From the NCBI GenBank assembly GCA_022821965.1, contig JAJECN010000055.1, positions 1 through 64,000 of the forward strand: a DNA stretch of 64,000 nucleotides. The letters are read 5' to 3'. Shown piece after piece: positions 1 to 64,000 of the stretch. The DNA is from Candidatus Poribacteria bacterium (lineage in GTDB: Bacteria; Poribacteria; WGA-4E; WGA-3G). Every line of letters begins with the position of its first letter. Within the stretch, counting starts at the first letter, position 1. The notes below the pieces were generated by a model. The model had not been told where the DNA came from. It saw only the letters and a list, made by a program, of their open reading frames with translations, and made no database searches. The translations under genes were made by a program, and so were the position numbers.

Positions 1-919
1 AATTTCCGAATCTTGGCATCCCAACATGTGTCAATTGCGTTTGAACACCGCTGTTTACATCAACTTTGAAGATCTGGTGCCGTTGCTTAACGACTTTTGT
101 ATAAAGGACTTCTTCTCCATTTGGTGATAGTTCCGGATACTGTGCTCTGGGACCGCCTTCCTCAACGAGTTGTTGGAGACCCGTGCCATCACGGTTTATA
201 ATATAGACTGTTCGCTTGTTTAGCCATGCTTCTGGCACCGGCTCTATACCTACCTTGTGATCTGGCGGGAATGGGTTTTTATTTCAAACAAATGCGAGTT
301 TATCCCCCGCAGCAGACCAAGATGGGTGACTTTGCCAAAACATTGCTTTCTTGGGTAGAAGTAGTCTTTGTTCTTGGCTGTGAACATTGACAAGCGTAAG
401 TCGACTACGTACATCGCAAACAATTTCTGTTCCATCTGGTGACCATGCTGGATCAGTACCATGCACAAACTGTTCTTTATCTTGTTCACCAAGCGTCGCT
501 ATGTAGGTATGAAATATGCCAGTCTTAAAATTTACTTGCTCGTAAGCGAACTGTTTTCCGTCAGGGGACCATGTCGGATTTCTTCTAATCTCTTTCGTCT
601 TGAATCTGAAAACGCGTCCGACATTGGAACCGTCTGGGTCCATCAGATAGAGGTCTCGTCTACCATCGCGATCGGAGATAAAAAGAATCTTCTCGCCCGT
701 TGGGGACCAAACAGCGGACAGATCCTGTGTGCGGTGCTGTGTTAGGTTCACCTGCTCACTTCCATCTGGGTTCATGCTGTAAACCTCGTAATTGCCATCA
801 CGTGTGGAGGTAAACAGGATTTTTTCGGTCGTCGGTGCTTTTGCGAAAAGCAGATGAACGCTTGCATTCAACGTCCACAGGATAGATAGGGCAAGAACTA
901 ACAACTGTATCCTTTTCAT
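1..919 (-). pseudogene. TolB-like secreted beta-propeller, nonsense-interrupted and cut by the window edge
   Basis: Most downstream of four tandem paralogues of a secreted TolB/PD40-type propeller. ATG at 919 opens a signal peptide (about residues 1-26, ending FAKAP), followed by PD40 blades of the type SxRDGNYEVYxMNPDG and SPTGEKILFISDRDG. The frame meets TGA at 284-286, exactly where the next copy has TGG (Trp in LAFVWNKNP). Beyond the stop the same frame stays open and matches the paralogue to base 1; about 27 C-terminal residues would lie outside the window. DNA similarity to the neighbour at 958-1971 is very high by eye, so the duplication is recent. This is probably a decaying copy, although a sequencing error at one base would give the same picture. 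The molecular role of this family in these bacteria is unknown. Confidence 0.8.
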
Positions 920-957
920 ATTGCATTCCTCGTAAACAACAGCGTCTGTCTCAAGGG

Positions 958-1971
958 CTATTGCTTTTTGACATCTCCCCATGTTGTTGTTAGGAGTTGC
1001 GGTTGTGGTGAAACAGGCAACCCATACACTGGGTCGAACCAATCCCCACCAAAATTTCCGAACCTTGGCATCCCAACATGTGTCAATTGCGTTTGAACAC
1101 CGCTGTTTATATCAACTTTGAAGATCTGGTGCTGTTGCTTAAGGACTTTTGTATAAAGGACTTCTTCTCCATTTGGTGATAGTTCCGGATACTGTGCCTT
1201 GGGACCGGCTTCATCAACAAGCTGTTGGAGACCGGTGCCGTCACGGTTTATAACATAGACCGTTTGCTTGTTTAGCCATACTTCTGGCACCGGTTCTATA
1301 CCTAACTTGTGATCTGGTGGTAATGGATTCTTATTCCAAACGAAGGCGAGTTTGTCCCCCGCAGCAGACCAAGATGGGTGGCTTTGCCAAAACATTGCTT
1401 TCTTGGGTAGAAGTAGTCTTTGCTTTTGTGTGCGAACATTGATAAGCGTAAGTCGACTACGTACCTTGCAAACAATTTCCTTTCCATTTGGTGACCATGC
1501 TGGATCAGTACCCTGCACAAGCTGTTCTTCATCTTGTTTACCAAGCGTCGCTATGTAGGTATGAAATATGCGAGTATCAAAATTTCCTTGATCGTAAGCG
1601 ATCCTTTTTCCGTCAGGGGACCAGGTCGGATTTCTTCTAATCTCCTTTGTTTTGAACTTGAAGACGCGTCGGACATTGGAACCGTCGGCATCCATCAGAT
1701 ATAGATCTCGCTTCCCTCCACGATCGGAGATAAAAAGAATCTTCTCGCCGGTTGGGGACCAAACAGCGGACAGATCCTGTGCGCGGTGCTGTGTTAGGTT
1801 CACTTGTTCACTGCCGTCTGGGTTCATAATGTAAACCTCATAATTGCCATCTCGCGCTGAGGTAAACAGGATTTTAGCTGTTGTCGGTGCTTTTGCAAAG
1901 AGCGGATGAACGCTTAAGGTCAGCACTAACAGATTCAGCATAAGGAAACTTAACAATCGCGTCTCTTTCAT
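958..1971 (-). CDS. TolB/PD40-like secreted beta-propeller protein (copy 2)
   Basis: Intact 337-residue paralogue. I chose the ATG at 1971 because it directly precedes a signal peptide (MKETRLLSFLMLNLLVLTLS, cleavage near FAKAP); an upstream in-frame extension to 2055 has no signal-like character. PD40 (WD40-like) blades follow, with repeated (S/T)WSPxGK and SxRDGxxxxYxMNxDGS motifs as in TolB and the N-terminal propellers of DPP-type proteins. The C-terminus ends LLTTTWGDVKKQ, a tail shared with copies 3 and 4 and, in variant form, with unrelated secreted proteins here. It should be periplasmic or outside the cell. Its ligand cannot be told from sequence. Confidence 0.9.
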   Translation of the reverse strand: MKETRLLSFLMLNLLVLTLSVHPLFAKAPTTAKILFTSARDGNYEVYIMNPDGSEQVNLTQHRAQDLSAVWSPTGEKILFISDRGGKRDLYLMDADGSNVRRVFKFKTKEIRRNPTWSPDGKRIAYDQGNFDTRIFHTYIATLGKQDEEQLVQGTDPAWSPNGKEIVCKVRSRLTLINVRTQKQRLLLPKKAMFWQSHPSWSAAGDKLAFVWNKNPLPPDHKLGIEPVPEVWLNKQTVYVINRDGTGLQQLVDEAGPKAQYPELSPNGEEVLYTKVLKQQHQIFKVDINSGVQTQLTHVGMPRFGNFGGDWFDPVYGLPVSPQPQLLTTTWGDVKKQ

Positions 1972-2092
1972 ATAATGCCCTTCGTACGGGTAGGCGCAAG
2001 GTCTGGAGAAATTCTCAGAAACACCGGATTTAGTCTCGGAATAGACAAAATCCATTTCTTGTATTACACTGCAAAAACCCTATAGATTACGA

Positions 2093-3094
2093 TTATTCCT
2101 CTTTTACTTTTCCCCACATTGTTGTTAGCAAGTGTGGTTGTGGTGAAACTGACAACTCGTATGCCGGATCGAACCAATCTCCTCCATAATTCTGCCTAAT
2201 AGATGTCAACTGCGTCCGAATTTTACTGTTCACATCAACTTTGAAGATTTGTAGCTGCCCATCAATCTCCTGCGTATAAAGGACTTCGTCTCCACTTGGC
2301 GATAATTCGGGAGTCAGTGCCCTCGGACCATCTTCCGCTACAACCTGCTGTAGTTCGGTGCCGTCGCGGTTCACAATGTAGATTGTTGTTTTGTTTCTCC
2401 ATGCGTCTGGAAACGGCTCACCATCCGCGAGCGGCGGCAATGGATTCTTGTTCCAAGCAAAAGCAAGCTTATCACCCGCAGCTGACCAAGATGGAGAGGA
2501 TTGACTATTCATTACCTTCACTCGCACAGGAATTTTTTGCTCTTCTGTGTGGACGTTGATAAGTGCAAGTCGATTCTCTCCGATCGTTCCTACTGAACAG
2601 GCGATTTCGGTTCCATCCGGCGACCATGCAGGATAAAACCCACCCGTGAGAGGTTCCTCTTTTTGTTTTCCTAAGGTCGCAATGTGAATAATAAATGGGA
2701 GTCGTTCCCAATTCACGTGAGTGTAAGCGATCTGTTTACCATCGGGTGCCCACGTCGGATCAGCTCTATAAATAGCTTTCTTGAAGACGCGTCGGACATT
2801 GGTTCCATCAGCGTTCATCAGGTAAAGGTCTCGAATGCCATCTCGATCGGAAACGAAAAGAATCTTTTCACCCGTAGGTGACCAGACAGCGTCCCGATCC
2901 TGTGCGTGGTGTCGTGTCAAGTTCTTCTGTTCACTCCCATCTGGGTTCATGATGTAAACTTCTTGATTTCCATCTCGTGTGGAGGTGAACAGGATTTTCG
3001 GCGTTGTCGGTGCTTTTGCGAAAATCGGAGAAACGCTTGCATTCAGTACCAACGTGATAAGTATGGCAAAGGTTGACAATCGTATTGTTTTCAT
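2093..3094 (-). CDS. TolB/PD40-like secreted beta-propeller protein (copy 3)
   Basis: 333-residue member of the tandem family. ATG at 3094 (an in-frame GTG sits one codon upstream) is preceded by AAGGA about 8 bases away, followed by a signal peptide ending near FAKAP and PD40 blades. It is more diverged than copies 1 and 2 (no FKTKEIRR segment; shorter middle blade), so the array grew in more than one step. The tail reads LLTTMWGKVKEE. About 120 bases separate it from copy 2, which could be co-transcribed. Confidence 0.9.
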   Translation of the reverse strand: MKTIRLSTFAILITLVLNASVSPIFAKAPTTPKILFTSTRDGNQEVYIMNPDGSEQKNLTRHHAQDRDAVWSPTGEKILFVSDRDGIRDLYLMNADGTNVRRVFKKAIYRADPTWAPDGKQIAYTHVNWERLPFIIHIATLGKQKEEPLTGGFYPAWSPDGTEIACSVGTIGENRLALINVHTEEQKIPVRVKVMNSQSSPSWSAAGDKLAFAWNKNPLPPLADGEPFPDAWRNKTTIYIVNRDGTELQQVVAEDGPRALTPELSPSGDEVLYTQEIDGQLQIFKVDVNSKIRTQLTSIRQNYGGDWFDPAYELSVSPQPHLLTTMWGKVKEE

Positions 3095-3164
3095 CACAAC
3101 GTCCTTTATAAACGGTCTGGGCTGTTTATAATCTGAGGGCGGAGGGTAGGCACAATATCTGCCG

Positions 3165-4160
3165 CTACTTTTTCACGTCTCCCCACGTTGTTGTTAGCAG
3201 TTGGGGTTGTGGCTCTACAGGCAATGCGTATGCCGGATCGAACCAATCCCCGCCCGTATTCCACGCGGCGGTGTCCGTTATCTGCGTCCGAACCCGACTG
3301 TTTAAATCAAGTTTGAAGATTTGGAAGTCCCCGTTAATTTTTCGTGTATAGAGGACTTCGTTTCCGTCCGGCGATAGTGCTGGATACTGTGCGTAGGGTC
3401 CGGCTTCCTCAATAAGCTGCTGGAGTCCAGTGCCGTCTTGGTTGATGATGTAGATTGTTATTTTATCCTTCCATTCCGCGTGCACTTGCCTATCCGCGTC
3501 GGGAGGAGGCACCCGGTGTTTATTCCAAGAGAAGACGAGTTTGTCCCCTGCAGCAGACCAAGAAGGATCGCGTTGAAAAGATTCCACATTCTTGGGTAGG
3601 AGTTGTTTTTGCGCCCCAGTGCGGATATTGATTAATGTGAGTCGTTCCCGGAAAGAGCAGGCGATTTCTCTTCCATCCGGCGACCATGCAGGATAAGAAC
3701 CATTCACAAAGAATTCCGAGTCTTGTTCTCCAAGCGTCGCTATGTGAAGCGTGATCTTTAAACGACCCCAATCTACAGATTCATAAGCGAACTGTTTGCC
3801 ATCGGGGGACCACGTCGGGTCTGTTCTCCACTCTTCTGTTTTGAACTTGAAGACGCGCCGGACGTTAGAACCGTCCGGGTTCATTGTGTACAGGTCTCGC
3901 ACACCGCCACGATCGGAGACGAAAAGAATCTTTTCCCCCGTTGGTGACCAAACGGCTTGTTGATCATCTGCGCGATGCTGTGTTAGATTCACTTGTTCGC
4001 TGCCATCTGGGTTCATAATAAATACGTCGCGATTGCCATCACGTGTAGAGGTGAACAGGATTTTGGGGGTCGTCGGTGCTTTTGCGAAAAGCATCTGGAC
4101 GCTGGCATCCAGCACTAATAGAATGGATATGGCAAAAACTAACAATCGTATCGGTTTCAT
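3165..4160 (-). CDS. TolB/PD40-like secreted beta-propeller protein (copy 4)
   Basis: 331 residues, the first gene of the tandem array in transcription order. ATG at 4160, signal peptide MKPIRLLVFAISILLVLDAS..FAKAP, then PD40 blades and the tail LLTTTWGDVKK. Same domain order and length as copies 2 and 3. No enzymatic motif is visible; such propellers are usually ligand- or protein-binding modules. Confidence 0.9.
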   Translation of the reverse strand: MKPIRLLVFAISILLVLDASVQMLFAKAPTTPKILFTSTRDGNRDVFIMNPDGSEQVNLTQHRADDQQAVWSPTGEKILFVSDRGGVRDLYTMNPDGSNVRRVFKFKTEEWRTDPTWSPDGKQFAYESVDWGRLKITLHIATLGEQDSEFFVNGSYPAWSPDGREIACSFRERLTLINIRTGAQKQLLPKNVESFQRDPSWSAAGDKLVFSWNKHRVPPPDADRQVHAEWKDKITIYIINQDGTGLQQLIEEAGPYAQYPALSPDGNEVLYTRKINGDFQIFKLDLNSRVRTQITDTAAWNTGGDWFDPAYALPVEPQPQLLTTTWGDVKK

Positions 4161-4338
4161 AAAACGTAACCCAAGAGATCAAAATACGTTTCCATAATAT
4201 ATGTGGAGAAAGGGGTAATCGGTATTTTCCGGAATTCAGGTTATTATATCATAGATAACGGAGTTGAGCAAATTAAAGTTGACAGAATTGGTGTTTTCTG
4301 CTAAACTTAAAAAAAATCGGTTGTTTTGCACTTTTTTC

Positions 4339-4368
4339 TTGCAATTTATATGTGAAAAGTGCTATAAT
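4339..4368 (+). promoter_or_regulatory. sigma-70-type promoter
   Basis: TTGCAA (4339-4344), 18-bp spacer, TATAAT (4363-4368). Both boxes are close to consensus and point toward the secreted-protein gene at 4628. The implied start near 4375 gives an unusually long leader of about 250 nt. Confidence 0.6.
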
Positions 4369-4444
4369 TCATTTAAAGTGCATCTTATCGACTTTTCGGG
4401 GTGACGTATACTACCTCGCGAAGGATCAAAAAAGGAATCGCACC

Positions 4445-4515
4445 GCTGGCGAAAACCGTCATCGGTATCGGTTTACCGATGGAACGTCAGCCTTAAAATG
4501 CGTGATTAGCACGCA
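4445..4515 (+). promoter_or_regulatory. structured 5' leader RNA, riboswitch-like but unassigned
   Basis: Stem 1 pairs GCTGGCG (4445-4451) with CGTCAGC (4485-4491), seven pairs including one G-U. Nested in it, CATCGGTA (4460-4467) pairs perfectly with TACCGATG (4474-4481) over a 6-nt loop. A second hairpin pairs TGCGTG (4499-4504) with CACGCA (4510-4515). No known riboswitch class fits: the tip vaguely recalls the 3' part of a c-di-GMP-I aptamer, but the conserved GCAAAG core is absent. Confidence 0.4.
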
Positions 4516-4627
4516 GTACTGCTATCACCAAAAGTAAATTTGATGGGGCGATGGGATTTTGGGAAGCGCGCTTCTTGCTCAAAAACTCTGAACCTTGTGT
4601 ATATTTAAAGAAGGAGATTTCATAGCT

Positions 4628-5350
4628 ATGAAAAAATTCACAATCTTTATCACACTTGCTTGCGTTGTCATGATTTCGCCGATGGCATTCGCACAGAATT
4701 GGCAGCCGGCAGGTGATAATTGGATTGCAAAATGGTGGGGACTCGACCTCGTCACCAATACCGGTGGTTTTGACAAGTCTGCATTAATTGACTACCTTGC
4801 TGAAGGCAGCGGCGGTTTTATTTCAAACGCTTCCGTTTCCACACGCGACGGTGCTGGAAAAACAGCGAATGCTGTCGTGAACCTGCCAGATAACGGTGGC
4901 GCACTCGCTTGGTCGATTGTCGACATCAATACACAAGACCAGCTGAACATGTCCACAAGCCACGGTCTTGCTGATGGACGGCACATCACATGGCACGGTA
5001 TTATTGTCGTTATTACACCGGAGGCACAGACGGCGACAATGTACCCCGCACACGACGATCACGCCCAAATCTGGATTAACGGCGAGCAGGTGTATGATGA
5101 GTCCAGATGGACAGGCGGCGTTCGCGAAGTCCTAACACCGACAGAGGTTAATTTTAAGCAGGGCGAGAATTTCTTGCACTTCAAATGTGGTGAATCGGGC
5201 GGTGCGGATTACGTCAACCTCCGCTTTGATGCCGCTGATACCGACCTACTCATCGCCCCCACGTTGGATAACCAATTCTTGGATGTCCTGACACCGGTTG
5301 AACCGAAAGGTAAACTGGCGGTTCGGTGGGCGGATCTCAAGCGTCAGTAA
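4628..5350 (+). CDS. small secreted protein of unknown function with C-terminal W-A-D-L-K tail
   Basis: 240 residues starting at ATG 4628, with AAGGAG about 11 bases upstream. The signal peptide is MKKFTIFITLACVVMISPMA with cleavage after AFA. The mature part has a WKxGxDN-like opening (LPAGDNWIAKWW-type), a central segment with VTPEAQTATMYPAHDDHAQ and IWINGEQVYDESRW, and LHFKCGESGGADYVNLRFD near the end. The last segment resembles galactose-binding/PA14-like beta-sandwich modules (NGxxVY..RW, VxLRF), but I cannot assign a family. The C-terminus is KLAVRWADLKRQ, related to the WGxLK tails of other secreted proteins here. A terminator follows at 5369. Confidence 0.8.
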   Translation: MKKFTIFITLACVVMISPMAFAQNWQPAGDNWIAKWWGLDLVTNTGGFDKSALIDYLAEGSGGFISNASVSTRDGAGKTANAVVNLPDNGGALAWSIVDINTQDQLNMSTSHGLADGRHITWHGIIVVITPEAQTATMYPAHDDHAQIWINGEQVYDESRWTGGVREVLTPTEVNFKQGENFLHFKCGESGGADYVNLRFDAADTDLLIAPTLDNQFLDVLTPVEPKGKLAVRWADLKRQ

Positions 5351-5368
5351 TCTTTATTATTTAACAAG

Positions 5369-5399
5369 AAACCCGTGTCCGAATGGATGCGGGTTTTTT
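5369..5399 (+). terminator. rho-independent terminator
   Basis: AAACCCG (5369-5375) pairs with CGGGTTT (5390-5396), with further partial pairing inside and a run of six T from 5394. It lies 19 bases after the stop of the secreted-protein gene. Confidence 0.75.
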
Positions 5400-5440
5400 G
5401 TTGTCTACAGGGAACTGCGGTTGAAATCAGTAATTTGCGG

Positions 5441-5538
5441 ACGTGCGATAATGCACTTCGCATTTGGTCGAGTACGCCGCAAAATCGCACGACTACGAAC
5501 CTACCCGTTTGTAGTAGGGAAACCATTCATTGCACGTT
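5441..5538. repeat. MITE-like repeat, permuted copy A
   Basis: Two blocks (5441-5499 and 5507-5538) are nearly identical to the reverse complement of the element at 18493-18597, but in the opposite order. The first block holds the GTGCGATAATGCACTTCGCA core and the second begins TTTGTAGTAGGGAAACC. This suits the end of one unit joined head-to-tail to the beginning of another. There is no ORF. Confidence 0.7.
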
Positions 5539-5574
5539 GATTCCCATAGGAAGAGGGTGAGTTTTAGAATTATC

Positions 5575-7224
5575 CTACTCTTCCGGTTCGACAATCGTCA
5601 AAATCTGATTGGTGGGCATGTCTTCCAATTCCTGAAATGTCCCGCTTTGCCAGACGATGCTCACCTTCTTAACGTGCTGACTCTCGCCTAAGCCGAACAA
5701 CAGTCGCGTATCACTTCCCGATGCGTAGCTTGAACCACTCTTTACTTCCTTTATCTGTGTTGTGTCCTCTGTTGTAAGTGTGACCTTCGCTCCGATTCCG
5801 TCGCGATTGCTTCGCGTGCCGACCAGTTTAATGCTCAACCAGTTTTTCCGATTTCCACCGTCGTTCCGAAGCAGGACAGCGCGTTGATTGGAATTCATGA
5901 TGACGATATCCATATCGCCATCGTTGTCGTAGTCGGCAGTGGCGGCGGCTCTGCCAACGAATGCCTCGCCGAAATAGGTTCCAGCGGTTGCAGAAACATC
6001 GGTATAGGCGCCGTCGCCGTTGTTTTGAAACATCTGGTCGCGTTGGGCATAGGTTTCGTTGCCCGTCAAGATTTCAACGATATCCTGTGGGTTTCCGTTT
6101 GCGCAGAACATGTCGGGGTGTCCATCATTGTTGTAGTCCAGAAAGAGCGGACTGAAACCTACAAACGGCAGTGTCGGTTGTTCCAAGCCACTGTCGGCGG
6201 TCGTGTCCGTGAAGAAGAGTCCCTCCTCGTTCTTATAGAGGGTTGCCTTCTCCGAATTCGCGACGATCAGATCGAGCCATCCATCGCCATCATAATCGGC
6301 GCAGTCTACGCCCATAGAACCTTCAGCGACACCTCTATCGTCATATCCGACACCGATGAAAACGCTTTCGTCGGTGAAAGTGCTGTCTCCGTTGTTATGA
6401 TACAGGAAATTTCTGTTGGTATCGTTGGCGACGTAAATATCGGGGAGTCCATCCTTATTGTAATCCCATGCGACGGCTGCCATGCCCCTTCCTTCAACGG
6501 GATTTGACACGCCTGTCTTCCCCGCGATATTGGTGAAGGTGCCGTCGCCATTGTTTCGGTAAAGCACGTCGGGTGTTCCCTTGTAGCTGCGCGGATGCCC
6601 GTAACCAATAATACCTTTATAGGTTGATACCGGCATTGACAGTTCATACACGAGGTAATTGACGACGAAGATGTCCAGGTCACCATCGACATCGAAATCG
6701 AGATAGACAGCAGCGATACTCCAGAGGGTGTTATCAATACCCGCGGCTTCGGTAATGTCGGTAAAGGTGCCGTCTCCATTGTTTTGGTAGAGTCTGTCCT
6801 GCCTGAAGTTGGCTACGTAGAGGTCGAGATCACCGTCGTTGTCAATATCCCCTGTGGCTGCCGCCATCCCGTATCCTGTGTCGCCTGTCCCGGAAGTTTC
6901 GGTGACATCTGTAAAACGTCCATCGCCTTCATTTCGATAAAGGACGTTACCAAGGGTTTGCGGTTTCCCTTCGGGAACGTTACCACTCTGAAGAAAATAA
7001 AGGTCAACATTGCCATCGGTGTCGTAATCGAAGAAGACAACACCTGATCCCATCGTCTCAATGATGTGTTTGTGCTCGGTTGCGCCGCTGTTGTGTTTGA
7101 AGTGGATACCTGCTTCTTCGGTGACATCCACGAAGATAGGAGGTTGCGAGGCGGCACTACCTGCAGCTAGTAGAAAGAGTGAGAGGATCCGTAAAAACGA
7201 CTTTAGTTTCTGATTTATTCGCAT
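5575..7224 (-). CDS. secreted VCBS/FG-GAP propeller with C-terminal ASPIC/UnbV domain (CRTAC1-like)
   Basis: 549 residues. The signal peptide is MRINQKLKSFLRILSLFLLA with cleavage near AAS. After the opening FVDVTEEAGIHFKHNSGATE, integrin-like FG-GAP/VCBS blades carry calcium-binding DxDxDG..D loops (DYDTDGNVDLYF, DIDNDGDLDLYVANF, DYDNDGDMDIVIMN). The C-terminal ~85 residues are an ASPIC/UnbV domain (NWLSIKLVGTRSNRDGIGAKV, then YASGSDTRLLFGLG and VWQSGTFQEL). It should be an extracellular Ca-stabilised binding protein of unknown ligand. It is last in an operon with the FGE-like and TPR genes, 29 bases after the FGE-like stop; TPR plus ASPIC neighbours are common in Planctomycetes and Acidobacteria. 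Confidence 0.93.
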   Translation of the reverse strand: MRINQKLKSFLRILSLFLLAAGSAASQPPIFVDVTEEAGIHFKHNSGATEHKHIIETMGSGVVFFDYDTDGNVDLYFLQSGNVPEGKPQTLGNVLYRNEGDGRFTDVTETSGTGDTGYGMAAATGDIDNDGDLDLYVANFRQDRLYQNNGDGTFTDITEAAGIDNTLWSIAAVYLDFDVDGDLDIFVVNYLVYELSMPVSTYKGIIGYGHPRSYKGTPDVLYRNNGDGTFTNIAGKTGVSNPVEGRGMAAVAWDYNKDGLPDIYVANDTNRNFLYHNNGDSTFTDESVFIGVGYDDRGVAEGSMGVDCADYDGDGWLDLIVANSEKATLYKNEEGLFFTDTTADSGLEQPTLPFVGFSPLFLDYNNDGHPDMFCANGNPQDIVEILTGNETYAQRDQMFQNNGDGAYTDVSATAGTYFGEAFVGRAAATADYDNDGDMDIVIMNSNQRAVLLRNDGGNRKNWLSIKLVGTRSNRDGIGAKVTLTTEDTTQIKEVKSGSSYASGSDTRLLFGLGESQHVKKVSIVWQSGTFQELEDMPTNQILTIVEPEE

Positions 7225-7253
7225 TGTGTCACTGGGCGCGGTTTCAACAGTGC

Positions 7254-8114
7254 CTACTTGACGGTTTTTTCGGCGGTCTTTGCCAATCGGAAACCGACAA
7301 AGGAGGTTTTTAGGTTAGGATAGAGATAGAACCGAAACGTTGTGCTACATCGAGCGATCGTATCGATCCATGAACCGCCGCGGATAACGCGCCAGCTGCC
7401 GACAGCGGGTCCCGTCGGGTTCCTCTTGGGACGTTTTGTAGCGGTTTGTGAGGTGTGCCAATAATAGACATCGCTGTACCAATCAGCGGTCCATTCCCAA
7501 ACGTTGCCTGCCATATCCATTGCGCCGTAGTAGCTTTTACCTTTGGGGAAGCTTCCGACAGGGGCGAGACGGTTCTCGTAGCCATCATCCGTGGCAGCGG
7601 TGTTCGCATAAGGTTCTAAGGCGTTTCCCCAGGGCCATGTTCTGTTGGTATAACCGCGTGCAGCCTTCTCCCACTCCGCCTCTGTCGGAAGCCGCATGCC
7701 TTTCCAAATGGCATAAGCGTTTGCATCGTGCCATGACACACCGACAACGGGATGATTCGGAAACTTCTTTGCCCGTGCGGGCCAGTCGCCGATCTGTGGG
7801 AGATGTGTGAAATTTTCAGGTGTGTGTGGCGGCGTTTGTCCTGGAGAGGCTGTCTCTAATTGGTGCTGCCAAAATTCGTAGTACTCGGCGTTCGTGACCT
7901 CATATTTGCTGATGTAATAGGCGTTGAGGTAGACCTTGTGCATCGGTTTTTCATCAGCGGCGCGGGTATCGCTGCCCATCGTGAAGGTGCCTGCAGAGAC
8001 TAATATGAGTTCCTCTGTGTCCTGCGCGGATGCCCCGAAATGGATGCCGACACTTAAAAACAGGATGATGATGCCGAAATGCTTACTTCTTCTGTTCGGA
8101 TAAAAGGTATTCAT
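7254..8114 (-). CDS. formylglycine-generating-enzyme-like (SUMF1/EgtB-type) secreted protein
   Basis: 286 residues from ATG 8114, chosen because it begins a signal peptide (MNTFYPNRRSKHFGIIILFL, cleavage near GASAQ); an open extension to 8264 lies wholly inside the upstream gene. FGE-sulfatase domain landmarks in order: GTFTMGSD, YYISKYEVTNAEY, HPVVGVSWHDANAYAIW, RLPTEAEWEKAARG, GAMDMAGNVWEWTADWY, RVIRGGSW and GFRLAK. The paired catalytic cysteines of true FGE are not both present: ARCS is there, but the terminal GFRCA is GFRLA. It is therefore probably a binding or non-FGE member rather than the activator of the sulfatase 5 kb away. It overlaps the TPR gene by 32 bases, suggesting translational coupling. 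Confidence 0.9.
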   Translation of the reverse strand: MNTFYPNRRSKHFGIIILFLSVGIHFGASAQDTEELILVSAGTFTMGSDTRAADEKPMHKVYLNAYYISKYEVTNAEYYEFWQHQLETASPGQTPPHTPENFTHLPQIGDWPARAKKFPNHPVVGVSWHDANAYAIWKGMRLPTEAEWEKAARGYTNRTWPWGNALEPYANTAATDDGYENRLAPVGSFPKGKSYYGAMDMAGNVWEWTADWYSDVYYWHTSQTATKRPKRNPTGPAVGSWRVIRGGSWIDTIARCSTTFRFYLYPNLKTSFVGFRLAKTAEKTVK

Positions 8115-9252
8115 AGACGCGATAGTGTTCCTGCGCGAGTTTTTGGTTGCCGATGCCCTGATAGAGTCTTGAAAGATTGAGGTGATAGTAAGGCTGCTCA
8201 CCGTCGAGTTCGACAGCTTTTTGAAACGCACCGATTGCCTTTTGCGAGTCCCCTTGCATCGCATAGGTACTGCCGAGGGTGTTATAGAGGATCGCTTGGT
8301 TCGGCATCAGACGAATGGCTTTTCTGACGGCTTCTGCTGCGTGCTTAGGATAGTTGAGATTCATGAAAGCGCGGCTCAGTCCGTGATGAAAGTTGGCATT
8401 GTCAGGTGCGAGTTCAATACATTTCTGAAAGACCGGAACCGCTTTAGCAAAGTTCTTTTGGTTCATTAGGAGTGTGGCTAATTCTGTCCACGCTTCGAGG
8501 TTACTCGGTTCTGCCTTTGTGAGACGTGTGAGGCGTTCATATTCAGCAAATCCTGTTTGAAGTTGTCGAAAGATTTGCATTTCGGCTCTACTTTTCTCTC
8601 TGTCCCCTAAACGAAGATACGCGGTGCCGAGTCCGTGGTGTGGCTCCGCGTAACCGGTGGGTCCGTGTGCTATCGCCCGTTTGAAGTTCTCTATCGCTTC
8701 CGGGTATGCCTTTAAGTTGAGGTGTGCCATGCCGATTTCATAGTAGATGCCCGGTAACTTCGGTGTCAGCGTAAGCGCCTGCATCAAGATTGGGATAGCC
8801 TCTTCATACCAACGTAATTTTACGAGTGATTTGCCGAGCATTTCATATCCGCGTCCGTGTTTCGGTGAAAGTTCTACAACCCGTTCGAGTGTTACTACCG
8901 CGTCTGTCCACTGATCAAGTTTGAAATAAGCAACGCCGAGTGAATAGAGTGCCTCGATGTTGTCGGACATCAGTGTTAAGGAGCGTTGGTAGTTTTCAAC
9001 GGCTTTGCTCCAGAATTCTTCTTGGGCACATGCCATGCCGAGGTAGTGTAGAACTTCGTAGTGATCTTGTTCAATCGCGAGCGCAGCTTCAAACTCAGAG
9101 ATAGCTCCCAGATTATCACCTTGGAACATAAGGATGAGGGCTTGCTCTACGTGTTGGACATAAGTGCTGTGGTCGCCAGATTTTTCGGCGGTGATTCCGA
9201 CTAACGGCACACAGAGCCAAAAAATGATGACAACTTTCAACCAATTTCGCAT
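8083..9252 (-). CDS. secreted tetratricopeptide-repeat protein
   Basis: 389 residues; signal peptide MRNWLKVVIIFWLCVPLVGI then about ten TPR units from residue ~30 to the end (e.g. ALYSLGVAYFKLDQWTDAVV, GIYYEIGMAHLNLKAYPEAI, ILYNTLGSTYAMQGDSQKAI). TPR arrays bind peptides and proteins, so it may scaffold the two downstream gene products. First gene of the TPR / FGE-like / ASPIC operon, with AAGGA upstream of the ATG at 9252. Confidence 0.92.
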   Translation of the reverse strand: MRNWLKVVIIFWLCVPLVGITAEKSGDHSTYVQHVEQALILMFQGDNLGAISEFEAALAIEQDHYEVLHYLGMACAQEEFWSKAVENYQRSLTLMSDNIEALYSLGVAYFKLDQWTDAVVTLERVVELSPKHGRGYEMLGKSLVKLRWYEEAIPILMQALTLTPKLPGIYYEIGMAHLNLKAYPEAIENFKRAIAHGPTGYAEPHHGLGTAYLRLGDREKSRAEMQIFRQLQTGFAEYERLTRLTKAEPSNLEAWTELATLLMNQKNFAKAVPVFQKCIELAPDNANFHHGLSRAFMNLNYPKHAAEAVRKAIRLMPNQAILYNTLGSTYAMQGDSQKAIGAFQKAVELDGEQPYYHLNLSRLYQGIGNQKLAQEHYRVYEYLLSEQKK

Positions 9253-9479
9253 TTCTGTAGTTTTCCTTGCGGTTCAGGCTTATCAAAAAGGTTCCATAGT
9301 GTATATCCAGCACGGCGAGTTGCTTGTGCTCACTTCTCTTGGATTAAATTCTAACGGTAGGACTGAAAAAAGTCAAGTTTTTTGTAGTGAAAAAGGTATA
9401 TCGATGCTATACTTGTCTGTGGGCTTTTAAAGTATCATTTGCAAATCTATATCATAAAGACGGGAGAATTAAAACAAGA

Positions 9480-10565
9480 ATGCGACAGGTTACAATCTAT
9501 CGCGAGCCGGGCCGCTATGCTGGCTGGCCAGCGAATTACGGCATTTGGGCGTGGGACAACGAAATCGTTGTCGGTTTTACTGTTGGGTATCACAAATCGG
9601 ATGCGGGGTTTCACCGCCGCGACCGCGATAAGCCGTTTACGGGAATGCAGGCGCGAAGTTTAGATGGTGGTGAGACGTGGAGTCTCTCAGAAACACCGTG
9701 CCGCTTGCCTGCGAGAGGCACACTCTCCGCAGATGAGCATGTGGAGGAACAGCATAGGTCGAAAGCGGAGGCTGCGTTCGATACGCCACAGCGCGTCGAT
9801 TTCACGCATCCAGATTTTGCAATGATGTGCAGCAGATCCGGACTGAGAAGCGGATCTTACTCGTGGTTTTACATCTCTACAGATCGGTGCCAGAGTTGGG
9901 AGGGTCCCTTCCGACTGCCGATGTTCGACTACACGGGTATTGCAGCACGGACGGATTACCTTGTCTCAAGTGCCGACGAATGCCTGCTGTTTCTCACAGC
10001 ATCGAAATCGGACGGTGAGGAGGGCTTAGTATTTTGTGCACAGACAACTGATGGCGGCGAGTCTTTCTCGTTGCTGTCTCAAATTGGACCGGAGCCTGAA
10101 GGTTTCTCGATTATGCCCGCGAGTGTTAGGTTATCTGATTCAAGGATTCTGGTGGCGGTTCGCTGCCGCGCCGGTGGTGATTCCGCATCCGACTGGGAGA
10201 AATGGGAAAACTGGATTGATCTCTACGCCTCAGATGATAATGGACAGACGTGGGAGTACATGAATCGACCTGTAGAAAATACCGGACGCGGCGGGAATCC
10301 ACCAACACTCACCCTCCTTCACGATGGACGACTCTGTCTTATTTATGGGTATCGGGATGCCCCCCATCGGATGTGTGCGAAGTTGAGCAGTGATGCTGGC
10401 GAAACGTGGGGAGAAGAGATTGTCTTGCGCGATAATGGCGGAGATCACGATGTCGGGTATCCGCGCACAATTCAACGTCCTGATGGGACTATAGTGACCG
10501 CTTACTACTTTGATGAGGAACCCGATGGTGAACGGTTCATTGAGGCGACACTATGGAAGCCCTAA
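9480..10565 (+). CDS. sialidase/BNR-repeat family protein
   Basis: 361 residues from ATG 9480, with GGGAG upstream; an earlier GTG at 9387 would add a non-conserved-looking N-terminus. Asp-box (SxDxGxxW) motifs recur: SLDGGETWSL, STDRCQSWEG, TTDGGESFSL, SDDNGQTWEY, SSDAGETWGE, the signature of six-bladed sialidase-type propellers. Residues RGGNPPTLTLLHDGRLCLIYG resemble the conserved segment of exo-alpha-sialidase-like proteins. No signal peptide is visible, suggesting a cytoplasmic enzyme. The true substrate (sialic acid or another sugar) cannot be told. It converges with the PQQ-propeller gene. Confidence 0.85.
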   Translation: MRQVTIYREPGRYAGWPANYGIWAWDNEIVVGFTVGYHKSDAGFHRRDRDKPFTGMQARSLDGGETWSLSETPCRLPARGTLSADEHVEEQHRSKAEAAFDTPQRVDFTHPDFAMMCSRSGLRSGSYSWFYISTDRCQSWEGPFRLPMFDYTGIAARTDYLVSSADECLLFLTASKSDGEEGLVFCAQTTDGGESFSLLSQIGPEPEGFSIMPASVRLSDSRILVAVRCRAGGDSASDWEKWENWIDLYASDDNGQTWEYMNRPVENTGRGGNPPTLTLLHDGRLCLIYGYRDAPHRMCAKLSSDAGETWGEEIVLRDNGGDHDVGYPRTIQRPDGTIVTAYYFDEEPDGERFIEATLWKP

Positions 10566-10649
10566 TAGTCTGATTGGGTGTTACCTTGGAGGAAACCCCC
10601 TAAATCCCCTTATCAGAGGGACTTGCTGTTGGCATGCAAAGCGAGATCC

Positions 10650-11987
10650 TTAGTCTTGCTGTGGAGTAAGTGCAAAGCAGACTAATCGGTCTTTGCCCCG
10701 GACATACAGCAGTCCATTTGACAATGCAGGTGCCGACCATGCGGGATATTCTAAAAATTGTCTCCCGTTTTCGTCTCTTGGAACTATTTCAGAAAGGATC
10801 TCCATCTTTTCAGGTGTGCACTTGAGCAACATCAAACGACCATACTCACCGAGATAGATAAAGTAGTCATTCACCCAGAGTAACGAGGCGCGTTCGTTAA
10901 CGCGTTGTGCCCACACAACTTTACCTGTTCTGAGTTCTACACATCGAAGTTCGGCACCGCTGGTATGTCTGCTGCTACACGCGTAGAGATAGCCTTGGTG
11001 ATAGACAGCGGTGTTCCAGTGCAGCCGCATTGCCTGGTTTCGGCGGTGCGGTGGATCTTTCCAAACGACTTTGTAACCGCCCGGATACACTTGGAGGACG
11101 GAGCTGCCAATCTCGTAAGATTCGCTGATAAAGACGAGGTCGTCAGCAACAACTGGTGACGAAGCATTAACAGATTCGATCTTCGGGCATCGCCACGGAT
11201 AGTAGAAGTCGAGTTTTCCGGTTGTTGGTTCAAAACCGACGAGTCCATCGCGCGCAAACATAAATCCCCAACGCCGTCCGTTGATTGTTGCCATGATAGG
11301 ACTGGCGTAGCTCGCTAATTCGTCGCTGATTTTGTAGACCACTTCGCCTGTCTTTTTGTTGAAAGCGACGATACCGGTGCCGTTCGGCGGTGGTTTACCG
11401 TTTGATGCCCAAACATCCTTTGGGGTTCCCAGTGGAGAGCCGCCGATTTGCGCAATGAGTAAGTCGCCTTCAACAACCGGTGTTGAGGCGGTACCGAAAA
11501 AGTTTTGAACCACGTTGAAACGTGCTGCTGTGTCCACCTTCCATAACAACTTGCCATCTGAAACATTCAGACAGTGCAACTTCCCCTGAACACCAAAGAT
11601 ATAGACGCGTTCTCCATCAACGACTGGACAAGATCGCGGTCCGTTGTTATAGCCATACATATCTTCGTAGTCTGTCGGATATTCAAACCGCCAGAATTCT
11701 GCACCGGTGTCGCTTTGCATACAGGTGAGGCGCGCCATATCGCCATGACGCGCGAACATGAAGAGTCGTCCGTCTGCAACGACAGGTGCGCCGTAGCTAA
11801 CACCAATCCGCTTGTGCCAGACAACCGGGGGACCCGTTTCTCCCCACGGGACGATGTCTATCTTTTCTTGGGATTTACCGTTTCGATCTGGACCGAGAAA
11901 ATCGTTCCAGTCGGAAGCGAGCGTATCCGCCAGCACAATCAGCGGCAGGCTGAGCAGGAGCGAAACGATTCGTGCGGATGCCCTCAC
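10650..11987 (-). CDS. secreted PQQ-like beta-propeller repeat protein
   Basis: 445 residues; signal peptide MRASARIVSLLLSLPLIVLA. The mature start DWNDFLGPDRNGKSQE is the classic opening of the large PQQ-like (BamB-fold) propeller family of Planctomycetes. PQQ repeats of the form CLNVSDGKLLWKVD, FNKKTGEVVYKI and CVELRTGKVVWAQ follow. No PQQ-binding or catalytic residues of true dehydrogenases are seen, so it is probably a structural or binding propeller. Its start overlaps the stop of the UxuA-like gene by 4 bases (ATGA type), so the two are translationally coupled. Confidence 0.9.
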   Translation of the reverse strand: MRASARIVSLLLSLPLIVLADTLASDWNDFLGPDRNGKSQEKIDIVPWGETGPPVVWHKRIGVSYGAPVVADGRLFMFARHGDMARLTCMQSDTGAEFWRFEYPTDYEDMYGYNNGPRSCPVVDGERVYIFGVQGKLHCLNVSDGKLLWKVDTAARFNVVQNFFGTASTPVVEGDLLIAQIGGSPLGTPKDVWASNGKPPPNGTGIVAFNKKTGEVVYKISDELASYASPIMATINGRRWGFMFARDGLVGFEPTTGKLDFYYPWRCPKIESVNASSPVVADDLVFISESYEIGSSVLQVYPGGYKVVWKDPPHRRNQAMRLHWNTAVYHQGYLYACSSRHTSGAELRCVELRTGKVVWAQRVNERASLLWVNDYFIYLGEYGRLMLLKCTPEKMEILSEIVPRDENGRQFLEYPAWSAPALSNGLLYVRGKDRLVCFALTPQQD

Positions 11988-13003
11988 GCAGCGACCTCCT
12001 CATTTGCGCGCTTCACCAGCGCGTTCATGTAGGCGATCGTGTATGCCGTTCCGATACGACCGTCACCCCCCATTGATGGGATATGGTCGGGAATCAGCAC
12101 ACCATTGAAATTCACTTCGCGGAGTGCTTTTGCTACTTGATACATATCCTGATAGCCGTTGTCAACGAAGGTTTCAACGAAGTGCGGGAGTGGTTGATCA
12201 ACGTTGCGGAAATGGACTTTGAAAATCTTGTTCCGTTCCCCGAAATAGCGAATAGACTCAATAACATCTTTACCCATGAGTTCGCCGCCTTCCAGCCAAC
12301 ATCCGACACAGAAACACATGCCGACATTTGGGCTATCAGCGATTTCGAGGGCGCGTTTGTAGCCTTCAAAACTGCTGAAGATACATCTCGGAATTCCGGC
12401 GAGATGCACTGCGGGGGGATCGTCGGGGTGGATGCCGATCATCACACCGGCTTCCTCAGCGACAGGTGCTGCTTGTTTGATGAAGTAAGCGTAATTATCC
12501 CAAATCTCCTCCTCACTGAATTCACGACCGTGTGAAAGCGGCATCGGATACAGTTTGCCTCCCCAATGTCCCTCTTGTGCAGCCTCAAGGTTAAATGCCC
12601 TTGCATCCGCACCGCCACGGGTTGTTTCACGTTCAGTGCTCCAGATACCGTTGCCCATGTGCGCGTACGTCGTATATGGGATCCCTGCTCTACCGAGGTC
12701 TCGGATATACCGTTTGTACTGTTCAATTTTGGCATCGCGGTTTTCCAAGTTAAGCACAATCCCATCCTGATTGTGGACATCGCTGTTGCCGAATCCATAG
12801 ATTTTGAGTCCCGCATTCTCGAAAATCTCGCGTCGGCTCATGAAATAGTCGTAGTTCGCATTTTCGCCGTTCGTCCAGAGGACGACATATTCGACATCCA
12901 TCTGCTTAGCGAGCTGCAGGTCTGCCTCACTCGGTTCTGGCGACATCTGTGCCGTAACTTTCATACCGGATTCAATTTTACTCAATGGACTTTGATTTGC
13001 CAT
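11984..13003 (-). CDS. uxuA: D-mannonate dehydratase-like TIM-barrel enzyme (UxuA family)
   Basis: 339 residues, ATG 13003 with GGAGG 6 bases upstream. UxuA converts D-mannonate to 2-keto-3-deoxygluconate in hexuronate breakdown. Family landmarks: the metal-site segment MIGIHPDDPP, NVGMCFCVGCWLEGG, FKVHFRNVDQ and GVLIPDHIPSMGGDGR. It is slightly shorter than typical UxuA and the N-terminal half is diverged, so a related sugar-acid dehydratase or isomerase in the xylose-isomerase-like superfamily is possible. Next to a PQQ propeller and a sulfatase it fits a polysaccharide-degradation neighbourhood. Confidence 0.82.
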   Translation of the reverse strand: MANQSPLSKIESGMKVTAQMSPEPSEADLQLAKQMDVEYVVLWTNGENANYDYFMSRREIFENAGLKIYGFGNSDVHNQDGIVLNLENRDAKIEQYKRYIRDLGRAGIPYTTYAHMGNGIWSTERETTRGGADARAFNLEAAQEGHWGGKLYPMPLSHGREFSEEEIWDNYAYFIKQAAPVAEEAGVMIGIHPDDPPAVHLAGIPRCIFSSFEGYKRALEIADSPNVGMCFCVGCWLEGGELMGKDVIESIRYFGERNKIFKVHFRNVDQPLPHFVETFVDNGYQDMYQVAKALREVNFNGVLIPDHIPSMGGDGRIGTAYTIAYMNALVKRANEEVAA

Positions 13004-13100
13004 TTCGCGCCTCCGTTTTTTAGGCTATCGGTGTTTACAAAGAGATTGATCTGTTAAGTCAACAACTATTTTCTGACGGTTGAAAACCGACTGCTAACAG

Positions 13101-14498
13101 CTACTCCTCGTCGCCTGCTTCTGCTTTGAGTCGGTATAACTCTGTTGTCAATTCAGTTACGATGTCTGCATAAGCTGGGTCGTCGTAGACACTGCACATC
13201 TCATTCGGATCTTTTTCCAGATCGAAGAGTTCCCATTCCGGTTCTTTCGGTTCATCAATTGAGCCTGTTGTCCCAAGTGCCTCGCCGTAGTAATAGATGA
13301 GTTTATAGCGATGTGTCCGTATTCCGTAGTGCGCTGGAACATAGTGGTGCGTGAGGTGCATCCAGTAGCGGTAATACATTGAAGTTCGCCAGTCGTCTGG
13401 TGTTTCGCTATTGAGAATTGGACGTAGGCTGGTGCCCTGCATATCATCTGGAATCGGCAATCCTGCGTAGTCGAGCCAAGTCTCTGCAAAGTCAATGTTC
13501 AGTGCCATGGCATCGGATGAACTACCGGGTTGAACCTCTCGCGGATAGCGGACAAGGAAGGGCATCCGTAAGGATTCTTCGTACATGAACCTCTTGTCAT
13601 ACCAACCGTGATCGCCTAAGAAGAAGCCCTGATCCGACGTATAGATGACGAGTGTATCGTCCGCGATGCCATCTTCGTCGAGATAGTCGAGCATCCGTCC
13701 GACGTTATCGTCAATCGAGGCGACGCAGCGAAGGTATTCTTTAATATACCGCTGATACTGCCAGTTTGCCAACTCCTTCTCTGACAATCCTTCGGGTGGT
13801 GGACCGAGTTTGTCAATTTTGAGATCCCTTTCGGTCATGTGACCGAAGACGCGCATCTTCGCATCCTTTGCGGCGTTTGAACGATTCGCGTAATCGTCGA
13901 AAAAGTTGTCCGGCATCGGAACATCTTCGTTCTCGAACATGTCGGCGTGCTTCTCATCGGAATCCCATGGTCGGTGTGGTGCCTTATGGTGACACATCAT
14001 AAAGAACGGACGTTCTTTGTCCCGATTCTGTAGCCATTCTAATGAGAAATCGGTGATAATGTCTGTCGTGTAACCTTGGTGTGTTTTTCTGCCATCCGGC
14101 TCGATCATCACTGGATCGTGATAGAGTCCTTGTCCCGGTAAGACATTCCAATAGTCAAAACCGGTTGGGTCGGCATTACCGCCGTGTCCAAGGTGCCACT
14201 TGCCGACCATCGCTGTTTGGTAGCCGTCCGCTTGGAGCATCTTCGCGACGTTGGGTCTCCTGCCATCAATAGGATCCGCCAATGTCTTGACCCCATTCAG
14301 ATGACTGTGTTTACCGGTCAAAATGTTCGCACGACTCGGTGTGCATATAGAATTGACGCAGAAACAGTTTTGGAGAATCATACCACCGTCTGCGATACGA
14401 TCAAGATTTGGTGTTTGGTTAATCCGACTCCCATAGCTGCTGATAGCGTGTGACGCGTGGTCATCGGACATAATGAATAGGATATTTGGTTTGCTCAA
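13101..14498 (-). CDS. type I sulfatase (arylsulfatase family)
   Basis: 465 residues. I chose TTG 14498, because AAGGAG stands 6 bases before it and the protein then begins MSKPNILFIMSDDH, the usual sulfatase start; an ATG at 14534 would precede the ribosome site. Asp12 and Asp13 are metal ligands; C52-T-P-S-R is the formylglycine motif, so the enzyme needs conversion of Cys52. Further family motifs: MVGKWHLGH, FFMMCHHKAPHRPW, LVIYTSDQGFFLGDHGWYDK. The substrate is probably a sulfated glycan, by analogy with marine relatives. No signal peptide is visible. No clear functional FGE gene lies in the window. Confidence 0.95.
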   Translation of the reverse strand: MSKPNILFIMSDDHASHAISSYGSRINQTPNLDRIADGGMILQNCFCVNSICTPSRANILTGKHSHLNGVKTLADPIDGRRPNVAKMLQADGYQTAMVGKWHLGHGGNADPTGFDYWNVLPGQGLYHDPVMIEPDGRKTHQGYTTDIITDFSLEWLQNRDKERPFFMMCHHKAPHRPWDSDEKHADMFENEDVPMPDNFFDDYANRSNAAKDAKMRVFGHMTERDLKIDKLGPPPEGLSEKELANWQYQRYIKEYLRCVASIDDNVGRMLDYLDEDGIADDTLVIYTSDQGFFLGDHGWYDKRFMYEESLRMPFLVRYPREVQPGSSSDAMALNIDFAETWLDYAGLPIPDDMQGTSLRPILNSETPDDWRTSMYYRYWMHLTHHYVPAHYGIRTHRYKLIYYYGEALGTTGSIDEPKEPEWELFDLEKDPNEMCSVYDDPAYADIVTELTTELYRLKAEAGDEE

Positions 14499-14634
14499 TT
14501 GTGGCTCCTTCGAATTTACAATTTGCCCTATCATATCCTATTTCTGTAATAGAAGTCAATCTTTTTTAGCAGGCTGTCAGCTCTCGGTGGTCAGCAGTCA
14601 GGGGGTGGTTGTTAGTTTCCAGTGATTTTACCTC

Positions 14635-15429
14635 CTACTTGGGTACACAATCGGCGTTTAACGATGGCGGGGACACGTCAAAAGGGGCTCCTTGTGCGTT
14701 CGCTGCTTGCTGTTGGTGGGACCATTTCGTCCACGCCTGTCGTACTTTGGCGATACCTTTTACACCACCTCTTGTCTCCTGATAGCTGGAGATGAGCGCG
14801 AGTATAGCAGCAACTATCGCCAGAGAAGATGCAGCTGACGAGAAATTGCGAAGGAATCTGCCTGCCGTCCGAACAATGTCGGCAAGGTCTGGTAGTGCTG
14901 TCATGAGGATAAGGAAAAAATAAATGAAAATCCAACACGGGAAATGGATAATGAGAGACTTCGGATTGCGAATGAAAAATAAAAGGGTCTTTTGTGCTTT
15001 CCTGAAATAAGAGTTGACTCGTATGTGTTCCGGTGGTGGCGTGGATTCCTCAAAACGGACTCCTGCTGCTATCGCTTCCTGTTGTTCATGATACCATTCC
15101 ATCCATACTTGATGCTCTTGGACAATACCTTTTAAATTGCCCCTTGCCTCTCGGTAGCTGATAAGAAACGGGGGTATGGCAATGAGGATCCAATGTCCAT
15201 GTCTCGTTAAATCCTTGATGATTTCGCCAAGAACAATTGAGGCGGCTGTGACAAAATTCCCAATCGACGAAGGGGGTCTCACAATCTGAACAATGTGGGG
15301 CCACGTTCCTTCTATGAATGGGTCGTCTGACACGACTCCCCAAGCAGCAAACAGAAACCACCACGTCAAATGAACGATGAGAGGTATTGGGTTCCGAACC
15401 ATGAATAATAGCGTTTTTGGGATTTTCAT
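14635..15429 (-). CDS. internally duplicated membrane protein of unknown family (paralogue 1)
   Basis: 264 residues from ATG 15429 (a TTG three codons upstream is also possible). The protein is two copies of one ~130-residue unit. Each unit has (I/A)PKxLLFxxRNPxxLI(V/I)H, a hydrophobic segment with Trp, a second membrane segment, then (I/L)SYxExRGxxKGIxxxxQxWxxW and a polar QQxA(x)AxGxxF tail. Four membrane spans are likely, with the conserved KGI..W segments on one side. I recognise no known family. The neighbouring gene at 15461 has the same design; only 31 bases separate them. Confidence 0.75.
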   Translation of the reverse strand: MKIPKTLLFMVRNPIPLIVHLTWWFLFAAWGVVSDDPFIEGTWPHIVQIVRPPSSIGNFVTAASIVLGEIIKDLTRHGHWILIAIPPFLISYREARGNLKGIVQEHQVWMEWYHEQQEAIAAGVRFEESTPPPEHIRVNSYFRKAQKTLLFFIRNPKSLIIHFPCWIFIYFFLILMTALPDLADIVRTAGRFLRNFSSAASSLAIVAAILALISSYQETRGGVKGIAKVRQAWTKWSHQQQAANAQGAPFDVSPPSLNADCVPK

Positions 15430-15460
15430 GATGTACAAACATGTACTGCTTTCAAAGCGG

Positions 15461-16231
15461 TTAGTAAGTGTTTAGGGGTGGTAACGGAGCTGCCTCGGCA
15501 AGGGTATATCCATGTTCTTTCGCCCCGTGTTGTCTCTGATGCCATTTCATCCACATGTCATACCACTCCATCCATGTTTGCCGTTCTCTGCCACTCCCTT
15601 TTACACTACCTCTTACTGCTTGATAACTGGAGAGAAACGCGTGTATAATGGCCAGGATAGCAATATCAGGAAAGGACCTCATGAGATAATGCGCTGCTTT
15701 TACAATTCCGTTGCTGGGTTCCATGATCGTAACTAATAGGGCAAAAACAGAAAACCAACATGAAAAATGAACGATAAAGGACATCGGAAGTCGAATCAGA
15801 CGTAACAGGACCCTTTGTATTTTCCTGAAATGGGAATTGGTCCCTATGTTTTTTGAAGCAAGCGGTGATTCTTGAAAAATGTTTCCTTGTGTCATTGCAT
15901 CCTGTTGTTGGTGATACCACTGGACCCAAATCTGACGTTCTTTGGCAATGCCTTTTGTATGACATTTCACTTTGCAGAAAATGATGAGGAGGGCAGAGAG
16001 CATGGCAATGGGATATACATGATATGCGAAATCAGCAACGATTTCTCCTATGGTAAGCGAAAGGGCTGTTTGAATGGAAACTGCTTCCACTATATCTGGC
16101 CATGTGCCGTATATGAATGGGTCATCTGAAAGTGTAGCTAATGCAGAGAATGAAATCCAAGACACAAACAAAGAAACAGTGAAACTTATTAGGTTAGAAG
16201 CTATGAACGCAGATGCTTTTGGAATTCTCAT
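15461..16231 (-). CDS. internally duplicated membrane protein of unknown family (paralogue 2)
   Basis: 256 residues, ATG 16231. It has the same two-unit design as the neighbour: unit 1 carries SDDPFIYGTWPDIVEA (compare SDDPFIEGTWPHIVQI in paralogue 1) and HTKGIAKERQIWVQWYHQQQ; unit 2 carries SSYQAVRGSVKGSGRERQTW followed by WMEWYDMWMKWHQRQHGA. Two hydrophobic segments occur per unit. The pair probably arose by an intragenic duplication followed by gene duplication. Function unknown. Confidence 0.75.
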   Translation of the reverse strand: MRIPKASAFIASNLISFTVSLFVSWISFSALATLSDDPFIYGTWPDIVEAVSIQTALSLTIGEIVADFAYHVYPIAMLSALLIIFCKVKCHTKGIAKERQIWVQWYHQQQDAMTQGNIFQESPLASKNIGTNSHFRKIQRVLLRLIRLPMSFIVHFSCWFSVFALLVTIMEPSNGIVKAAHYLMRSFPDIAILAIIHAFLSSYQAVRGSVKGSGRERQTWMEWYDMWMKWHQRQHGAKEHGYTLAEAAPLPPLNTY

Positions 16232-16365
16232 AACGTTCTATTTCACAAGTGAATCCTTTGTTTGAGACTTTGTTGCATTACATGCTACTTTTCTTTACAG
16301 TAAAACCTAAATGGGCTTATCAGTGTTTTTTGTAAAGTGTACTTAATTAAGGTTGCGCATGAAAG

Positions 16366-16521
16366 TTTATTTCCCTTAATTTCGTCCCATGCGCGGTTGT
16401 AGTGCCGTGTAAAGTCTCCCGGGTCCTTCAGCCACTCAAGAGATTCCAAAACTTCTGCCGGTGGGTAGATAAATTTGTGTTCCCGTAAGTGTTTCGGTAA
16501 ATATTCTTTCAGAGAAACCAT
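16366..16521 (-). pseudogene. 3' fragment of a potD-like gene
   Basis: In the reading frame from 16521 the sequence EYLPKHLREHKFIYPP, then EVLESLEWLKDPGDFTRHYNRAW, matches the C-terminal ~47 residues of the intact potD at 17370-18398. DNA identity is roughly 85% by eye over about 135 bases. After DEIKGNK the frame runs into unrelated sequence to 16285. The rest of potD is absent, so this is a partial duplication and not a gene. Confidence 0.85.
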
Positions 16522-16578
16522 TTATTACCCATTGTAGGCATCTTCAAACGCGACTACAAACCTTTGCAAAATTTGACG

Positions 16579-17317
16579 CTAAGGTTGGAGCGCGTGTTCT
16601 ACTTTGAGTTCACCCCAGCGCACCGGCACTTTGTCGATTGCTGTGATGCCACCGGCATTAAATACCTCAACATCCAGAGAACGTTCTTCGTTTTCTCTTT
16701 CGCTGCCAAAGATATAAATCTTGTCGTTGACTGCCGCAGCACCAAACGGGCTATTTTTAGTTGGCATCGGTAGACTCTCGTCCCATCTCTCTGTCTCTGG
16801 ATCATAGACTTCCACTGTCTTTAGGTACCCGTCAAACCTTTCAAGCGCAATACTATAACCTCCAATGAGATAGATTTTATCATCAACGACGACCGTCGAA
16901 AAGTCAGTTTTAGAATTCGGCATGTCCGATTTCTCGCGCCAGCGGTTCGTTTTGGGTTGATACGCTTCAACGGTAGTAAGAGCAGCACCCAAACCAACTG
17001 GTGGCCATCCAAACCCACCGATGACGTAAATGGTGTCCCGAACAATCGCTACCTTAACCTCATCGCGTCTTGATGGCAGGTCCGCTCGCTTTATCCAGGT
17101 ATCACTGACAGGGTCGTAGACTTCCATCTGATCGAGTCGTTGTGGCTTCTCAAAGTCAAAGAAATTCTCGCCGCCAATAGCATAGATTTTGCCAGCAACT
17201 ACACCGATACCGAACTGTCTACTTTGCAGCAATGTTTTCTATGGCTCCATGGAATAGAACAAAAGCAGCTAAACTGACGGCAAGCCATCGTAGGTGTTGA
17301 AGCGTTTTGAACATCAT
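16579..17317 (-). pseudogene. secreted kelch-repeat protein with frameshift between signal peptide and propeller
   Basis: ATG pairs at 17317/17314, preceded by AGGGG, encode a signal peptide (MFKTLQHLRWLAVSLAAFVL, then FHGAIENIAAK) that ends at TAG 17219-17221. The kelch domain continues one frame over from 17232 (QSRQFGIGVVAGKIYAIGG, then blades ending VIGGFG, YLIGGYS, IYIFGS). The downstream frame has no start of its own with a ribosome site. The signal-peptide junction lacks the usual first half-blade, so a small deletion plus frameshift is likely. The protein end is KVPVRWGELKVEHALQP, again a W-G-E-L-K tail. If translated by frameshifting it would be a periplasmic propeller; more probably it is broken. 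Confidence 0.8.
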
Positions 17318-17369
17318 CGGTTTCCCCTATCAACACAAATGGAAGGTCGCGCCGCTGGAAGCGAAATTC

Positions 17370-18398
17370 CTATTTCGCCTTAATTTCTTCCCACGCGCGG
17401 TTGTAGTGCCGTGTAAAATCTCCCGGATCCTTCAGCCACTCTAAGGATTCCAAGACCTCTTGCGGTGGATAGATAAATTTGTGTTCCCGCAGGTGTTCAG
17501 GTAAGTACGCTTTCGCTGTGGGCACACAGGTCCCGTATTTCGTAAAAGCCGTAATCTTGGCGTTGATTTCGGGACGAAGGAGATAGTTAATGAACTGCTC
17601 AGCGAGGGACTTATGCGGTGCCGATTTCGGGATGCAGACAGCGTCGATGAATTGGCTTGATCCCTCTTTCGGGATGACGTACCGGATTGTGGGCCGGGTT
17701 TCGATTGCCCGGAACGCATCGCCACTCCAGCAGTGTGCCATAACGACATCGCCAGCGATGAGGAGTTCTTCTGCCTCGCTTTTATACTGTTTGACAAGCG
17801 GTTTCTGGGCGATGAGTTTCTCTTTTGCCGCTTTGATTTCCTTCGGGTCGGTTGTGTTGAGGCTGTATCCGAGCAATTTAAGGGCGGAACCGATTGTCTC
17901 GCGCTGGTCGTCCAGCATGCTGAACTGATTCTTATATTTCGCATCCCAGAGCACCTCCCAACTATCAGGTGCTGGCGAAACAACAGCCGAATCGTAGGCG
18001 ATGCCCGCGGTGCCGAATGTGTAGGGGATAGAGTATCGGTTTTCGGTGTCGAAGTATTTACCGAGGAACAGCGGACTGATGTTTTGGAAGTTAGGGATGT
18101 TTTCACGTTTCAATTCGGCTAACAGGTTTTGCTTAATTAGGATTGACACCATGTAGTCGGACGGCATGATGATGTCGTATCCTGTCGCACCCGCTAACAA
18201 CTTCGCAAGGAGGTCTTCGTTACTGGCATAGGTATCAATGAGGACACTTGCCCCGAATTCCTTTTCAAACCCCTCGCGGATGTCGTCGCTGACGTAACCT
18301 GCCCACGTGAAGACGTTGAGTTGTTTCTTTTGTCCATCGCTATCGCCGATGAAGAGTGCGAGAAGTATGAGTGCTAAGAGGATGTATCTGTTTCGCAT
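17370..18398 (-). CDS. potD: spermidine/putrescine-type ABC transporter substrate-binding protein
   Basis: 342 residues with GGAGA upstream of ATG 18398 and signal peptide MRNRYILLALILLALFIGDS. The opening LNVFTWAGYVSDDIREGFEK, then YDIIMPSDYMV, is typical of PotD/PotF-type (SBP_bac_8) proteins, periplasmic receptors that pass polyamines to PotABC. SIPYTFGTAGIAYD and LIAGDVVMAHCWSGDA line the usual binding cleft. No transporter subunits lie nearby, so it is an orphan here. Its 3' end is duplicated at 16366-16521. Confidence 0.92.
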   Translation of the reverse strand: MRNRYILLALILLALFIGDSDGQKKQLNVFTWAGYVSDDIREGFEKEFGASVLIDTYASNEDLLAKLLAGATGYDIIMPSDYMVSILIKQNLLAELKRENIPNFQNISPLFLGKYFDTENRYSIPYTFGTAGIAYDSAVVSPAPDSWEVLWDAKYKNQFSMLDDQRETIGSALKLLGYSLNTTDPKEIKAAKEKLIAQKPLVKQYKSEAEELLIAGDVVMAHCWSGDAFRAIETRPTIRYVIPKEGSSQFIDAVCIPKSAPHKSLAEQFINYLLRPEINAKITAFTKYGTCVPTAKAYLPEHLREHKFIYPPQEVLESLEWLKDPGDFTRHYNRAWEEIKAK

Positions 18399-18698
18399 TT
18401 TTTCTCCGTGTGGTGTTGGTTTCGTCGCTGTATTCGCGCGATATTGTTTACATTAAAAGACAACAAATAGTTTTCATGCTACGAGTGAATGTGTTGTAGT
18501 AGTGCAATTCTGCGGCGTACTCGCCCAAATGCGAAGTGCATTATCGCACGTTCTAAAGGTGTGTATAACGGGCAATAAATGGTTTCCCTACTACAAACCA
18601 ATGGACTTAAAACATGCGCGGAAAACGGAATCATCTTGCGCAATATCGAGATTTGACAAGGTTTGTTATCTATGCTAATCTACGTACATTAGATGTGC
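18399..18698. other. 300-bp gene-free region holding a MITE-like element
   Basis: Between potD and the rhodanese gene (stop side). The centre is the MITE-like repeat at 18493-18597. A weak plus-strand promoter-like pair, TTGACA..TAATCT with a 17-bp spacer, follows near 18654 without an obvious target gene. Confidence 0.5.
18493..18597. repeat. MITE-like repeat with TTGTAGTAG inverted ends, copy B
   Basis: Terminal inverted repeat TTGTAGTAG (18494-18502) / CTACTACAA (18588-18596) bounds about 105 bp without an ORF. The interior carries the GCATTATCGCAC core seen in the permuted copy at 5441-5538. Apparently a non-autonomous element family. Confidence 0.7.
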
Positions 18699-19064
18699 TT
18701 ATTCATCAGATTCTTCGGTTGGTAATCCTTCGGCTTTCCAACCGCGGAAACCACCCGTCAGCACTGAGACATTTTCATAGCCCATGTTTTTTAGAGTGTG
18801 TGCGGAGAGTGTCGCACGGGTGCCGCCACCGCAATATGTAACGATATGTGTATCTGCGTCAGGGGCGATCTCATCAATATCGAGTTCAAGATAGCCGCGT
18901 GGGAGTGAAACAGCGTTCGGTAGATGTTCTTCGTCGTAGTCGGGTTCGTCGCGGACATCTAAAAGGATGACTGACTCTGTAGTTTCTGTGAGTTCGTCGG
19001 GTGAGATGTGTCCAACATTCGCTTTCGCTTCAGCAACGAGTTGTTCAAGGGTTTTCAGTGGCAT
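18699..19064 (-). CDS. single-domain rhodanese-like protein
   Basis: 121 residues, ATG 19064 with GGAGG 6 bases upstream. One rhodanese domain: DVRDEPDYDEEHLPNAVSLP (CH2A-type motif), active-site loop YC78GGGTRA and C-terminal LTGGFRGWKAEG. Such proteins carry sulfane sulfur on the loop cysteine for thiosulfate or persulfide transfer. No signal peptide, so cytoplasmic. It stands alone between potD and the divergently placed 19387 gene. Confidence 0.95.
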   Translation of the reverse strand: MPLKTLEQLVAEAKANVGHISPDELTETTESVILLDVRDEPDYDEEHLPNAVSLPRGYLELDIDEIAPDADTHIVTYCGGGTRATLSAHTLKNMGYENVSVLTGGFRGWKAEGLPTEESDE

Positions 19065-19386
19065 TGTTTTCCTCCATTTATAATTGTCAGTTGTCGATTC
19101 GGGTTTTCTATGAAACCCTTTCGGTCGTCGTTTAAGAGGTGTTTTTGCTTGGGTGTTTCCCCTCGTCTAACAGAGTCCTCTTGTAACTGATAACCGATAA
19201 CCATACACACTATAACACAATGTCCGCGGGTTCGTCAATATTTTTTCGGTTTTTTAAACTTATCTTGCGGTGTAATAAGCGTGGTTTTGTGATTGAAGTG
19301 CCTTCCTCTGGAGTCGCCTGCGCCGATGTTGCAGGTTTGTGGTTTTGCATTATGGTGAAACCCGCAAAATTTAGAAAGGAGAAGAG
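19065..19386. other. 322-bp gene-free region with dispersed short repeats
   Basis: Divergent promoter region. It holds TCAGTTGTC-type heptamer repeats (about 19083-19096 and 19183-19202) and a GTGTTTTTGCTTGGGTGTTTC string (about 19137-19157) that recurs near 28806 and in part near 53722. An AAAGGAG ribosome site for the next gene lies close to 19376. Confidence 0.5.
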
Positions 19387-19830
19387 ATGGAATTGCTTAA
19401 AAAATCTGTTCAGTCTGTAATTGAGAAGGATCGGATTGGGAGTCCGGTGTTCCTTCGGTGTGTCCTTCAGGTAGCAGAGGACACAGCAAATCTGCTACCG
19501 TCGGCGGCAGAGATGGCAGCCCTCGCGAACGGATGGATGCCTTCACCACCGGCGAGCGTCTATGCACAAGGCGGCGCGGAAGCAACGCAGATGACGGTCA
19601 TGCTTCACTATGTTGGTGGACAGATGGCACTGGTGAGTGTCAATCGGGTTGATGTTGAGACAGCAATCGACCTCATGTTGGTGGGGAATAAAGGCGTCAT
19701 CTACCACGAAACACCGGTGGGCAGACACTATCTGAATGCAGCCCCGCCAGAACTCGGTGGCGCAGGTGAACTCACAGAGGCTATCTTACAGTCTCTTGAA
19801 AGAGGACAGCCTATAACATTGGAGGGTTAA
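19387..19830 (+). CDS. unknown protein coupled to a Gfo/Idh/MocA oxidoreductase
   Basis: 147 residues, ATG 19387 after AAAGGAG. The N-terminal half is helical (MELLKKSVQSVIEKDRIGSP, then VAEDTANLLPSAAEMAALAN). The C-terminal half has MTVMLHYVGGQMALVSVN and LVGNKGVIYHETPVGRHYL, which recalls the C-terminal beta-sheet edge of Gfo/Idh proteins (GxxGxI.ye), but no nucleotide-binding motif is present. It ends 2 bases before the oxidoreductase start, with that gene's GGAGG inside its last codons, so the two products probably act together. I do not recognise the family. Confidence 0.8.
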   Translation: MELLKKSVQSVIEKDRIGSPVFLRCVLQVAEDTANLLPSAAEMAALANGWMPSPPASVYAQGGAEATQMTVMLHYVGGQMALVSVNRVDVETAIDLMLVGNKGVIYHETPVGRHYLNAAPPELGGAGELTEAILQSLERGQPITLEG

Positions 19831-19832
19831 AC

Positions 19833-20975
19833 ATGCAGCAGAACGGAAAATATGGGGTACTTTTGCTCGGTGGGAATCGGACGCATCAAGAGAATTACGC
19901 CTTGAGTTTTGCGCAGGATGCGCGTTGTCGGTTGGTGGCTTTTGCTGATGAACCGGACGCGCCACCAGAACGGATTACGTTGGCGCGTTCGCTGGCTGAA
20001 TCAATGGATTTGCCGTTCATAGACCTCGACGCAGCATTGGCACGCGAGGATGTGCATATTGTGAGTCTCTGTACGGATGTGGAACGTCGCGGGCGTATAG
20101 GGGCGAAATGCGCGGCAGCCGGAAAACACGTCTATCTCGATAAGCCGATGGCACTCAACGCGGAAGATGCGAACCGAATCGTTGATGCGGTTGCGAAAAG
20201 TGGTGTCCGTAGCCAGATGTTTAGCAACATTCACAGTGCTTGGGCGCGCACCGTTCAGACAGCGTTGACAAGTGGACGCATCGGCGAACTTCAGGCGATT
20301 CATTGTGATGTCCTGTTTTCCAAAGGACATCCAGGGACCGCACCCGTCGGGGAAAAAAGAATCCAAGAACCCACTCTGGAACGCTACAGTTTCGTAGAAG
20401 CCAAACCTGAGATGTTTGATGTTGGAGTCTACGCCGTGTCTATGGTGAATTGGTTGACGCAAAAACGGGTGCAGCGCGTTTTCGGTGGAACGGCGAACTA
20501 TTTCTTTAAGGAACATCGCGACTGTGGTCTTGAGGACTTTGGTGCTTTGGTTCTGAGCTTGGAAGATGGAACTACGGCGACAATTGTGGGTGGACGCTAC
20601 GGTTGGCAGAGTCACGCGCAAGGTGGTATTCGGAAGGTACATCTTGTCGGCACTGAAGGTGCTTTGACGTTTGATGCTTCAGCGAACCGCTTAGAGGTTT
20701 TCGCTGCTGAACCGGCATTTGAACCACCGACACCCCACCCGCTGGATCCGATGGGAATGTGGAGTAGTACGCAATCAGAGATTGGAATGCGTCCGAAGCA
20801 GCAGTGGATAGATGTCGGCAGTGATGACGATGGACCGCGAGAGTTCAGCGCGTTTGTGGATTGTGTTGAGAAGGGTGTTGAGAGTGAGATGAATGCCGAG
20901 TTTGCGGCACATTCCGTAGAAATCATCTGTGCTGGGTACCGTTCAGCGTCAACTGGGGAGGTTATCCACCTCTAA
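19833..20975 (+). CDS. Gfo/Idh/MocA-family NAD(P)-dependent oxidoreductase
   Basis: 380 residues. N-terminal Rossmann fold (YGVLLLGGNRTHQENYALSF, a variant of the usual GxGxxG), then AGKHVYLDKPMALNAEDA carrying the (E/D)KP motif whose Lys takes part in catalysis. The C-terminal alpha/beta domain has VGVYAVSMVNWL and GTEGALTFDASANRLEVF. These enzymes oxidise or epimerise sugars and inositols; the substrate here is unknown. It ends 14 bases past the stop of the convergent AAA gene, so the two 3' ends overlap. Confidence 0.9.
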   Translation: MQQNGKYGVLLLGGNRTHQENYALSFAQDARCRLVAFADEPDAPPERITLARSLAESMDLPFIDLDAALAREDVHIVSLCTDVERRGRIGAKCAAAGKHVYLDKPMALNAEDANRIVDAVAKSGVRSQMFSNIHSAWARTVQTALTSGRIGELQAIHCDVLFSKGHPGTAPVGEKRIQEPTLERYSFVEAKPEMFDVGVYAVSMVNWLTQKRVQRVFGGTANYFFKEHRDCGLEDFGALVLSLEDGTTATIVGGRYGWQSHAQGGIRKVHLVGTEGALTFDASANRLEVFAAEPAFEPPTPHPLDPMGMWSSTQSEIGMRPKQQWIDVGSDDDGPREFSAFVDCVEKGVESEMNAEFAAHSVEIICAGYRSASTGEVIHL

Positions 20976-22758
20976 TACCTATCGCTTCAAGTTGTGCGAT
21001 CTGTTTGACCCACGATTCTCGAATTTCCGGGGAATAGTCGTCAGGGAGTAGGGATTTTCGCGTGCAATTCACGAGGGCTTGCAAGGTTTGATAGTGTCGG
21101 ATCGGTCCAATATTCGGCAGTATTCGATCTTCTGCGACAGCGATGATTTCATCGAGTGTCAGTTTATTTTTCTTCAGGAGACTGGCAGCTTCCAAATCCG
21201 AGCGCAGCGATGCGAAACTCGCGGCGGAATAATCCTCAGTCAGTTTTGAAAGTCGTTTGACTGCCTCTTCGGGGAGGGTACCGGGAAGGACTTTAGCAAT
21301 CGTCCAACGGAGAAACGCCTCGCGGTCCTCGTCCTTTGGGTCAAGCACGGGGATTACCATATCGCCAACTCTACCTTCTCGTCGTAAGTCAGGTGAGAGG
21401 TTGTAAATTCGGGCGGTCATCAGGAGCCATGTAATATTGCCGCGGAGTTGTGGGTCCGACATCATCGCCTGTATTTTTCCAGTCAAACGGCGTTCTGTGC
21501 TGTGTGCGTCCTTCCCGACATCGCCGAATTGCGTATCCGCTTCGTCAACGAAGATGAGCACCTTTACAAGTGCCATCAACAACCGTCGGAGTCGTTCAAA
21601 CAACACGTCTGTCTGTCCAAACCACATGCTCCGAATGTTCTTAAGGACAAGCACAGGGATGTCGAGTTCACCTGCAAGCCCCTCGAAGATAAAGGTTTTC
21701 CCGCTACCGATGGGACCACAAACGCTCATACCGGGGATTGCATCGGGACCGGTCGAGGTAATCCGAGGAATCAACTGTGTCTTCAGGAACGCCACCAGTT
21801 TTTGGTTGCCGACAATGTCCTTAAGACTGTGCTCAGGCTTTTTAAACTCTACGACATCCTCACCCAGCTGCCCTTGGATAAATTCAGACACTTTCCCGAT
21901 AACGTCCTCAGGTCCCAATTTTTCTCCAGAATAACAGGCGGAGAGAAGCAGCTGACGTAGTGCCTGTATGGATAAACCGGCTGTGAGCATTGCGAGCTGT
22001 GCTTGCGTCCCCCAAAGGTTTAGCGGCTTCTCTACGAGTTGTGGCGTGTTATTAAACCATGAAATGAAATGTTGACGATCTTCCATCCCCGGCGATGGGA
22101 TTTCGACGGTGATGACTTGTGGCAGTCTGATAATCCGAGCGTTCACAAGGCTTGCCGATTCCGTGACAAAAATGACGGTATCGTTGCCGTTCATGAAACT
22201 GGAGTCGGAGATCCAATCTTGAACGATGCTGACCCGATGTCTGTCTGGGAGTGACAAACTCCGAATTTCACCTTCCGGGAGCAACATATCTGTTGCTTCG
22301 ATCAAGATTATCAATTTTTCGGTTAGAAGTTTTTCACCCTGTGCATTCGTGGATCGGGACAACAGGCAGAACTGTCTTAGGAGTTCAAGTGCCAAGGTCG
22401 GACTGCCGATTGCATCGTTCATGTATTGCTCAAAGGAGGCATCAGTTGGGGCGGTGGCATTGAGTGCGCCTTGCAACGGTCCCCGTCCGCTGCTTGCCTC
22501 TATGTCGAGGTTTGCATCGGTTGTGCCTCTCCATAGCTCGAAAGCGCGCTTAACTTTTTCGCGCTCACCTTCTTTGGCAAAGCGGATGGGTCCATTGAGT
22601 TCGTAAACTATCAGAATGAACCCTGGGATGTCCCAGTTGCGGGTTAAAAAGGGGATGAGTGGAATATAGTCCGTGTTATCTCCGTCGCGCAGAAAAAAGA
22701 GATCGTGGATATTTCCAGATAGGACGAGGCTACGGGACGTTCCCGAATTGATGAGCAT
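20962..22758 (-). CDS. AAA+ ATPase, tandem-module, adjacent to PspA
   Basis: 598 residues from ATG 22758. The C-terminal AAA module has Walker A GPIGSGKT (348-355), pore loop MWFG (378-381) and Walker B VLIFVDEAD (400-408). The N-terminal ~300 residues look like a degenerate AAA module with a Walker-B-like LIILIEATD and sensor-like VIFVTES but no Walker A, similar in plan to Ycf46/Cdc48-type proteins. The frame stays open upstream as coding-looking sequence (RELIAVKSPDYTFPKEAG) back to the PspA stop with no ATG, GTG or TTG, so the real start may be non-canonical. Predicted to remodel PspA assemblies, in analogy to Vps4 acting on ESCRT-III. Confidence 0.88.
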   Translation of the reverse strand: MLINSGTSRSLVLSGNIHDLFFLRDGDNTDYIPLIPFLTRNWDIPGFILIVYELNGPIRFAKEGEREKVKRAFELWRGTTDANLDIEASSGRGPLQGALNATAPTDASFEQYMNDAIGSPTLALELLRQFCLLSRSTNAQGEKLLTEKLIILIEATDMLLPEGEIRSLSLPDRHRVSIVQDWISDSSFMNGNDTVIFVTESASLVNARIIRLPQVITVEIPSPGMEDRQHFISWFNNTPQLVEKPLNLWGTQAQLAMLTAGLSIQALRQLLLSACYSGEKLGPEDVIGKVSEFIQGQLGEDVVEFKKPEHSLKDIVGNQKLVAFLKTQLIPRITSTGPDAIPGMSVCGPIGSGKTFIFEGLAGELDIPVLVLKNIRSMWFGQTDVLFERLRRLLMALVKVLIFVDEADTQFGDVGKDAHSTERRLTGKIQAMMSDPQLRGNITWLLMTARIYNLSPDLRREGRVGDMVIPVLDPKDEDREAFLRWTIAKVLPGTLPEEAVKRLSKLTEDYSAASFASLRSDLEAASLLKKNKLTLDEIIAVAEDRILPNIGPIRHYQTLQALVNCTRKSLLPDDYSPEIRESWVKQIAQLEAIGIRGG

Positions 22759-22869
22759 TCCGGCTTCTTTCGGAAATGTGTAGTCTGGGCTTTTAACGGC
22801 TATGAGTTCTCGCCCCCTTCTATTTGAGATGGTAACCTTCGGATGAAGTGCTGCGTCTTTTGTGGTGCG

Positions 22870-23709
22870 TTATACGGGCAATTCAGAATCGGAATCTGTC
22901 TGCTTCTTCGCCTCTGTTTCCGTGTCCGTTTTGGCATCAGTCTGCTGTGCCCCGAAAATCAAGGAGTCGAATTCATCAGAAGTAGCGGAGGAGCGTGCCG
23001 CGGTGAGGAATTCTTCCTCTTCGCTTTTTGAATCGGTTCCTGCCAATTCTTGGGCGACTTTTGAACGTGCTTTCGCTTTCTCACGTATCTCGCGCATGCG
23101 TGTCAACTCAGCAGAGGTGCCGTCCATACTGATACCAGAGAGCATATCAGCGATTTCCTCTTGTTCTCGGGCGGTAATCAGATCCGCAACCGCTTCAGAT
23201 TGTTCGGACTTAATCTTATCCAAATCGCGATGTAGATTCGTAATCTGAAGTTTATGAGACTCAATATCCGCTTGCGCGCCTTCTATTTCATTTTCCAATT
23301 CCGTGATGTTACCGGTTTTCTCCTGCAAATTGGAATTGAAATCTTGGTAAGCCGTGACACATCGCGTGTATTCAGCGTGCTGCTTGATTTCCTCTTGTGT
23401 GAGTCCTTCGCTTTGCAGTCCGGCAGCGGTCTGCTGCGCCTTAGCGATTGCTCCTGATTTTAGTTCTTCGAGTCGTTCGACTTCATCGGTCAGGTTTTTG
23501 ACCGCGGATCTTTTCTGTTCAACGAGTGCGATCAGTTGCCCAATCGCTTGCTTATAGCGTTGGATATTTCCCTTCTTGTCGTTGATGATATCTTCATAAG
23601 CCCCTCTGACAGCTTCAGGGTTTTCCATCATTCTATCCGCGGATTCGTGTGCTCGTCCTGTTAGTGTGTACCAGATAGCTTTGAAAAATCTTGTGAATCC
23701 ATTTGCCAT
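22870..23709 (-). CDS. PspA/IM30 (Vipp1)-family membrane-associated coiled-coil protein
   Basis: 279 residues, ATG 23709 with GGAGG 7 bases upstream. The amphipathic N-terminus (ANGFTRFFKAIWYTLTGRA) is followed by ADRMMENPEAVRGAYEDIIN, the PspA/IM30 signature segment, and long helices (residues ~30-200). The last ~75 residues are acidic and low-complexity (SKSEEEEF, TDTETEAKKQ), longer than in standard PspA (about 220 residues). PspA proteins are bacterial ESCRT-III homologues that bind stressed membranes. It is followed by the AAA ATPase at a spacing of about 110 bases, in the same reading frame. Confidence 0.92.
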   Translation of the reverse strand: MANGFTRFFKAIWYTLTGRAHESADRMMENPEAVRGAYEDIINDKKGNIQRYKQAIGQLIALVEQKRSAVKNLTDEVERLEELKSGAIAKAQQTAAGLQSEGLTQEEIKQHAEYTRCVTAYQDFNSNLQEKTGNITELENEIEGAQADIESHKLQITNLHRDLDKIKSEQSEAVADLITAREQEEIADMLSGISMDGTSAELTRMREIREKAKARSKVAQELAGTDSKSEEEEFLTAARSSATSDEFDSLIFGAQQTDAKTDTETEAKKQTDSDSELPV

Positions 23710-23915
23710 TTCAGTTCCTCCTGTTGCGCGTTCCAGAAGCGCAACCTTGTTGTATTGGGTTACGAGTTATGCCAACCTCGCTTTGCCCGGTTTGCACCGC
23801 ACTGCAAAACTCATCACATCGTATTTTAACATATTTTATCTAAAACTGCAAGAAAATTTTCATAACACCTTGTTTTCAAGTGGTCTCTGCGGTAGGTAAA
23901 TTGGGTTGGACACTT

Positions 23916-25907
23916 TTAAGAGTTGATAAGCGGTTTCATATCCCAAAGCAGGACGGTGCCATCATAACTGCTACTTGCCAAGAGTTCCCCATCCTTTGAA
24001 AAAGCGAGATTTTGAACATCTGAGGTATGTCCCCAGAAAGTGTGGATGTTTTCCCCAGTGGCAACCTCCCATAAACGGACGGAGACTTTGTCTGTTTTGT
24101 TCCACCAAGAACCGGAGGCAAGATACCGACCACACGGCGAAAACACAACGACACCGACAACGGAGCAACTCTCAGGGAGAATCATCCCCATGCGCGGCTC
24201 CAAAGTCGCAACATCCCACAGACGAACGTCACTCCGGACCCCACTTGCCAAAAAAGTACCGCAAGGTGAAAACGCAATTGAATGAAGCCCTCGTATCCAT
24301 GACCGTGGTTTGTAGGATCGTCGGATTGTTCGCGCATCTCCTTTATATAGGGAAGTATCTGCTAAGGTGTTATCTATAGAAAATGAGCCAAGCTGTTCAC
24401 CACTCGTAACATCCCAAAGAAATATATTACTCCCGTCAGTAGTCGCGAATTGCTTTCCGTTGGGATGAAAGGCTGCCCTCCGAAACGGGTGTGCATGTCC
24501 TATAAATGCCTGCTGCTTTTCCCAACGGTGGACACGCCACACAACGAATTTTCCATCTATATCACCGCTGATGAGGTGTTCCCCTGACGACGAGAACACG
24601 ACGGTGGTGATTGAACTCTGATGTTCGATGAGTTCTGCGATTCGGGTTCCGGAGGTGATGTTCCAGACTTCAAGCGTTTGTCCACTTTCGCCGATAAGAG
24701 CCAACAATTCTTCACAAGGGGACATTGCGCACCTTTTGCCCCTGCATTCTGGCGGGATCGGGGGAGGTATCACCTGTTTCTGAACAATATCCCAGAAAAC
24801 GACACCTTCATTCCAATATTTGCAAATCAACATCTTGCCCGATTGATAAAAAAACAGAGAGTCGGGTACATGATTAGGCACTGTGAGCGGTACTACTATG
24901 GTAGGTGTGCCTGCATGCCACACACGAATATCGCGGATCGTGAGAATTGCGAACTGCTGTCCATCAGTCGAGATACATTGTTCCGTCCTACCTTTTCCTT
25001 GATATTCAATGGTATCAAGTTTTTCACCCTGGGACGCATTCCACATCACTACTTTGTCTTCATAAACATCAGCAACCCGTAATGCGCCATCAGAGGAATA
25101 GGCGAGAATCGCCCGAATTCCATTGTAGTCTGTGTAAGTTGTCTCCAAAGTCTCTTTATCAATATTCCACACTTGCACCGCAAGGTTCTCACGTGTCGTT
25201 GGATCCTGAAGGCTCACAGCAAGAAACTGACCACAGGGTGAAAAGGCGAGATCATACACATGTCCTGATTCGCGCAAATGATCCTCTGGATCCAGATAAG
25301 CGAAGCATTCTTTCGTTTTTAGGTCTCGGACAGTCAAGGTGTGCCAGTCAGTAAAATAAGCGAGCAGCTTCCCATCGGGTGAAAAGCAGATTGGAAAACG
25401 GACAGGGGGCGGTTCATCTTCCTTCGGTTTACCTTCCATTTTGAAACTTACGACGTGTTCACCAGTTTTTGCACACCAGACGTAAACGTCGCCGTATCCG
25501 TGGCCAGATGCGGCGATGTATTGGCTATCCGGTGAAAAGGCAAGTCGGGAGGTGCCGCCGTGCCATCCTTGTATCTTCGCGACACGGTGCTGGGTCTCTA
25601 TTTCTCGGACATTGATGATACCGTCCGCGTTACTGGTGGCAATCCATTTTCCATCGGGTGAAAGCACAACGTTAGAAATCATGCCCCGTTCGGTTTCAAA
25701 CAGTGTGACGGGCTGCATAGTGTTGAGTTCATACATCCATACCCCGACACGACTTCCAACAGCAAGAGACGCGTTATCCGGTGAAAACGCCATGTCAAAT
25801 ATGAGTCCTGGTCCCAATCGGGCAATTGCACCTTCAGGCAGTTCCCAAGTTGTTACATCTGTGTCGTCAAGGGGTCTCAGCGCGGGGATTATGGGTCTAT
25901 TTTCCAT
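23916..25907 (-). CDS. cytoplasmic WD40-repeat protein
   Basis: 663 residues from ATG 25907, chosen because AAGGAG lies 8 bases upstream; a longer open frame to 25973 has no ribosome site. About 13 WD40 blades fill the protein, probably two propellers, with blade ends such as VNVREIETQH, VWCAKTGEHV, VRLWEVATGE and VLLWDMKPL. SFSPCG and FSPDG turns precede the strands. No signal peptide and no kinase or caspase domain, so it is probably a cytoplasmic scaffold. It is co-directional with PspA and the AAA ATPase and about 200 bases upstream of PspA. Confidence 0.92.
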   Translation of the reverse strand: MENRPIIPALRPLDDTDVTTWELPEGAIARLGPGLIFDMAFSPDNASLAVGSRVGVWMYELNTMQPVTLFETERGMISNVVLSPDGKWIATSNADGIINVREIETQHRVAKIQGWHGGTSRLAFSPDSQYIAASGHGYGDVYVWCAKTGEHVVSFKMEGKPKEDEPPPVRFPICFSPDGKLLAYFTDWHTLTVRDLKTKECFAYLDPEDHLRESGHVYDLAFSPCGQFLAVSLQDPTTRENLAVQVWNIDKETLETTYTDYNGIRAILAYSSDGALRVADVYEDKVVMWNASQGEKLDTIEYQGKGRTEQCISTDGQQFAILTIRDIRVWHAGTPTIVVPLTVPNHVPDSLFFYQSGKMLICKYWNEGVVFWDIVQKQVIPPPIPPECRGKRCAMSPCEELLALIGESGQTLEVWNITSGTRIAELIEHQSSITTVVFSSSGEHLISGDIDGKFVVWRVHRWEKQQAFIGHAHPFRRAAFHPNGKQFATTDGSNIFLWDVTSGEQLGSFSIDNTLADTSLYKGDARTIRRSYKPRSWIRGLHSIAFSPCGTFLASGVRSDVRLWDVATLEPRMGMILPESCSVVGVVVFSPCGRYLASGSWWNKTDKVSVRLWEVATGENIHTFWGHTSDVQNLAFSKDGELLASSSYDGTVLLWDMKPLINS

Positions 25908-26277
25908 GAAAATATCTCCTTTTGTTGTGAATAGCCTGACAAAATTTAGAATTTCTCTTGTCTCAAAGTCCACGTATGCAGTGTTGAGAGTCGTTAGAGA
26001 TGAAAAGAAATGAGTTGAAGAAGGGGTGCTGCGTGATGGGTGAGAGACACGAACTTTTAATTATTCGCAAAGTCAGATATTGTAATTATACGTGCCTATG
26101 CGATTTTTGTCAATGTATCTGTTTGGGGCATAGAACCCTTGAGTTTTCGGCAATTAGCCATCAAAGGGCAAAGAGGTCGGGAATCGGCGTTCCCTCCTAC
26201 AGAGGAGGAATTCTGCTTGACACGCACGGAATATCCAAGTAAAATAGACACTAAATCCAACTTTCAACCTTCAAGAG
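25908..26277 (+). other. 370-bp divergent gene-free region
   Basis: It separates the WD40 gene from the metalloprotease gene. Two short hairpins stand in tandem near 26179-26210: GGGAA/TTCCC, then CCTCC/GGAGG. A near-consensus plus-strand promoter follows at 26217-26245. The remainder has no recognisable feature. Confidence 0.5.
26217..26245 (+). promoter_or_regulatory. near-consensus sigma-70-type promoter
   Basis: TTGACA (26217-26222), 17-bp spacer, TAAAAT (26240-26245). Transcription would start about 26252, roughly 25 bases before the ATG at 26278. Confidence 0.65.
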
Positions 26278-28677
26278 ATGCGCAGAAAACCTACGATACA
26301 TAAGGCACTTTCATATTGGCTGTGGTTTATCACGTTCAGTGTGTTTGCACTGGTGCTTGCCAATCTTCCATTGTTTAACATTCTTGCTTTTGAATTTTGC
26401 GCCATAATGGCACTCGGTATCTCATTCGCAGGAGCACACGTAACACTGACGGTGATACAGCAGATGAGACGACAACCCGATGCGCTTACCGGTCCACCGG
26501 GACAAATTGTCATGCGGTGTTTCTGGAGTGCGTTGGTATTTAACTTGGGGTTGTTTGTGCTACCACTCGGTATCATTCTACTGAATGCGCTTCGTATTAC
26601 AAATTGCAATTTCGGTGAAGGGTTTCTGTTTTTTTTTCTACTGTCTGTAATCAGTAGCGTGTACGCAACGGCAGCAGGGATATTCTTCGGATTCTGGATT
26701 CAGAAGCGGTGGTTGGCATATTTGGCGTATCTCGGCTATCTCTCGGTTTCTTGTGTTCCGATGGTCCTCAATCTAATATTGCATCCACCGGTGTTTGCGT
26801 ATCATGCGACCTTCGGGTATTTCCCCGGACCGATTTACGATTTCGTCATTCCAATAACGGACATACTGCTAATTGCGCGAGCAGAAACGCTATTGTGGGC
26901 ATTACTGTTTTTGGGGATTACCGTCAGTATCTGTGAGATAAGCAGGGACACGGGACTGATGCCACAATTGCGGTGGCGTAAACTTTTCAATCCTATCACA
27001 AAACGTGTATGGTTGTATCTGTTAATTGTCAGCTTACTCGGTTTCCAACTTTACGCGGGGGCATTGGGTATTCGTCCCACTCGCGACGATGTTGCGCGCA
27101 GCCTGGGAGGCTTCCGTGAAACAGAACATTTTGAAATTTTCTATGCTCGTGAACTGGAAACCGAGATTGAACGCATCGCTGACGACTGCGAATTCCAATA
27201 CGCGCAATTGTCTACATATCTCACACCGCAGGGCGCGGAACTATCTCGAAAAGTCCGTGCTTATGTCTATGCATCTCCTGAAGAGAAAAAGCGATTGATT
27301 GGGGCTGGCAGTACGTCTGTGGAAGACCCGTTCGGACATGGGTTCCACATTCATGCACAAGGCTTTCCGCATCCCGTTCTGAAGCATGAATTGGCGCATG
27401 TTTTCACTGTGCCGTGGTCCCCGTTGAAGGTCAGCCTGAAGATCGGACTTCATGAAGGCGTTGCGGTTGCTGCAGATTGGAGTGAAGGGAGGCTTACCGG
27501 ACATCAGTGGGCAAAGGCAATGCGCCAGATGGAGATTTCACCGCCGTTGTCAGGTATCATGGGTGTTGGCTTTTGGGGACATGCTGGCTCGCAGAGTTAC
27601 TTGTTGGCGGGATCCTTTGTTCGGTTTCTTATTGATACCTACGGCATAGAAAAATTTAAAGGCGTTTTTCCGACCGGTAATTTTGTGCAACACTACGCGA
27701 AGGACCTGCCTTCGCTTGAACAGGAATGGGCTGATTTTTTGGAAAGTGTCCCTTTGCAGGACGGCGATATAACCTACGCGAATTACCGGTTAAAACAGCG
27801 CAGTGTCTTTGAACGGGTCTGTGCCCATGAGATGGCTGCATTGCGGGAGACTGCGTGGCAAGCATACTATCGAAAAGATTATACGACCGCCGTGGAGACC
27901 TTTGAGACGATGCTGTCGGATGAACCAGACAATTTGAGCACGCTGCGGGGACTAATGTACAGCGCGTATCGGATGCAGGATTATGACAAGGCGTTGTCCT
28001 TAGCGAATCACATTGCGAGTATGGACGACACCCTGTTCAGTCCAGAGGCGGTACTACTGAAAGGCGATATTTATTGGCTAAAAAATGAACACGAAAAAGC
28101 GATGAGCACTTATGCCTCTCTCCAGACAGCGTATGGGACGATTGAGCGGAGGGGCATCAAACGGATGGCAGCACACTCCTATCCAGATGTGGTTATTAAT
28201 CAACCGAATGGAGCGATACAAGAGGATCGATCCCTCCGAGAGTTGCTCCGCGTCGTCTTGGTTGAGTCCAAAGATGCAGCAGAGAAGATGGCGTATCTGT
28301 CAACATGCATTCAAACAGAGCCAGATATGTGGTTGGCGTATTTCTTAGCCAGTGACTTGCTTCATAGGGAAGGCGCGTGGCAAAGGAGTAATCAGTACCT
28401 TCGCCGGGCAGTAGCACTCTTGGAGAAGACACAGGTATCCGGTGAGATTTCTCCGGGGACTCCAGCGTTGGTGCAACTAACACCACAGCAGTACCAAAGT
28501 CTTATGTTAGATGCCCGGCGGACAATAGGCATCAACGCTTATCATCAGAAAGATTATGAGGCTGCACAAAACGCATTCCGGTCAATAGCGGAGGACACAG
28601 CACTCCCATTAGGAGTCATCCTTTCAGCAAAGGACTGGATACAGCGGTGCCAATGGGCACAGCGTCGCACACTGTAA
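26278..28677 (+). CDS. polytopic membrane protein with gluzincin (peptidase MA-like) domain and TPRs
   Basis: 799 residues. The N-terminal ~265 residues hold about seven membrane spans. Then comes a soluble domain with H370-E-L-A-H374 and, 19 residues on, E393 (LHEGVAVAADW): a HExxH..E zinc-protease site of the peptidase MA type. The stretch AGSQSYLLAGSFVRFLIDTYG is typical of that family. From ~560 to the end there are TPR units (AYYRKDYTTAVETFETMLSD, MYSAYRMQDYDKALSLANHI). It is probably an integral membrane metalloprotease with a protein-binding tail; its substrates are unknown. It is a single gene with its own promoter. Confidence 0.88.
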   Translation: MRRKPTIHKALSYWLWFITFSVFALVLANLPLFNILAFEFCAIMALGISFAGAHVTLTVIQQMRRQPDALTGPPGQIVMRCFWSALVFNLGLFVLPLGIILLNALRITNCNFGEGFLFFFLLSVISSVYATAAGIFFGFWIQKRWLAYLAYLGYLSVSCVPMVLNLILHPPVFAYHATFGYFPGPIYDFVIPITDILLIARAETLLWALLFLGITVSICEISRDTGLMPQLRWRKLFNPITKRVWLYLLIVSLLGFQLYAGALGIRPTRDDVARSLGGFRETEHFEIFYARELETEIERIADDCEFQYAQLSTYLTPQGAELSRKVRAYVYASPEEKKRLIGAGSTSVEDPFGHGFHIHAQGFPHPVLKHELAHVFTVPWSPLKVSLKIGLHEGVAVAADWSEGRLTGHQWAKAMRQMEISPPLSGIMGVGFWGHAGSQSYLLAGSFVRFLIDTYGIEKFKGVFPTGNFVQHYAKDLPSLEQEWADFLESVPLQDGDITYANYRLKQRSVFERVCAHEMAALRETAWQAYYRKDYTTAVETFETMLSDEPDNLSTLRGLMYSAYRMQDYDKALSLANHIASMDDTLFSPEAVLLKGDIYWLKNEHEKAMSTYASLQTAYGTIERRGIKRMAAHSYPDVVINQPNGAIQEDRSLRELLRVVLVESKDAAEKMAYLSTCIQTEPDMWLAYFLASDLLHREGAWQRSNQYLRRAVALLEKTQVSGEISPGTPALVQLTPQQYQSLMLDARRTIGINAYHQKDYEAAQNAFRSIAEDTALPLGVILSAKDWIQRCQWAQRRTL

Positions 28678-28728
28678 ATTCTATTAATGGCTGTCAGCAA
28701 TTAGTAGAGGAGATGCTTCGGCGTGGAA

Positions 28729-28750
28729 ACCTCGCGCTTTAGGGCGAGGT
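28729..28750. repeat. hairpin resembling IS200/IS605-type terminal structures
   Basis: ACCTCGC (28729-28735) pairs with GCGAGGT (28744-28750) across an 8-base GCTTTAGG loop and is followed by TTGAC. Similar CCTCGC-CTTTAGG-GCGAGG hairpins end IS200/IS605 elements, but no tnpA or tnpB remains, so this is at most a scar. Heptamer repeats (TGATAACTGACAACT) follow at 28770-28785. Confidence 0.35.
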
Positions 28751-28848
28751 ACTTGACATCTACTACATACTGATAACTGACAACTACTATTCGTCGGGAA
28801 TCCAGGTGTTTTTGCTTAGATGTTTCCCGTCTCCAATAAAAAACTGAG

Positions 28849-28877
28849 TTGACTTACTGAGTACTCTGTAATATAAT
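28849..28877 (+). promoter_or_regulatory. promoter giving a leaderless mRNA
   Basis: TTGACT (28849-28854), 17-bp spacer, TATAAT (28872-28877). The expected start, about 7 bases after the -10 box, coincides with the ATG at 28884, and no ribosome site precedes that ATG. Confidence 0.65.
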
Positions 28878-28883
28878 ATAAAC

Positions 28884-29711
28884 ATGGCAATCGAAGTTTC
28901 CTTTAGCGATAATGCAGGCTGGGTATTGGACAAAGCAAAGGTATTTCTGAGTTCAAAGCCTGTCCACCATAATGTAATTCTTACACTTTTACATGCCCGA
29001 GTTGAATCCTTTAAACCCGGTCGCTACTGGGTAGCGACGGATGGTAAGGCTGTCGTTGGTGTCGTCTTTCAGTCCCCCTTAAATTTTCAGGCACTTGTCA
29101 CTCCCATGGAACCTAACATAGTTCACTCGGTGGTGGATGCAATATCCGATGCAAAAGTAAGACTGCCCGGGGTCGGTGGAGATGCCACAACAGCAGCACA
29201 CTTTGCGGGACAGTGGGCGGAGCGACAAAAGTCAGCCGTGGTTCCATTTATGGGACAGCGCATTTATGAAGTGGATAAAGTGAAGGTGCCGACTGAGGTT
29301 GAAGGGCACTTACGGAAAGCGGTTCTGGATGACCGAAAACTTTTCATTGACTGGGTTCGCCGCTTTTATGCTGACACAACAGGTGTGCGGGAAAGCGAAA
29401 CCGAAAATCTTGTTGACGAGCGGCTCCCTGCTGGACAGCTCTGGTTATGGGATAGTGCTGGACCTGTATCAATGGCAGGACTAACACCACCTGTAGAAGG
29501 TGTAGTTCGAGTACAACTCGTGTATACACCGCCGGAGAATCGAAGCAAAGGGTACGCCAGTGCTTGCGTTGCGAGTCTCTCAAAACAGGTTCGTGATGAA
29601 GGGCACCGTTGTATTCTCTATACCGATTTGGGTAACCCAATTTCCAACTCGGTCTACCGTCGAATAGGCTACAATGTTGTTGTCGAAGGAATCCGATATC
29701 GATTTGAGTGA
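28884..29711 (+). CDS. GNAT-family acetyltransferase
   Basis: 275 residues, ATG 28884. The C-terminal half is a GNAT domain: VVRVQLVYTPPENRSKGYAS matches motif A (V.P..RgkGyas) and binds acetyl-CoA; ILYTDLGNPISNSVYRRIGY matches motif B. The N-terminal ~130 residues form a second, degenerate GNAT-like half (RYWVATDGKAVVGVVFQSP). The acceptor is unknown. The gene appears to be expressed from a leaderless transcript. The kinase/nucleotidyltransferase gene follows 46 bases later in the same direction. Confidence 0.9.
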   Translation: MAIEVSFSDNAGWVLDKAKVFLSSKPVHHNVILTLLHARVESFKPGRYWVATDGKAVVGVVFQSPLNFQALVTPMEPNIVHSVVDAISDAKVRLPGVGGDATTAAHFAGQWAERQKSAVVPFMGQRIYEVDKVKVPTEVEGHLRKAVLDDRKLFIDWVRRFYADTTGVRESETENLVDERLPAGQLWLWDSAGPVSMAGLTPPVEGVVRVQLVYTPPENRSKGYASACVASLSKQVRDEGHRCILYTDLGNPISNSVYRRIGYNVVVEGIRYRFE

Positions 29712-29757
29712 GATACTGATAAGCAGCTCTATTTTGGAAAATATATAAGGACACACT

Positions 29758-31677
29758 ATGAAACTTTTTGTGCCGGGAAGAATTTGCCTGTTCGGGGAAC
29801 ACAGCGATTGGGCAGCAAGGTACCGGCAAAATAACTCAGAGATTGAAAAGGGTTATACGTTAATAACCAGCACGAACCAAGGAGTATACGCCGAGGTTAA
29901 ACCCCATCCAACGCAGCTGATTTTGAATACAACTCTCAGTGATGGTACCCGTCACGGTCCTTATAACCTGCCTATGGAGAGGAGTGCCCTTCTCACCGAA
30001 GCTGAAAAAGGCGGGTTTTTCAGTTATGCCGCCGGGGTCGCATATCAAATTTTAACCAACTACCGGGTGCAGGGGCTGGAAATAGACAATTATCTCACCG
30101 ATTTGCCTGTGAAAAAAGGGTTGTCTTCGAGTGCAGCCATTAGTGTGTTGGTAGCACGTGCTTTCAATCGTACGTATGATCTCAAAATGACAACACGCGG
30201 TGAAATGGAATACGCCTACCGCGGTGAGACGACGACACCTTCGCGTTGTGGACGGATGGACCAAGGGTGTGCATACCAACGACCTATCCTCATGACATTT
30301 GATGGCGACAATGTTGATGTCCGAGAACTCAGTGTGTCGAAAGATCTGTACCTTGTGATTGTCGATCTCGGTGCTGGTAAAGATACACGTCTAATATTGA
30401 GCCAATTAAGTCACTGTTATCCGTTCGCTGAGAGCGAATTAGAGAAAAATGTACAGCACTACCTCGGTCCCATAAGCGCGCAGATTACACAAGAGGCATA
30501 TCAAGCACTTCGTGACGGAGACGCAGAAACGGTCGGCAAACTAATGACGCGCGCGCAAACTGAGTTTGACAAACATCTGATTCCCGCATGCCCCTCGCAA
30601 TTAACAGCACCTGTCCTCCATAAAGTCCTCAATTATGAACCGATTCAACCCTATATTTGGGGTGGTAAAGGAGTCGGTTCGCAAGGGGACGGATCTGCTC
30701 AATTTATTGTGAAGGATGAAGAGTGTCAGGAGCGTGTCATTGAGATTATTGAACAGGATTTGGAGATGTCGTGTCTGAAACTGGTTATCGAACCGAGCAG
30801 CCACGTCCGAAAGGCTGTCATTCCTGCTGCTGGGTTTGGGACTCGGTTATTCCCTGCTTCAAAAGCGATGAAAAAAGAGTTATTTCCTGTGATTGACAGT
30901 TCAGGACAGGCAAAACCGGCGATTATGGCAATCGTTGAAGAGGCGATCAACGCTGGCATTGAGGAAGTCTGTCTCATTGTTCAAAGTGGGGATACCGAAC
31001 TCTTTGAGTCGTTTTTCAAAACGCCGCCCCCGATTGAACATTACAATAAACTCAGCAAAGAGAATAAGACGTATTGCGACTATCTGCTCGAATTGGGGAG
31101 TCGGGTGACGTTTGTCACACAGGACGTTCAAGAAGGTTTTGGACATGCTGTTTATTGTGCAAGAGAATGGGTTGGAAACGAACCCTTTCTGTTGATGCTT
31201 GGTGATCATCTCTACGGTTCAGATGAGGAGAAATGCTGTGCCCAACAAGTCGTTGAGGCTTATGAACAGGTCGGACACAGTGTTGTAGGACTTAAAAAGA
31301 CACCGATTGAGCAGTTATCAAACTTCGGCTGCGTCACGGGTGTATGGAAAGAGGTGGATTCGCTGCTTTCGGTGACTGAATTTTACGAAAAACCGGATCC
31401 TGAGTATGCAATGGAGCATTTACATATAGATGGGATGGATATAGACCAGTTCTTAACGGTGTTCGGCATCTATGTGCTTCAACCTCAGATTTTCGAGTTT
31501 CTGGAACAGAATATCACGCACAATCTGCGCGAACGGGGGGAATTCCAGTTGACATCCTGTTTAGACGAATTGCGGAAAGCAGATGGATTTTCAGGATATG
31601 TTGTCAAAGGCAGACGCTTTGACATCGGTCTCCCGGAGGAATACCGGCAAACGGTTATTGATTTCAGGAACGCATAG
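29758..31677 (+). CDS. bifunctional GHMP sugar kinase - nucleotide-sugar pyrophosphorylase fusion
   Basis: 639 residues, ATG 29758 with AAGGA upstream. Residues 1-~340 are a GHMP kinase: VPGRICLFGEHSDW (motif 1, galactokinase-like), KKGLSSSAAISV (motif 2, 119-130) and GGKGVGSQGDGSAQF (motif 3). Residues ~350-639 are a GalU/RmlA-type nucleotidyltransferase: AVIPAAGFGTRLFPASKAMK, FPVIDSSGQAKPA, EGFGHAVYCAREWVGNEPFL and LMLGDHLYG. Together they could phosphorylate a free sugar at C1 and activate it to an NDP-sugar. The order is the reverse of the Bacteroides fucokinase/GDP-fucose pyrophosphorylase Fkp, and the pyrophosphorylase half is GalU-like, so UDP- rather than GDP-sugar is more likely. Confidence 0.9.
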   Translation: MKLFVPGRICLFGEHSDWAARYRQNNSEIEKGYTLITSTNQGVYAEVKPHPTQLILNTTLSDGTRHGPYNLPMERSALLTEAEKGGFFSYAAGVAYQILTNYRVQGLEIDNYLTDLPVKKGLSSSAAISVLVARAFNRTYDLKMTTRGEMEYAYRGETTTPSRCGRMDQGCAYQRPILMTFDGDNVDVRELSVSKDLYLVIVDLGAGKDTRLILSQLSHCYPFAESELEKNVQHYLGPISAQITQEAYQALRDGDAETVGKLMTRAQTEFDKHLIPACPSQLTAPVLHKVLNYEPIQPYIWGGKGVGSQGDGSAQFIVKDEECQERVIEIIEQDLEMSCLKLVIEPSSHVRKAVIPAAGFGTRLFPASKAMKKELFPVIDSSGQAKPAIMAIVEEAINAGIEEVCLIVQSGDTELFESFFKTPPPIEHYNKLSKENKTYCDYLLELGSRVTFVTQDVQEGFGHAVYCAREWVGNEPFLLMLGDHLYGSDEEKCCAQQVVEAYEQVGHSVVGLKKTPIEQLSNFGCVTGVWKEVDSLLSVTEFYEKPDPEYAMEHLHIDGMDIDQFLTVFGIYVLQPQIFEFLEQNITHNLRERGEFQLTSCLDELRKADGFSGYVVKGRRFDIGLPEEYRQTVIDFRNA

Positions 31678-31699
31678 AAAATCAGGCACGCAAAGGAAT

Positions 31700-31823
31700 G
31701 AGGACTTACGCATGCTGCGCTTTTGTAGCATAACCTGTTAGGTTGTGCCACCAGAACGTCTCTGTCTTTTTACGATGCTCTATCTCACAGAGTGGCATAC
31801 GAGACAAAATTGCGTAAGTCCTC
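31700..31823. repeat. MITE-like element with 13-bp inverted ends
   Basis: GAGGACTTACGCA (31700-31712) and TGCGTAAGTCCTC (31811-31823) are perfect inverted repeats around about 98 bp without an ORF. The interior at 31721-31752 carries TTTTGTAGCATAA.. and TTGTGCCAC, shared with the element at 59556-59615. Confidence 0.65.
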
Positions 31824-31835
31824 GGAATTTTCCAA

Positions 31836-34800
31836 TTACGTGCCATTGCCTGCAGTGTCAGTAGGTCCGGGGACTTTGATGACAACAATTGTCATATCGT
31901 CATATTGTTCCGCGTCACCGACGAAGCCTTGGACATCCGAAACGATGCTTTGAATTACTTCCGCCGCGGTGTATCCATCCGAGATTCTTGAAACTAATTC
32001 CTTTAAGCGTTCCGTCCCATACATTTCCTCATCCGTATCGAGAGCTTCAATAAGACCATCTGAATGGAAAATCAAGACATCACCCTCTTTTAAATCGAAA
32101 GTGATGGATTCATATTCGACCGTTTTCATACTGCCAAGTGGGAGGTCGCTGTTGTCGATCTCAAAGACGTTCGTGCCTCGCTTGAGAATAGGATAGGGTT
32201 GTCCACCGTTGGCATAGTCAATCTGTTTTTTATTTTCATCAAGGATAGCAAGGTTGAGCGCGATGAAACTTGGCCCATACATACGTGGTGCTAACCCTGT
32301 ATTGAGATCGGTGAGAATGATGTCCGCTTCGGATTTAAAACGCGCAACTTCATATAGCATCCCGTTCGTTAGCACTGCATTCATTGCGCCTCTTAATCCT
32401 TTTCCTGCGGCATCTGCCACGGCAATAGCGGTTTGCCCATTCGCAACGGTGAGGTAGTCGTAAAAGTCACCGCCTACCTGCGTTGCGGGCACTGACATCC
32501 CCGCGACATCGAATCCCTTGGTATCGGGGGCTTCCGTAGGTAGCAGTCCCATCTGGATATTCTGTGCTTCATTCAACTCAGCTCGGATACGTTGCACATC
32601 TGCCTCTTCCTTTTCACGCATTTCGTTGCGCAGCTGCACCGTGTGTCGGCGATTGACGACCAAGCGTCCAACTAAAGAAAGGACGACGGTCACAAAGATG
32701 AGTGTCGGAAGGTATCTTCGCCATCGCGCCCAGAAGGGCGGCGAGATGCTAAAGTCCGCTGCTGCTGCGGGTTCCGTGTAGGGGGTACCTTTACGGAACG
32801 CCTTGACGAGGAAGCTATAGTTTCCCGCTTTGAGCCCTGTATACCGAATGCGCAGAATTCCATTTTGGTTTTGGAATTCTTGTGTAACGCCGCTATCCTG
32901 CAAGAGTTGTTGGTTTGGCAACCCGATTGCCGAAGCGTCAGTCCACTCATTAGATCGAACGCCAGGACCGGTTTTCAGGACAGAGAACGCCTCTGCCGAA
33001 AGGGTGGTCCACGTCGGAATATCCAGCCCGGTCAATTTAAATTCGTAAGAGAGTCCTTCACGGAGCGGACTGATGCCTTTCACATTAAAGGTCTTCGATC
33101 CGCGTGATGGTAGTGTTAAACTGGATGAGAGGTCAGTATAGGTTGTATCAGCCTCTAAAGCAGTTAACCGACAAAATGGGAGCCCACCAATCGTCGGTGT
33201 ATAGTGCGTAACACCACCCTCGGTTGCGAACCAGAGGTCTTTGTCAGAGGATTCATGAATTTTCGAGATATTATTATGTGCCAAACCGTTTTTCGTTGTA
33301 AGGAGGTAGAAGGTTTCACCATCGTAGCGTAGGATGCCGCCGCCCCATGTTGCGAACCATATATTTCCACGGCTATCTTCCATTACATCTCGTACATTGT
33401 TAACAAGAAATTCGTCTTCTTTTCTTGCGTACTTTGTGACTCTCTTCCCATCATATTGAACAGCACCCTGAGATGTTGCCAACCAGAGTACCCCTTCTTG
33501 TGAAGTTAGAGAAGTTTGAACATCGGTAAGTTCAAGGTCGTCAACAGAGATGAGGGCTATGCCGTGATATGTTTTGAGAACGTCACGGAAGAGGAAAGTT
33601 ATTCGGTTATTTTCTTGATTGGGATCCTTCCATACTGCGAATGGGGCTGAACTGGACTCTCCGTCGAGTAGAATTGGTCCACCAAGTTCAGTATCGCTCC
33701 AGATTATCAACTTTCCTGTTACCGCGTTAAAAAACCATTTGCTTCCCGATGCGGCTTTCAACAGCATTGTTGCTTTTAGGGGAAGGACTTCTGGATTAAT
33801 AGGACGATCTGTAGGTTTTAATTGCGCAATGGTTTTCGGATAGCGCAGCACTGTTCCGTTCTCAAAATGGATCCAGAGCCTCTCGTTGGTATCTTTGTAT
33901 AAATCAGTGATGGCGGCTGCACCGTGATCAAGTGGGTTTATTGGTTTAGGGACTGTCCCCGGACCGGTTTGTTGAAAGAGAATCCTCTTGAAGCCTGTGT
34001 CCGTGAGCCACAATAACCCTGTTCTGTCTGCTTTGAAGAGATGCCCTCCGAAAGCCAGCCATACGTCTTTCCCTTCAATGATATGTATATCAGTGCTACC
34101 GCCCGACATTTCTCCGCCGGGTCCGACTTGGGTTTGGATAGGAATAGACACCTGATCGACTTTTCCGCTTGCAAACCGGAAAAACGTATATGTAGCTCTT
34201 GTCGTGCCAGCGCGCGCTCTCGGTTCATCAATAAACCAGACATCTCCGCCAACTTCAAATATTTTTTCTATTTCAGTTCGAGGTAACCGAGAGCGATTGA
34301 TATTACTGGGGTTAACTTGAGAATTGGTGGGTGCAGCATTTTGTGCTGAATCTACTTTGAATAGATGCGTGGTAAGTTCTGTTGTTTGCGGATTATAGCG
34401 CGTAGCACCGCCAAGAATACTGAACCAGAGATAACCTCGACTATCCTCATACACCGTTCGTACCCTGTTCGTACCGAGTCCTGCATGTGTGCTAATTACA
34501 GGTGTTGGGTCAAATGCTGTTGCACCGTTATTGTGGCCGAACCACAATTTACCGTCAACGGCTTCAAAAATCGTATGGATGGCCTCAATTCCGAGTTCGC
34601 TGTAGACGGTATCAGGTGCTAAATTAAGCTTACTATCGTATTGATGTGCGCCAAGTTCATCCGTCATCCACAAGTTTCCCAAAGCATCTTCAAGTTCAAG
34701 GAACCCTGTTATATTTCCATGTTGTGAACCCTTCCACCACCTTGTGGTGCGTCCATCACTAAACCAAATTCGTCCTTGCTTGTCACTTCGGATTGACGTT

Positions 34801-35783
34801 CTCTTCCCGGTTGGTGAAGGGGTACGCGTCCTTGCGCTGCCTTGTCCCCAAACAAGAGGGAGCACCTGTTCAAAGGTCTTTCCATCGAACCGCAAGAGAA
34901 GGTTGTAGCCACCGAACCAGAGGTTTCCATCCGGATCTTCGGCTATCGCTTCAATAGCACCAATGGTGTTTAGATTCTCCATATCGTACCGTTTGAATCC
35001 AGCGCCTTGGCTGACACTCGGCATTTGATTTTCTGTTTCATCACTATCGCTGGGTTCTGGGACTTCGCGCACCCAACGCGTCTCTCGGAAACTCAAAATT
35101 ACACCGTTCTGTTCTTCCGCACCTTCATGTCCACCGAGCCAGATGGTGCCATCTTTGCTTTCAAAGATGACGTTTATGGTCAAAGTCGTTGAACGAGCGA
35201 GATCCTCGCCTATGATTTCGTTTGGCTGTGCTTGTGGCGGGCGTTGGACACCTGGGGTAACGTACTTCGTTATTCTCTGATTGTCGCCTACCCAAACATC
35301 ACCCTTTCGATCAACAATCAGCCAATTGCCTCTACCGATAAGGCTGACTGAAGTGCCGTCAAACCGACTGACTCTGCCTAAGGTTTCTGAAGGCACACGC
35401 GTGAGGAACCAGATATGTCCCCATTTATCTTCGATGATGAGTCGTGTTTCTCCGAGTAGTGCACCCGCTTTTTCATCAGGCACCGGTAGGTCTGCCGAAG
35501 TGTCTGGGGTGCCAATGTAGGATTCAAATGTATTCCCATCAAATCGGCTTACCCCATCCTGATTGGAACCGAACCATAAGATGCCTCGACTGTCTTGAAA
35601 AATAACAGGAACAACTGGACCCACCAATCCATCAGCAACTGTGTAAGTTTGAACTTGCTGAACACCTCTTGCCTCAACAGAAATAAAGACCGTGGCAAGG
35701 GCGACGATAAAGAGTAAAATGAGGTTTTTCGCTGTGGTTTGCAAATCCCTAAAACTCGCTGAACAAGCGATAATATGTGTCAT
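31836..35783 (-). CDS. two-component-regulator propeller protein with SpoIIE/PP2C phosphatase output
   Basis: 1315 residues. An N-terminal signal anchor (LILLFIVALATVF) is followed by a periplasmic sensor of regulator-propeller (Reg_prop) repeats with IxxDxxGxLWFGS/T motifs (GILWFGSNQDGVSRFD, GTIWLGGHEGA, GYLWFSILGGATRYN, GNIWFATWGGGILRYD), then a Y_Y_Y-type domain near 900-1005. A second membrane span (LIFVTVVLSLVGRLVV) and a coiled coil (REKEEADVQRIRAELNEAQN) lead into a SpoIIE-type PP2C phosphatase (VGGDFYDYL, AVADAAGKGLRGAM, FHSDGLIEA). Such propellers usually end in a histidine kinase; here the output is a phosphatase that could act on an anti-sigma-factor antagonist. A TATAAT box (35798-35803, minus strand) lies just upstream. 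Confidence 0.93.
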   Translation of the reverse strand: MTHIIACSASFRDLQTTAKNLILLFIVALATVFISVEARGVQQVQTYTVADGLVGPVVPVIFQDSRGILWFGSNQDGVSRFDGNTFESYIGTPDTSADLPVPDEKAGALLGETRLIIEDKWGHIWFLTRVPSETLGRVSRFDGTSVSLIGRGNWLIVDRKGDVWVGDNQRITKYVTPGVQRPPQAQPNEIIGEDLARSTTLTINVIFESKDGTIWLGGHEGAEEQNGVILSFRETRWVREVPEPSDSDETENQMPSVSQGAGFKRYDMENLNTIGAIEAIAEDPDGNLWFGGYNLLLRFDGKTFEQVLPLVWGQGSARTRTPSPTGKRTSIRSDKQGRIWFSDGRTTRWWKGSQHGNITGFLELEDALGNLWMTDELGAHQYDSKLNLAPDTVYSELGIEAIHTIFEAVDGKLWFGHNNGATAFDPTPVISTHAGLGTNRVRTVYEDSRGYLWFSILGGATRYNPQTTELTTHLFKVDSAQNAAPTNSQVNPSNINRSRLPRTEIEKIFEVGGDVWFIDEPRARAGTTRATYTFFRFASGKVDQVSIPIQTQVGPGGEMSGGSTDIHIIEGKDVWLAFGGHLFKADRTGLLWLTDTGFKRILFQQTGPGTVPKPINPLDHGAAAITDLYKDTNERLWIHFENGTVLRYPKTIAQLKPTDRPINPEVLPLKATMLLKAASGSKWFFNAVTGKLIIWSDTELGGPILLDGESSSAPFAVWKDPNQENNRITFLFRDVLKTYHGIALISVDDLELTDVQTSLTSQEGVLWLATSQGAVQYDGKRVTKYARKEDEFLVNNVRDVMEDSRGNIWFATWGGGILRYDGETFYLLTTKNGLAHNNISKIHESSDKDLWFATEGGVTHYTPTIGGLPFCRLTALEADTTYTDLSSSLTLPSRGSKTFNVKGISPLREGLSYEFKLTGLDIPTWTTLSAEAFSVLKTGPGVRSNEWTDASAIGLPNQQLLQDSGVTQEFQNQNGILRIRYTGLKAGNYSFLVKAFRKGTPYTEPAAAADFSISPPFWARWRRYLPTLIFVTVVLSLVGRLVVNRRHTVQLRNEMREKEEADVQRIRAELNEAQNIQMGLLPTEAPDTKGFDVAGMSVPATQVGGDFYDYLTVANGQTAIAVADAAGKGLRGAMNAVLTNGMLYEVARFKSEADIILTDLNTGLAPRMYGPSFIALNLAILDENKKQIDYANGGQPYPILKRGTNVFEIDNSDLPLGSMKTVEYESITFDLKEGDVLIFHSDGLIEALDTDEEMYGTERLKELVSRISDGYTAAEVIQSIVSDVQGFVGDAEQYDDMTIVVIKVPGPTDTAGNGT

Positions 35784-35824
35784 AATCTTTTTTTCCCATT
35801 ATAGGAAAGAGTTGTGTCCTGCAA

Positions 35825-37000
35825 TTAGTGCGAAAACTCGCGAATGCGGGAAATTGCTTCCTCAATCACTACGTCTGGATACGTAAGTGAGATTCGGAAA
35901 TAACCTTCGCTCCATTGTCCATATCCGAGTCCAGGTGTTACAACAACGCCCGCTTCCTCAAGCAGTGCTGTCGCAAAGGCGCGGCTGGATCCGTTAAACC
36001 GCGGTGGAACGGGTGCCCAAACATATATCGTCGCCTTCGGTTTCTCAATGTGCCATCCGCTATCCGTAAGCGCATCTACCACCATATCTCGGCGCTTTTG
36101 ATAAACTGCATTTATCGCTGGTGTAATCTTATCTGTTATTGAGAGTGCCTTTGCACCGGCGAACTGGAGGGCACGCAGCGAACCGTTATCGATATTGTCT
36201 TTGACCTTCTTGACCGCATCGACGGCGATCGGATTGCCAGCGACAAATCCCAATCGCCACCCTGTCATATTGAATGCTTTGCTCAGTGAAAAGAATTCGA
36301 CAGCGACCTCGGCGGCACCCTCTACTTGCAGAATACTTGGCGAGCGATAGCCATCGTAAGTGTTTTCGCTGTAAGCATTGTCATGCGCAATGAGAATGCC
36401 GTTTTGTCGTCCGAATTCTACGGCGCGCTTGAAAAAATCGAGGTCGGCAGTGGCTGTTGTTGGGTTGTTTGGATAGTTAATCCAAAGGACTTTAGCGAGG
36501 CGTTTCACTTCGTCAGGAATAGCGTCAAAGTCAACATAGAAATCGTTTTCTCGCAGAAGCGGAGCGTAGTAGGTTGTCGCACTGGCAAACACGTGTCCGA
36601 TGTTGTAGGTCGGGTAGCCCGGACTCGCCGCGATACCGATGTCTCCCGGATTGAGGATACCGAGTGCCATTTTGACAATCGCGTCTTTACTACCAAGCGT
36701 TGTCACAACCTGTTCATCGGACAGTGCAACCTTGTAACGATGCTGGTAAAAGTCGAGGACTGCTTGTGGAAAATCGTCAACCGGAAGGTCGCACCCGTAG
36801 CGGTGTCTGTCTGCGTCATCTGGGTTCTGGATCGCGCTACATAAGGTTTCAACGACTGGATCTGGTGTTGGAATATCTGGATCACCGATGCCGAGGCTAA
36901 TCACATCAACGCCTCGTGCTTGTGCTGCCTGCATTTTTTGACGTATGTCTACAAAGAGATAAGGTGGAAGTTTCTCTAACCGTTCTGCGAGCGTAATCAA
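35825..37000 (-). CDS. dapL: LL-diaminopimelate aminotransferase
   Basis: 391 residues starting at TTG 37000 (AGGAG 6 bases upstream; MITLAERLEKLPPYLFVD). DapL converts tetrahydrodipicolinate directly to LL-diaminopimelate for lysine and peptidoglycan. Fold-type I aminotransferase landmarks: VISLGIGDPDIPTP, ASPGYPTYNIG, WINYPNNPTTATA, SLSKAFNMTGWRLGFVAGN (PLP-lysine in SLSK) and GYFRISLTYPD. Length and the PNNPT and SKAFNMTGWR motifs fit DapL rather than AspC. Two dapB genes 4 kb away supply the preceding step of the same pathway. Confidence 0.9.
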   Translation of the reverse strand: MITLAERLEKLPPYLFVDIRQKMQAAQARGVDVISLGIGDPDIPTPDPVVETLCSAIQNPDDADRHRYGCDLPVDDFPQAVLDFYQHRYKVALSDEQVVTTLGSKDAIVKMALGILNPGDIGIAASPGYPTYNIGHVFASATTYYAPLLRENDFYVDFDAIPDEVKRLAKVLWINYPNNPTTATADLDFFKRAVEFGRQNGILIAHDNAYSENTYDGYRSPSILQVEGAAEVAVEFFSLSKAFNMTGWRLGFVAGNPIAVDAVKKVKDNIDNGSLRALQFAGAKALSITDKITPAINAVYQKRRDMVVDALTDSGWHIEKPKATIYVWAPVPPRFNGSSRAFATALLEEAGVVVTPGLGYGQWSEGYFRISLTYPDVVIEEAISRIREFSH

Positions 37001-37101
37001 AGTATTCTCCTTTAATAGTTATCAGTTGTCAGTTTATTACATTGTGGCGGACATGTTTTCAGTTCCGCCAGCAGTGAATGTTACTGAAAACTGGTAACTG
37101 T

Positions 37102-37845
37102 TTACTTGAGATGAAGGATTGACTGTTGGGTTTCACTGAGGCTTTCCATAACGTTAGGGCTGAAGTGCAGACCTTGACCGCCCCAATCTGGCATATAACC
37201 GATACTGTAACAGTAATAAAGCGTCCGACGCGGGTTGCCAGAAACATTGATGACAGACCCGTGCGTTAACGCCTCCGTAAAGATAATAGCGTCTCCTGCT
37301 TTTGCTGGAATCGGTGTCAGCACTGGGTTTTCATCGGGATGACCACCCCAAGGTTTTGGGAAGTTGCTCTTATGGGCACCCGGTATAACGGCGAAACACC
37401 CGTCTTCCACATCGCAATCCAGCATCGGAAAGACTGCTTTTGTTAAGGTTGACACCATCTCTCCGTTTTTGCAGTGGTATTGGCATTTCGGGATAATCGG
37501 TGTTCCGTGCATGTGCAACCCTGTATAGCCGCCGCCCCATCGGTAAATCGTATACGTGTGATTGAGTCGATAGGGACCACCGGTTACGCCTTGAATTACG
37601 TCCAGCACCTCTGGAATGTCGATGAGGTCGTTAAAGGTGCTGTCTGCCTCCAAAATATTGGAGATATAGAGTTCCTTTTCTGTCCGCTGTGTGCCGAGGC
37701 ACAGTGGAGGCGGATAGTCGTCAGGCGGCATATTCTCGTACGCATCTAACAAAGTGTTACACGCATCAATTACTGACTGCGGGATAACACTTTTTAACAC
37801 GATGAAACCTTGTAAGTCAAATAGATATTTTTGTTCGTCTGTCAT
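37102..37845 (-). CDS. phytanoyl-CoA dioxygenase (PhyH)-family protein
   Basis: 247 residues, ATG 37845 after AAGGAAAAGGAAC. Double-stranded beta-helix Fe(II)/2-oxoglutarate oxygenase fold: LFDLQGFIVLKSVIPQSVID at the start, ditopic core with YTGLHMHGTP, DVEDGCFAVIPGAHKSNFP and GDAIIFTEALTHGSVINVSG, then RRTLYYCYS (Arg for 2-oxoglutarate). The late His (THGS) and Arg are in place, but the first metal ligands appear as LHMHG instead of the usual HxD, so activity is uncertain. PhyH proteins are greatly expanded in Poribacteria. Substrate unknown. Confidence 0.88.
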   Translation of the reverse strand: MTDEQKYLFDLQGFIVLKSVIPQSVIDACNTLLDAYENMPPDDYPPPLCLGTQRTEKELYISNILEADSTFNDLIDIPEVLDVIQGVTGGPYRLNHTYTIYRWGGGYTGLHMHGTPIIPKCQYHCKNGEMVSTLTKAVFPMLDCDVEDGCFAVIPGAHKSNFPKPWGGHPDENPVLTPIPAKAGDAIIFTEALTHGSVINVSGNPRRTLYYCYSIGYMPDWGGQGLHFSPNVMESLSETQQSILHLK

Positions 37846-38037
37846 GTTCCTTTTCCTTTTGTAGGGTCATCAATTGTCAGAAGAATAGTTTTCGGAGGAA
37901 ATGGTTATCAGTTGTCAGTTATCAGTCACAAGAGGTTTCTGGTAACAATTCACCTCAGTCTGGAATATTCCAAGTTTCAGAAGATTGTTACAGAGTGTCT
38001 CTTCACTGAAAACCGATAACTGACGACTGAAAACTAT

Positions 38038-40062
38038 TCACGGAACAGCCTCATACCTGAGAATTGTTCCGTTTTGACCAACCACCCATCCGCTGTTTCT
38101 GCTGCTTATGTAAATAGCCTTCAAATCCGTTCGAGTCTCTGTCCGCTGGGGTCTCCAATTTTGCCCGCCATCCTTTGTGTGCAGGACAAGCCCCTCTTTT
38201 CCAACGATCCAACCTTCTGTTTCTGAGATAAAAAATACGTCGTCAAGAAAATTAGCAGTATGACTCTCTTGGCGTTGCCATGTTTTTCCGCCGTTCTCTG
38301 TATGTAGAATCAACCCATCCATACCCAAGCTGCGTAAATCTAAACCTACAATCCATCCAATTTCTGGTGAGACAAAGGTAACGGCATCAAGGAAAAAGAA
38401 TGGGTGCCGTCTACTGATAGATGTCAACTTCCAATTGGTGCCGCCATCAACTGTGGAAAGCATCGTGCCATTCATTCCGACGACCCAACCGCGCTGTTTG
38501 GAAGTAAAGTGAACGTCAAACAGGTTCCAAGTCGTTCCGCTCTTTTGTCGGTTCCACGTTTTTCCGCCATCATTTGTCCGGATGATTTCGCCACCGCTTC
38601 CTACACACCATCCGTTTTCTTCGTCCACAAAGAAAAGAGAGAGCAGGTCCTGCGCTGTCCCTGAAGTTTGACGATGCCAAACGCTTCCGCCGTTTGCCGT
38701 GTGCAGGACCACACCGGCTTCAGCAACTGCCCATCCGACTTGTGCGGATACAAAGTGGGTGGCACCGAAACACTCGGTCGTGCGGCTGTCTTGTGCGTCC
38801 CATACAAAACCGCCATCTTCAGTACGTAGGATCGCACCTCGGTCACCAACGACGTATCCTTCCTTCGACGAAGTGGCACAAACACCAACAAGGAGGTGGC
38901 TCGGACTTGATTGCGATTCCCACGTTACGCCGCCATTGCGAGTATGTAGGATCGTCCCGTTTTCACCTACTGCCCAGCCTAATTGTTTAGAGACAAAGTC
39001 GATACCCAATAGAACAGCGTCCGCGCTGTTGTGAAAGCGGGGTCCCCCGCGTTGATGTTTCCATTTTCCTTTTCCACCCGATGACGTATGAAGAATCACA
39101 CCTAAATCGCCAACAATCCAGCCGTTTTGGGTGTCTGTGAAGTCAATATCGTAGAGTGTGAAAGTGTGCAGTGGCTCTTTGCCGAGATACTCCGGTTGCC
39201 CATAACTGCTTTTGTGGCGTTCATTCGTTCCGTGTGTAATAAATTCCCAGGTCTCTCCACCATCAGACGTTGCGAAGACACTCCGCCGGTCGCCTACAAC
39301 CCAGCCCGTCTGTTCGTCTGTAAAGTGAAGATTGAATAGGGCAGCTTCTGTCTCGAATTGGGCTTGCCACGTCTCTCCACCATCGGTTGTTTGATAGATG
39401 TAACCCGCATTTTCATTATTTTTTGATGTCGGTGTATTGTAGGTGATAATCCAGCCCAGATTTTCGTTTACAAAATGGACACCTTTCAGCGATTTCCTGT
39501 CGAACACCTTTCCATCAATCTTTGTAAACGTCTGTCCGCCATCGGTTGTTTTTACCAGTGTGCCCCAGTCCCCGACAATCCAACCCGTAGCCTCGCCTAT
39601 GAAAAGATCGTGCAAGTTGTTTTCTGTGCCTGTTTCAATGTGCTGCCACGTTTTACCACCATCTGTCGTCCGGATCAGGACCCCGCCTTCACCGATACAC
39701 CAACCTTCTAATGCAGAGCGAAAATAGACATTTCGCAAAGGTTTGCTGAAAACACCGCTGCTCTGTCTGTGCCACGTCTGCCCGCCATTTTTCGTATGAA
39801 TAATGAGGCTCTCCGCACCCTCTTCACGATCAAGACTTGGAATTAGGTCTACCGCGTTGCCAACTGCCCATCCTATATGCTCGTTTACAAAATGGACATC
39901 GTATAAGTGCGAACTCCAATCCCCCTCCATGACGGTTTTCCATCTGTACCGGGTTTGTTCCTTAGACGTTGTATCTTCACATCCGATTATAAATAATGCA
40001 ATGATAACGACAACAGGCACACAGGAAACACGCGAATGACGTTGCAATATCCAATTAGTCAT
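38038..40062 (-). CDS. Ycf48/BNR-like repeat lipoprotein
   Basis: 674 residues from ATG 40062, which overlaps the last codons of dapB by 8 bases. I chose this start because the signal sequence ends in a lipobox (VVIIALFIIGCE), giving an acylated Cys. About 12 repeats of (N/D)GGxTWxxQxSG, LxxVxFxxxxxGWxVGxxGxIxxT follow, the Ycf48 / photosystem II stability factor-like BNR fold that forms a seven-bladed or larger propeller. In this non-phototroph the role is unknown; it is probably a periplasmic binding or assembly factor. Confidence 0.9.
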   Translation of the reverse strand: MTNWILQRHSRVSCVPVVVIIALFIIGCEDTTSKEQTRYRWKTVMEGDWSSHLYDVHFVNEHIGWAVGNAVDLIPSLDREEGAESLIIHTKNGGQTWHRQSSGVFSKPLRNVYFRSALEGWCIGEGGVLIRTTDGGKTWQHIETGTENNLHDLFIGEATGWIVGDWGTLVKTTDGGQTFTKIDGKVFDRKSLKGVHFVNENLGWIITYNTPTSKNNENAGYIYQTTDGGETWQAQFETEAALFNLHFTDEQTGWVVGDRRSVFATSDGGETWEFITHGTNERHKSSYGQPEYLGKEPLHTFTLYDIDFTDTQNGWIVGDLGVILHTSSGGKGKWKHQRGGPRFHNSADAVLLGIDFVSKQLGWAVGENGTILHTRNGGVTWESQSSPSHLLVGVCATSSKEGYVVGDRGAILRTEDGGFVWDAQDSRTTECFGATHFVSAQVGWAVAEAGVVLHTANGGSVWHRQTSGTAQDLLSLFFVDEENGWCVGSGGEIIRTNDGGKTWNRQKSGTTWNLFDVHFTSKQRGWVVGMNGTMLSTVDGGTNWKLTSISRRHPFFFLDAVTFVSPEIGWIVGLDLRSLGMDGLILHTENGGKTWQRQESHTANFLDDVFFISETEGWIVGKEGLVLHTKDGGQNWRPQRTETRTDLKAIYISSRNSGWVVGQNGTILRYEAVP

Positions 40063-40870
40063 GCTTCTGAGAATGAAAAAGGACTTCACTGACATCGTGT
40101 AAGCCTTTGGGAGCATTGACGACCCACCTCGCTGCACGAATCGCACCTTTGGCATACGCCTCTGGGCTGTGGGCACGGTGAATGACACTTAATTGCTCAC
40201 CCTCGGTTGTAAATAACATGGTATGATCACCAGCAGTGTCACCGCCTCGTACCGCATGGATACCGATCTGTTTCTTCGGTCTCGCGCCGACAATGCCGTG
40301 CCTGCCGTGGATACCTACCTCGTCTAAATCTCGTCCGAGTGTTGTAGCAACTGTTTCGGCTAAACGGAGTGCAGTGCCACTCGGCGAATCCGATTTGTGA
40401 TTGTGATGTGCTTCTATTACCTCAATATTATAATCATCTCCAAGGGCTTTTGCAATTAAATCGAGTGCTTGGATCATCACATTGACCCCGAGGCTCATGT
40501 TTGGTGCCATTACACAACGAATCTCGGAGGCGAGTGCTTTGATGGTTGCGAGTTCATCAGAATCAAATCCGGTCGTTCCAATAACTATGGCTTTCTCTGT
40601 ACTGACAACCTGTTGAAGATGCTCCAAGGTCGCTTTCGGTTTTGAAAACTCAATCACGACATCAGCGTTTTGGAGGGCATCCTCAAGTTTACCCGTGATG
40701 GGGACACCTATTTCACCAATACCAGCGACAACACCAGCATCACTTCCGATGTGTGGATGCGATGGATATTGGATAGCCCCAACGAGTTCCATATCAGTCT
40801 GTTGAGCGATGCCTTGTGTGATGCACCGTCCCATACGACCACAGACACCGGTAATAACTATACGAATCAT
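40055..40870 (-). CDS. dapB: 4-hydroxy-tetrahydrodipicolinate reductase (copy 1)
   Basis: 271 residues, ATG 40870. DapB uses NAD(P)H to make tetrahydrodipicolinate. Motifs: IVITGVCGRMGRCI (nucleotide-binding), VVIEFSKPKATLEHL, VIGTTGF, APNMSLGVNV and the catalytic EAHHNHKSDSPSGTA, then GIHAVRGGDTAGDH. All hallmark residues are intact. It is roughly 80% identical by eye to the adjacent copy 2, 65 bases upstream. Having two intact DapB genes is unusual. Confidence 0.96.
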   Translation of the reverse strand: MIRIVITGVCGRMGRCITQGIAQQTDMELVGAIQYPSHPHIGSDAGVVAGIGEIGVPITGKLEDALQNADVVIEFSKPKATLEHLQQVVSTEKAIVIGTTGFDSDELATIKALASEIRCVMAPNMSLGVNVMIQALDLIAKALGDDYNIEVIEAHHNHKSDSPSGTALRLAETVATTLGRDLDEVGIHGRHGIVGARPKKQIGIHAVRGGDTAGDHTMLFTTEGEQLSVIHRAHSPEAYAKGAIRAARWVVNAPKGLHDVSEVLFHSQKHD

Positions 40871-40935
40871 TTTTTTAGTATGGACCTCTGGGCACCGTTT
40901 AAGTCAATCGGCTTACTGCTCAAAAGTCGTGCCTA

Positions 40936-41739
40936 TTACTTCTCAAAAAGGACTTCGCTGATGTCGTGTAAGCCTTTGGGGGCATCGACGACCCATCTCG
41001 CTGCGCGAATCGCACCTTTGGCGAATGCCTCTGGACTGTGGGCGCGGTGGACGACACTCAATTGCTCACCCTCAGTTGCGAATAGCACGGTATGGTCGCC
41101 AGCAATGTCACCGCCTCGTACCGCATGGATACCGATCTGTTTCTTCGGTCTCGCGCCGACGATGCCGTGTCTGCCATAAACACCGACCTCGTCTAAGTCT
41201 CGATCAAGTGCCTCAGCGACAGTTTCCGCTAAACGAAGTGCGGTGCCGCTCGGTGCGTCCGCTTTGTGGTTGTGATGTGCCTCTATGACCTCAATATCGT
41301 AATCGTCTCCAAGGGCTTTTGCGATTAATTCAAGCGCTTGGATCATTACGTTGACACCGAGACTCATGTTTGGTGCCATCACGCAGCGAATTTGTGATGC
41401 GAGTTCCTTGACGGTCGCAAGTTCATCAGGATCGTATCCGGTTGTTGCGATTATCATCGCTTTGTCAGCGTTGACGACCTGTTGAAGGTGCTCCACGGTT
41501 GCCTCTGGTTTCGAGAACTCGATAACAACATCAGCGTTTTGAAGAACATCGCCAAGGTCACCTGTGATGGGAACGCCAATATCGCCGATACCTGCGACGA
41601 CACCCGCATCGCTCCCGATTTGTGGGTGTTCAGGATATTCAATCGCTCCGACAAGTTGCATATCGGCTTGTTGGGAGACACCTTGGATAATGAGCCGTCC
41701 CATACGGCCGCATGCCCCATTAATAATTACACGAATCAT
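40936..41739 (-). CDS. dapB: 4-hydroxy-tetrahydrodipicolinate reductase (copy 2)
   Basis: 267 residues, ATG 41739. Same motif set: IIINGACGRMGRLI, VVIEFSKPEATVEHL, APNMSLGVNV, EAHHNHKADAPSGTA, GIHAVRGGDIAGDH. It is the first gene in the dapB-dapB-Ycf48-like run. The catalytic His and Lys (HHNHK) are intact in both copies, so both may be active and may differ in cofactor or substrate preference. Confidence 0.96.
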   Translation of the reverse strand: MIRVIINGACGRMGRLIIQGVSQQADMQLVGAIEYPEHPQIGSDAGVVAGIGDIGVPITGDLGDVLQNADVVIEFSKPEATVEHLQQVVNADKAMIIATTGYDPDELATVKELASQIRCVMAPNMSLGVNVMIQALELIAKALGDDYDIEVIEAHHNHKADAPSGTALRLAETVAEALDRDLDEVGVYGRHGIVGARPKKQIGIHAVRGGDIAGDHTVLFATEGEQLSVVHRAHSPEAFAKGAIRAARWVVDAPKGLHDISEVLFEK

Positions 41740-41951
41740 CTTTTAAATTTTCCTTGCGGTTAAATGACGTGGGTTTGAACTTTGACAGTTTTTGATATAG
41801 ATCCGCCTTCTATTACATTACAGGCTACGTTTTCGGTATTATTAGAATAGCGGTCAGCCATCGGCAATCGGTTTCTATTAGTAAAGAGGGTGCTGTTAAA
41901 CGAAAACCTCTTTGCTGCAAGCTGAGAGCGGAGCAACCTGATTGCTGATGG

Positions 41952-42872
41952 CTATTTCAACGTGAGCAGATATGCCAGAAGGTCATGCATCTGCTTTACT
42001 GAAAGGATATCTGCGAAGTTTTCAGGCATAACGCCTGCTTGTGGAACACTTGTGCTTATCAAATCCTTTTTAAAGTAAGTTGTCCACAGTTTCCCAGATT
42101 CGTCGAGTATCTGGATTGTTTCAGTATCCTCTCTTCCCCTGTGATCGTACAGATAACGCTTTCTGCCAGTAACTTCCTTCCCATCCTTGGTGAGGATGGT
42201 AATCAGCTCATATTCAGGCGCGATATAGGCGCGCGGATTGAGGATGGATTCGATAATGAATTGGGGCGCGCGAGTACGGGCAATATAGGTCATATCTGGA
42301 CCTATCTCACTGCCAGTACCGGTCGCTCCTCTTCCGTGAACTGTGTGGCATTTACCGCAAGCGTATCCTTCTGAGAAAAAGATTTCTTCTCCTGCTTTGG
42401 GGTCTCCCTGCATATAGGGTGTCCAATCCTCAGTAGGTTTCATCTCGTCCAAGGAAACGCCAGCGGCTTTCGCTTGTTCTGATCGGACGTAATCAACAAT
42501 CATGTTAATCGCATCGTCGGAGAGTTTGCCACCGAACTTTTGCATCTGGGTCCCTGGAAGTCCGTTGAATACGGTCTGAAAGATACCGTCATCGGTCCAT
42601 CCGTAGAGCCACTGAGGTCTAAAGAGATCGGGGGCTTTTCCACCACGTGTTTGTCCGGCATGGCAACCCCAACACATCAAACGGAAGTAGAAAGCACCGT
42701 CAATAACGTCTTCGTCATAATTAACTTCTCTCGGTGCTGCAGGGGCAATATCTACCTCTAATTCTTGAGCATTTGGAAGAGGTAAAAAGAAGAGGCTCGA
42801 ACCCAAAACAAGAAGGAGAATACCGCATGGTATGCGCATGGTAGAATTTATAACATGGCTAAAGTGCGTCAT
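41952..42872 (-). CDS. secreted dihaem cytochrome c, dehydrogenase electron acceptor
   Basis: 306 residues. Signal peptide near MRIPCGILLLVLGSSLFFLP (residues 12-~35); I kept ATG 42872, which overlaps the previous stop (ATGA) and has GGAGG in the upstream gene. The two CxxCH haem sites are CWGCH (first domain) and CGKCH (second domain). Each domain also has a distal Met candidate (GTQMQKFGG; AGVMPENF). Set in the PQQ-dehydrogenase operon it probably acts like XoxG, taking electrons from the quinoprotein. Confidence 0.9.
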   Translation of the reverse strand: MTHFSHVINSTMRIPCGILLLVLGSSLFFLPLPNAQELEVDIAPAAPREVNYDEDVIDGAFYFRLMCWGCHAGQTRGGKAPDLFRPQWLYGWTDDGIFQTVFNGLPGTQMQKFGGKLSDDAINMIVDYVRSEQAKAAGVSLDEMKPTEDWTPYMQGDPKAGEEIFFSEGYACGKCHTVHGRGATGTGSEIGPDMTYIARTRAPQFIIESILNPRAYIAPEYELITILTKDGKEVTGRKRYLYDHRGREDTETIQILDESGKLWTTYFKKDLISTSVPQAGVMPENFADILSVKQMHDLLAYLLTLK

Positions 42873-43765
42873 TTCTTTTCCTCCTCCTGAAACGGAGCGA
42901 AGTAGGGTAAATAGTACTTCTCAGAGAGTTCTTTGAGTTTCTCCTCGCTCCATTTCTTTTCGATAATTGTGTTAACAACCTCTTGAAGTTCACGGGTCTT
43001 TCGCGTTGGTGTGTCTTTGCTGAAGGCAATAGCAACGTTCCAACGGAGGCGCGGTTCAGGAACGTACCCTTTAACAATCTCTAATTCAGGATAAACACGA
43101 CTCATCTGTTCTGCTTGCTGAATTCGGGAACCCTTTTCAAGCAGCCACCCAATATTTGCCCAGACACATGCGTAAGCGACTTTTCCATCGCGGACGGCGT
43201 TCAAGGCGGTAATTTGCGAACTATAGATGCGACGGTTGTATCTCATCTGTCGCAGGACATCGCTTGCGATGGATCCTGCTTCCGCACCAATCGTTTCTAA
43301 TTTGATGTCTTCCAACTTTTTAGGTGCCTGTTCGTTGTCTTTTCGCTTTACCAATACATAACCAGTGCCGTAAAAGGGTTTAGAGAAGTCAACGCGTTCG
43401 CCTAATTGAATTGCTTCAGCCATGGCGCGCTCCTCAATAGGGACTCCAATCACACAGTCACAATGCCCGCGTATCATATCAGCAAGCAGGCTATCACGGA
43501 GGGTGTTAAGCCAGTGGAGTTCCAATTTAACATCGAGTTCCTCTGCCAGTAGATGTGCTATCTCCACATATAACCCAGGAAGTTCCGGATTGACATTGGA
43601 ATAAGGTAGATTTCGGACATCCATGCAGACTGTTAAGACACCCTTTTCTCGAATCACCTCCAGAGCATTTTCAACATCTGCATTAGTATTTTCAGCTTCT
43701 GCGTTGTGCTGCATCAGGACGGTCAATGTGAAAAGCGCGACCCACAAAAGGATGTAATGTTTCAC
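42869..43765 (-). CDS. periplasmic substrate-binding-like protein of a quinoprotein dehydrogenase operon (XoxJ-like)
   Basis: 298 residues starting at GTG 43765, seven bases after AGGAGG; a longer open frame upstream is repeat-like DNA. Signal peptide KHYILLWVALFTLTVLM then AEAENTN. The body is a bacterial SBP_bac_3-type fold: GVLTVCMDVRNLPYSNVNPE, GLYVEIAHLLAEELDVKLEL and GHCDCVIGVPIEERAM. It stands between the PQQ alcohol dehydrogenase and the cytochrome c, the position of xoxJ/mxaJ in methylotroph clusters, whose products are thought to help assemble or activate the enzyme. It overlaps the cytochrome gene by 4 bases. Confidence 0.88.
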   Translation of the reverse strand: MKHYILLWVALFTLTVLMQHNAEAENTNADVENALEVIREKGVLTVCMDVRNLPYSNVNPELPGLYVEIAHLLAEELDVKLELHWLNTLRDSLLADMIRGHCDCVIGVPIEERAMAEAIQLGERVDFSKPFYGTGYVLVKRKDNEQAPKKLEDIKLETIGAEAGSIASDVLRQMRYNRRIYSSQITALNAVRDGKVAYACVWANIGWLLEKGSRIQQAEQMSRVYPELEIVKGYVPEPRLRWNVAIAFSKDTPTRKTRELQEVVNTIIEKKWSEEKLKELSEKYYLPYFAPFQEEEKK

Positions 43766-43901
43766 GCGGCTTCCTCCTTTTTCAACTTGCTTTGCAGTGG
43801 GAACAGTCAGCCGTCGGCTGTCAGTAGTTCGTGTAGCAATTGCTGACGATGACGATGGCACAACGTTCTCTATCTGAAAGCCGATAACCGATGGCTGATG
43901 G

Positions 43902-45632
43902 CTACTCATCAAAGAGCGCGAACACAAAGAGGGTTCCCCCTTGGCGAGCATTAACTTCAGCATATTTCACAGCACCTGACGCTATCGCAACGTATTGGAC
44001 ACCGTCGAGTTGATAGGTAATGGGTGGTGCGAGAACCCCGGATCCGGTTTGGAAATCCCAAAGCACTTCGCCATTTTCTGCCGATAGTGCCATAAATCTC
44101 CCCTCTAAGTCGCCAGCGAAGACGAGACCTCCTGCTGTTGTGAGGCAGCCGCCCCATTGTGGGAAGTTCGTCTTGTGCCGCCATTTAATCTCACCCGTAG
44201 AAATATCAATCGCACTGATATGTCCCCACATCATCATGTCCCCGTCTTCGTCTTTCTCGGCTGTCATACCGCTTCCAAGATAGGGTAAACCCTTCAAGTA
44301 GAAAACACGTCCTTGATGGTAAGAACCACAGAGTTCCAGCGAAGGAACGTAGAGGTAGTTTGTGAGCGGATTATAGGCTGAAGGTGGCCAGTTCTTTCCG
44401 CCTTCAACGCCTGGACAGACACGAATCGTGCCTTCTTCTGAAGTAGACACACCGGGTTTAACTGTGGGACGACCATTTTCATCGAGTCCCGCAGACCAGT
44501 TCTGTTCGCAGTAAGTGCTTGCATATAGAAATTTTCCATTGGTTCTATCAAGGACATAGAAGTATCCGTTTCGGTTCGCTTGCATCAACGCTTTAACTGG
44601 TGCGCCATCTATCTCCATATCAATCAATACTGGTTCACTCACACCGTCCCAATCCCACAGATCGTGGGGTGTCGCTTGAAAGTACCATTTGAGTTTGCCT
44701 GTATCGGCATCCAACGCGACGATGCAATCTGTGTAGAGGTTGTCGCCTCTCCGGACAGCACCGTTCCAGTCTGGTGCGGGATTACCCGTTCCCCAGTAGA
44801 CGAGATTCAGTTCTGGATCGTAGGAACCTGTGACCCAAGCGGATCCGCCACCTGTCATCCATGAATCGCCTTCCCATGTGTCACCACCGGGTTCATCTTT
44901 TGAAGGGACGGTGTAAAATCTCCATGCCTGTTCACCCGTTTCAGCGTAATAGGCATCGATATAGCCGCGGATGCCGTATTCCGCTCCTGATATACCGACA
45001 ATCACTTTGTCCTTAACGACTAACGGGGCAACAGTAAGGGATTCAGCGTTTGTCAGATCACCAACGACTCGATCCCATAATACCCTACCGGTTTTCACGT
45101 CAAGCGCGAGAAGGTGTGCGTCAAGCGTTGTCCAGAAGACTTTTTCGCCCAGGATGGCAGCCCCTCGGTTCACCATACCACAACAGATCGCTAAATCGTC
45201 AGGGAGTTCATAATCGTATCGCCATATTTCCTTACCCGTTCTTGCGTCCACGGCGTAGATCGTGCTGTAAGGTGTTGTGATGATCATCACACCGTCAACG
45301 ACAAGTGGGGTACATTCAAATTTATCGTATGGTGTGCCAATTTGGAATGCCCATTTTGTGACGAGTTTGTTGACGTTTTCAGTATTAACTTGTGTCAGTT
45401 GACTGTATCGCCAACTTTTGTAGTCTCGTCCATACATCAACCAGCTTTCGGGATCGTCTTGTGCTGAAAGCAGCATCTCGTTAGTGATAGGTTGGATGTT
45501 CTCTGTCCCGGCGTTGGCTGGAACGATATTTGGGACTGCAACAAGTGCTATGGCTATTACACAGATGGCAAGATTTGTGCATTTTGTGTGTAGACCGTAG
45601 TTTGCTGCTTCGGAAAAAATGTGCCTCTTCAT
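43902..45632 (-). CDS. PQQ-dependent alcohol dehydrogenase (XoxF/ExaF-like, predicted lanthanide type)
   Basis: 576 residues, ATG 45632 with AAGGAGG 6 bases upstream, chosen over an open extension to 45743. Signal peptide about residues 17-41. Eight-bladed quinoprotein with WSYR-like SWLMYGRDYKSWRYSQL, vicinal Cys150-Cys151 (LAICCGMVNRG), metal ligand candidates Glu218 (GAEYG) and Asn284 (GTGNPAPDWN), and P-H-D-L-W-D327-W-D329-G: catalytic Asp327 plus the extra Asp two residues later that marks lanthanide-dependent enzymes. WGG and GSGVLAPPITY near the end are conserved. It oxidises a small alcohol in the periplasm. The real substrate is unknown. Confidence 0.93.
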   Translation of the reverse strand: MKRHIFSEAANYGLHTKCTNLAICVIAIALVAVPNIVPANAGTENIQPITNEMLLSAQDDPESWLMYGRDYKSWRYSQLTQVNTENVNKLVTKWAFQIGTPYDKFECTPLVVDGVMIITTPYSTIYAVDARTGKEIWRYDYELPDDLAICCGMVNRGAAILGEKVFWTTLDAHLLALDVKTGRVLWDRVVGDLTNAESLTVAPLVVKDKVIVGISGAEYGIRGYIDAYYAETGEQAWRFYTVPSKDEPGGDTWEGDSWMTGGGSAWVTGSYDPELNLVYWGTGNPAPDWNGAVRRGDNLYTDCIVALDADTGKLKWYFQATPHDLWDWDGVSEPVLIDMEIDGAPVKALMQANRNGYFYVLDRTNGKFLYASTYCEQNWSAGLDENGRPTVKPGVSTSEEGTIRVCPGVEGGKNWPPSAYNPLTNYLYVPSLELCGSYHQGRVFYLKGLPYLGSGMTAEKDEDGDMMMWGHISAIDISTGEIKWRHKTNFPQWGGCLTTAGGLVFAGDLEGRFMALSAENGEVLWDFQTGSGVLAPPITYQLDGVQYVAIASGAVKYAEVNARQGGTLFVFALFDE

Positions 45633-45831
45633 TTTTCGCCTCCTTGTTCCGATGGAATTACAATTTCTTACCGCTTTAGAAACCGTGTCGTAAAGGAAAC
45701 GTGAGGCATTCCGCGTCGTCGCAAAAATAGATGCCTCAGACATTAGTTTACCAAAAATTAGATTTTATGTAAAGTGTGAAAAATTTCTCGGTTTGAAAGT
45801 AAGGACAGGTGTTGGATATTCTGTAATGCTG

Positions 45832-46731
45832 TTAGTTTTGGTCTAACTTTGCTTGTTCGCCAGCGTGATAGGAACTCCGCACTAATGGCCCCGATTCTAC
45901 ATGTCGAAATCCCATTTCGAGTCCTGCTTCTTTGAGTTCCTCAAATTCTTCGGGAGTATAGTACCGTTGAATCGGTAAGTGGCGTGGAGAAGGGGAGAGA
46001 TATTGACCTATTGTGAGAATATCACATTCGGTATTGCGGATGTCTTGCATGGTCTCTAAGAGCTCTGTCACGGTTTCGCCTAAACCTACCATGAGTCCAG
46101 ATTTTGTGAGTATCTGAGTATCCAGTTGTTTACCGATTCGGAGGAGATTCAGGGTTTGTTGGTAATTCGCATACGGACGGACACGGCGGTAGAGGCGCGA
46201 AACTGTCTCTGTGTTATGATTAAGCACTTCTGGATGTGCTCGCACGATGACGGCGAGTGCATTCCAGTTTCCCTCAAGGTCAGGGATAAGGACTTCCACT
46301 GTACATCCGGGACGGTGTTTCCGCGCTTCAGCGATACATTCCGCAAAAACGCTCGCACCACCGTCTGCAAGGTCGTCGCGGTTGACTGAGGTGATAACGA
46401 TGTGATTGAGTTTTAGATAACCGACAGCCTCGCCAAGTCTACGCGGTTCATCTGTATCGACGACACCGCCGGGCGCGCCTTTTTTCACAGCACAAAACAT
46501 GCAACGGCGTGTGCAGACATCTCCGAGTATCATAAAGGTGGCGGTGCGGCTATTCCAGCATTCACCGATATTAGGACAGCGTGCCTCTTCGCAAACCGTG
46601 TGGAGCTGCAGATCCCGCATGAGTTTTTTGAGTTCAGCGTAGTTACCACCGCTCGGCATCCGAGCCTTAATCCAGGTCGGGTGCCGTCGTTGCTGGGTTT
46701 TTGGTTCAACGAGTGGAAGCGTTCTTAGCAT
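45832..46731 (-). CDS. lipA: lipoyl synthase
   Basis: 299 residues, ATG 46731. Radical-SAM enzyme that inserts two sulfurs into octanoyl-protein. The auxiliary cluster motif CEEARCPNIGEC (C-x4-C-x5-C) and radical-SAM CTRRCMFC (CxxxCxxC) are both present, along with VITSVNRDDLADGG, GLMVGLGE and the C-terminal GPLVRSSYHA (RSSY, auxiliary-cluster Ser). Full length. It follows the tRNA-Sec gene, with about 120 bases between them, in the same direction. Confidence 0.97.
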   Translation of the reverse strand: MLRTLPLVEPKTQQRRHPTWIKARMPSGGNYAELKKLMRDLQLHTVCEEARCPNIGECWNSRTATFMILGDVCTRRCMFCAVKKGAPGGVVDTDEPRRLGEAVGYLKLNHIVITSVNRDDLADGGASVFAECIAEARKHRPGCTVEVLIPDLEGNWNALAVIVRAHPEVLNHNTETVSRLYRRVRPYANYQQTLNLLRIGKQLDTQILTKSGLMVGLGETVTELLETMQDIRNTECDILTIGQYLSPSPRHLPIQRYYTPEEFEELKEAGLEMGFRHVESGPLVRSSYHAGEQAKLDQN

Positions 46732-46852
46732 TTTTTCGTTTAATCCTAACGCGAGTTGTCAAGATGGTCTCGGCAAGACCCATCCCTTTCAAAAATCCGC
46801 TATACACCGATGTTGCGTGGCTATCGTTTCTTGCTTAGTTTTTTTTCCTTGA

Positions 46853-46946
46853 TGGCGGGAGAGGGTGGGAATCGAACCCACCTATCCACTTGCATGGACA
46901 AGCCGGTTTTGAAGACCGGTAGAGCCACCAGACCCTATCCTCCCCC
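46853..46946 (-). tRNA. selC: tRNA-Sec (anticodon UCA)
   Basis: 94 nt with encoded CCA (46853-46855). The 8-bp acceptor stem GGGGGAGG/CCTCTCCC, the 6-bp D stem with a 4-nt loop (TGGT) and a long variable arm are the marks of tRNA-Sec. Anticodon stem CCGGT/ACCGG with loop CTTCAAA gives anticodon UCA, which reads UGA. The T arm is GTGGG-TTCGATT-CCCAC. It lies immediately after selB (35-base gap) and before lipA, so it may be co-transcribed with both. Confidence 0.95.
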
Positions 46947-46980
46947 ATAATTGTAGGTGCTATGCATAAACGCTGTATAC

Positions 46981-48921
46981 TTATCTTTCCTCGTGCCGTG
47001 GATGCAACCTTCTGACATTGCCATCTCGAACCGTGATGTTCTGACTGTCGCAATACTCAAGGAACGGAACAGCGTATTTTCGCGAGGTTTGTGCAGTTTC
47101 GCGGAATTCAGCGACAGCTATTATATCATTTTCTCGGAGATATGTGATAAGTAATTCCCGTGTTTCCTCAAAAACAGTTTCGTGAATGAAGTAATTATCT
47201 GCTATTTTGACGAATCGTCCCAAGTTCAGGAGTGCGAAAAACGTGGATTCAATCACCTGCGGCGTGTATTCTGGCAGTGAAGTGTTGAGTTCTTTGAGCG
47301 TCGGTGTATTGATGCCTGCCTCCAAGAAGAGTTTCTCTAACGTCTCCTTCGCATCTTCCTCCTCTTGGGAAAACTGAATTTCGTGGGATGCCAACCGAAT
47401 CAGATTTCCCTCTTTGACGAGTTGATTCTCGGCAATGAGTCGGTTCTCAAGTTTCTCAAAGCCGGTTTCGTCCAATTTAAGTTCGCGACGAAGTTGCGAA
47501 ACGTTTTGACCGGCGAGGAGTGGTTGGGATTCGTGGAAATCTGCCAATGTCTCCGTTATGTTTTCTTTCGCTGTTGTCGTGCGTGCAGCGTCAGAAACCA
47601 GGGGCGTTCTCCCCGATTTATCCCATCGCACAATTTTCTCGTCTGCTTCAAGGCTGTCAAAAATGGCTTTCACGTTCATCTGCGAATGTGGTAGATAGTA
47701 ATAAAGAAACGATTCCGGGACGCAAAGGGTGTCGCTGTTTTCTAACACAGTGTTCACTATCTGGGCATCGTCGGCTTCTTCCCACTGCGCTAAAGTGGCG
47801 ATGGTTTCTGGGACGAACCGCTTATGCCTCGGCGCAAACGGATTAATAACCTCACCGCCACCTACCGTGTATTGCGCTGAGAAATCTCGTAGAATGATTC
47901 GATCCCCCCTAAACGTTAGAATCGGTTGCTCTAAGCGGAGTTGAACTTGCACGGTGTCACCCGGTAAAATTGCTTCGTCAACCAGTAGAATCAGGCGGCA
48001 AAATATTTCGCGGGTGCCGAGATACGCACGCAGACGCGTCCAGTGTTCAAGTATCCTTGGAAATGATGTTAGCACTTGCAGCGACATATCGATATTGTCG
48101 GTTACTTGTGAAAACTCAATTGGACAGAGCACATCGCCGCGTTGGATGTCTTGGGCGGAGATGCCGGAAAGATTCAGTGCTGTTCTTTGTCCTGCTTGTG
48201 CAACCGGTGCAGTTTCGTTGTGCACTTGTATCCCGCGCACGCGGATAGGATCGCCTTGCGGAAGAATCACCATCCGTTGGTCTTGGTTAATAGACCCACC
48301 AATGAGGGTGCCTGTCACAACCACGCCAAACCCCTGCACCGTGAAAACCCTGTCAACGTATAATCTCGGAATCCCATCGCTTTCCTCTACTTTTGTTGCG
48401 ACTGTTACCTGTTCGACAATCGTCTGCTTTAGCGTTTCGATGCCTTCACCCGTTATCGAAGATACACTGACATTTGGGATGCCTTCAAGACTCGTTCCGA
48501 CGAGCATTTCCTGCGTCATTTCGGTCGCTTCCGCCAATTCATCGGGCGTTGCCAAGTCCGATTTGGTCATCACGAGGATACCGTTTGAAATCCCAAGCAG
48601 ATCTAAGATTGCCAAGTGTTCAAGGGTCTGTTCCTGAACGCCTTCCTTCGCATCGACGACAAAGAGGACGATATCCATACCGTAAGCACCGGAGAGCATG
48701 CTTCTGATGAATTTCTCATGACCCGGAACATCAACAATACCGGCACGCGAACCGTCTGGCAGGTCGAAGTAGGCAAAGCCTAACTCAATGGACAAGCCGC
48801 GCTCCTGTTCTTCTTTGAGCCGGTCTGTTTCCATTCCAGTGAGTTTTCCAACGAGCGCGGTTTTTCCGTGGTCAACGTGCCCTGCTGTTCCAATGATGAG
48901 GTGTCGTCTATCTTGATGCAT
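46981..48921 (-). CDS. selB: selenocysteine-specific elongation factor SelB
   Basis: 646 residues. SelB brings Sec-tRNA to the ribosome and binds the SECIS hairpin. G1 GTAGHVDHGKTAL, G3 DVPGHEKFIRSM and G4 VMTKSDL at the N-terminus; EF-Tu-like domains 2-3 (DRVFTVQGFGVVVTGTLIGG, then DTVQVQLRLEQPI); the C-terminal ~280 residues are winged-helix repeats (FETRRLLITYLREND, then TVRDGNVRRLHPRHEE). Length and order match SelB. The adjacent tRNA-Sec confirms the assignment. It starts 11 bases after the stop of the first lepB, so it is operon-linked. Confidence 0.97.
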   Translation of the reverse strand: MHQDRRHLIIGTAGHVDHGKTALVGKLTGMETDRLKEEQERGLSIELGFAYFDLPDGSRAGIVDVPGHEKFIRSMLSGAYGMDIVLFVVDAKEGVQEQTLEHLAILDLLGISNGILVMTKSDLATPDELAEATEMTQEMLVGTSLEGIPNVSVSSITGEGIETLKQTIVEQVTVATKVEESDGIPRLYVDRVFTVQGFGVVVTGTLIGGSINQDQRMVILPQGDPIRVRGIQVHNETAPVAQAGQRTALNLSGISAQDIQRGDVLCPIEFSQVTDNIDMSLQVLTSFPRILEHWTRLRAYLGTREIFCRLILLVDEAILPGDTVQVQLRLEQPILTFRGDRIILRDFSAQYTVGGGEVINPFAPRHKRFVPETIATLAQWEEADDAQIVNTVLENSDTLCVPESFLYYYLPHSQMNVKAIFDSLEADEKIVRWDKSGRTPLVSDAARTTTAKENITETLADFHESQPLLAGQNVSQLRRELKLDETGFEKLENRLIAENQLVKEGNLIRLASHEIQFSQEEEDAKETLEKLFLEAGINTPTLKELNTSLPEYTPQVIESTFFALLNLGRFVKIADNYFIHETVFEETRELLITYLRENDIIAVAEFRETAQTSRKYAVPFLEYCDSQNITVRDGNVRRLHPRHEER

Positions 48922-48932
48922 CGGTTTTTGTG

Positions 48933-49703
48933 TTAAGGATGTGCATGGATGAATTTTCCGATTCGGTTGAATCGGACGTTACCTACCATCTTCCACACTT
49001 CCCACAACTTCGCTGGGCGAGCATCGAATGACCAGTACACCATAAATGCTTGCCCTTTAATGTCACTTACATCTACAGGTCCCCAAGAGCGGCTATCACT
49101 GCTCTGGTCTCGATTATCACCCATCGCGAATACCGTACCTTTGGGAACAGTGAAGGGTTTCCCCTCAGGAAACTTACGCCTAAATTGATTTGCGGTTAAC
49201 CCATAGTCTGAAAAAGCCTCAGTCTCTGGCAGATACTCTGGCTGACGAAAGGGTGGGAAATCACCTCTCCTGAAACGGCTAAAGGTCATGTGCTTTGTAT
49301 AATGGCTATCCTCAGCCTTTTTGCCATTGATATAAAGCGTGTCGCCGCGTGTTTCAATTGTATCCCCTTCAACGGCTACGATGCGCTTGATAAAATTGCG
49401 TTCTCGATCGTGTGGCGGGATAAAAACGAAAACGTCACCACGGGCGGGCTTATGGAAATCAAAAACTTTGATGTCCGTGCCGGGGATTTTAACGCCGTAA
49501 ATAAATTTACATACCAGAATCCGGTCTCCGATAAGGAGCGTATCTTCCATTGAACCCGATGGGATTTTGAAAGCCTCAACAACAAAGGGACGTATGAACC
49601 CGAAAACGAGAATCAGTGCGACAACGATAACTTGCGCATATTCCCATACGATCGTTTTCTGAAATTTTTGCCATTTAGATAATTGGGTGTCGTTATCATT
49701 CAT
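48933..49703 (-). CDS. lepB: signal peptidase I (copy 1)
   Basis: 256 residues, ATG 49703. One N-terminal membrane span (VIVVALILVFGFIRPFVVEA), then the serine/lysine dyad: Ser51 in KIPSGSMEDTL (box B) and Lys106 in RNFIKRIVAVEGDT (box D). Box E, GTVFAMGDNRDQSSDSRSWG, is also present. It cleaves signal peptides of exported proteins. Tandem with copy 2 (47 bases apart), in the lepA-lepB arrangement. Confidence 0.95.
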   Translation of the reverse strand: MNDNDTQLSKWQKFQKTIVWEYAQVIVVALILVFGFIRPFVVEAFKIPSGSMEDTLLIGDRILVCKFIYGVKIPGTDIKVFDFHKPARGDVFVFIPPHDRERNFIKRIVAVEGDTIETRGDTLYINGKKAEDSHYTKHMTFSRFRRGDFPPFRQPEYLPETEAFSDYGLTANQFRRKFPEGKPFTVPKGTVFAMGDNRDQSSDSRSWGPVDVSDIKGQAFMVYWSFDARPAKLWEVWKMVGNVRFNRIGKFIHAHP

Positions 49704-49750
49704 AATAGGATGAAGCCTCTATGACTAAAAGGTGCTCTCCTTTGCCGAGT

Positions 49751-50557
49751 TTAGTTTACCTCGAATGCGTCCGATTCTGAGGGGATAAGTTTACCAATTC
49801 GATTAAACCGGATATTGCTTACCAGTTTCCAAGGTTCCCATAACTTCGCCGGACGATTGGCAAACGAAAATGCAACCATAAAGGCTTGCCCTTTAATATC
49901 ATCTACAGCGACGGGGCCCCAGAAACGGCTATCGCTACTCTGGTCACGATTATCGCCCATAGCAAACACCATGCCCTTCGGCACAGTGAAGGGTTTCCCT
50001 GCCGGAAATTTTCGCCTAAACTGACTTTCGGTCAAGGTATAGTCGTCGTAATTTTCACCAGTCGGGAGATATTCAGGGTACCGGAACGGTGGGAAATCCT
50101 TTCTGAAATGGCTGAACCTCAGATGCTTCGTGAAGGTCCTGTCGTCAACAGCTTCGCCGTTCACATAAAGCATATCGCCACGCGTTTCAACGGTATCCCC
50201 TTCAATGGCTACAATGCGCTTAATAAAATGTCGCTCGTCATGTGATGGAATAAAAACGACGACATCGCCGCGTGTCGGTTCGTGAAAGTCAAAAATTTTT
50301 ATATCTGTGCCAGGAATCTTGACCCCGTAGATAAACTTACACAGTAGAATCTGATCGCCGACGAGGAGTGTATCTTCCATGGATCCAGAAGGGATTCTAT
50401 ACGCTTGAACAATAAATGGATTTACGAAACCAAAAACAAAGATGAGTGAAACAATAATTTGCTTTATACACTCATGAACATTTGATTTGTGAAGTCTTTT
50501 CTGTTTAGTTAATTTCGGTTCAGGGACTTGTGTGCATTTTTGTGTATTCTTCTTCAT
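49751..50557 (-). CDS. lepB: signal peptidase I (copy 2)
   Basis: 268 residues, ATG 50557. Dyad Ser59 (RIPSGSMEDTL) and Lys113 (RHFIKRIVAIEGDT), box E GMVFAMGDNRDQSSDSRFWG, and an N-terminal membrane span (IIVSLIFVFGFVNPFIVQAY). Clearly a paralogue of copy 1, possibly with different substrate preference. It follows lepA closely and probably shares its transcript. Confidence 0.95.
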   Translation of the reverse strand: MKKNTQKCTQVPEPKLTKQKRLHKSNVHECIKQIIVSLIFVFGFVNPFIVQAYRIPSGSMEDTLLVGDQILLCKFIYGVKIPGTDIKIFDFHEPTRGDVVVFIPSHDERHFIKRIVAIEGDTVETRGDMLYVNGEAVDDRTFTKHLRFSHFRKDFPPFRYPEYLPTGENYDDYTLTESQFRRKFPAGKPFTVPKGMVFAMGDNRDQSSDSRFWGPVAVDDIKGQAFMVAFSFANRPAKLWEPWKLVSNIRFNRIGKLIPSESDAFEVN

Positions 50558-50629
50558 TATAGCAACCGTCGGGTAAAACGGTGATCTCCTTTCTCATATC
50601 TCAGTGTCTTTGTCGGGCGCGATTGTGCG

Positions 50630-52435
50630 CTACTCATCAGTTGCAAGCATTGCCATGAATGCTTCTTGGGGGACATCAACCTCGCCGATCTGTTTGAGCC
50701 GTTTTTTGCCTTCCTTCTGTCTTTCAAGCAATTTTCGCTTTCGTGTCACATCGCCGCCGTAGCATTTCGCGGTGACGTTTTTTCGGAGTGCTCGTACTGT
50801 TTCGCGTGCGACAATCTTGTTTCCAATTGCGGCTTGGACTGGAACCTCAAACATCTGTCGCGGGATTAGTTCTTTTAACTTGGATACTAATGTCTTTCCA
50901 CGGGTTTCTGCATCGTCTCGTGGCAAAATCGTCGAAAGTGCGTCTACGGGTTTGCCGTTCAGCAGGACATCTAATTTGACAAGTTTTTCGGTTTTGTAGT
51001 CCCCGATGTCATATTCTAACGAACCGTAACCGCGGGTCAACGATTTAAGTTTTGGGTAGAAGTCCATTAGCATTTCACTGAGTGGAAGCTCATAGAGCAA
51101 TTGCACGCGACTTGCGTCCAATTGGTTCATCCGCTTATATACACCCCGACGCTTCTGACAAAGTTCCATCGCATTTCCAATATACTCGCGAGGAACTATA
51201 ATGTCAATATTGACATACGGTTCTTCAATTCGTTCGATATTGTTCGGTTCTGGGAGGTGCGCGGGGTTGTCAACTGGTACGTGTCCACCCGTTTTCAGGT
51301 GGACCCGATACATCACACTCGGGGCGGTTCGGACAAGCTCAAGCCCAAATTCCCGTTCAAGGCGTTCATGGATAATCTCCATGTGAAGCAATCCGAGAAA
51401 GCCGCACCGAAATCCGAAACCGAGTGCGACGGATGTTTCAGGCTCAAAATTGAAAGAGGAATCGTTCAGGCGTAGTCTATCGAGTGCCTCGCGCAGGGCA
51501 TGAAATTGGTTTGTGTCCGCTGGATAGAGACCACTGAATACAAGCGGTTTCATTTCTCGGTAACCCGGAAGTGGTGTCGCTGTCGGTTTTGTGTGGTGTG
51601 TGATTGTATCCCCGATTTTCGCCTTGTCAATCTCTCGGATACCCGCGATGAGATAGCCGACTGCACCGGTGCGAAGTTCTGTCGTCGGTTGCATCTCTGG
51701 TGTGAAGATGCCGACCTCTTCAACTTCATAAGAACGTCGCGTCTCCATGAGTTGAATCTTCTCCCCCAGTTTTACACTGCCATTGAAGATTCGGGTGTAC
51801 ATGATGACCCCGCGATAGTTATTATAGACGGAGTCAAGCACGAGTGCCTTCAAAGGGGCTTCAGTTTCACCTACGGGGGTGGGGATCCGGTTGACGATTG
51901 CTTCCAATATGGCAGGAATGCCAATTCCCATTTTCGCGCTAACAAGGAGTGCTTCGTCAGCGGGAATACCGATGACCTCTTCTATCTGCCGTTTGGCTTC
52001 GTCGGGCTGTGCTGTTGGCAAGTCGATTTTATTGACGACTGGAATAATCTCAAGGTCGTTGTCAATCGCGAGATACGCGTTTGCAAGGGTTTGCGCTTCG
52101 ACACCTTGGGCGGCATCGACAATTAAAATCGCACCTTCGCATGCAGCGAGACTACGAGAGACCTCGTACGTGAAATCGACGTGTCCGGGCGTGTCAATTA
52201 GGTTGAGTTCGTAGCGGTTTCCATCGTCAGCCGGATAGTGAAGTTTGACAGCGGTTGCTTTAATCGTAATACCGCGCTCACGTTCAAGATCCATCAAGTC
52301 AAGCACCTGTTCGCGCATATCGCGTTCGGTGAGTGTATTCGTGTGTTCGAGGAGCCTGTCGCTCAGCGTGCTTTTCCCGTGATCGATGTGTCCTAAAATA
52401 CAGAAATTCCGTATGTGTTGAAGATTAGTTGGCAT
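50630..52435 (-). CDS. lepA: elongation factor 4 (LepA)
   Basis: 601 residues, full length for LepA. Translational GTPase acting in ribosome back-translocation or biogenesis. G1 [16 protein letters not shown], switch [16 protein letters not shown]3 [21 protein letters not shown]4 [10 protein letters not shown], and the LepA-specific C-terminal domain ([40 protein letters not shown]). It heads the lepA-lepB-lepB-selB run. Confidence 0.98.
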
Positions 52436-52644
52436 GATATAGATAGTATATCACAACTTCTGTCGGATTGTCCATAAAATTGCATGCATAGCAGATAAAT
52501 TGATTTCTTCGGATTTCCCCAGAAAACCTCGCCGACGGAGATAGAGCGTTTGTCTCTCCATCGTCTACCGAAATGTGTACTTGTTTCTCGTTTTACCGTA
52601 AAGCAAAAGCCGTTATCACCTTTTTCATCAAGGCATAAGTCCTG

Positions 52645-53520
52645 CTATGCGTCAGCTGCTTGTAGGAACGCCTCAAAGGTGGGAGTGAGTGCTGCGGTTT
52701 GTAGCAATTGCATCAGCTGCTCGGCGTCAGAGATAGCTTCAAGGGCCTGCTTGGCGGGCTGCGGGTCGCGCTGCGGGAATCGCGCCGTAAGAACGGCGAG
52801 AATGTTACGAATAGAGGTCTCGCGTGCCCCTTGTTCGATGCCGCGTTGCATTACAACTTCGTAAAAAGGAGACTCTTGCATGATTTCCTCCGATATAAGT
52901 GTCTGAAACAGTTCAGGGCTATGGACTAAACTCCCGAAAATGGATAAGGCAAACAGTAACGTCGCGCGCGTCTGATTATCAACCTGTGCTGACAGCGTGA
53001 TCTCTACACATTTCTCAGCCCAAGTCTCACCCGTCATATCCGCAGGTGGACGCATCAATGGCGTGAAAGGTAATAGGCCTATAGAAGACGCATCCAAAAA
53101 CGAGGCACCCTCTAACTCAGCCAACCGGATCACCTGATACTTATACGACAAACTACCTCGCATCTCGTTACCATACGCGTAATACCCGGGATCCGTGCGC
53201 CCCGCAGGCGGACGAAGATACAACACTGTGGAATACACTGGTAACTCATATTGGAGTCCCAAGAAACTCGCATACGCCAGCATCCGCAACGGCATCGGTT
53301 TGTCCCGGCTATCGTCTGTTTGTGTCTCTATATGGAGGATAGCTTCCTCGTCCGGGAGACGTATCTTAAAGGTCATATCGCTGTGATGCATCTTGATTGT
53401 AGGTTGCTCAGTGGTGAGTTTCTCCTGAACGTCAACGTCTGTGGTCTTGAGAGCTAACGCTGCAAATTCATTTGGAAACCGATCCATCAGGTGCTTCACA
53501 ATCTCGTCATATTGGGACAT
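52645..53520 (-). CDS. Rpn-like / PD-(D/E)XK nuclease-family protein
   Basis: 291 residues, ATG 53520. N-terminal ~140 residues resemble the Rpn/cyanobacterial transposase-like nuclease family: YDEIVKHLMDRFPNEFAALA, then ILHIETQTDDSRDKPMPLRM and LAYASFLGLQYELPVYSTVLYL (E-x-Q in place of E-x-K of the nuclease core). The middle is helical, and the C-terminal part (GIEQGARETSIRNILAVLTARF) is a helical tail also common in this group. Rpn proteins are variable, often phage-defence or recombination related. It borders the restriction locus but points away from it. Confidence 0.7.
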   Translation of the reverse strand: MSQYDEIVKHLMDRFPNEFAALALKTTDVDVQEKLTTEQPTIKMHHSDMTFKIRLPDEEAILHIETQTDDSRDKPMPLRMLAYASFLGLQYELPVYSTVLYLRPPAGRTDPGYYAYGNEMRGSLSYKYQVIRLAELEGASFLDASSIGLLPFTPLMRPPADMTGETWAEKCVEITLSAQVDNQTRATLLFALSIFGSLVHSPELFQTLISEEIMQESPFYEVVMQRGIEQGARETSIRNILAVLTARFPQRDPQPAKQALEAISDAEQLMQLLQTAALTPTFEAFLQAADA

Positions 53521-53637
53521 ATAAACATTGTACCCCTGTTTTTAGCAAAATGTCAACCTTTTTTTCGTCAGGCTGTAGGGATCAAGGGCATTCAATTGTC
53601 GATTTTTCGATTAAATTTTCACACCCCAGGCCCAATA

Positions 53638-53659
53638 GGTTCGGTTTCCTAACCGAACC
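53638..53659. repeat. REP-type hairpin
   Basis: GGTTCGGTT (53638-53646), loop TCCT, AACCGAACC (53651-53659): a perfect 9-bp stem in non-coding DNA. A CCAGG-C/T-CC..TAGG string precedes it and recurs about 70 bases downstream. Confidence 0.6.
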
Positions 53660-53817
53660 ATAAGTGTCAATTTTAGAGAAAATAACCGTTGTAGTTCCAG
53701 GTCCGGTAGGGTTTTTGCTTGGTGTCTTTGCTTGGGTGTTTCTTCAGCATGTTTATATTTTAATCACTAAAACTTTTCTAAAGCCCGAAATTGATGGCTA
53801 CGGGTGTATCTACAGCG

Positions 53818-53917
53818 GATTCCAACCAGTCGATAGCAACCTATTCATCTTGTTCAATTGCGATTTCGACTGCGCGTTTGGCATGTTCCAGAAGGTATTT
53901 GGCGCGCTTGCGTAAGT
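53818..53917 (-). pseudogene. 3' fragment of an hsdS gene
   Basis: Minus-strand translation gives LRKRAKYLLEHAKRAVEIAI, then EQDE-stop-VAIDWLESA, matching the end of the hsdS at 55192-56607. The alignment is gap-free over 100 bases at about 85% identity by eye. A Gln codon has become TAG. The rest of the gene is missing, so it is a relic. Confidence 0.85.
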
Positions 53918-54301
53918 CCTATAAAAAAAGTAAAATGGACTGGACATCCCCGAAAAATTATAGTATAATTAATGCTCTAAAAGTAGGCAAGCTTCGCAGC
54001 AAATATCCCGCCTATCAATTCAATCAGGTGTGTTTTCAGAATCAGGTGTTAAATCAATTAAAATCAGTTCGCAATCGTCTGAAGCCTATTTATCTATATC
54101 AAAGGGAGGGTAATTTTCTGGTACAAGAGCTCTACAAACAAGAATGACAGGACGCTTTTTGTCATTCACTATAGTTTCTGAATTTTCCACTATTCATTAC
54201 TTCATATTTTAGAATTTATGTAGGTATATCATTCCGCGCCCTGGAAGTCAAGAAAAATGGCTTACAAGGCTCAGTGCTTAAATAATTTAAGAGGTGATAT
54301 A

Positions 54302-55168
54302 ATGAGCAAGTCCCCACGCAATCATATTGTTTCCCAATTCTACTATAGAAACTTCACATCTATTCCCGATAAACATAAGAATCAGCAAAAAGTTTATACC
54401 TTAGACCATAATGGCGTTATTGAAAATATTGAAAAAAGTGGAAGGAAAATTGGATCTATATGTCATGAGATAGGATATAATACTGAACAGCAAGAAAATT
54501 ATTTTAGACAATTGGAAAAACTTGCAGCTGAATCTATACGTGGGATAATAGGTGGTAATTTTCACAATATTGACTTACAAAATGTTCGCGGTTATGTTGG
54601 ATATTTAATCGCTAATCAGCCTCACACCAGACAGGTGTTTATAGATAACATAGTAGAGAGTACAAATGCTTTGGATATCAAAGATGGTATTTATGGAAAA
54701 GGTGCTCTCACACTAATGCTTACCAAATTGATAACTGATGAATTAATAACTTGGGAATCCTATATTTACCGTGTTCAGGAAGTAGGACCTAATGAATATA
54801 AAGATCTGTTTATTACAAGCGATAATCCTGTTCATACGAACAGAATTGATGCCATTAAAGTGGGTCAAATGCCGATGTATGGGGATGTTGAAAATGCAAG
54901 AATGGAAAATGGTAAAAAAGTCGTCAAATATTATTGGGATCTGCCGGACCTTTCCATTGAAGAAGATACGTACTATTTTCTTCCTTTGAATCCTATAACT
55001 GGCTTCTATGTGTATAGAACACCCTCACAGAGAAGCAACTTGATGCAAGATGAACATGTTGTTCAAAAAACAAACCTAAACCAATTTAGAGGGGCAACTA
55101 AATTCGCAATTGGGCACGATTGTAAAGTATTGAAAAAAATACACAAATCTCATTTAATCAATAAGTGA
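54302..55168 (+). CDS. DUF4238-family protein in a restriction locus
   Basis: 288 residues from ATG 54302 (AGGTGAT upstream). The start NHIVSQFYYRNFTS, the DLFITSDNPVHTN segment and YYFLPLNPITGFYV match the DUF4238 pattern (HyvPqfyLrnFs..., fiTSDnPv..., lPLsp). The biochemical role is unknown. The family turns up as an accessory gene, often near restriction or defence genes. The coding sequence is clearly more AT-rich than its surroundings, which suggests transfer. It lies between two copies of an hsdS 3' end, and its own end converges on the true hsdS, 23 bases away. Confidence 0.8.
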   Translation: MSKSPRNHIVSQFYYRNFTSIPDKHKNQQKVYTLDHNGVIENIEKSGRKIGSICHEIGYNTEQQENYFRQLEKLAAESIRGIIGGNFHNIDLQNVRGYVGYLIANQPHTRQVFIDNIVESTNALDIKDGIYGKGALTLMLTKLITDELITWESYIYRVQEVGPNEYKDLFITSDNPVHTNRIDAIKVGQMPMYGDVENARMENGKKVVKYYWDLPDLSIEEDTYYFLPLNPITGFYVYRTPSQRSNLMQDEHVVQKTNLNQFRGATKFAIGHDCKVLKKIHKSHLINK

Positions 55169-55191
55169 GGTTGCAAAATCTGAACGGATAA

Positions 55192-56607
55192 TTATGAAAC
55201 AGATTCCAACCAATCAATAGCCACCTGTTCGTCCTGCTCGATTGCGATTTCAACTGCGCGCTTGGCATGTTCCAAGAGGTCTTTGGCACGATTGCGTAAG
55301 TTGAAGGATTCATTGACTTTCTGTTCAATTTCAGTCTGCTTTTCTTTAGGCAGAATGGGTATAGGAAAATCAAGAATGTCATCGTCATCTAAGGTGGGAT
55401 AGGATGTTCCAGTGTTCGGTTTCAATGACCACGTTAGGAAAAGTTTAGAGCGTAGGCAAGCCAATAGGGTTTCTTTGTTAATTTCCCCGTTTTCCCTCAA
55501 GACACAGAAAGCACCGCTCGCGACGTATCCCTCCTCCTGAACAATAGTAATAGCCCCTCTGTAAGTTCTAACTTTAGAGACGATAATATCGCCCTTTTTC
55601 AAGACACGCTTAGCATTCGCAGGTAAATCTTTACCTAAGACTTTCTCTGCTACTATCTCTCCAGTGGAAACGTTAACGCTCCCTATTTCTACATAGCGAT
55701 ACAATTTTTCTGGGTCTACTTCAAAAGTGCTTTTGTTCTGTTTGAATTCATCTCTAATCTGGGTTGGTCTATCGGAGTAATTCTCTATTCCCTTTTCTAT
55801 TTCGTCATATTTCGGCTGGAAATAGTCTGCATCGATGCGTTCGGCGCGCTCGGTGTCTGAAAGGTTTTTGACGAAGGTTAGTTGTTGCTTCGGTTGCCAA
55901 TCCGTGAGACCGAGTTCGGTGAGGAGGAGGGTTTGTGCCTCAATATATCGCGTCTTTGATAGTTCCGTTAACTTTTTCGACTGGAGATAGGTTTTTTCAA
56001 TCACAGATGGGAGGTTGCTCCAAACAGGCATCGGGATTTGGAATAAAAAATAGGGGGCAACTTCAGGTTGGGCACTGCCATATTTGCCCCTCTCTATTGA
56101 TGTTTTACCATACGTGGTGTTGAGAAAAATAGCGAGAAAGAAAGGGTTTAGTTTACCACTTTTGACAATAAAGGTATGAGACGATGAGATAGCACGTTTA
56201 TTTTCAAGGTAGATAGTACACTGACCCGCATTCGCTCCTGACCGCGTTATCAGAATGTCTTTGTGATGTATGGTGTTTTCTTGCAAACGTTCTGCGTCTT
56301 CTTCTGAGATGTAAACAGGATTAGATGTCAGATCAATAGATAGCGGACGAACGTTTTGCGCTCTTAGAAACAGAAAGCCATCATCTATATAATTTCGTTG
56401 TATCTCTTTCGGATGTTTTATCTCAACCTGAAAGTCAATTAACCTATGCGAACTGATTGCTTCAAGTTGATGTTGAATCTTCAGATGGTCGGGGTGGAAA
56501 AACTCCGCGTCAAACCGCATGGAATGTGAAGAATCTATTACGGATTGGTAATTGACAATTGAATAGTGTATGTTAGTGTGTCCATCCAGGGCAGCTTCTT
56601 TTAGCAT
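55192..56607 (-). CDS. specificity (S) subunit of a restriction-modification system
   Basis: 471 residues, ATG 56607, directly after the TGA of the upstream gene. Two target-recognition halves: the first ends in a helical spacer (SVIEKTYLQSKKLTELSKTR), the second in KQTEIEQKVNESFNLRNRAK followed by LLEHAKRAVEIAI, the usual conserved spacers of HsdS. Each TRD has beta-segments such as FLFLRAQNVRP and YRYVEIGSVNVSTGE, and GDIIVSKVRTYRGAITI. It determines the recognised DNA sequence for the upstream R-M polypeptide. Its last 100 bases are duplicated at 53818-53917. Confidence 0.92.
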   Translation of the reverse strand: MLKEAALDGHTNIHYSIVNYQSVIDSSHSMRFDAEFFHPDHLKIQHQLEAISSHRLIDFQVEIKHPKEIQRNYIDDGFLFLRAQNVRPLSIDLTSNPVYISEEDAERLQENTIHHKDILITRSGANAGQCTIYLENKRAISSSHTFIVKSGKLNPFFLAIFLNTTYGKTSIERGKYGSAQPEVAPYFLFQIPMPVWSNLPSVIEKTYLQSKKLTELSKTRYIEAQTLLLTELGLTDWQPKQQLTFVKNLSDTERAERIDADYFQPKYDEIEKGIENYSDRPTQIRDEFKQNKSTFEVDPEKLYRYVEIGSVNVSTGEIVAEKVLGKDLPANAKRVLKKGDIIVSKVRTYRGAITIVQEEGYVASGAFCVLRENGEINKETLLACLRSKLFLTWSLKPNTGTSYPTLDDDDILDFPIPILPKEKQTEIEQKVNESFNLRNRAKDLLEHAKRAVEIAIEQDEQVAIDWLESVS

Positions 56608-58719
56608 TCATTTGGCATCTTCCCAAAACGATAAGTTTTCACTTTTTGCCCATTCAATAAAGGCTTCCGCAATCCCATCACGGAGTTCGCCGTTGTGGTT
56701 ATGTAAGTCATGATTGACAATCAGATGACCGTTTTCGTCTAACTTGTATTGTCCGTCGCTATTTTCGAGAAAAACATAATTGCCGGAATTATCCTTTCCG
56801 CCTTTTTCGGAGACTGCGAAGAAGATAGGATAGTCGTCAACTCTGCGACAAAGCGGGCCTCGGTCAAGGTCATCGTTCCACTTCTGTAGGAAGAGAACAC
56901 TCGTTTTGGTGCCGGTGTGGGGTTTGAATGTGTTATTATCAAGTTCGACGACTGCCAAAATGCGCGCACGTTCCGCGATAAATTCACGAATATATTTATC
57001 AGATGCGTTGTTGAATCTGCCCTGTGGGAGGACAATCGCCATGCGTCCACCCGGTTTGAGGAAGTCGAGGTTGCGCTCAATAAACAGGATATCGCGTCCG
57101 ACTTTACTTTGTGCTTTGTTTCCTTTAAAACCGAGGTTGTATTGGTGGAGGATACGGCGTTCCTTGATGTCGCCAGCGAAGGGTGGATTTGCCATCAGGA
57201 TGTCGAAGTTAAAGCGTCTGTTTTCCGCTGGTTCAGCTCTGAGTGCCTTGAGCCGATCAAAACCGTCTCCGTAGGTGCGTACCCACCGACTGTTTCTTTC
57301 TGTGTTGTCGCTCCACCGCTCGTAATCGAGGGTATTGAGGTGTAAAACGTTGGTTTCACCATCGCCAGCGATTAGGTTGAGGGTTCGGGCGACCCTGACC
57401 GTCTTTTCGTCAAAATCAATGCCGAAGACTTTGAGAACGTGTTCCTTGTCGTCAGGTGGGATTTCAGCGTTGCTAAAAAGGGTTCCAGTGAGTTTGAAAA
57501 TCGTATGCACAGGGAATCCACAACTCCCAGCAGCGGTGTCAATCATATACTCACCGCGTTTCGGGTTGAGCATCTTCACACACATATCAATCACGTGCCG
57601 CGGCGTGAAGTATTGCCCCTTTTCGCCTTTGGCAGATTTACTCACAAGATACTCAAACGCTTCATCAACAATCTGTAAATTGGAGTTAAAGAGTTTGACA
57701 TCCTGCAAACTTGAAACGCAGACGGAGAGATGGCTATCTGAAAGTTCAAACGTTGTTGAATATTCTGGGAAAACACCTTTCCACTGATCCTTTGCGTCGT
57801 CGAAAAGCCTCTGAATTTTAGTTTTCAGTTCGCTATCGGTTTGTCCTGTGTTCCTAAACTCCATAGACCGAAAATCATCGTCGTTGATGGTTTCAACGGC
57901 TTGCTTGAGTATCTCGTAATCTGGATGCTCGACCTCGTAATCTTGATCTGTTTCCTGTATAGCGGTGTTGATGCTTTGTCGTAAGAAATGGTTGATAATC
58001 GTCTTGTCGTTCTGGCTCTTGAATTCGTCATAGAGTTTGGTAAAGATGAGCTTGAAAACCTCCTCAAAAACATCGACCCCCGCATTGGCGAGGACTTCGT
58101 CCTCTAATTCCAAAATAATATCCTTTAAGGATTTCCGCTCGGTGGCGAGTTTATCCTTGAGGATGAGGTCTTTGAGCGTAAAACGTTCGCTGAGTATGTC
58201 AGCGAGGGTTTGGTCGGCGTTGGGTATATCCGTAATCTCTTCAAAGTAATTTGGATCTTTTCGGTGGTAGTGTGAGATTTGCTGTCCGTTTGTCCATACG
58301 GCGATAGGCGCGCCAGTCGCGTTGCAGTAGGAGCGGAGTTGGTCTTTACCGTCTTGGAGTTTCGGTTTCTTTACCTCAACGATGATATACGGGGTATCGG
58401 GTCTATCCTTGTCAAGGATAACAATGTCGGCGCGTTTCTTTTCTCTGCCGAAGTTGACGAGGTGTTCAAACCGGACGCGTTCTCGGGGGTAACGGTATCG
58501 CTTCAGGAGTCGTGCGGCGTAAAGTTGGCGGATGAGTTCTTCGGGTTTTAGTTGGATTGCTTTTCTGCGAATGGGACAGTGGATAAATGCGGTCTCTTTG
58601 CCTTTGACTGTTTGGGTGAGAATTTCTTTTCGCAATGCCTGAACTTCGGTGTTTGTAAAGAGGTCGAGGTGGTAATTGCTGTCTTTGAGGATGGTTTGAA
58701 TGATGTCGGGTTGTGTCAT
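56608..58719 (-). CDS. fused restriction endonuclease - adenine methyltransferase (BcgI-like R-M subunit)
   Basis: 703 residues from ATG 58719 (AAGGA upstream); an open extension to 58971 includes no conserved sequence. Residues ~50-160 carry a type I R-protein-like PD-(D/E)XK nuclease: RADIVILDKDRPDTPYIIVE then VKKPKLQDGKDQLRSYC (Asp98, Glu115, Lys117). Residues ~310-700 are an N6-adenine methylase of HsdM type: GQYFTPRHVIDMCVKML, MIDTAAGSCGFPVHTIF and NPPF (511-514). There is no DEAD-box translocase, so it is not type I. With the S subunit it forms a two-polypeptide system like type IIB/IIG BcgI. Confidence 0.9.
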   Translation of the reverse strand: MTQPDIIQTILKDSNYHLDLFTNTEVQALRKEILTQTVKGKETAFIHCPIRRKAIQLKPEELIRQLYAARLLKRYRYPRERVRFEHLVNFGREKKRADIVILDKDRPDTPYIIVEVKKPKLQDGKDQLRSYCNATGAPIAVWTNGQQISHYHRKDPNYFEEITDIPNADQTLADILSERFTLKDLILKDKLATERKSLKDIILELEDEVLANAGVDVFEEVFKLIFTKLYDEFKSQNDKTIINHFLRQSINTAIQETDQDYEVEHPDYEILKQAVETINDDDFRSMEFRNTGQTDSELKTKIQRLFDDAKDQWKGVFPEYSTTFELSDSHLSVCVSSLQDVKLFNSNLQIVDEAFEYLVSKSAKGEKGQYFTPRHVIDMCVKMLNPKRGEYMIDTAAGSCGFPVHTIFKLTGTLFSNAEIPPDDKEHVLKVFGIDFDEKTVRVARTLNLIAGDGETNVLHLNTLDYERWSDNTERNSRWVRTYGDGFDRLKALRAEPAENRRFNFDILMANPPFAGDIKERRILHQYNLGFKGNKAQSKVGRDILFIERNLDFLKPGGRMAIVLPQGRFNNASDKYIREFIAERARILAVVELDNNTFKPHTGTKTSVLFLQKWNDDLDRGPLCRRVDDYPIFFAVSEKGGKDNSGNYVFLENSDGQYKLDENGHLIVNHDLHNHNGELRDGIAEAFIEWAKSENLSFWEDAK

Positions 58720-58795
58720 AAATTTTCCTTCTTTTTTATTGCGTCCAATTGAGAGGCCTGGAAACCACATATGGACGCAATAATTATAGATATTT

Positions 58796-59404
58796 CTATA
58801 GCGGTTTGACCTTAATGTTTCGACACCAGATTTTGCCGCCGTGGTCTTGGATGCCGATATGTCCACTCCGTGGGAAGTCCTTGAGCGGGATGCCGAATTT
58901 GTTTCGACTTCCATCTGGATTTTGGTGTGCCGTATCCCATTCGTCGAGATCTGCACGGACAATTTCTTCATCGTTGAGTGTCACAGCAATGGTGCTTCCA
59001 TCGCATGTGATTATCATCTCATTCCACTCACCTGCGGGTTTGCAAGTGTTTCGGGTCGGTCCCAAGGCATCGTAGAGTGCGCCGCAGTCGTGGCTATCGG
59101 TAGGTTCCTTACCGTGCGTATCCAAAATCTGGATTTCAAGCCCGCTCTGAACCGCGTCCTCAAGATCTGCCCATCGGACGAAAATTCCACTGTTGACTTT
59201 CGGATCGGTCTTGTACTCAAGTGACAATATGAAATTATCGTAATGTCCTTCAGTGTAGAGGTATTTTCCACCCTGAACGGTGCAGAGAATACTGCCGTCG
59301 TCGATAACCCACCCTTCAGCACTTCCTGTGGCTCCCCAACCGGTGAGCGTCTCGCCGTCAAACAGGGATATCCATCCCTCATTTTTCTCTTTTTCTGTTA
59401 ACAT
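58796..59404 (-). CDS. DUF1080 (3-keto-disaccharide hydrolase-like) protein
   Basis: 202 residues, ATG 59404 with AAGGAG 5 bases upstream. Concanavalin-like sandwich with GWISLFDGETLTGWGATGSA, NSGIFVRWAD, GLEIQILDTHGKE, KPAGEWNEMIITCDGSTIAV and SGHIGIQDHGGKIWCRNIKV. The family includes 3-keto-glycoside lyases/hydrolases that act after Gfo/Idh-type sugar oxidation. No signal peptide is visible. Single gene; it faces away from the R-M pair. Confidence 0.92.
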   Translation of the reverse strand: MLTEKEKNEGWISLFDGETLTGWGATGSAEGWVIDDGSILCTVQGGKYLYTEGHYDNFILSLEYKTDPKVNSGIFVRWADLEDAVQSGLEIQILDTHGKEPTDSHDCGALYDALGPTRNTCKPAGEWNEMIITCDGSTIAVTLNDEEIVRADLDEWDTAHQNPDGSRNKFGIPLKDFPRSGHIGIQDHGGKIWCRNIKVKPL

Positions 59405-59426
59405 GCTTTCTCCTTTATATCTAATC

Positions 59427-59544
59427 TATGGTAAAGTTCAGAATTATTTCGGCATTACGGGAAGGCGAGGATACAATCCTCGCCAGCGGCAGTGAGGATT
59501 TCCTTTACTGAAGAACTGGCTACATATTTTTGAACTTTACTATA
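59427..59544. repeat. inverted-repeat element with REP hairpin inside
   Basis: GTAAAGTTC (59431-59439) and GAACTTTAC (59532-59540) with matching flanks (ATG/ATA) form an element of about 118 bp. Inside is a perfect hairpin GGCGAGGAT (59464-59472), ACA, ATCCTCGCC (59476-59484). No ORF. Confidence 0.6.
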
Positions 59545-59555
59545 AATTGCCATTT

Positions 59556-59615
59556 TTGTAGCATAATCTTTTAGATTGTGCCACTTAGGACGCAGACAAA
59601 CAGTCTACGCTACAA
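59556..59615. repeat. 60-bp element with TTGTAGC inverted ends
   Basis: TTGTAGC (59556-59562) / GCTACAA (59609-59615). The first half (about 59553-59583) matches the interior of the 31700-31823 element (TTTTGTAGCATAA, TTGTGCCAC), so both descend from one repeat family. Confidence 0.55.
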
Positions 59616-59619
59616 TTAC

Positions 59620-60729
59620 CTACCGCAAACTTTCTAAAAATAGTCTTCCAACATCAACGTTATATTCAAAATCTGTTGCTGACCAAGGGCTGTTATAGCC
59701 GATGATCGGCACGTAACTTTCGTGGCGCGACCCGTGTGAACGCACTGCGGTTGGTTCTACTGCAGCTTCCAATTCACCGAAAACCGTCGTTTTATCGGCT
59801 AACACAAAGATGTCACCGATCCGCTCGCGATGGAGGCGGAATGTCCGTGCTGCGTCTTCCGCAGAATATGCCTCTTCAATGCCCGGTGTATCCAGTAGAA
59901 CTTGAATCGCTTCGGATGTATCCGCTTGATTTTCAAGGAACACATAAGCAGCACCCCCCAAATTGCCGTGGTGTGCGACGTACCGATCCTTGATAATCGG
60001 AATCGAACTTGCAGGAATACCGCGTTCTGTGAGCACGCGTCCGGGATCGAGTGTGGTCGTTTTCTCCAACATCCCGTGGTCGGCTGTGATATAGATTTCA
60101 CGCGCCGGTTCGTCATCAATAATCTCCCCGATAATCCTGTCCAATTCTACAAGGTGCTGTTGGGATAGGTCCTCATCGGGTGCGTATTTGTGTTGAACCC
60201 AATCTGTTGTTGAGCAGTAGACGAGTTCAGGGTCGTCCTTACGCAGGGTCTCTCGGACAGCGCGGAGCAGCCACCAGTTGATTTCAACAGAATAGATCGG
60301 TTCAACCGGTCCGACTGTGTCAATGTATTCAGGTGGTGGGTCCTCAGCGGCGACCGCGATGTCCGTGCCTGCTTCCAGCATCCGTAGCAACTTTTTCTTC
60401 GTCACAAACAAGGCAGTTTTGTCTGCGAATTTGTAGGCTTTTGCGGTCTCAAACAGCGTCGGTGCGAGAAGAAAACGGTTGTCCTCAATAAATTCTCCTT
60501 TGCCGGTCGTTCGGTCTACATGGTAATTCGTCGTGATGCCGTGTGTTTCGGGGAATGTTCCGGTTGCGATGCTCACGTTGTTCACATTCGTAACGGAGGG
60601 GATAACGGCATTGGCGTGTACATAGAATCCGGTTTTTGCCAACTGACGGATGGTGGGGAGATTGCTCGCTGCGAGGTAGTCATGGCTACCTGCATCGATA
60701 CAGAGGATGAGAACTTTTCGTCTTTTCAC
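59620..60729 (-). CDS. type I phosphodiesterase, phosphonoacetate-hydrolase-like (alkaline phosphatase superfamily)
   Basis: 369 residues starting with GTG 60729 (KRRKVLILCIDAGSHDY; Asp is a metal ligand). VTNVNNVSIATGTFPETHGI contains the nucleophile Thr and the Asn-pair typical of PhnA-like and NPP enzymes, followed by the C-terminal metal sites: STTDWVQHKYAP (Asp, His), ITADHGMLEK (Asp-His) and SHGSRHESYVP (His). Phosphonoacetate hydrolase releases phosphate and acetate from a C-P compound, but phosphodiesterase activity is equally possible from sequence alone. No transport or regulatory gene is nearby. Confidence 0.85.
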   Translation of the reverse strand: MKRRKVLILCIDAGSHDYLAASNLPTIRQLAKTGFYVHANAVIPSVTNVNNVSIATGTFPETHGITTNYHVDRTTGKGEFIEDNRFLLAPTLFETAKAYKFADKTALFVTKKKLLRMLEAGTDIAVAAEDPPPEYIDTVGPVEPIYSVEINWWLLRAVRETLRKDDPELVYCSTTDWVQHKYAPDEDLSQQHLVELDRIIGEIIDDEPAREIYITADHGMLEKTTTLDPGRVLTERGIPASSIPIIKDRYVAHHGNLGGAAYVFLENQADTSEAIQVLLDTPGIEEAYSAEDAARTFRLHRERIGDIFVLADKTTVFGELEAAVEPTAVRSHGSRHESYVPIIGYNSPWSATDFEYNVDVGRLFLESLR

Positions 60730-60846
60730 GCTTTGTGTTTTGCTCCGCTATCTGGTATTCTGTTGTTGCATTAACTTGCTTGTCTGGAAGAAATTGTAGC
60801 AGATATGTCTCTGAATTGCAAGTTTTTTAACGTAAGTTCGACTTAA

Positions 60847-61081
60847 GCACGTAGGTTGGGTTGAACGGATTCCACCAAAACTCCGAAAATTGATAGAGAA
60901 ATGGAGTCTTTCCATATGGGCAACATCAAACAGAAACCGAGTGAAACCCAACGCTTTTGGGCTGAGGGTATGAAGTTGGGTTTCACTGCGTTCTTGAGTG
61001 TATATGACAACCTGTTGGATTCAACGAGTCTTTGGAACTGCGCACATGCCTTCTCAGTTCCGTTCAACCCAACCTACGGTG
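60847..61081. repeat. fold-back / MITE-like element with 19-bp inverted ends
   Basis: GTAGGTTGGGTTGAACGGA (60851-60869) is perfectly inverted at 61059-61077, and GCAC flanks both ends. Inside, GTTGGGTTTCACT (60975-60987) is the inverse of 60940-60952, so a shorter second fold-back core lies in the centre. The imperfect 30-bp direct repeats outside it may be the duplicated target or an older outer repeat. There is no credible ORF. Confidence 0.75.
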
Positions 61082-61124
61082 CTGTCTAAATTGCAAGTTT
61101 TTTTACGTACGCTTGAATTTTAGA

Positions 61125-61153
61125 TTGTCATTTCGATAGGAATCTGTTATAAT
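61125..61153 (+). promoter_or_regulatory. sigma-70-type promoter
   Basis: TTGTCA (61125-61130), 17-bp spacer, TATAAT (61148-61153). It sits just outside the fold-back element and its right direct repeat, and drives the 61219 gene. Confidence 0.6.
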
Positions 61154-61218
61154 TAAGTGAGCGGGTTTCATAAATCATTAATATCGTATAGAAAGACAGT
61201 AAGGAGCAATTTTCTATA

Positions 61219-62763
61219 ATGTCAGGCACGCAAAAACCGATCCGCTGGTGGCTTCTGTCCGTTATCATTGCCGTTGCTATCCTAAGTATCTTGATAATCC
61301 GGATATTGGACATGGATCACCGTCAAAGCAAAGTATTCTGGACAGCCGTGGTTGTCGTCTTTACAGCCGTTCTGGGTGTCTTGTGGCTATTAGGTTTCTC
61401 TCGTTTCAGGTGGCGGACTAAGTTAACTACCCTTGTCATAGCCATCTTAGGTATCTTTCTCGGTGTAAATCTATTCCAATTCAAAGGGTTCAGTGGCGAC
61501 CTCGTCCCGATATTTGAGTGGCGGTGGCGGGATGAACCGACGACCCTCCGACAGGATCCAAGCAATACATCCGATCCCCAAATATCCATCGCTGACTACC
61601 CACAATTCCTCGGTCAACATCGGAACGGCGTAGTGACAGGTATCAAGTTAAATCTTGATTGGGATACACATCCACCGAAACTCGTTTGGCGACAACCTAT
61701 CGGCGCAGGTTGGTCAGGCTTTGCAGTCGTTGGAAATTCAGCAATCACACAAGAACAAGAAGGTGACTGGGAAAAAGTGGTCTGTTATGAATTACACACC
61801 GGCGAAGTAAAGTGGAGTCATAAAGACCAAGCGCGCTACGACATGGCGCCTGCTGGACTCGGACCGCGTGCCACACCAACAATTTCAGGGAACAGAGTCT
61901 ACACCGTCGGTTCAACAGGAATCCTCAACTGCCTCGACTTTGAAACAGGCGAGCCACTCTGGACGACCAATACCTTTGAAGATAACAAAGCAGACATACC
62001 ACCTTGGGGGGTTAGTGTTTCACCGCTCGTTTTCGATGAACTTGTTATCGTCAGTGCCGGTGGTGCAGTCGCATACCACAAAGAAACAGGCGAAATCGTG
62101 TGGACAGGTTATCGGACACAAAGCGGTTATAGCTCACCACTCCTTACAACTTTAGCAGGCACCGAGCAAGTTGTTATCTTTAACCAAGGTTTAATCACCG
62201 CCCATGAACCTTTAACTGGGAAACTTTTGTGGAAGCAACCGTGGGTGCAAACATACGCAGAATGTGTCGCACAGCCGGTGCCGATTCCTGATGACAAACT
62301 TCTCGTCTCAACCGGCTACGGTGTCGGTGCAAAGCTTTATCAACTCTCGCGGAATTCCACTGATCAATTCGACGTTTCAATTGTATGGGAAACCATATAC
62401 CTCAAAGCGAAATTCACCAATATCGTCCATTACGAAGGCTATCTGTACGGACTTGATGACGGAATCTTGGCTTGTGTAAACCCAGTTAACGGCGCACGTC
62501 AATGGAAAAGCGGTAGATACGGGCACGGGCAAACGCTTTTAATTTCAGATGTCCTGTTGGTAACCACTGAATCAGGCGAAGTTGCCCTCATTGAACCAGA
62601 CCCAGAGCGTCATATTGAACATGCACGTTTTGCGGCTGTAACGGGTAAAACATGGAACACTCCAGCACTTGCTGGTCCCTACTTATTGGTGCGAAATGAC
62701 CGCGAGGCAGCATGTTATCAACTACCAGTAATCGACACAACAACCAATACTGGAACGGACTGA
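61219..62763 (+). CDS. membrane-anchored PQQ-like propeller protein
   Basis: 514 residues, ATG 61219 with AAGGAG upstream. Three membrane spans in the first ~95 residues (WWLLSVIIAVAILSILII; WTAVVVVFTAVLGVLWLLGF; LTTLVIAILGIFLGVNLF) precede a large PQQ-like propeller. It opens with DYPQFLGQHRNG, followed by YELHTGEVKWSH, CLDFETGEPLWTTN, ACVNPVNGARQWKSGRYGHG. The YPQFLGQxRNG start is the same family as the secreted propeller at 10650-11987. There are no catalytic PQQ-site residues. Probably an envelope scaffold or binding protein. Confidence 0.88.
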   Translation: MSGTQKPIRWWLLSVIIAVAILSILIIRILDMDHRQSKVFWTAVVVVFTAVLGVLWLLGFSRFRWRTKLTTLVIAILGIFLGVNLFQFKGFSGDLVPIFEWRWRDEPTTLRQDPSNTSDPQISIADYPQFLGQHRNGVVTGIKLNLDWDTHPPKLVWRQPIGAGWSGFAVVGNSAITQEQEGDWEKVVCYELHTGEVKWSHKDQARYDMAPAGLGPRATPTISGNRVYTVGSTGILNCLDFETGEPLWTTNTFEDNKADIPPWGVSVSPLVFDELVIVSAGGAVAYHKETGEIVWTGYRTQSGYSSPLLTTLAGTEQVVIFNQGLITAHEPLTGKLLWKQPWVQTYAECVAQPVPIPDDKLLVSTGYGVGAKLYQLSRNSTDQFDVSIVWETIYLKAKFTNIVHYEGYLYGLDDGILACVNPVNGARQWKSGRYGHGQTLLISDVLLVTTESGEVALIEPDPERHIEHARFAAVTGKTWNTPALAGPYLLVRNDREAACYQLPVIDTTTNTGTD

Positions 62764-63071
62764 TTCGCTATTTATACTAAACTTTGGACAATTTTAATCA
62801 ATACACATTTCGCCCCGCTGGGGCTTGGACCTTGGGGGGTATGGCGTTTCTATACACATTTCGCCCCTACGGGGCTGCGTATGGCTGCATCTACGTTTAT
62901 TTTTCTCTGAGTTGCGTTTGTGATTGTAATGCGCAGAAAATACGCAAAATGCGGTGGAAACAGGACCTGATCTGGATAGAAACTGTCCAAACTATAGTAT
63001 TTATAGTAAAATCGAGAAATAAGTGAACACCCTCAATTAACTTAAATTCGGTCGTACAGCGAGGTTCCGCT
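62764..63071 (+). other. 308-bp gene-free region with tandem hairpin repeats
   Basis: The only feature seen is the pair of repeats at 62801-62876; the rest is AT-rich, with TATAGTATTTATAG near 62994 and a GAGG ribosome site close to 63062. Confidence 0.5.
62801..62876. repeat. two tandem 25-bp REP-like units
   Basis: Units at 62801-62825 and 62852-62876 both begin ATACACATTTCGCCCC and end GGGGCT, each a small GCCCC/GGGGC hairpin. Repeats of this kind are known from several environmental bacterial genomes. Confidence 0.65.
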
Positions 63072-63725
63072 ATGTATAACACCAACGGATCTTCCGAATT
63101 AACGAAGCTGATATTCAAGAATTCGGCAAACGAGGAGAAACTCAAACAACTTCTGATTTCTAACTATTCGGAAGCCGATCTGACTGCTTATCTTCGTAGC
63201 AAAGATCCGTTGCTTGGGCGCGCTGCGGGATTTGCCCTTCGGTTAATTGGAAGTTCAGAAGTGATCCCCGCATTGATAGATGCACTCAGAGATGATGACC
63301 GTGGGACGCGCTTCAATGCTGAATACGCGTTGTGGGAAATCTGGTCGCACTCTGGTGATGAAAGTGTTGATGCGATGCTTGAGGATGGAAAAAACTTACT
63401 CAAAAATGAGGCGTATCAGCAAGCCGTTGAATGCTTTACCACCGTAATTGAGACAAACCCAGATTTTGCCGAAGGCTATAATCAACGCGCAATCGCTTAT
63501 TTCATGCTTGAGGAATGGAGTCAATCAATCCGTGATTGCAAACGGACTGTCGCCCTTAACCCGAATCACTTCGGTGCATTCGCGGGAATGGGGCATGTTT
63601 ATGTCAGACTCGGTAAGATTGACGAGGCACTTGAGGCATACAAGCAAGCGTTGGTTATTAACCCAAACCTTATCTCTATTGCTGAGGCGGTTTTGCGGCT
63701 CCGCGGTCAGCTACAAGACAAGTGA
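63072..63725 (+). CDS. HEAT-repeat / TPR scaffold protein
   Basis: 217 residues, ATG 63072 with GAGG upstream. The N-terminal half has HEAT-like repeats (LLGRAAGFALRLIGSSEVIP then ALIDALRDDDRGTRFNAEYA), the C-terminal half three TPR units (YQQAVECFTTVIETNPDFAE, AIAYFMLEEWSQSIRDCKRT, GHVYVRLGKIDEALEAYKQA). No signal peptide. It probably mediates protein contacts. The next gene starts nine bases after its stop. Confidence 0.88.
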   Translation: MYNTNGSSELTKLIFKNSANEEKLKQLLISNYSEADLTAYLRSKDPLLGRAAGFALRLIGSSEVIPALIDALRDDDRGTRFNAEYALWEIWSHSGDESVDAMLEDGKNLLKNEAYQQAVECFTTVIETNPDFAEGYNQRAIAYFMLEEWSQSIRDCKRTVALNPNHFGAFAGMGHVYVRLGKIDEALEAYKQALVINPNLISIAEAVLRLRGQLQDK

Positions 63726-63734
63726 CGTTGGTTT

Positions 63735-64000
63735 ATGATGGATACGGCTATGAGCGATCGAAACGACTTTCTAAAGACACTTGCGATTTGGCTTATCCTC
63801 CCAAGTTTTTTGCTTTTACCGGTCTATCAATTATTGACGCGGGTGAACCTCGGTTTGCCGATAGAGTGTCTTTTCATGGCGCAGGTGTTCGTTGTGCTTT
63901 TCGTATCACCCTATTTGGCTGCCCGCGCGATTCGTTCTGACCTTCTCAACACAGGGGCGACTTCTTCTACATCGTTGTTCGCTCTCAGTTCTATCCCCTC
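63735..64000 (+). CDS. membrane protein, start only (cut by the window edge)
   Basis: A frame open to the window end begins MMDTAMSDRNDFLKTLAIWL, with a first span (LILPSFLLLPVYQLL) and a second (CLFMAQVFVVLFVSPYLAAR). The segment YLAARAIRSDLLN is reminiscent of ABC-2-type permeases (..ArsIasEr..G), but that is a guess from one loop. Three ATGs (63735, 63738, 63750) are possible, and I used the first. It probably forms an operon with the HEAT/TPR gene, nine bases upstream. Confidence 0.6.
   Translation, partial: MMDTAMSDRNDFLKTLAIWLILPSFLLLPVYQLLTRVNLGLPIECLFMAQVFVVLFVSPYLAARAIRSDLLNTGATSSTSLFALSSIP

Follow-up and report, generated by a model that had tools for sequence, protein, structure and literature searches.

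The interval bounded by KDH, a 3-keto-disaccharide hydrolase gene, and by lepA in a Candidatus Poribacteria bacterium is probably a site at which defence genes are swapped. In the stretch of DNA analysed here (the window; 64,000 nt of contig JAJECN010000055.1), this interval combines a restriction-modification fusion gene (RM) and its specificity gene (hsdS, encoding S), a DUF4238 gene that is probably independent of them, and a detached hsdS 3′ end, the orphan tail, most likely left as a scar of exchange.

Anatomy of the KDH–lepA Locus

The features of the locus, with the evidence used to assign them, are as follows.

58796–59404, minus strand: 3-keto-disaccharide hydrolase gene (KDH), conserved left border
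56608–58719, minus strand: RM fusion polypeptide, 703 aa (Pfam, motif conservation, alignment to BsaXI RM)
55192–56607, minus strand: S (specificity) subunit, 471 aa (Pfam, PADLOC, PDB relatives)
55192–55301, minus strand: 3′ tail of the intact hsdS, proximal copy of the direct repeat (repeat search, hsdS-end profile)
54302–55168, plus strand: DUF4238 gene, 288 aa, AT-rich and convergent with hsdS (PF14022; start set via G041)
53918–54301, no strand assigned: AT-rich leader of the DUF4238 gene (promoter and terminator consensus matches only)
53818–53917, minus strand: orphan hsdS 3′ tail, the last ~33 codons with one in-frame stop, distal copy of the repeat
52645–53520, minus strand: Rpn-like gene (TIGR01784, weak)
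50630–52435, minus strand: lepA (elongation factor 4), conserved right border

An ATG at 58971 in the RM open frame is not the start, since relatives begin at 58719. The DUF4238 gene was placed at 54302 and not at 54257 because DNA homology to a related copy (in genome G041) begins at the ATG at 54302, which is preceded by a good ribosome-binding site (AGAGGTG). GC content falls from about 0.45–0.50 in the surroundings to 0.33–0.35 across this gene. Its leader holds a promoter-like site (53941–53969, 11/12 matches) and a terminator-like hairpin (54142–54167, 11 pairs), both of them consensus matches only, and shuffled sequence has no fewer promoter-like sites than this region. An Rfam search of nt 50000–62000 gave no match. 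The left border given in the earlier note (52645) takes in the Rpn-family-like gene, which matches TIGR01784 at 21.9 bits, below the cut-off of 52.1. Beside lepA lie two tandem signal peptidase I-like genes (48933–50557), the copy number of which varies among relatives.

The two hsdS ends form a direct repeat (53818–53917 and 55202–55301) of 100 nt with 85% identity and a spacing of 1384. The orphan fragment matches a profile built from the hsdS 3′ ends of 41 relatives (E = 1.7e-32), and its translation matches residues 436–469 of S at 88% (E = 1.8e-10), far beyond chance; the in-frame stop lies where DEQ has become DE-stop. The components listed in the earlier note (RM, S, DUF4238 and a 100 bp copy of the hsdS end) were all recovered by Pfam, the repeat search and the profile, and the AT-rich DUF4238 gene does lie between the two hsdS ends.

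A Predicted Two-Gene Enzyme Resembling Type IIB Systems

RM matches PF13588 (HSDR_N_2, 95.8 bits) and PF02384 (N6_Mtase, 118 bits), and a Pfam scan returned only HSDR_N_2 and N6_Mtase/Eco57I, with no helicase or translocase domain. This agrees with Type IIB enzymes such as BcgI and BsaXI, in which an N-terminal PD-(D/E)XK nuclease and a gamma-type N6 methylase are fused in one subunit without a translocase and S is separate; two-gene Type IIB enzymes have been described by Loenen et al. (PMC3874165). Across 36 relatives (pairwise identity ≥51%), R96, D98, E115, K117 and Q127 of RM are invariant and Y131 almost so. In a family profile alignment, D98, E115 and K117 align to D90, E105 and K107 of BsaXI and are the equivalents of three of the four nuclease-domain residues essential for BsaXI cleavage (E73, D90, E105 and K107; PMC11997821), the match of that domain to BsaXI being weak by sequence (17.7 bits). 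E85 is also invariant, and its alignment to E73 of BsaXI is ambiguous by two residues. Unlike its Type IIB counterparts, the window's nuclease domain is closest to the N-terminal domain of Type I HsdR (HSDR_N_2, QxxxY motif), and the overall similarity of this predicted enzyme to BsaXI lies mainly in the methylase.

HsdR, which a Type I system would have, was sought among the ORFs of the locus and on the 67,659-base contig C20 with no match; HSDR_N (hsdR-type) matches in the same genome are on contigs C47, C61, C51, C36 and C17, and none is on C20. PADLOC files the RM family as a Type I methyltransferase. RM and S fit a BcgI/BsaXI-like two-gene Type IIB enzyme that would most likely methylate a bipartite site, the RM nuclease domain cutting unmodified DNA as in BcgI and BsaXI. 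Type IIB enzymes cleave to either side of such a site and have a 2RM:1S make-up, with two target-recognition domains in S. The earlier proposal of a BcgI-like nuclease–methylase fusion without a translocase, paired with an S subunit, is borne out at the level of sequence.

S matches PF01420 (43 bits) and many of the Specificity_I models of PADLOC; only its second Methylase_S domain passes in Pfam, and the specificity models match both halves. The halves vary independently against the nearest relative (G003), with ~85% identity over residues 1–280 and ~28% over residues 281–440, so that the second recognition domain (TRD2) appears to have been exchanged. S alleles in the genus are, by this comparison, domain-shuffled, though not through the direct repeat.

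At E ≤ 1e-20, 49 of the 98 related genomes gave a match to the RM gene, more distant methylases being among the matches. Related RM genes (55–65%) are also present on seven putative viral contigs of IMG/VR (L268–L274), with S directly behind RM on six of them and phage-type genes adjoining on several; their ORFs, read by eye, include no recognisable HsdR, and a third gene follows S in L270, L272 and L273. A small extra gene stands between RM and S in the relatives L252 (3213–3875) and L254 (2736–3572); the intervening proteins of G004 and G069 differ from each other, and the window has no such gene.

The DUF4238 Gene

The DUF4238 protein belongs to PF14022 (40.8 bits against a gathering cut-off of 27), the family of a protein from a P2-like phage hotspot that confers strong T7 resistance by itself (PMC9122126). 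Unlike that gene, the window copy is on a bacterial chromosome beside an RM–S pair, and its activity is predicted. The copy in G041 is 74% identical, frameshifted and solitary, with no RM gene nearby; the dN/dS against it is 0.21. A scan of genome contigs found only three distant relatives, all from Candidatus Poribacteria. A tblastn search of phage and plasmid records with the window's DUF4238 gave no match, nor did comparison of an AlphaFold model (moderate pLDDT of 65, from 4 sequences) with the PDB at E ≤ 0.001.

In a survey of DUF4238 neighbourhoods covering 85 genomes of the phylum, the same RM family adjoins a homologue in G004 (~150 bp away, divergent from RM) and in G069 (1.2 kb), and in G079 an orphan S tail lies at ~1.4 kb from another. 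Further homologues, in sequences read by eye, have a CD-NTase or other DNA methylases nearby. DUF4238 is linked to restriction genes and not tied to them, since it is beside RM–S in some genomes and alone in others: it occurs without RM–S in G041 and L089, and nearly all RM–S relatives are without it. The three neighbouring cases could be taken to mean that DUF4238 is a functional partner of RM–S, such as an effector or a guard that fires when restriction fails. Against this stand the many RM–S loci that have no DUF4238, the change in its position and orientation at each occurrence, the identity of only ~16% between the window protein and its G004 homologue, the copies found alone or near other methylases and CD-NTase, and the ability of a DUF4238 gene to work alone against T7; a partnership is considered very unlikely. 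DUF4238 is probably a separate, single-gene defence system, set convergently behind hsdS.

The linkage of DUF4238 homologues to restriction genes, on which the earlier note had made its reading depend, is thus seen in the phylum (G004, G069 and G079). Its suggestion that DUF4238 takes part in defence holds for a defence gene in its own right (PMC9122126, PF14022) and finds no support for a subunit of the restriction enzyme, as each occurs without the other.

Variation of the Interval in the Genus

The KDH–lepA interval was compared over ~30 genomes of the genus. It is empty (<750 bp) in 11 genomes and holds Rpn alone in two (G030, G023). In others, RM or S remnants are accompanied by a HEC-01-like AAA gene (G001), an AAA gene (G013), trypsin-TPR-TIR plus AAA genes (G026) or a HigA-like gene (G019, G031), and the fullest array, in G029, reads RM–S–NACHT–tail–trypsin–TIR–AAA. 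The cargo behind hsdS is defence-like by Pfam and PADLOC, and the interval is, by this predicted content, a variable defence site across the genus. The view of the earlier note that this is an inserted or exchanged defence locus was upheld by this comparison with related genomes.

In G026 (L143, 1–7425), a SelB–signal peptidase–lepA stretch is tandemly duplicated beside the KDH site. Convergent genes that take the place of cargo behind an hsdS end were also seen in L131 (1024–3525, 833 aa) and L057 (4121–5209, 362 aa); neither protein has a Pfam or PADLOC match, and both are candidates for new defence genes.

Orphan hsdS Tails and Their Origin

Fragments of the hsdS 3′ end recur in many genomes, both downstream of an intact hsdS and at sites that no longer have one, and the same flanks are found with and without cargo. 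At an acetyl-CoA-synthetase-like site, S is followed directly by the flank in L077, L060, L192 and L199, and by NACHT, tail and flank in L059; the flanks of L059 and L077 are 87% identical over 1.5 kb. At the KDH site, or beside a KDH-matching flank, the corresponding pair is S–flank in L190 versus S–NACHT–tail–flank in L065, L194 and L197 (81–85%). L192 and L206 are 98.4% identical over 3038 bp, beginning exactly at AACTTACGC of the tail, and their mismatches inside the tail are limited to about the first 100 nt, a pattern that fits a homologous crossover within the tail. In the window's own genome, contig C5 (L092, 4897–7842) carries two hsdS tails: the first is joined in frame to an N-terminal piece of RM, the second comes after a NACHT-type gene that is split into two frames, and a HigA-like gene lies beyond the second tail.

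The orphan tail of the window most likely belonged to an earlier hsdS at the same site, because the DNA that lies after such tails follows intact hsdS genes in other species; the window locus, for which no pre-insertion ancestor was sampled, is explained by analogy with those species. In the proposed course of events, an earlier RM–S pair would have occupied the site, of which ~110 bp of the old hsdS end remain. The present S end and the DUF4238 stretch would then have been imported, we infer by homologous recombination using the homology of hsdS 3′ ends, leaving the old tail downstream. At the same junction, relatives carry NACHT, AAA, HEC-01-like or trypsin-TPR-TIR genes instead.

Reassortment of S subunits through the repeat, as in phase-variable or shuffling hsdS systems, had been suggested by the earlier note, and a variable gene flanked by a direct repeat of hsdS is what such a system could show. 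The anatomy speaks so strongly against it that it is almost certainly wrong: the repeat covers only the last ~33 codons, without any target-recognition domain, one copy has a stop, and nt 50000–62000 contain neither a second S gene nor an inverted repeat. Phase-variable hsdS loci are marked by repeats through which S genes swap their target-recognition domains; none is present here, and a crossover would just delete DUF4238 and leave one S tail. It is also quite improbable that tandem hsdS genes simply decayed beside chance neighbours, without recombination favouring the 3′ end of hsdS. Remnants of RM and S are indeed common, and the C-terminal end of hsdS, as its most conserved part, would be the easiest to recognise; yet the DNA immediately before the tails consists of cargo leaders or RM fragments and not of decayed S genes, the flanks match after intact and orphan ends, and the breakpoints cluster.

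This clustering bears on the mode of exchange. Tail breakpoints fall at about h118–126 in several contexts, more often than random cuts predict: simulated cuts land in the cluster in ~6.5%, giving p of about 2e-4 to 4e-4 for 5 of 10–11, figures that are suggestive only because the interval was chosen post hoc and two of the contexts may be related by descent. L204 was left out of the independent breakpoints, as by eye it has the AAA-type junction (TTTTCTCATAA and the adjoining tail); a BLAST search with its upstream 250 nt gave no match. Plain homologous recombination does not account for the clustered breakpoint. A possible but unlikely alternative is that of site-specific cassettes, in which the hsdS 3′ end holds an attachment site near AACTTACGC and units of a tail and an antisense gene integrate and restore the S frame, in the manner of integrases at gene 3′ ends. 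The orphan tails of the NACHT, AAA (618 aa) and DUF4238 cargo and the deletion junctions have nearly the same starting point, to within a few nucleotides, and the tail does restore the S frame. On the other side, no recombinase was recognised in the cargo (the IS3-type transposase pair of L052 is read as a later insertion), the L192/L206 crossover lies inside the tail and not at its border, the orphan tails begin elsewhere in L054, L055, L057, L205 and L248, and a common ancestry of the NACHT and AAA junctions is possible. Nor do tail and cargo travel together in any clear way, the differences being too small to decide. That the hsdS 3′ end is a true attachment site, at which units of hsdS tail and gene insert at one nucleotide and rebuild the S frame, is rather improbable; if true, it would amount to a cassette system of defence genes docked on a restriction locus.

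Relation to Known Systems and Significance

Accessory defence genes also adjoin hsdS in Type I loci, namely DarTG2 between hsdS and hsdR, where a recombination hotspot has been proposed (PMC12255303), and TgvAB beside hsdS (PMC11411939). Unlike these, the system of the window is HsdR-less, its cargo lies behind hsdS and is often convergent, and orphan tails mark past exchanges. The presence of defence genes beside hsdS is known, and these three features set the site apart as a variant. Papers listed for orphan or truncated hsdS include work on phase-variable systems and redundant hsdS copies. RM and S also resemble the MAD2 methylase and the MAD5 specificity protein of MADS, but the scores (283 against a curated cut-off of 720 bits for MAD2, 141 against 400 bits for MAD5) are far too low for membership, and no further MADS-like operon adjoins the window pair.

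So far, a few Type I loci have led to the proposal that defence genes are exchanged at the side of hsdS. The genus described here provides many natural sites with and without cargo, and with scars, from which exchanges and their breakpoints can be traced. The genes lying between an intact hsdS and an orphan tail, such as those of L057 and L131, suggest a cheap route to new defence genes.
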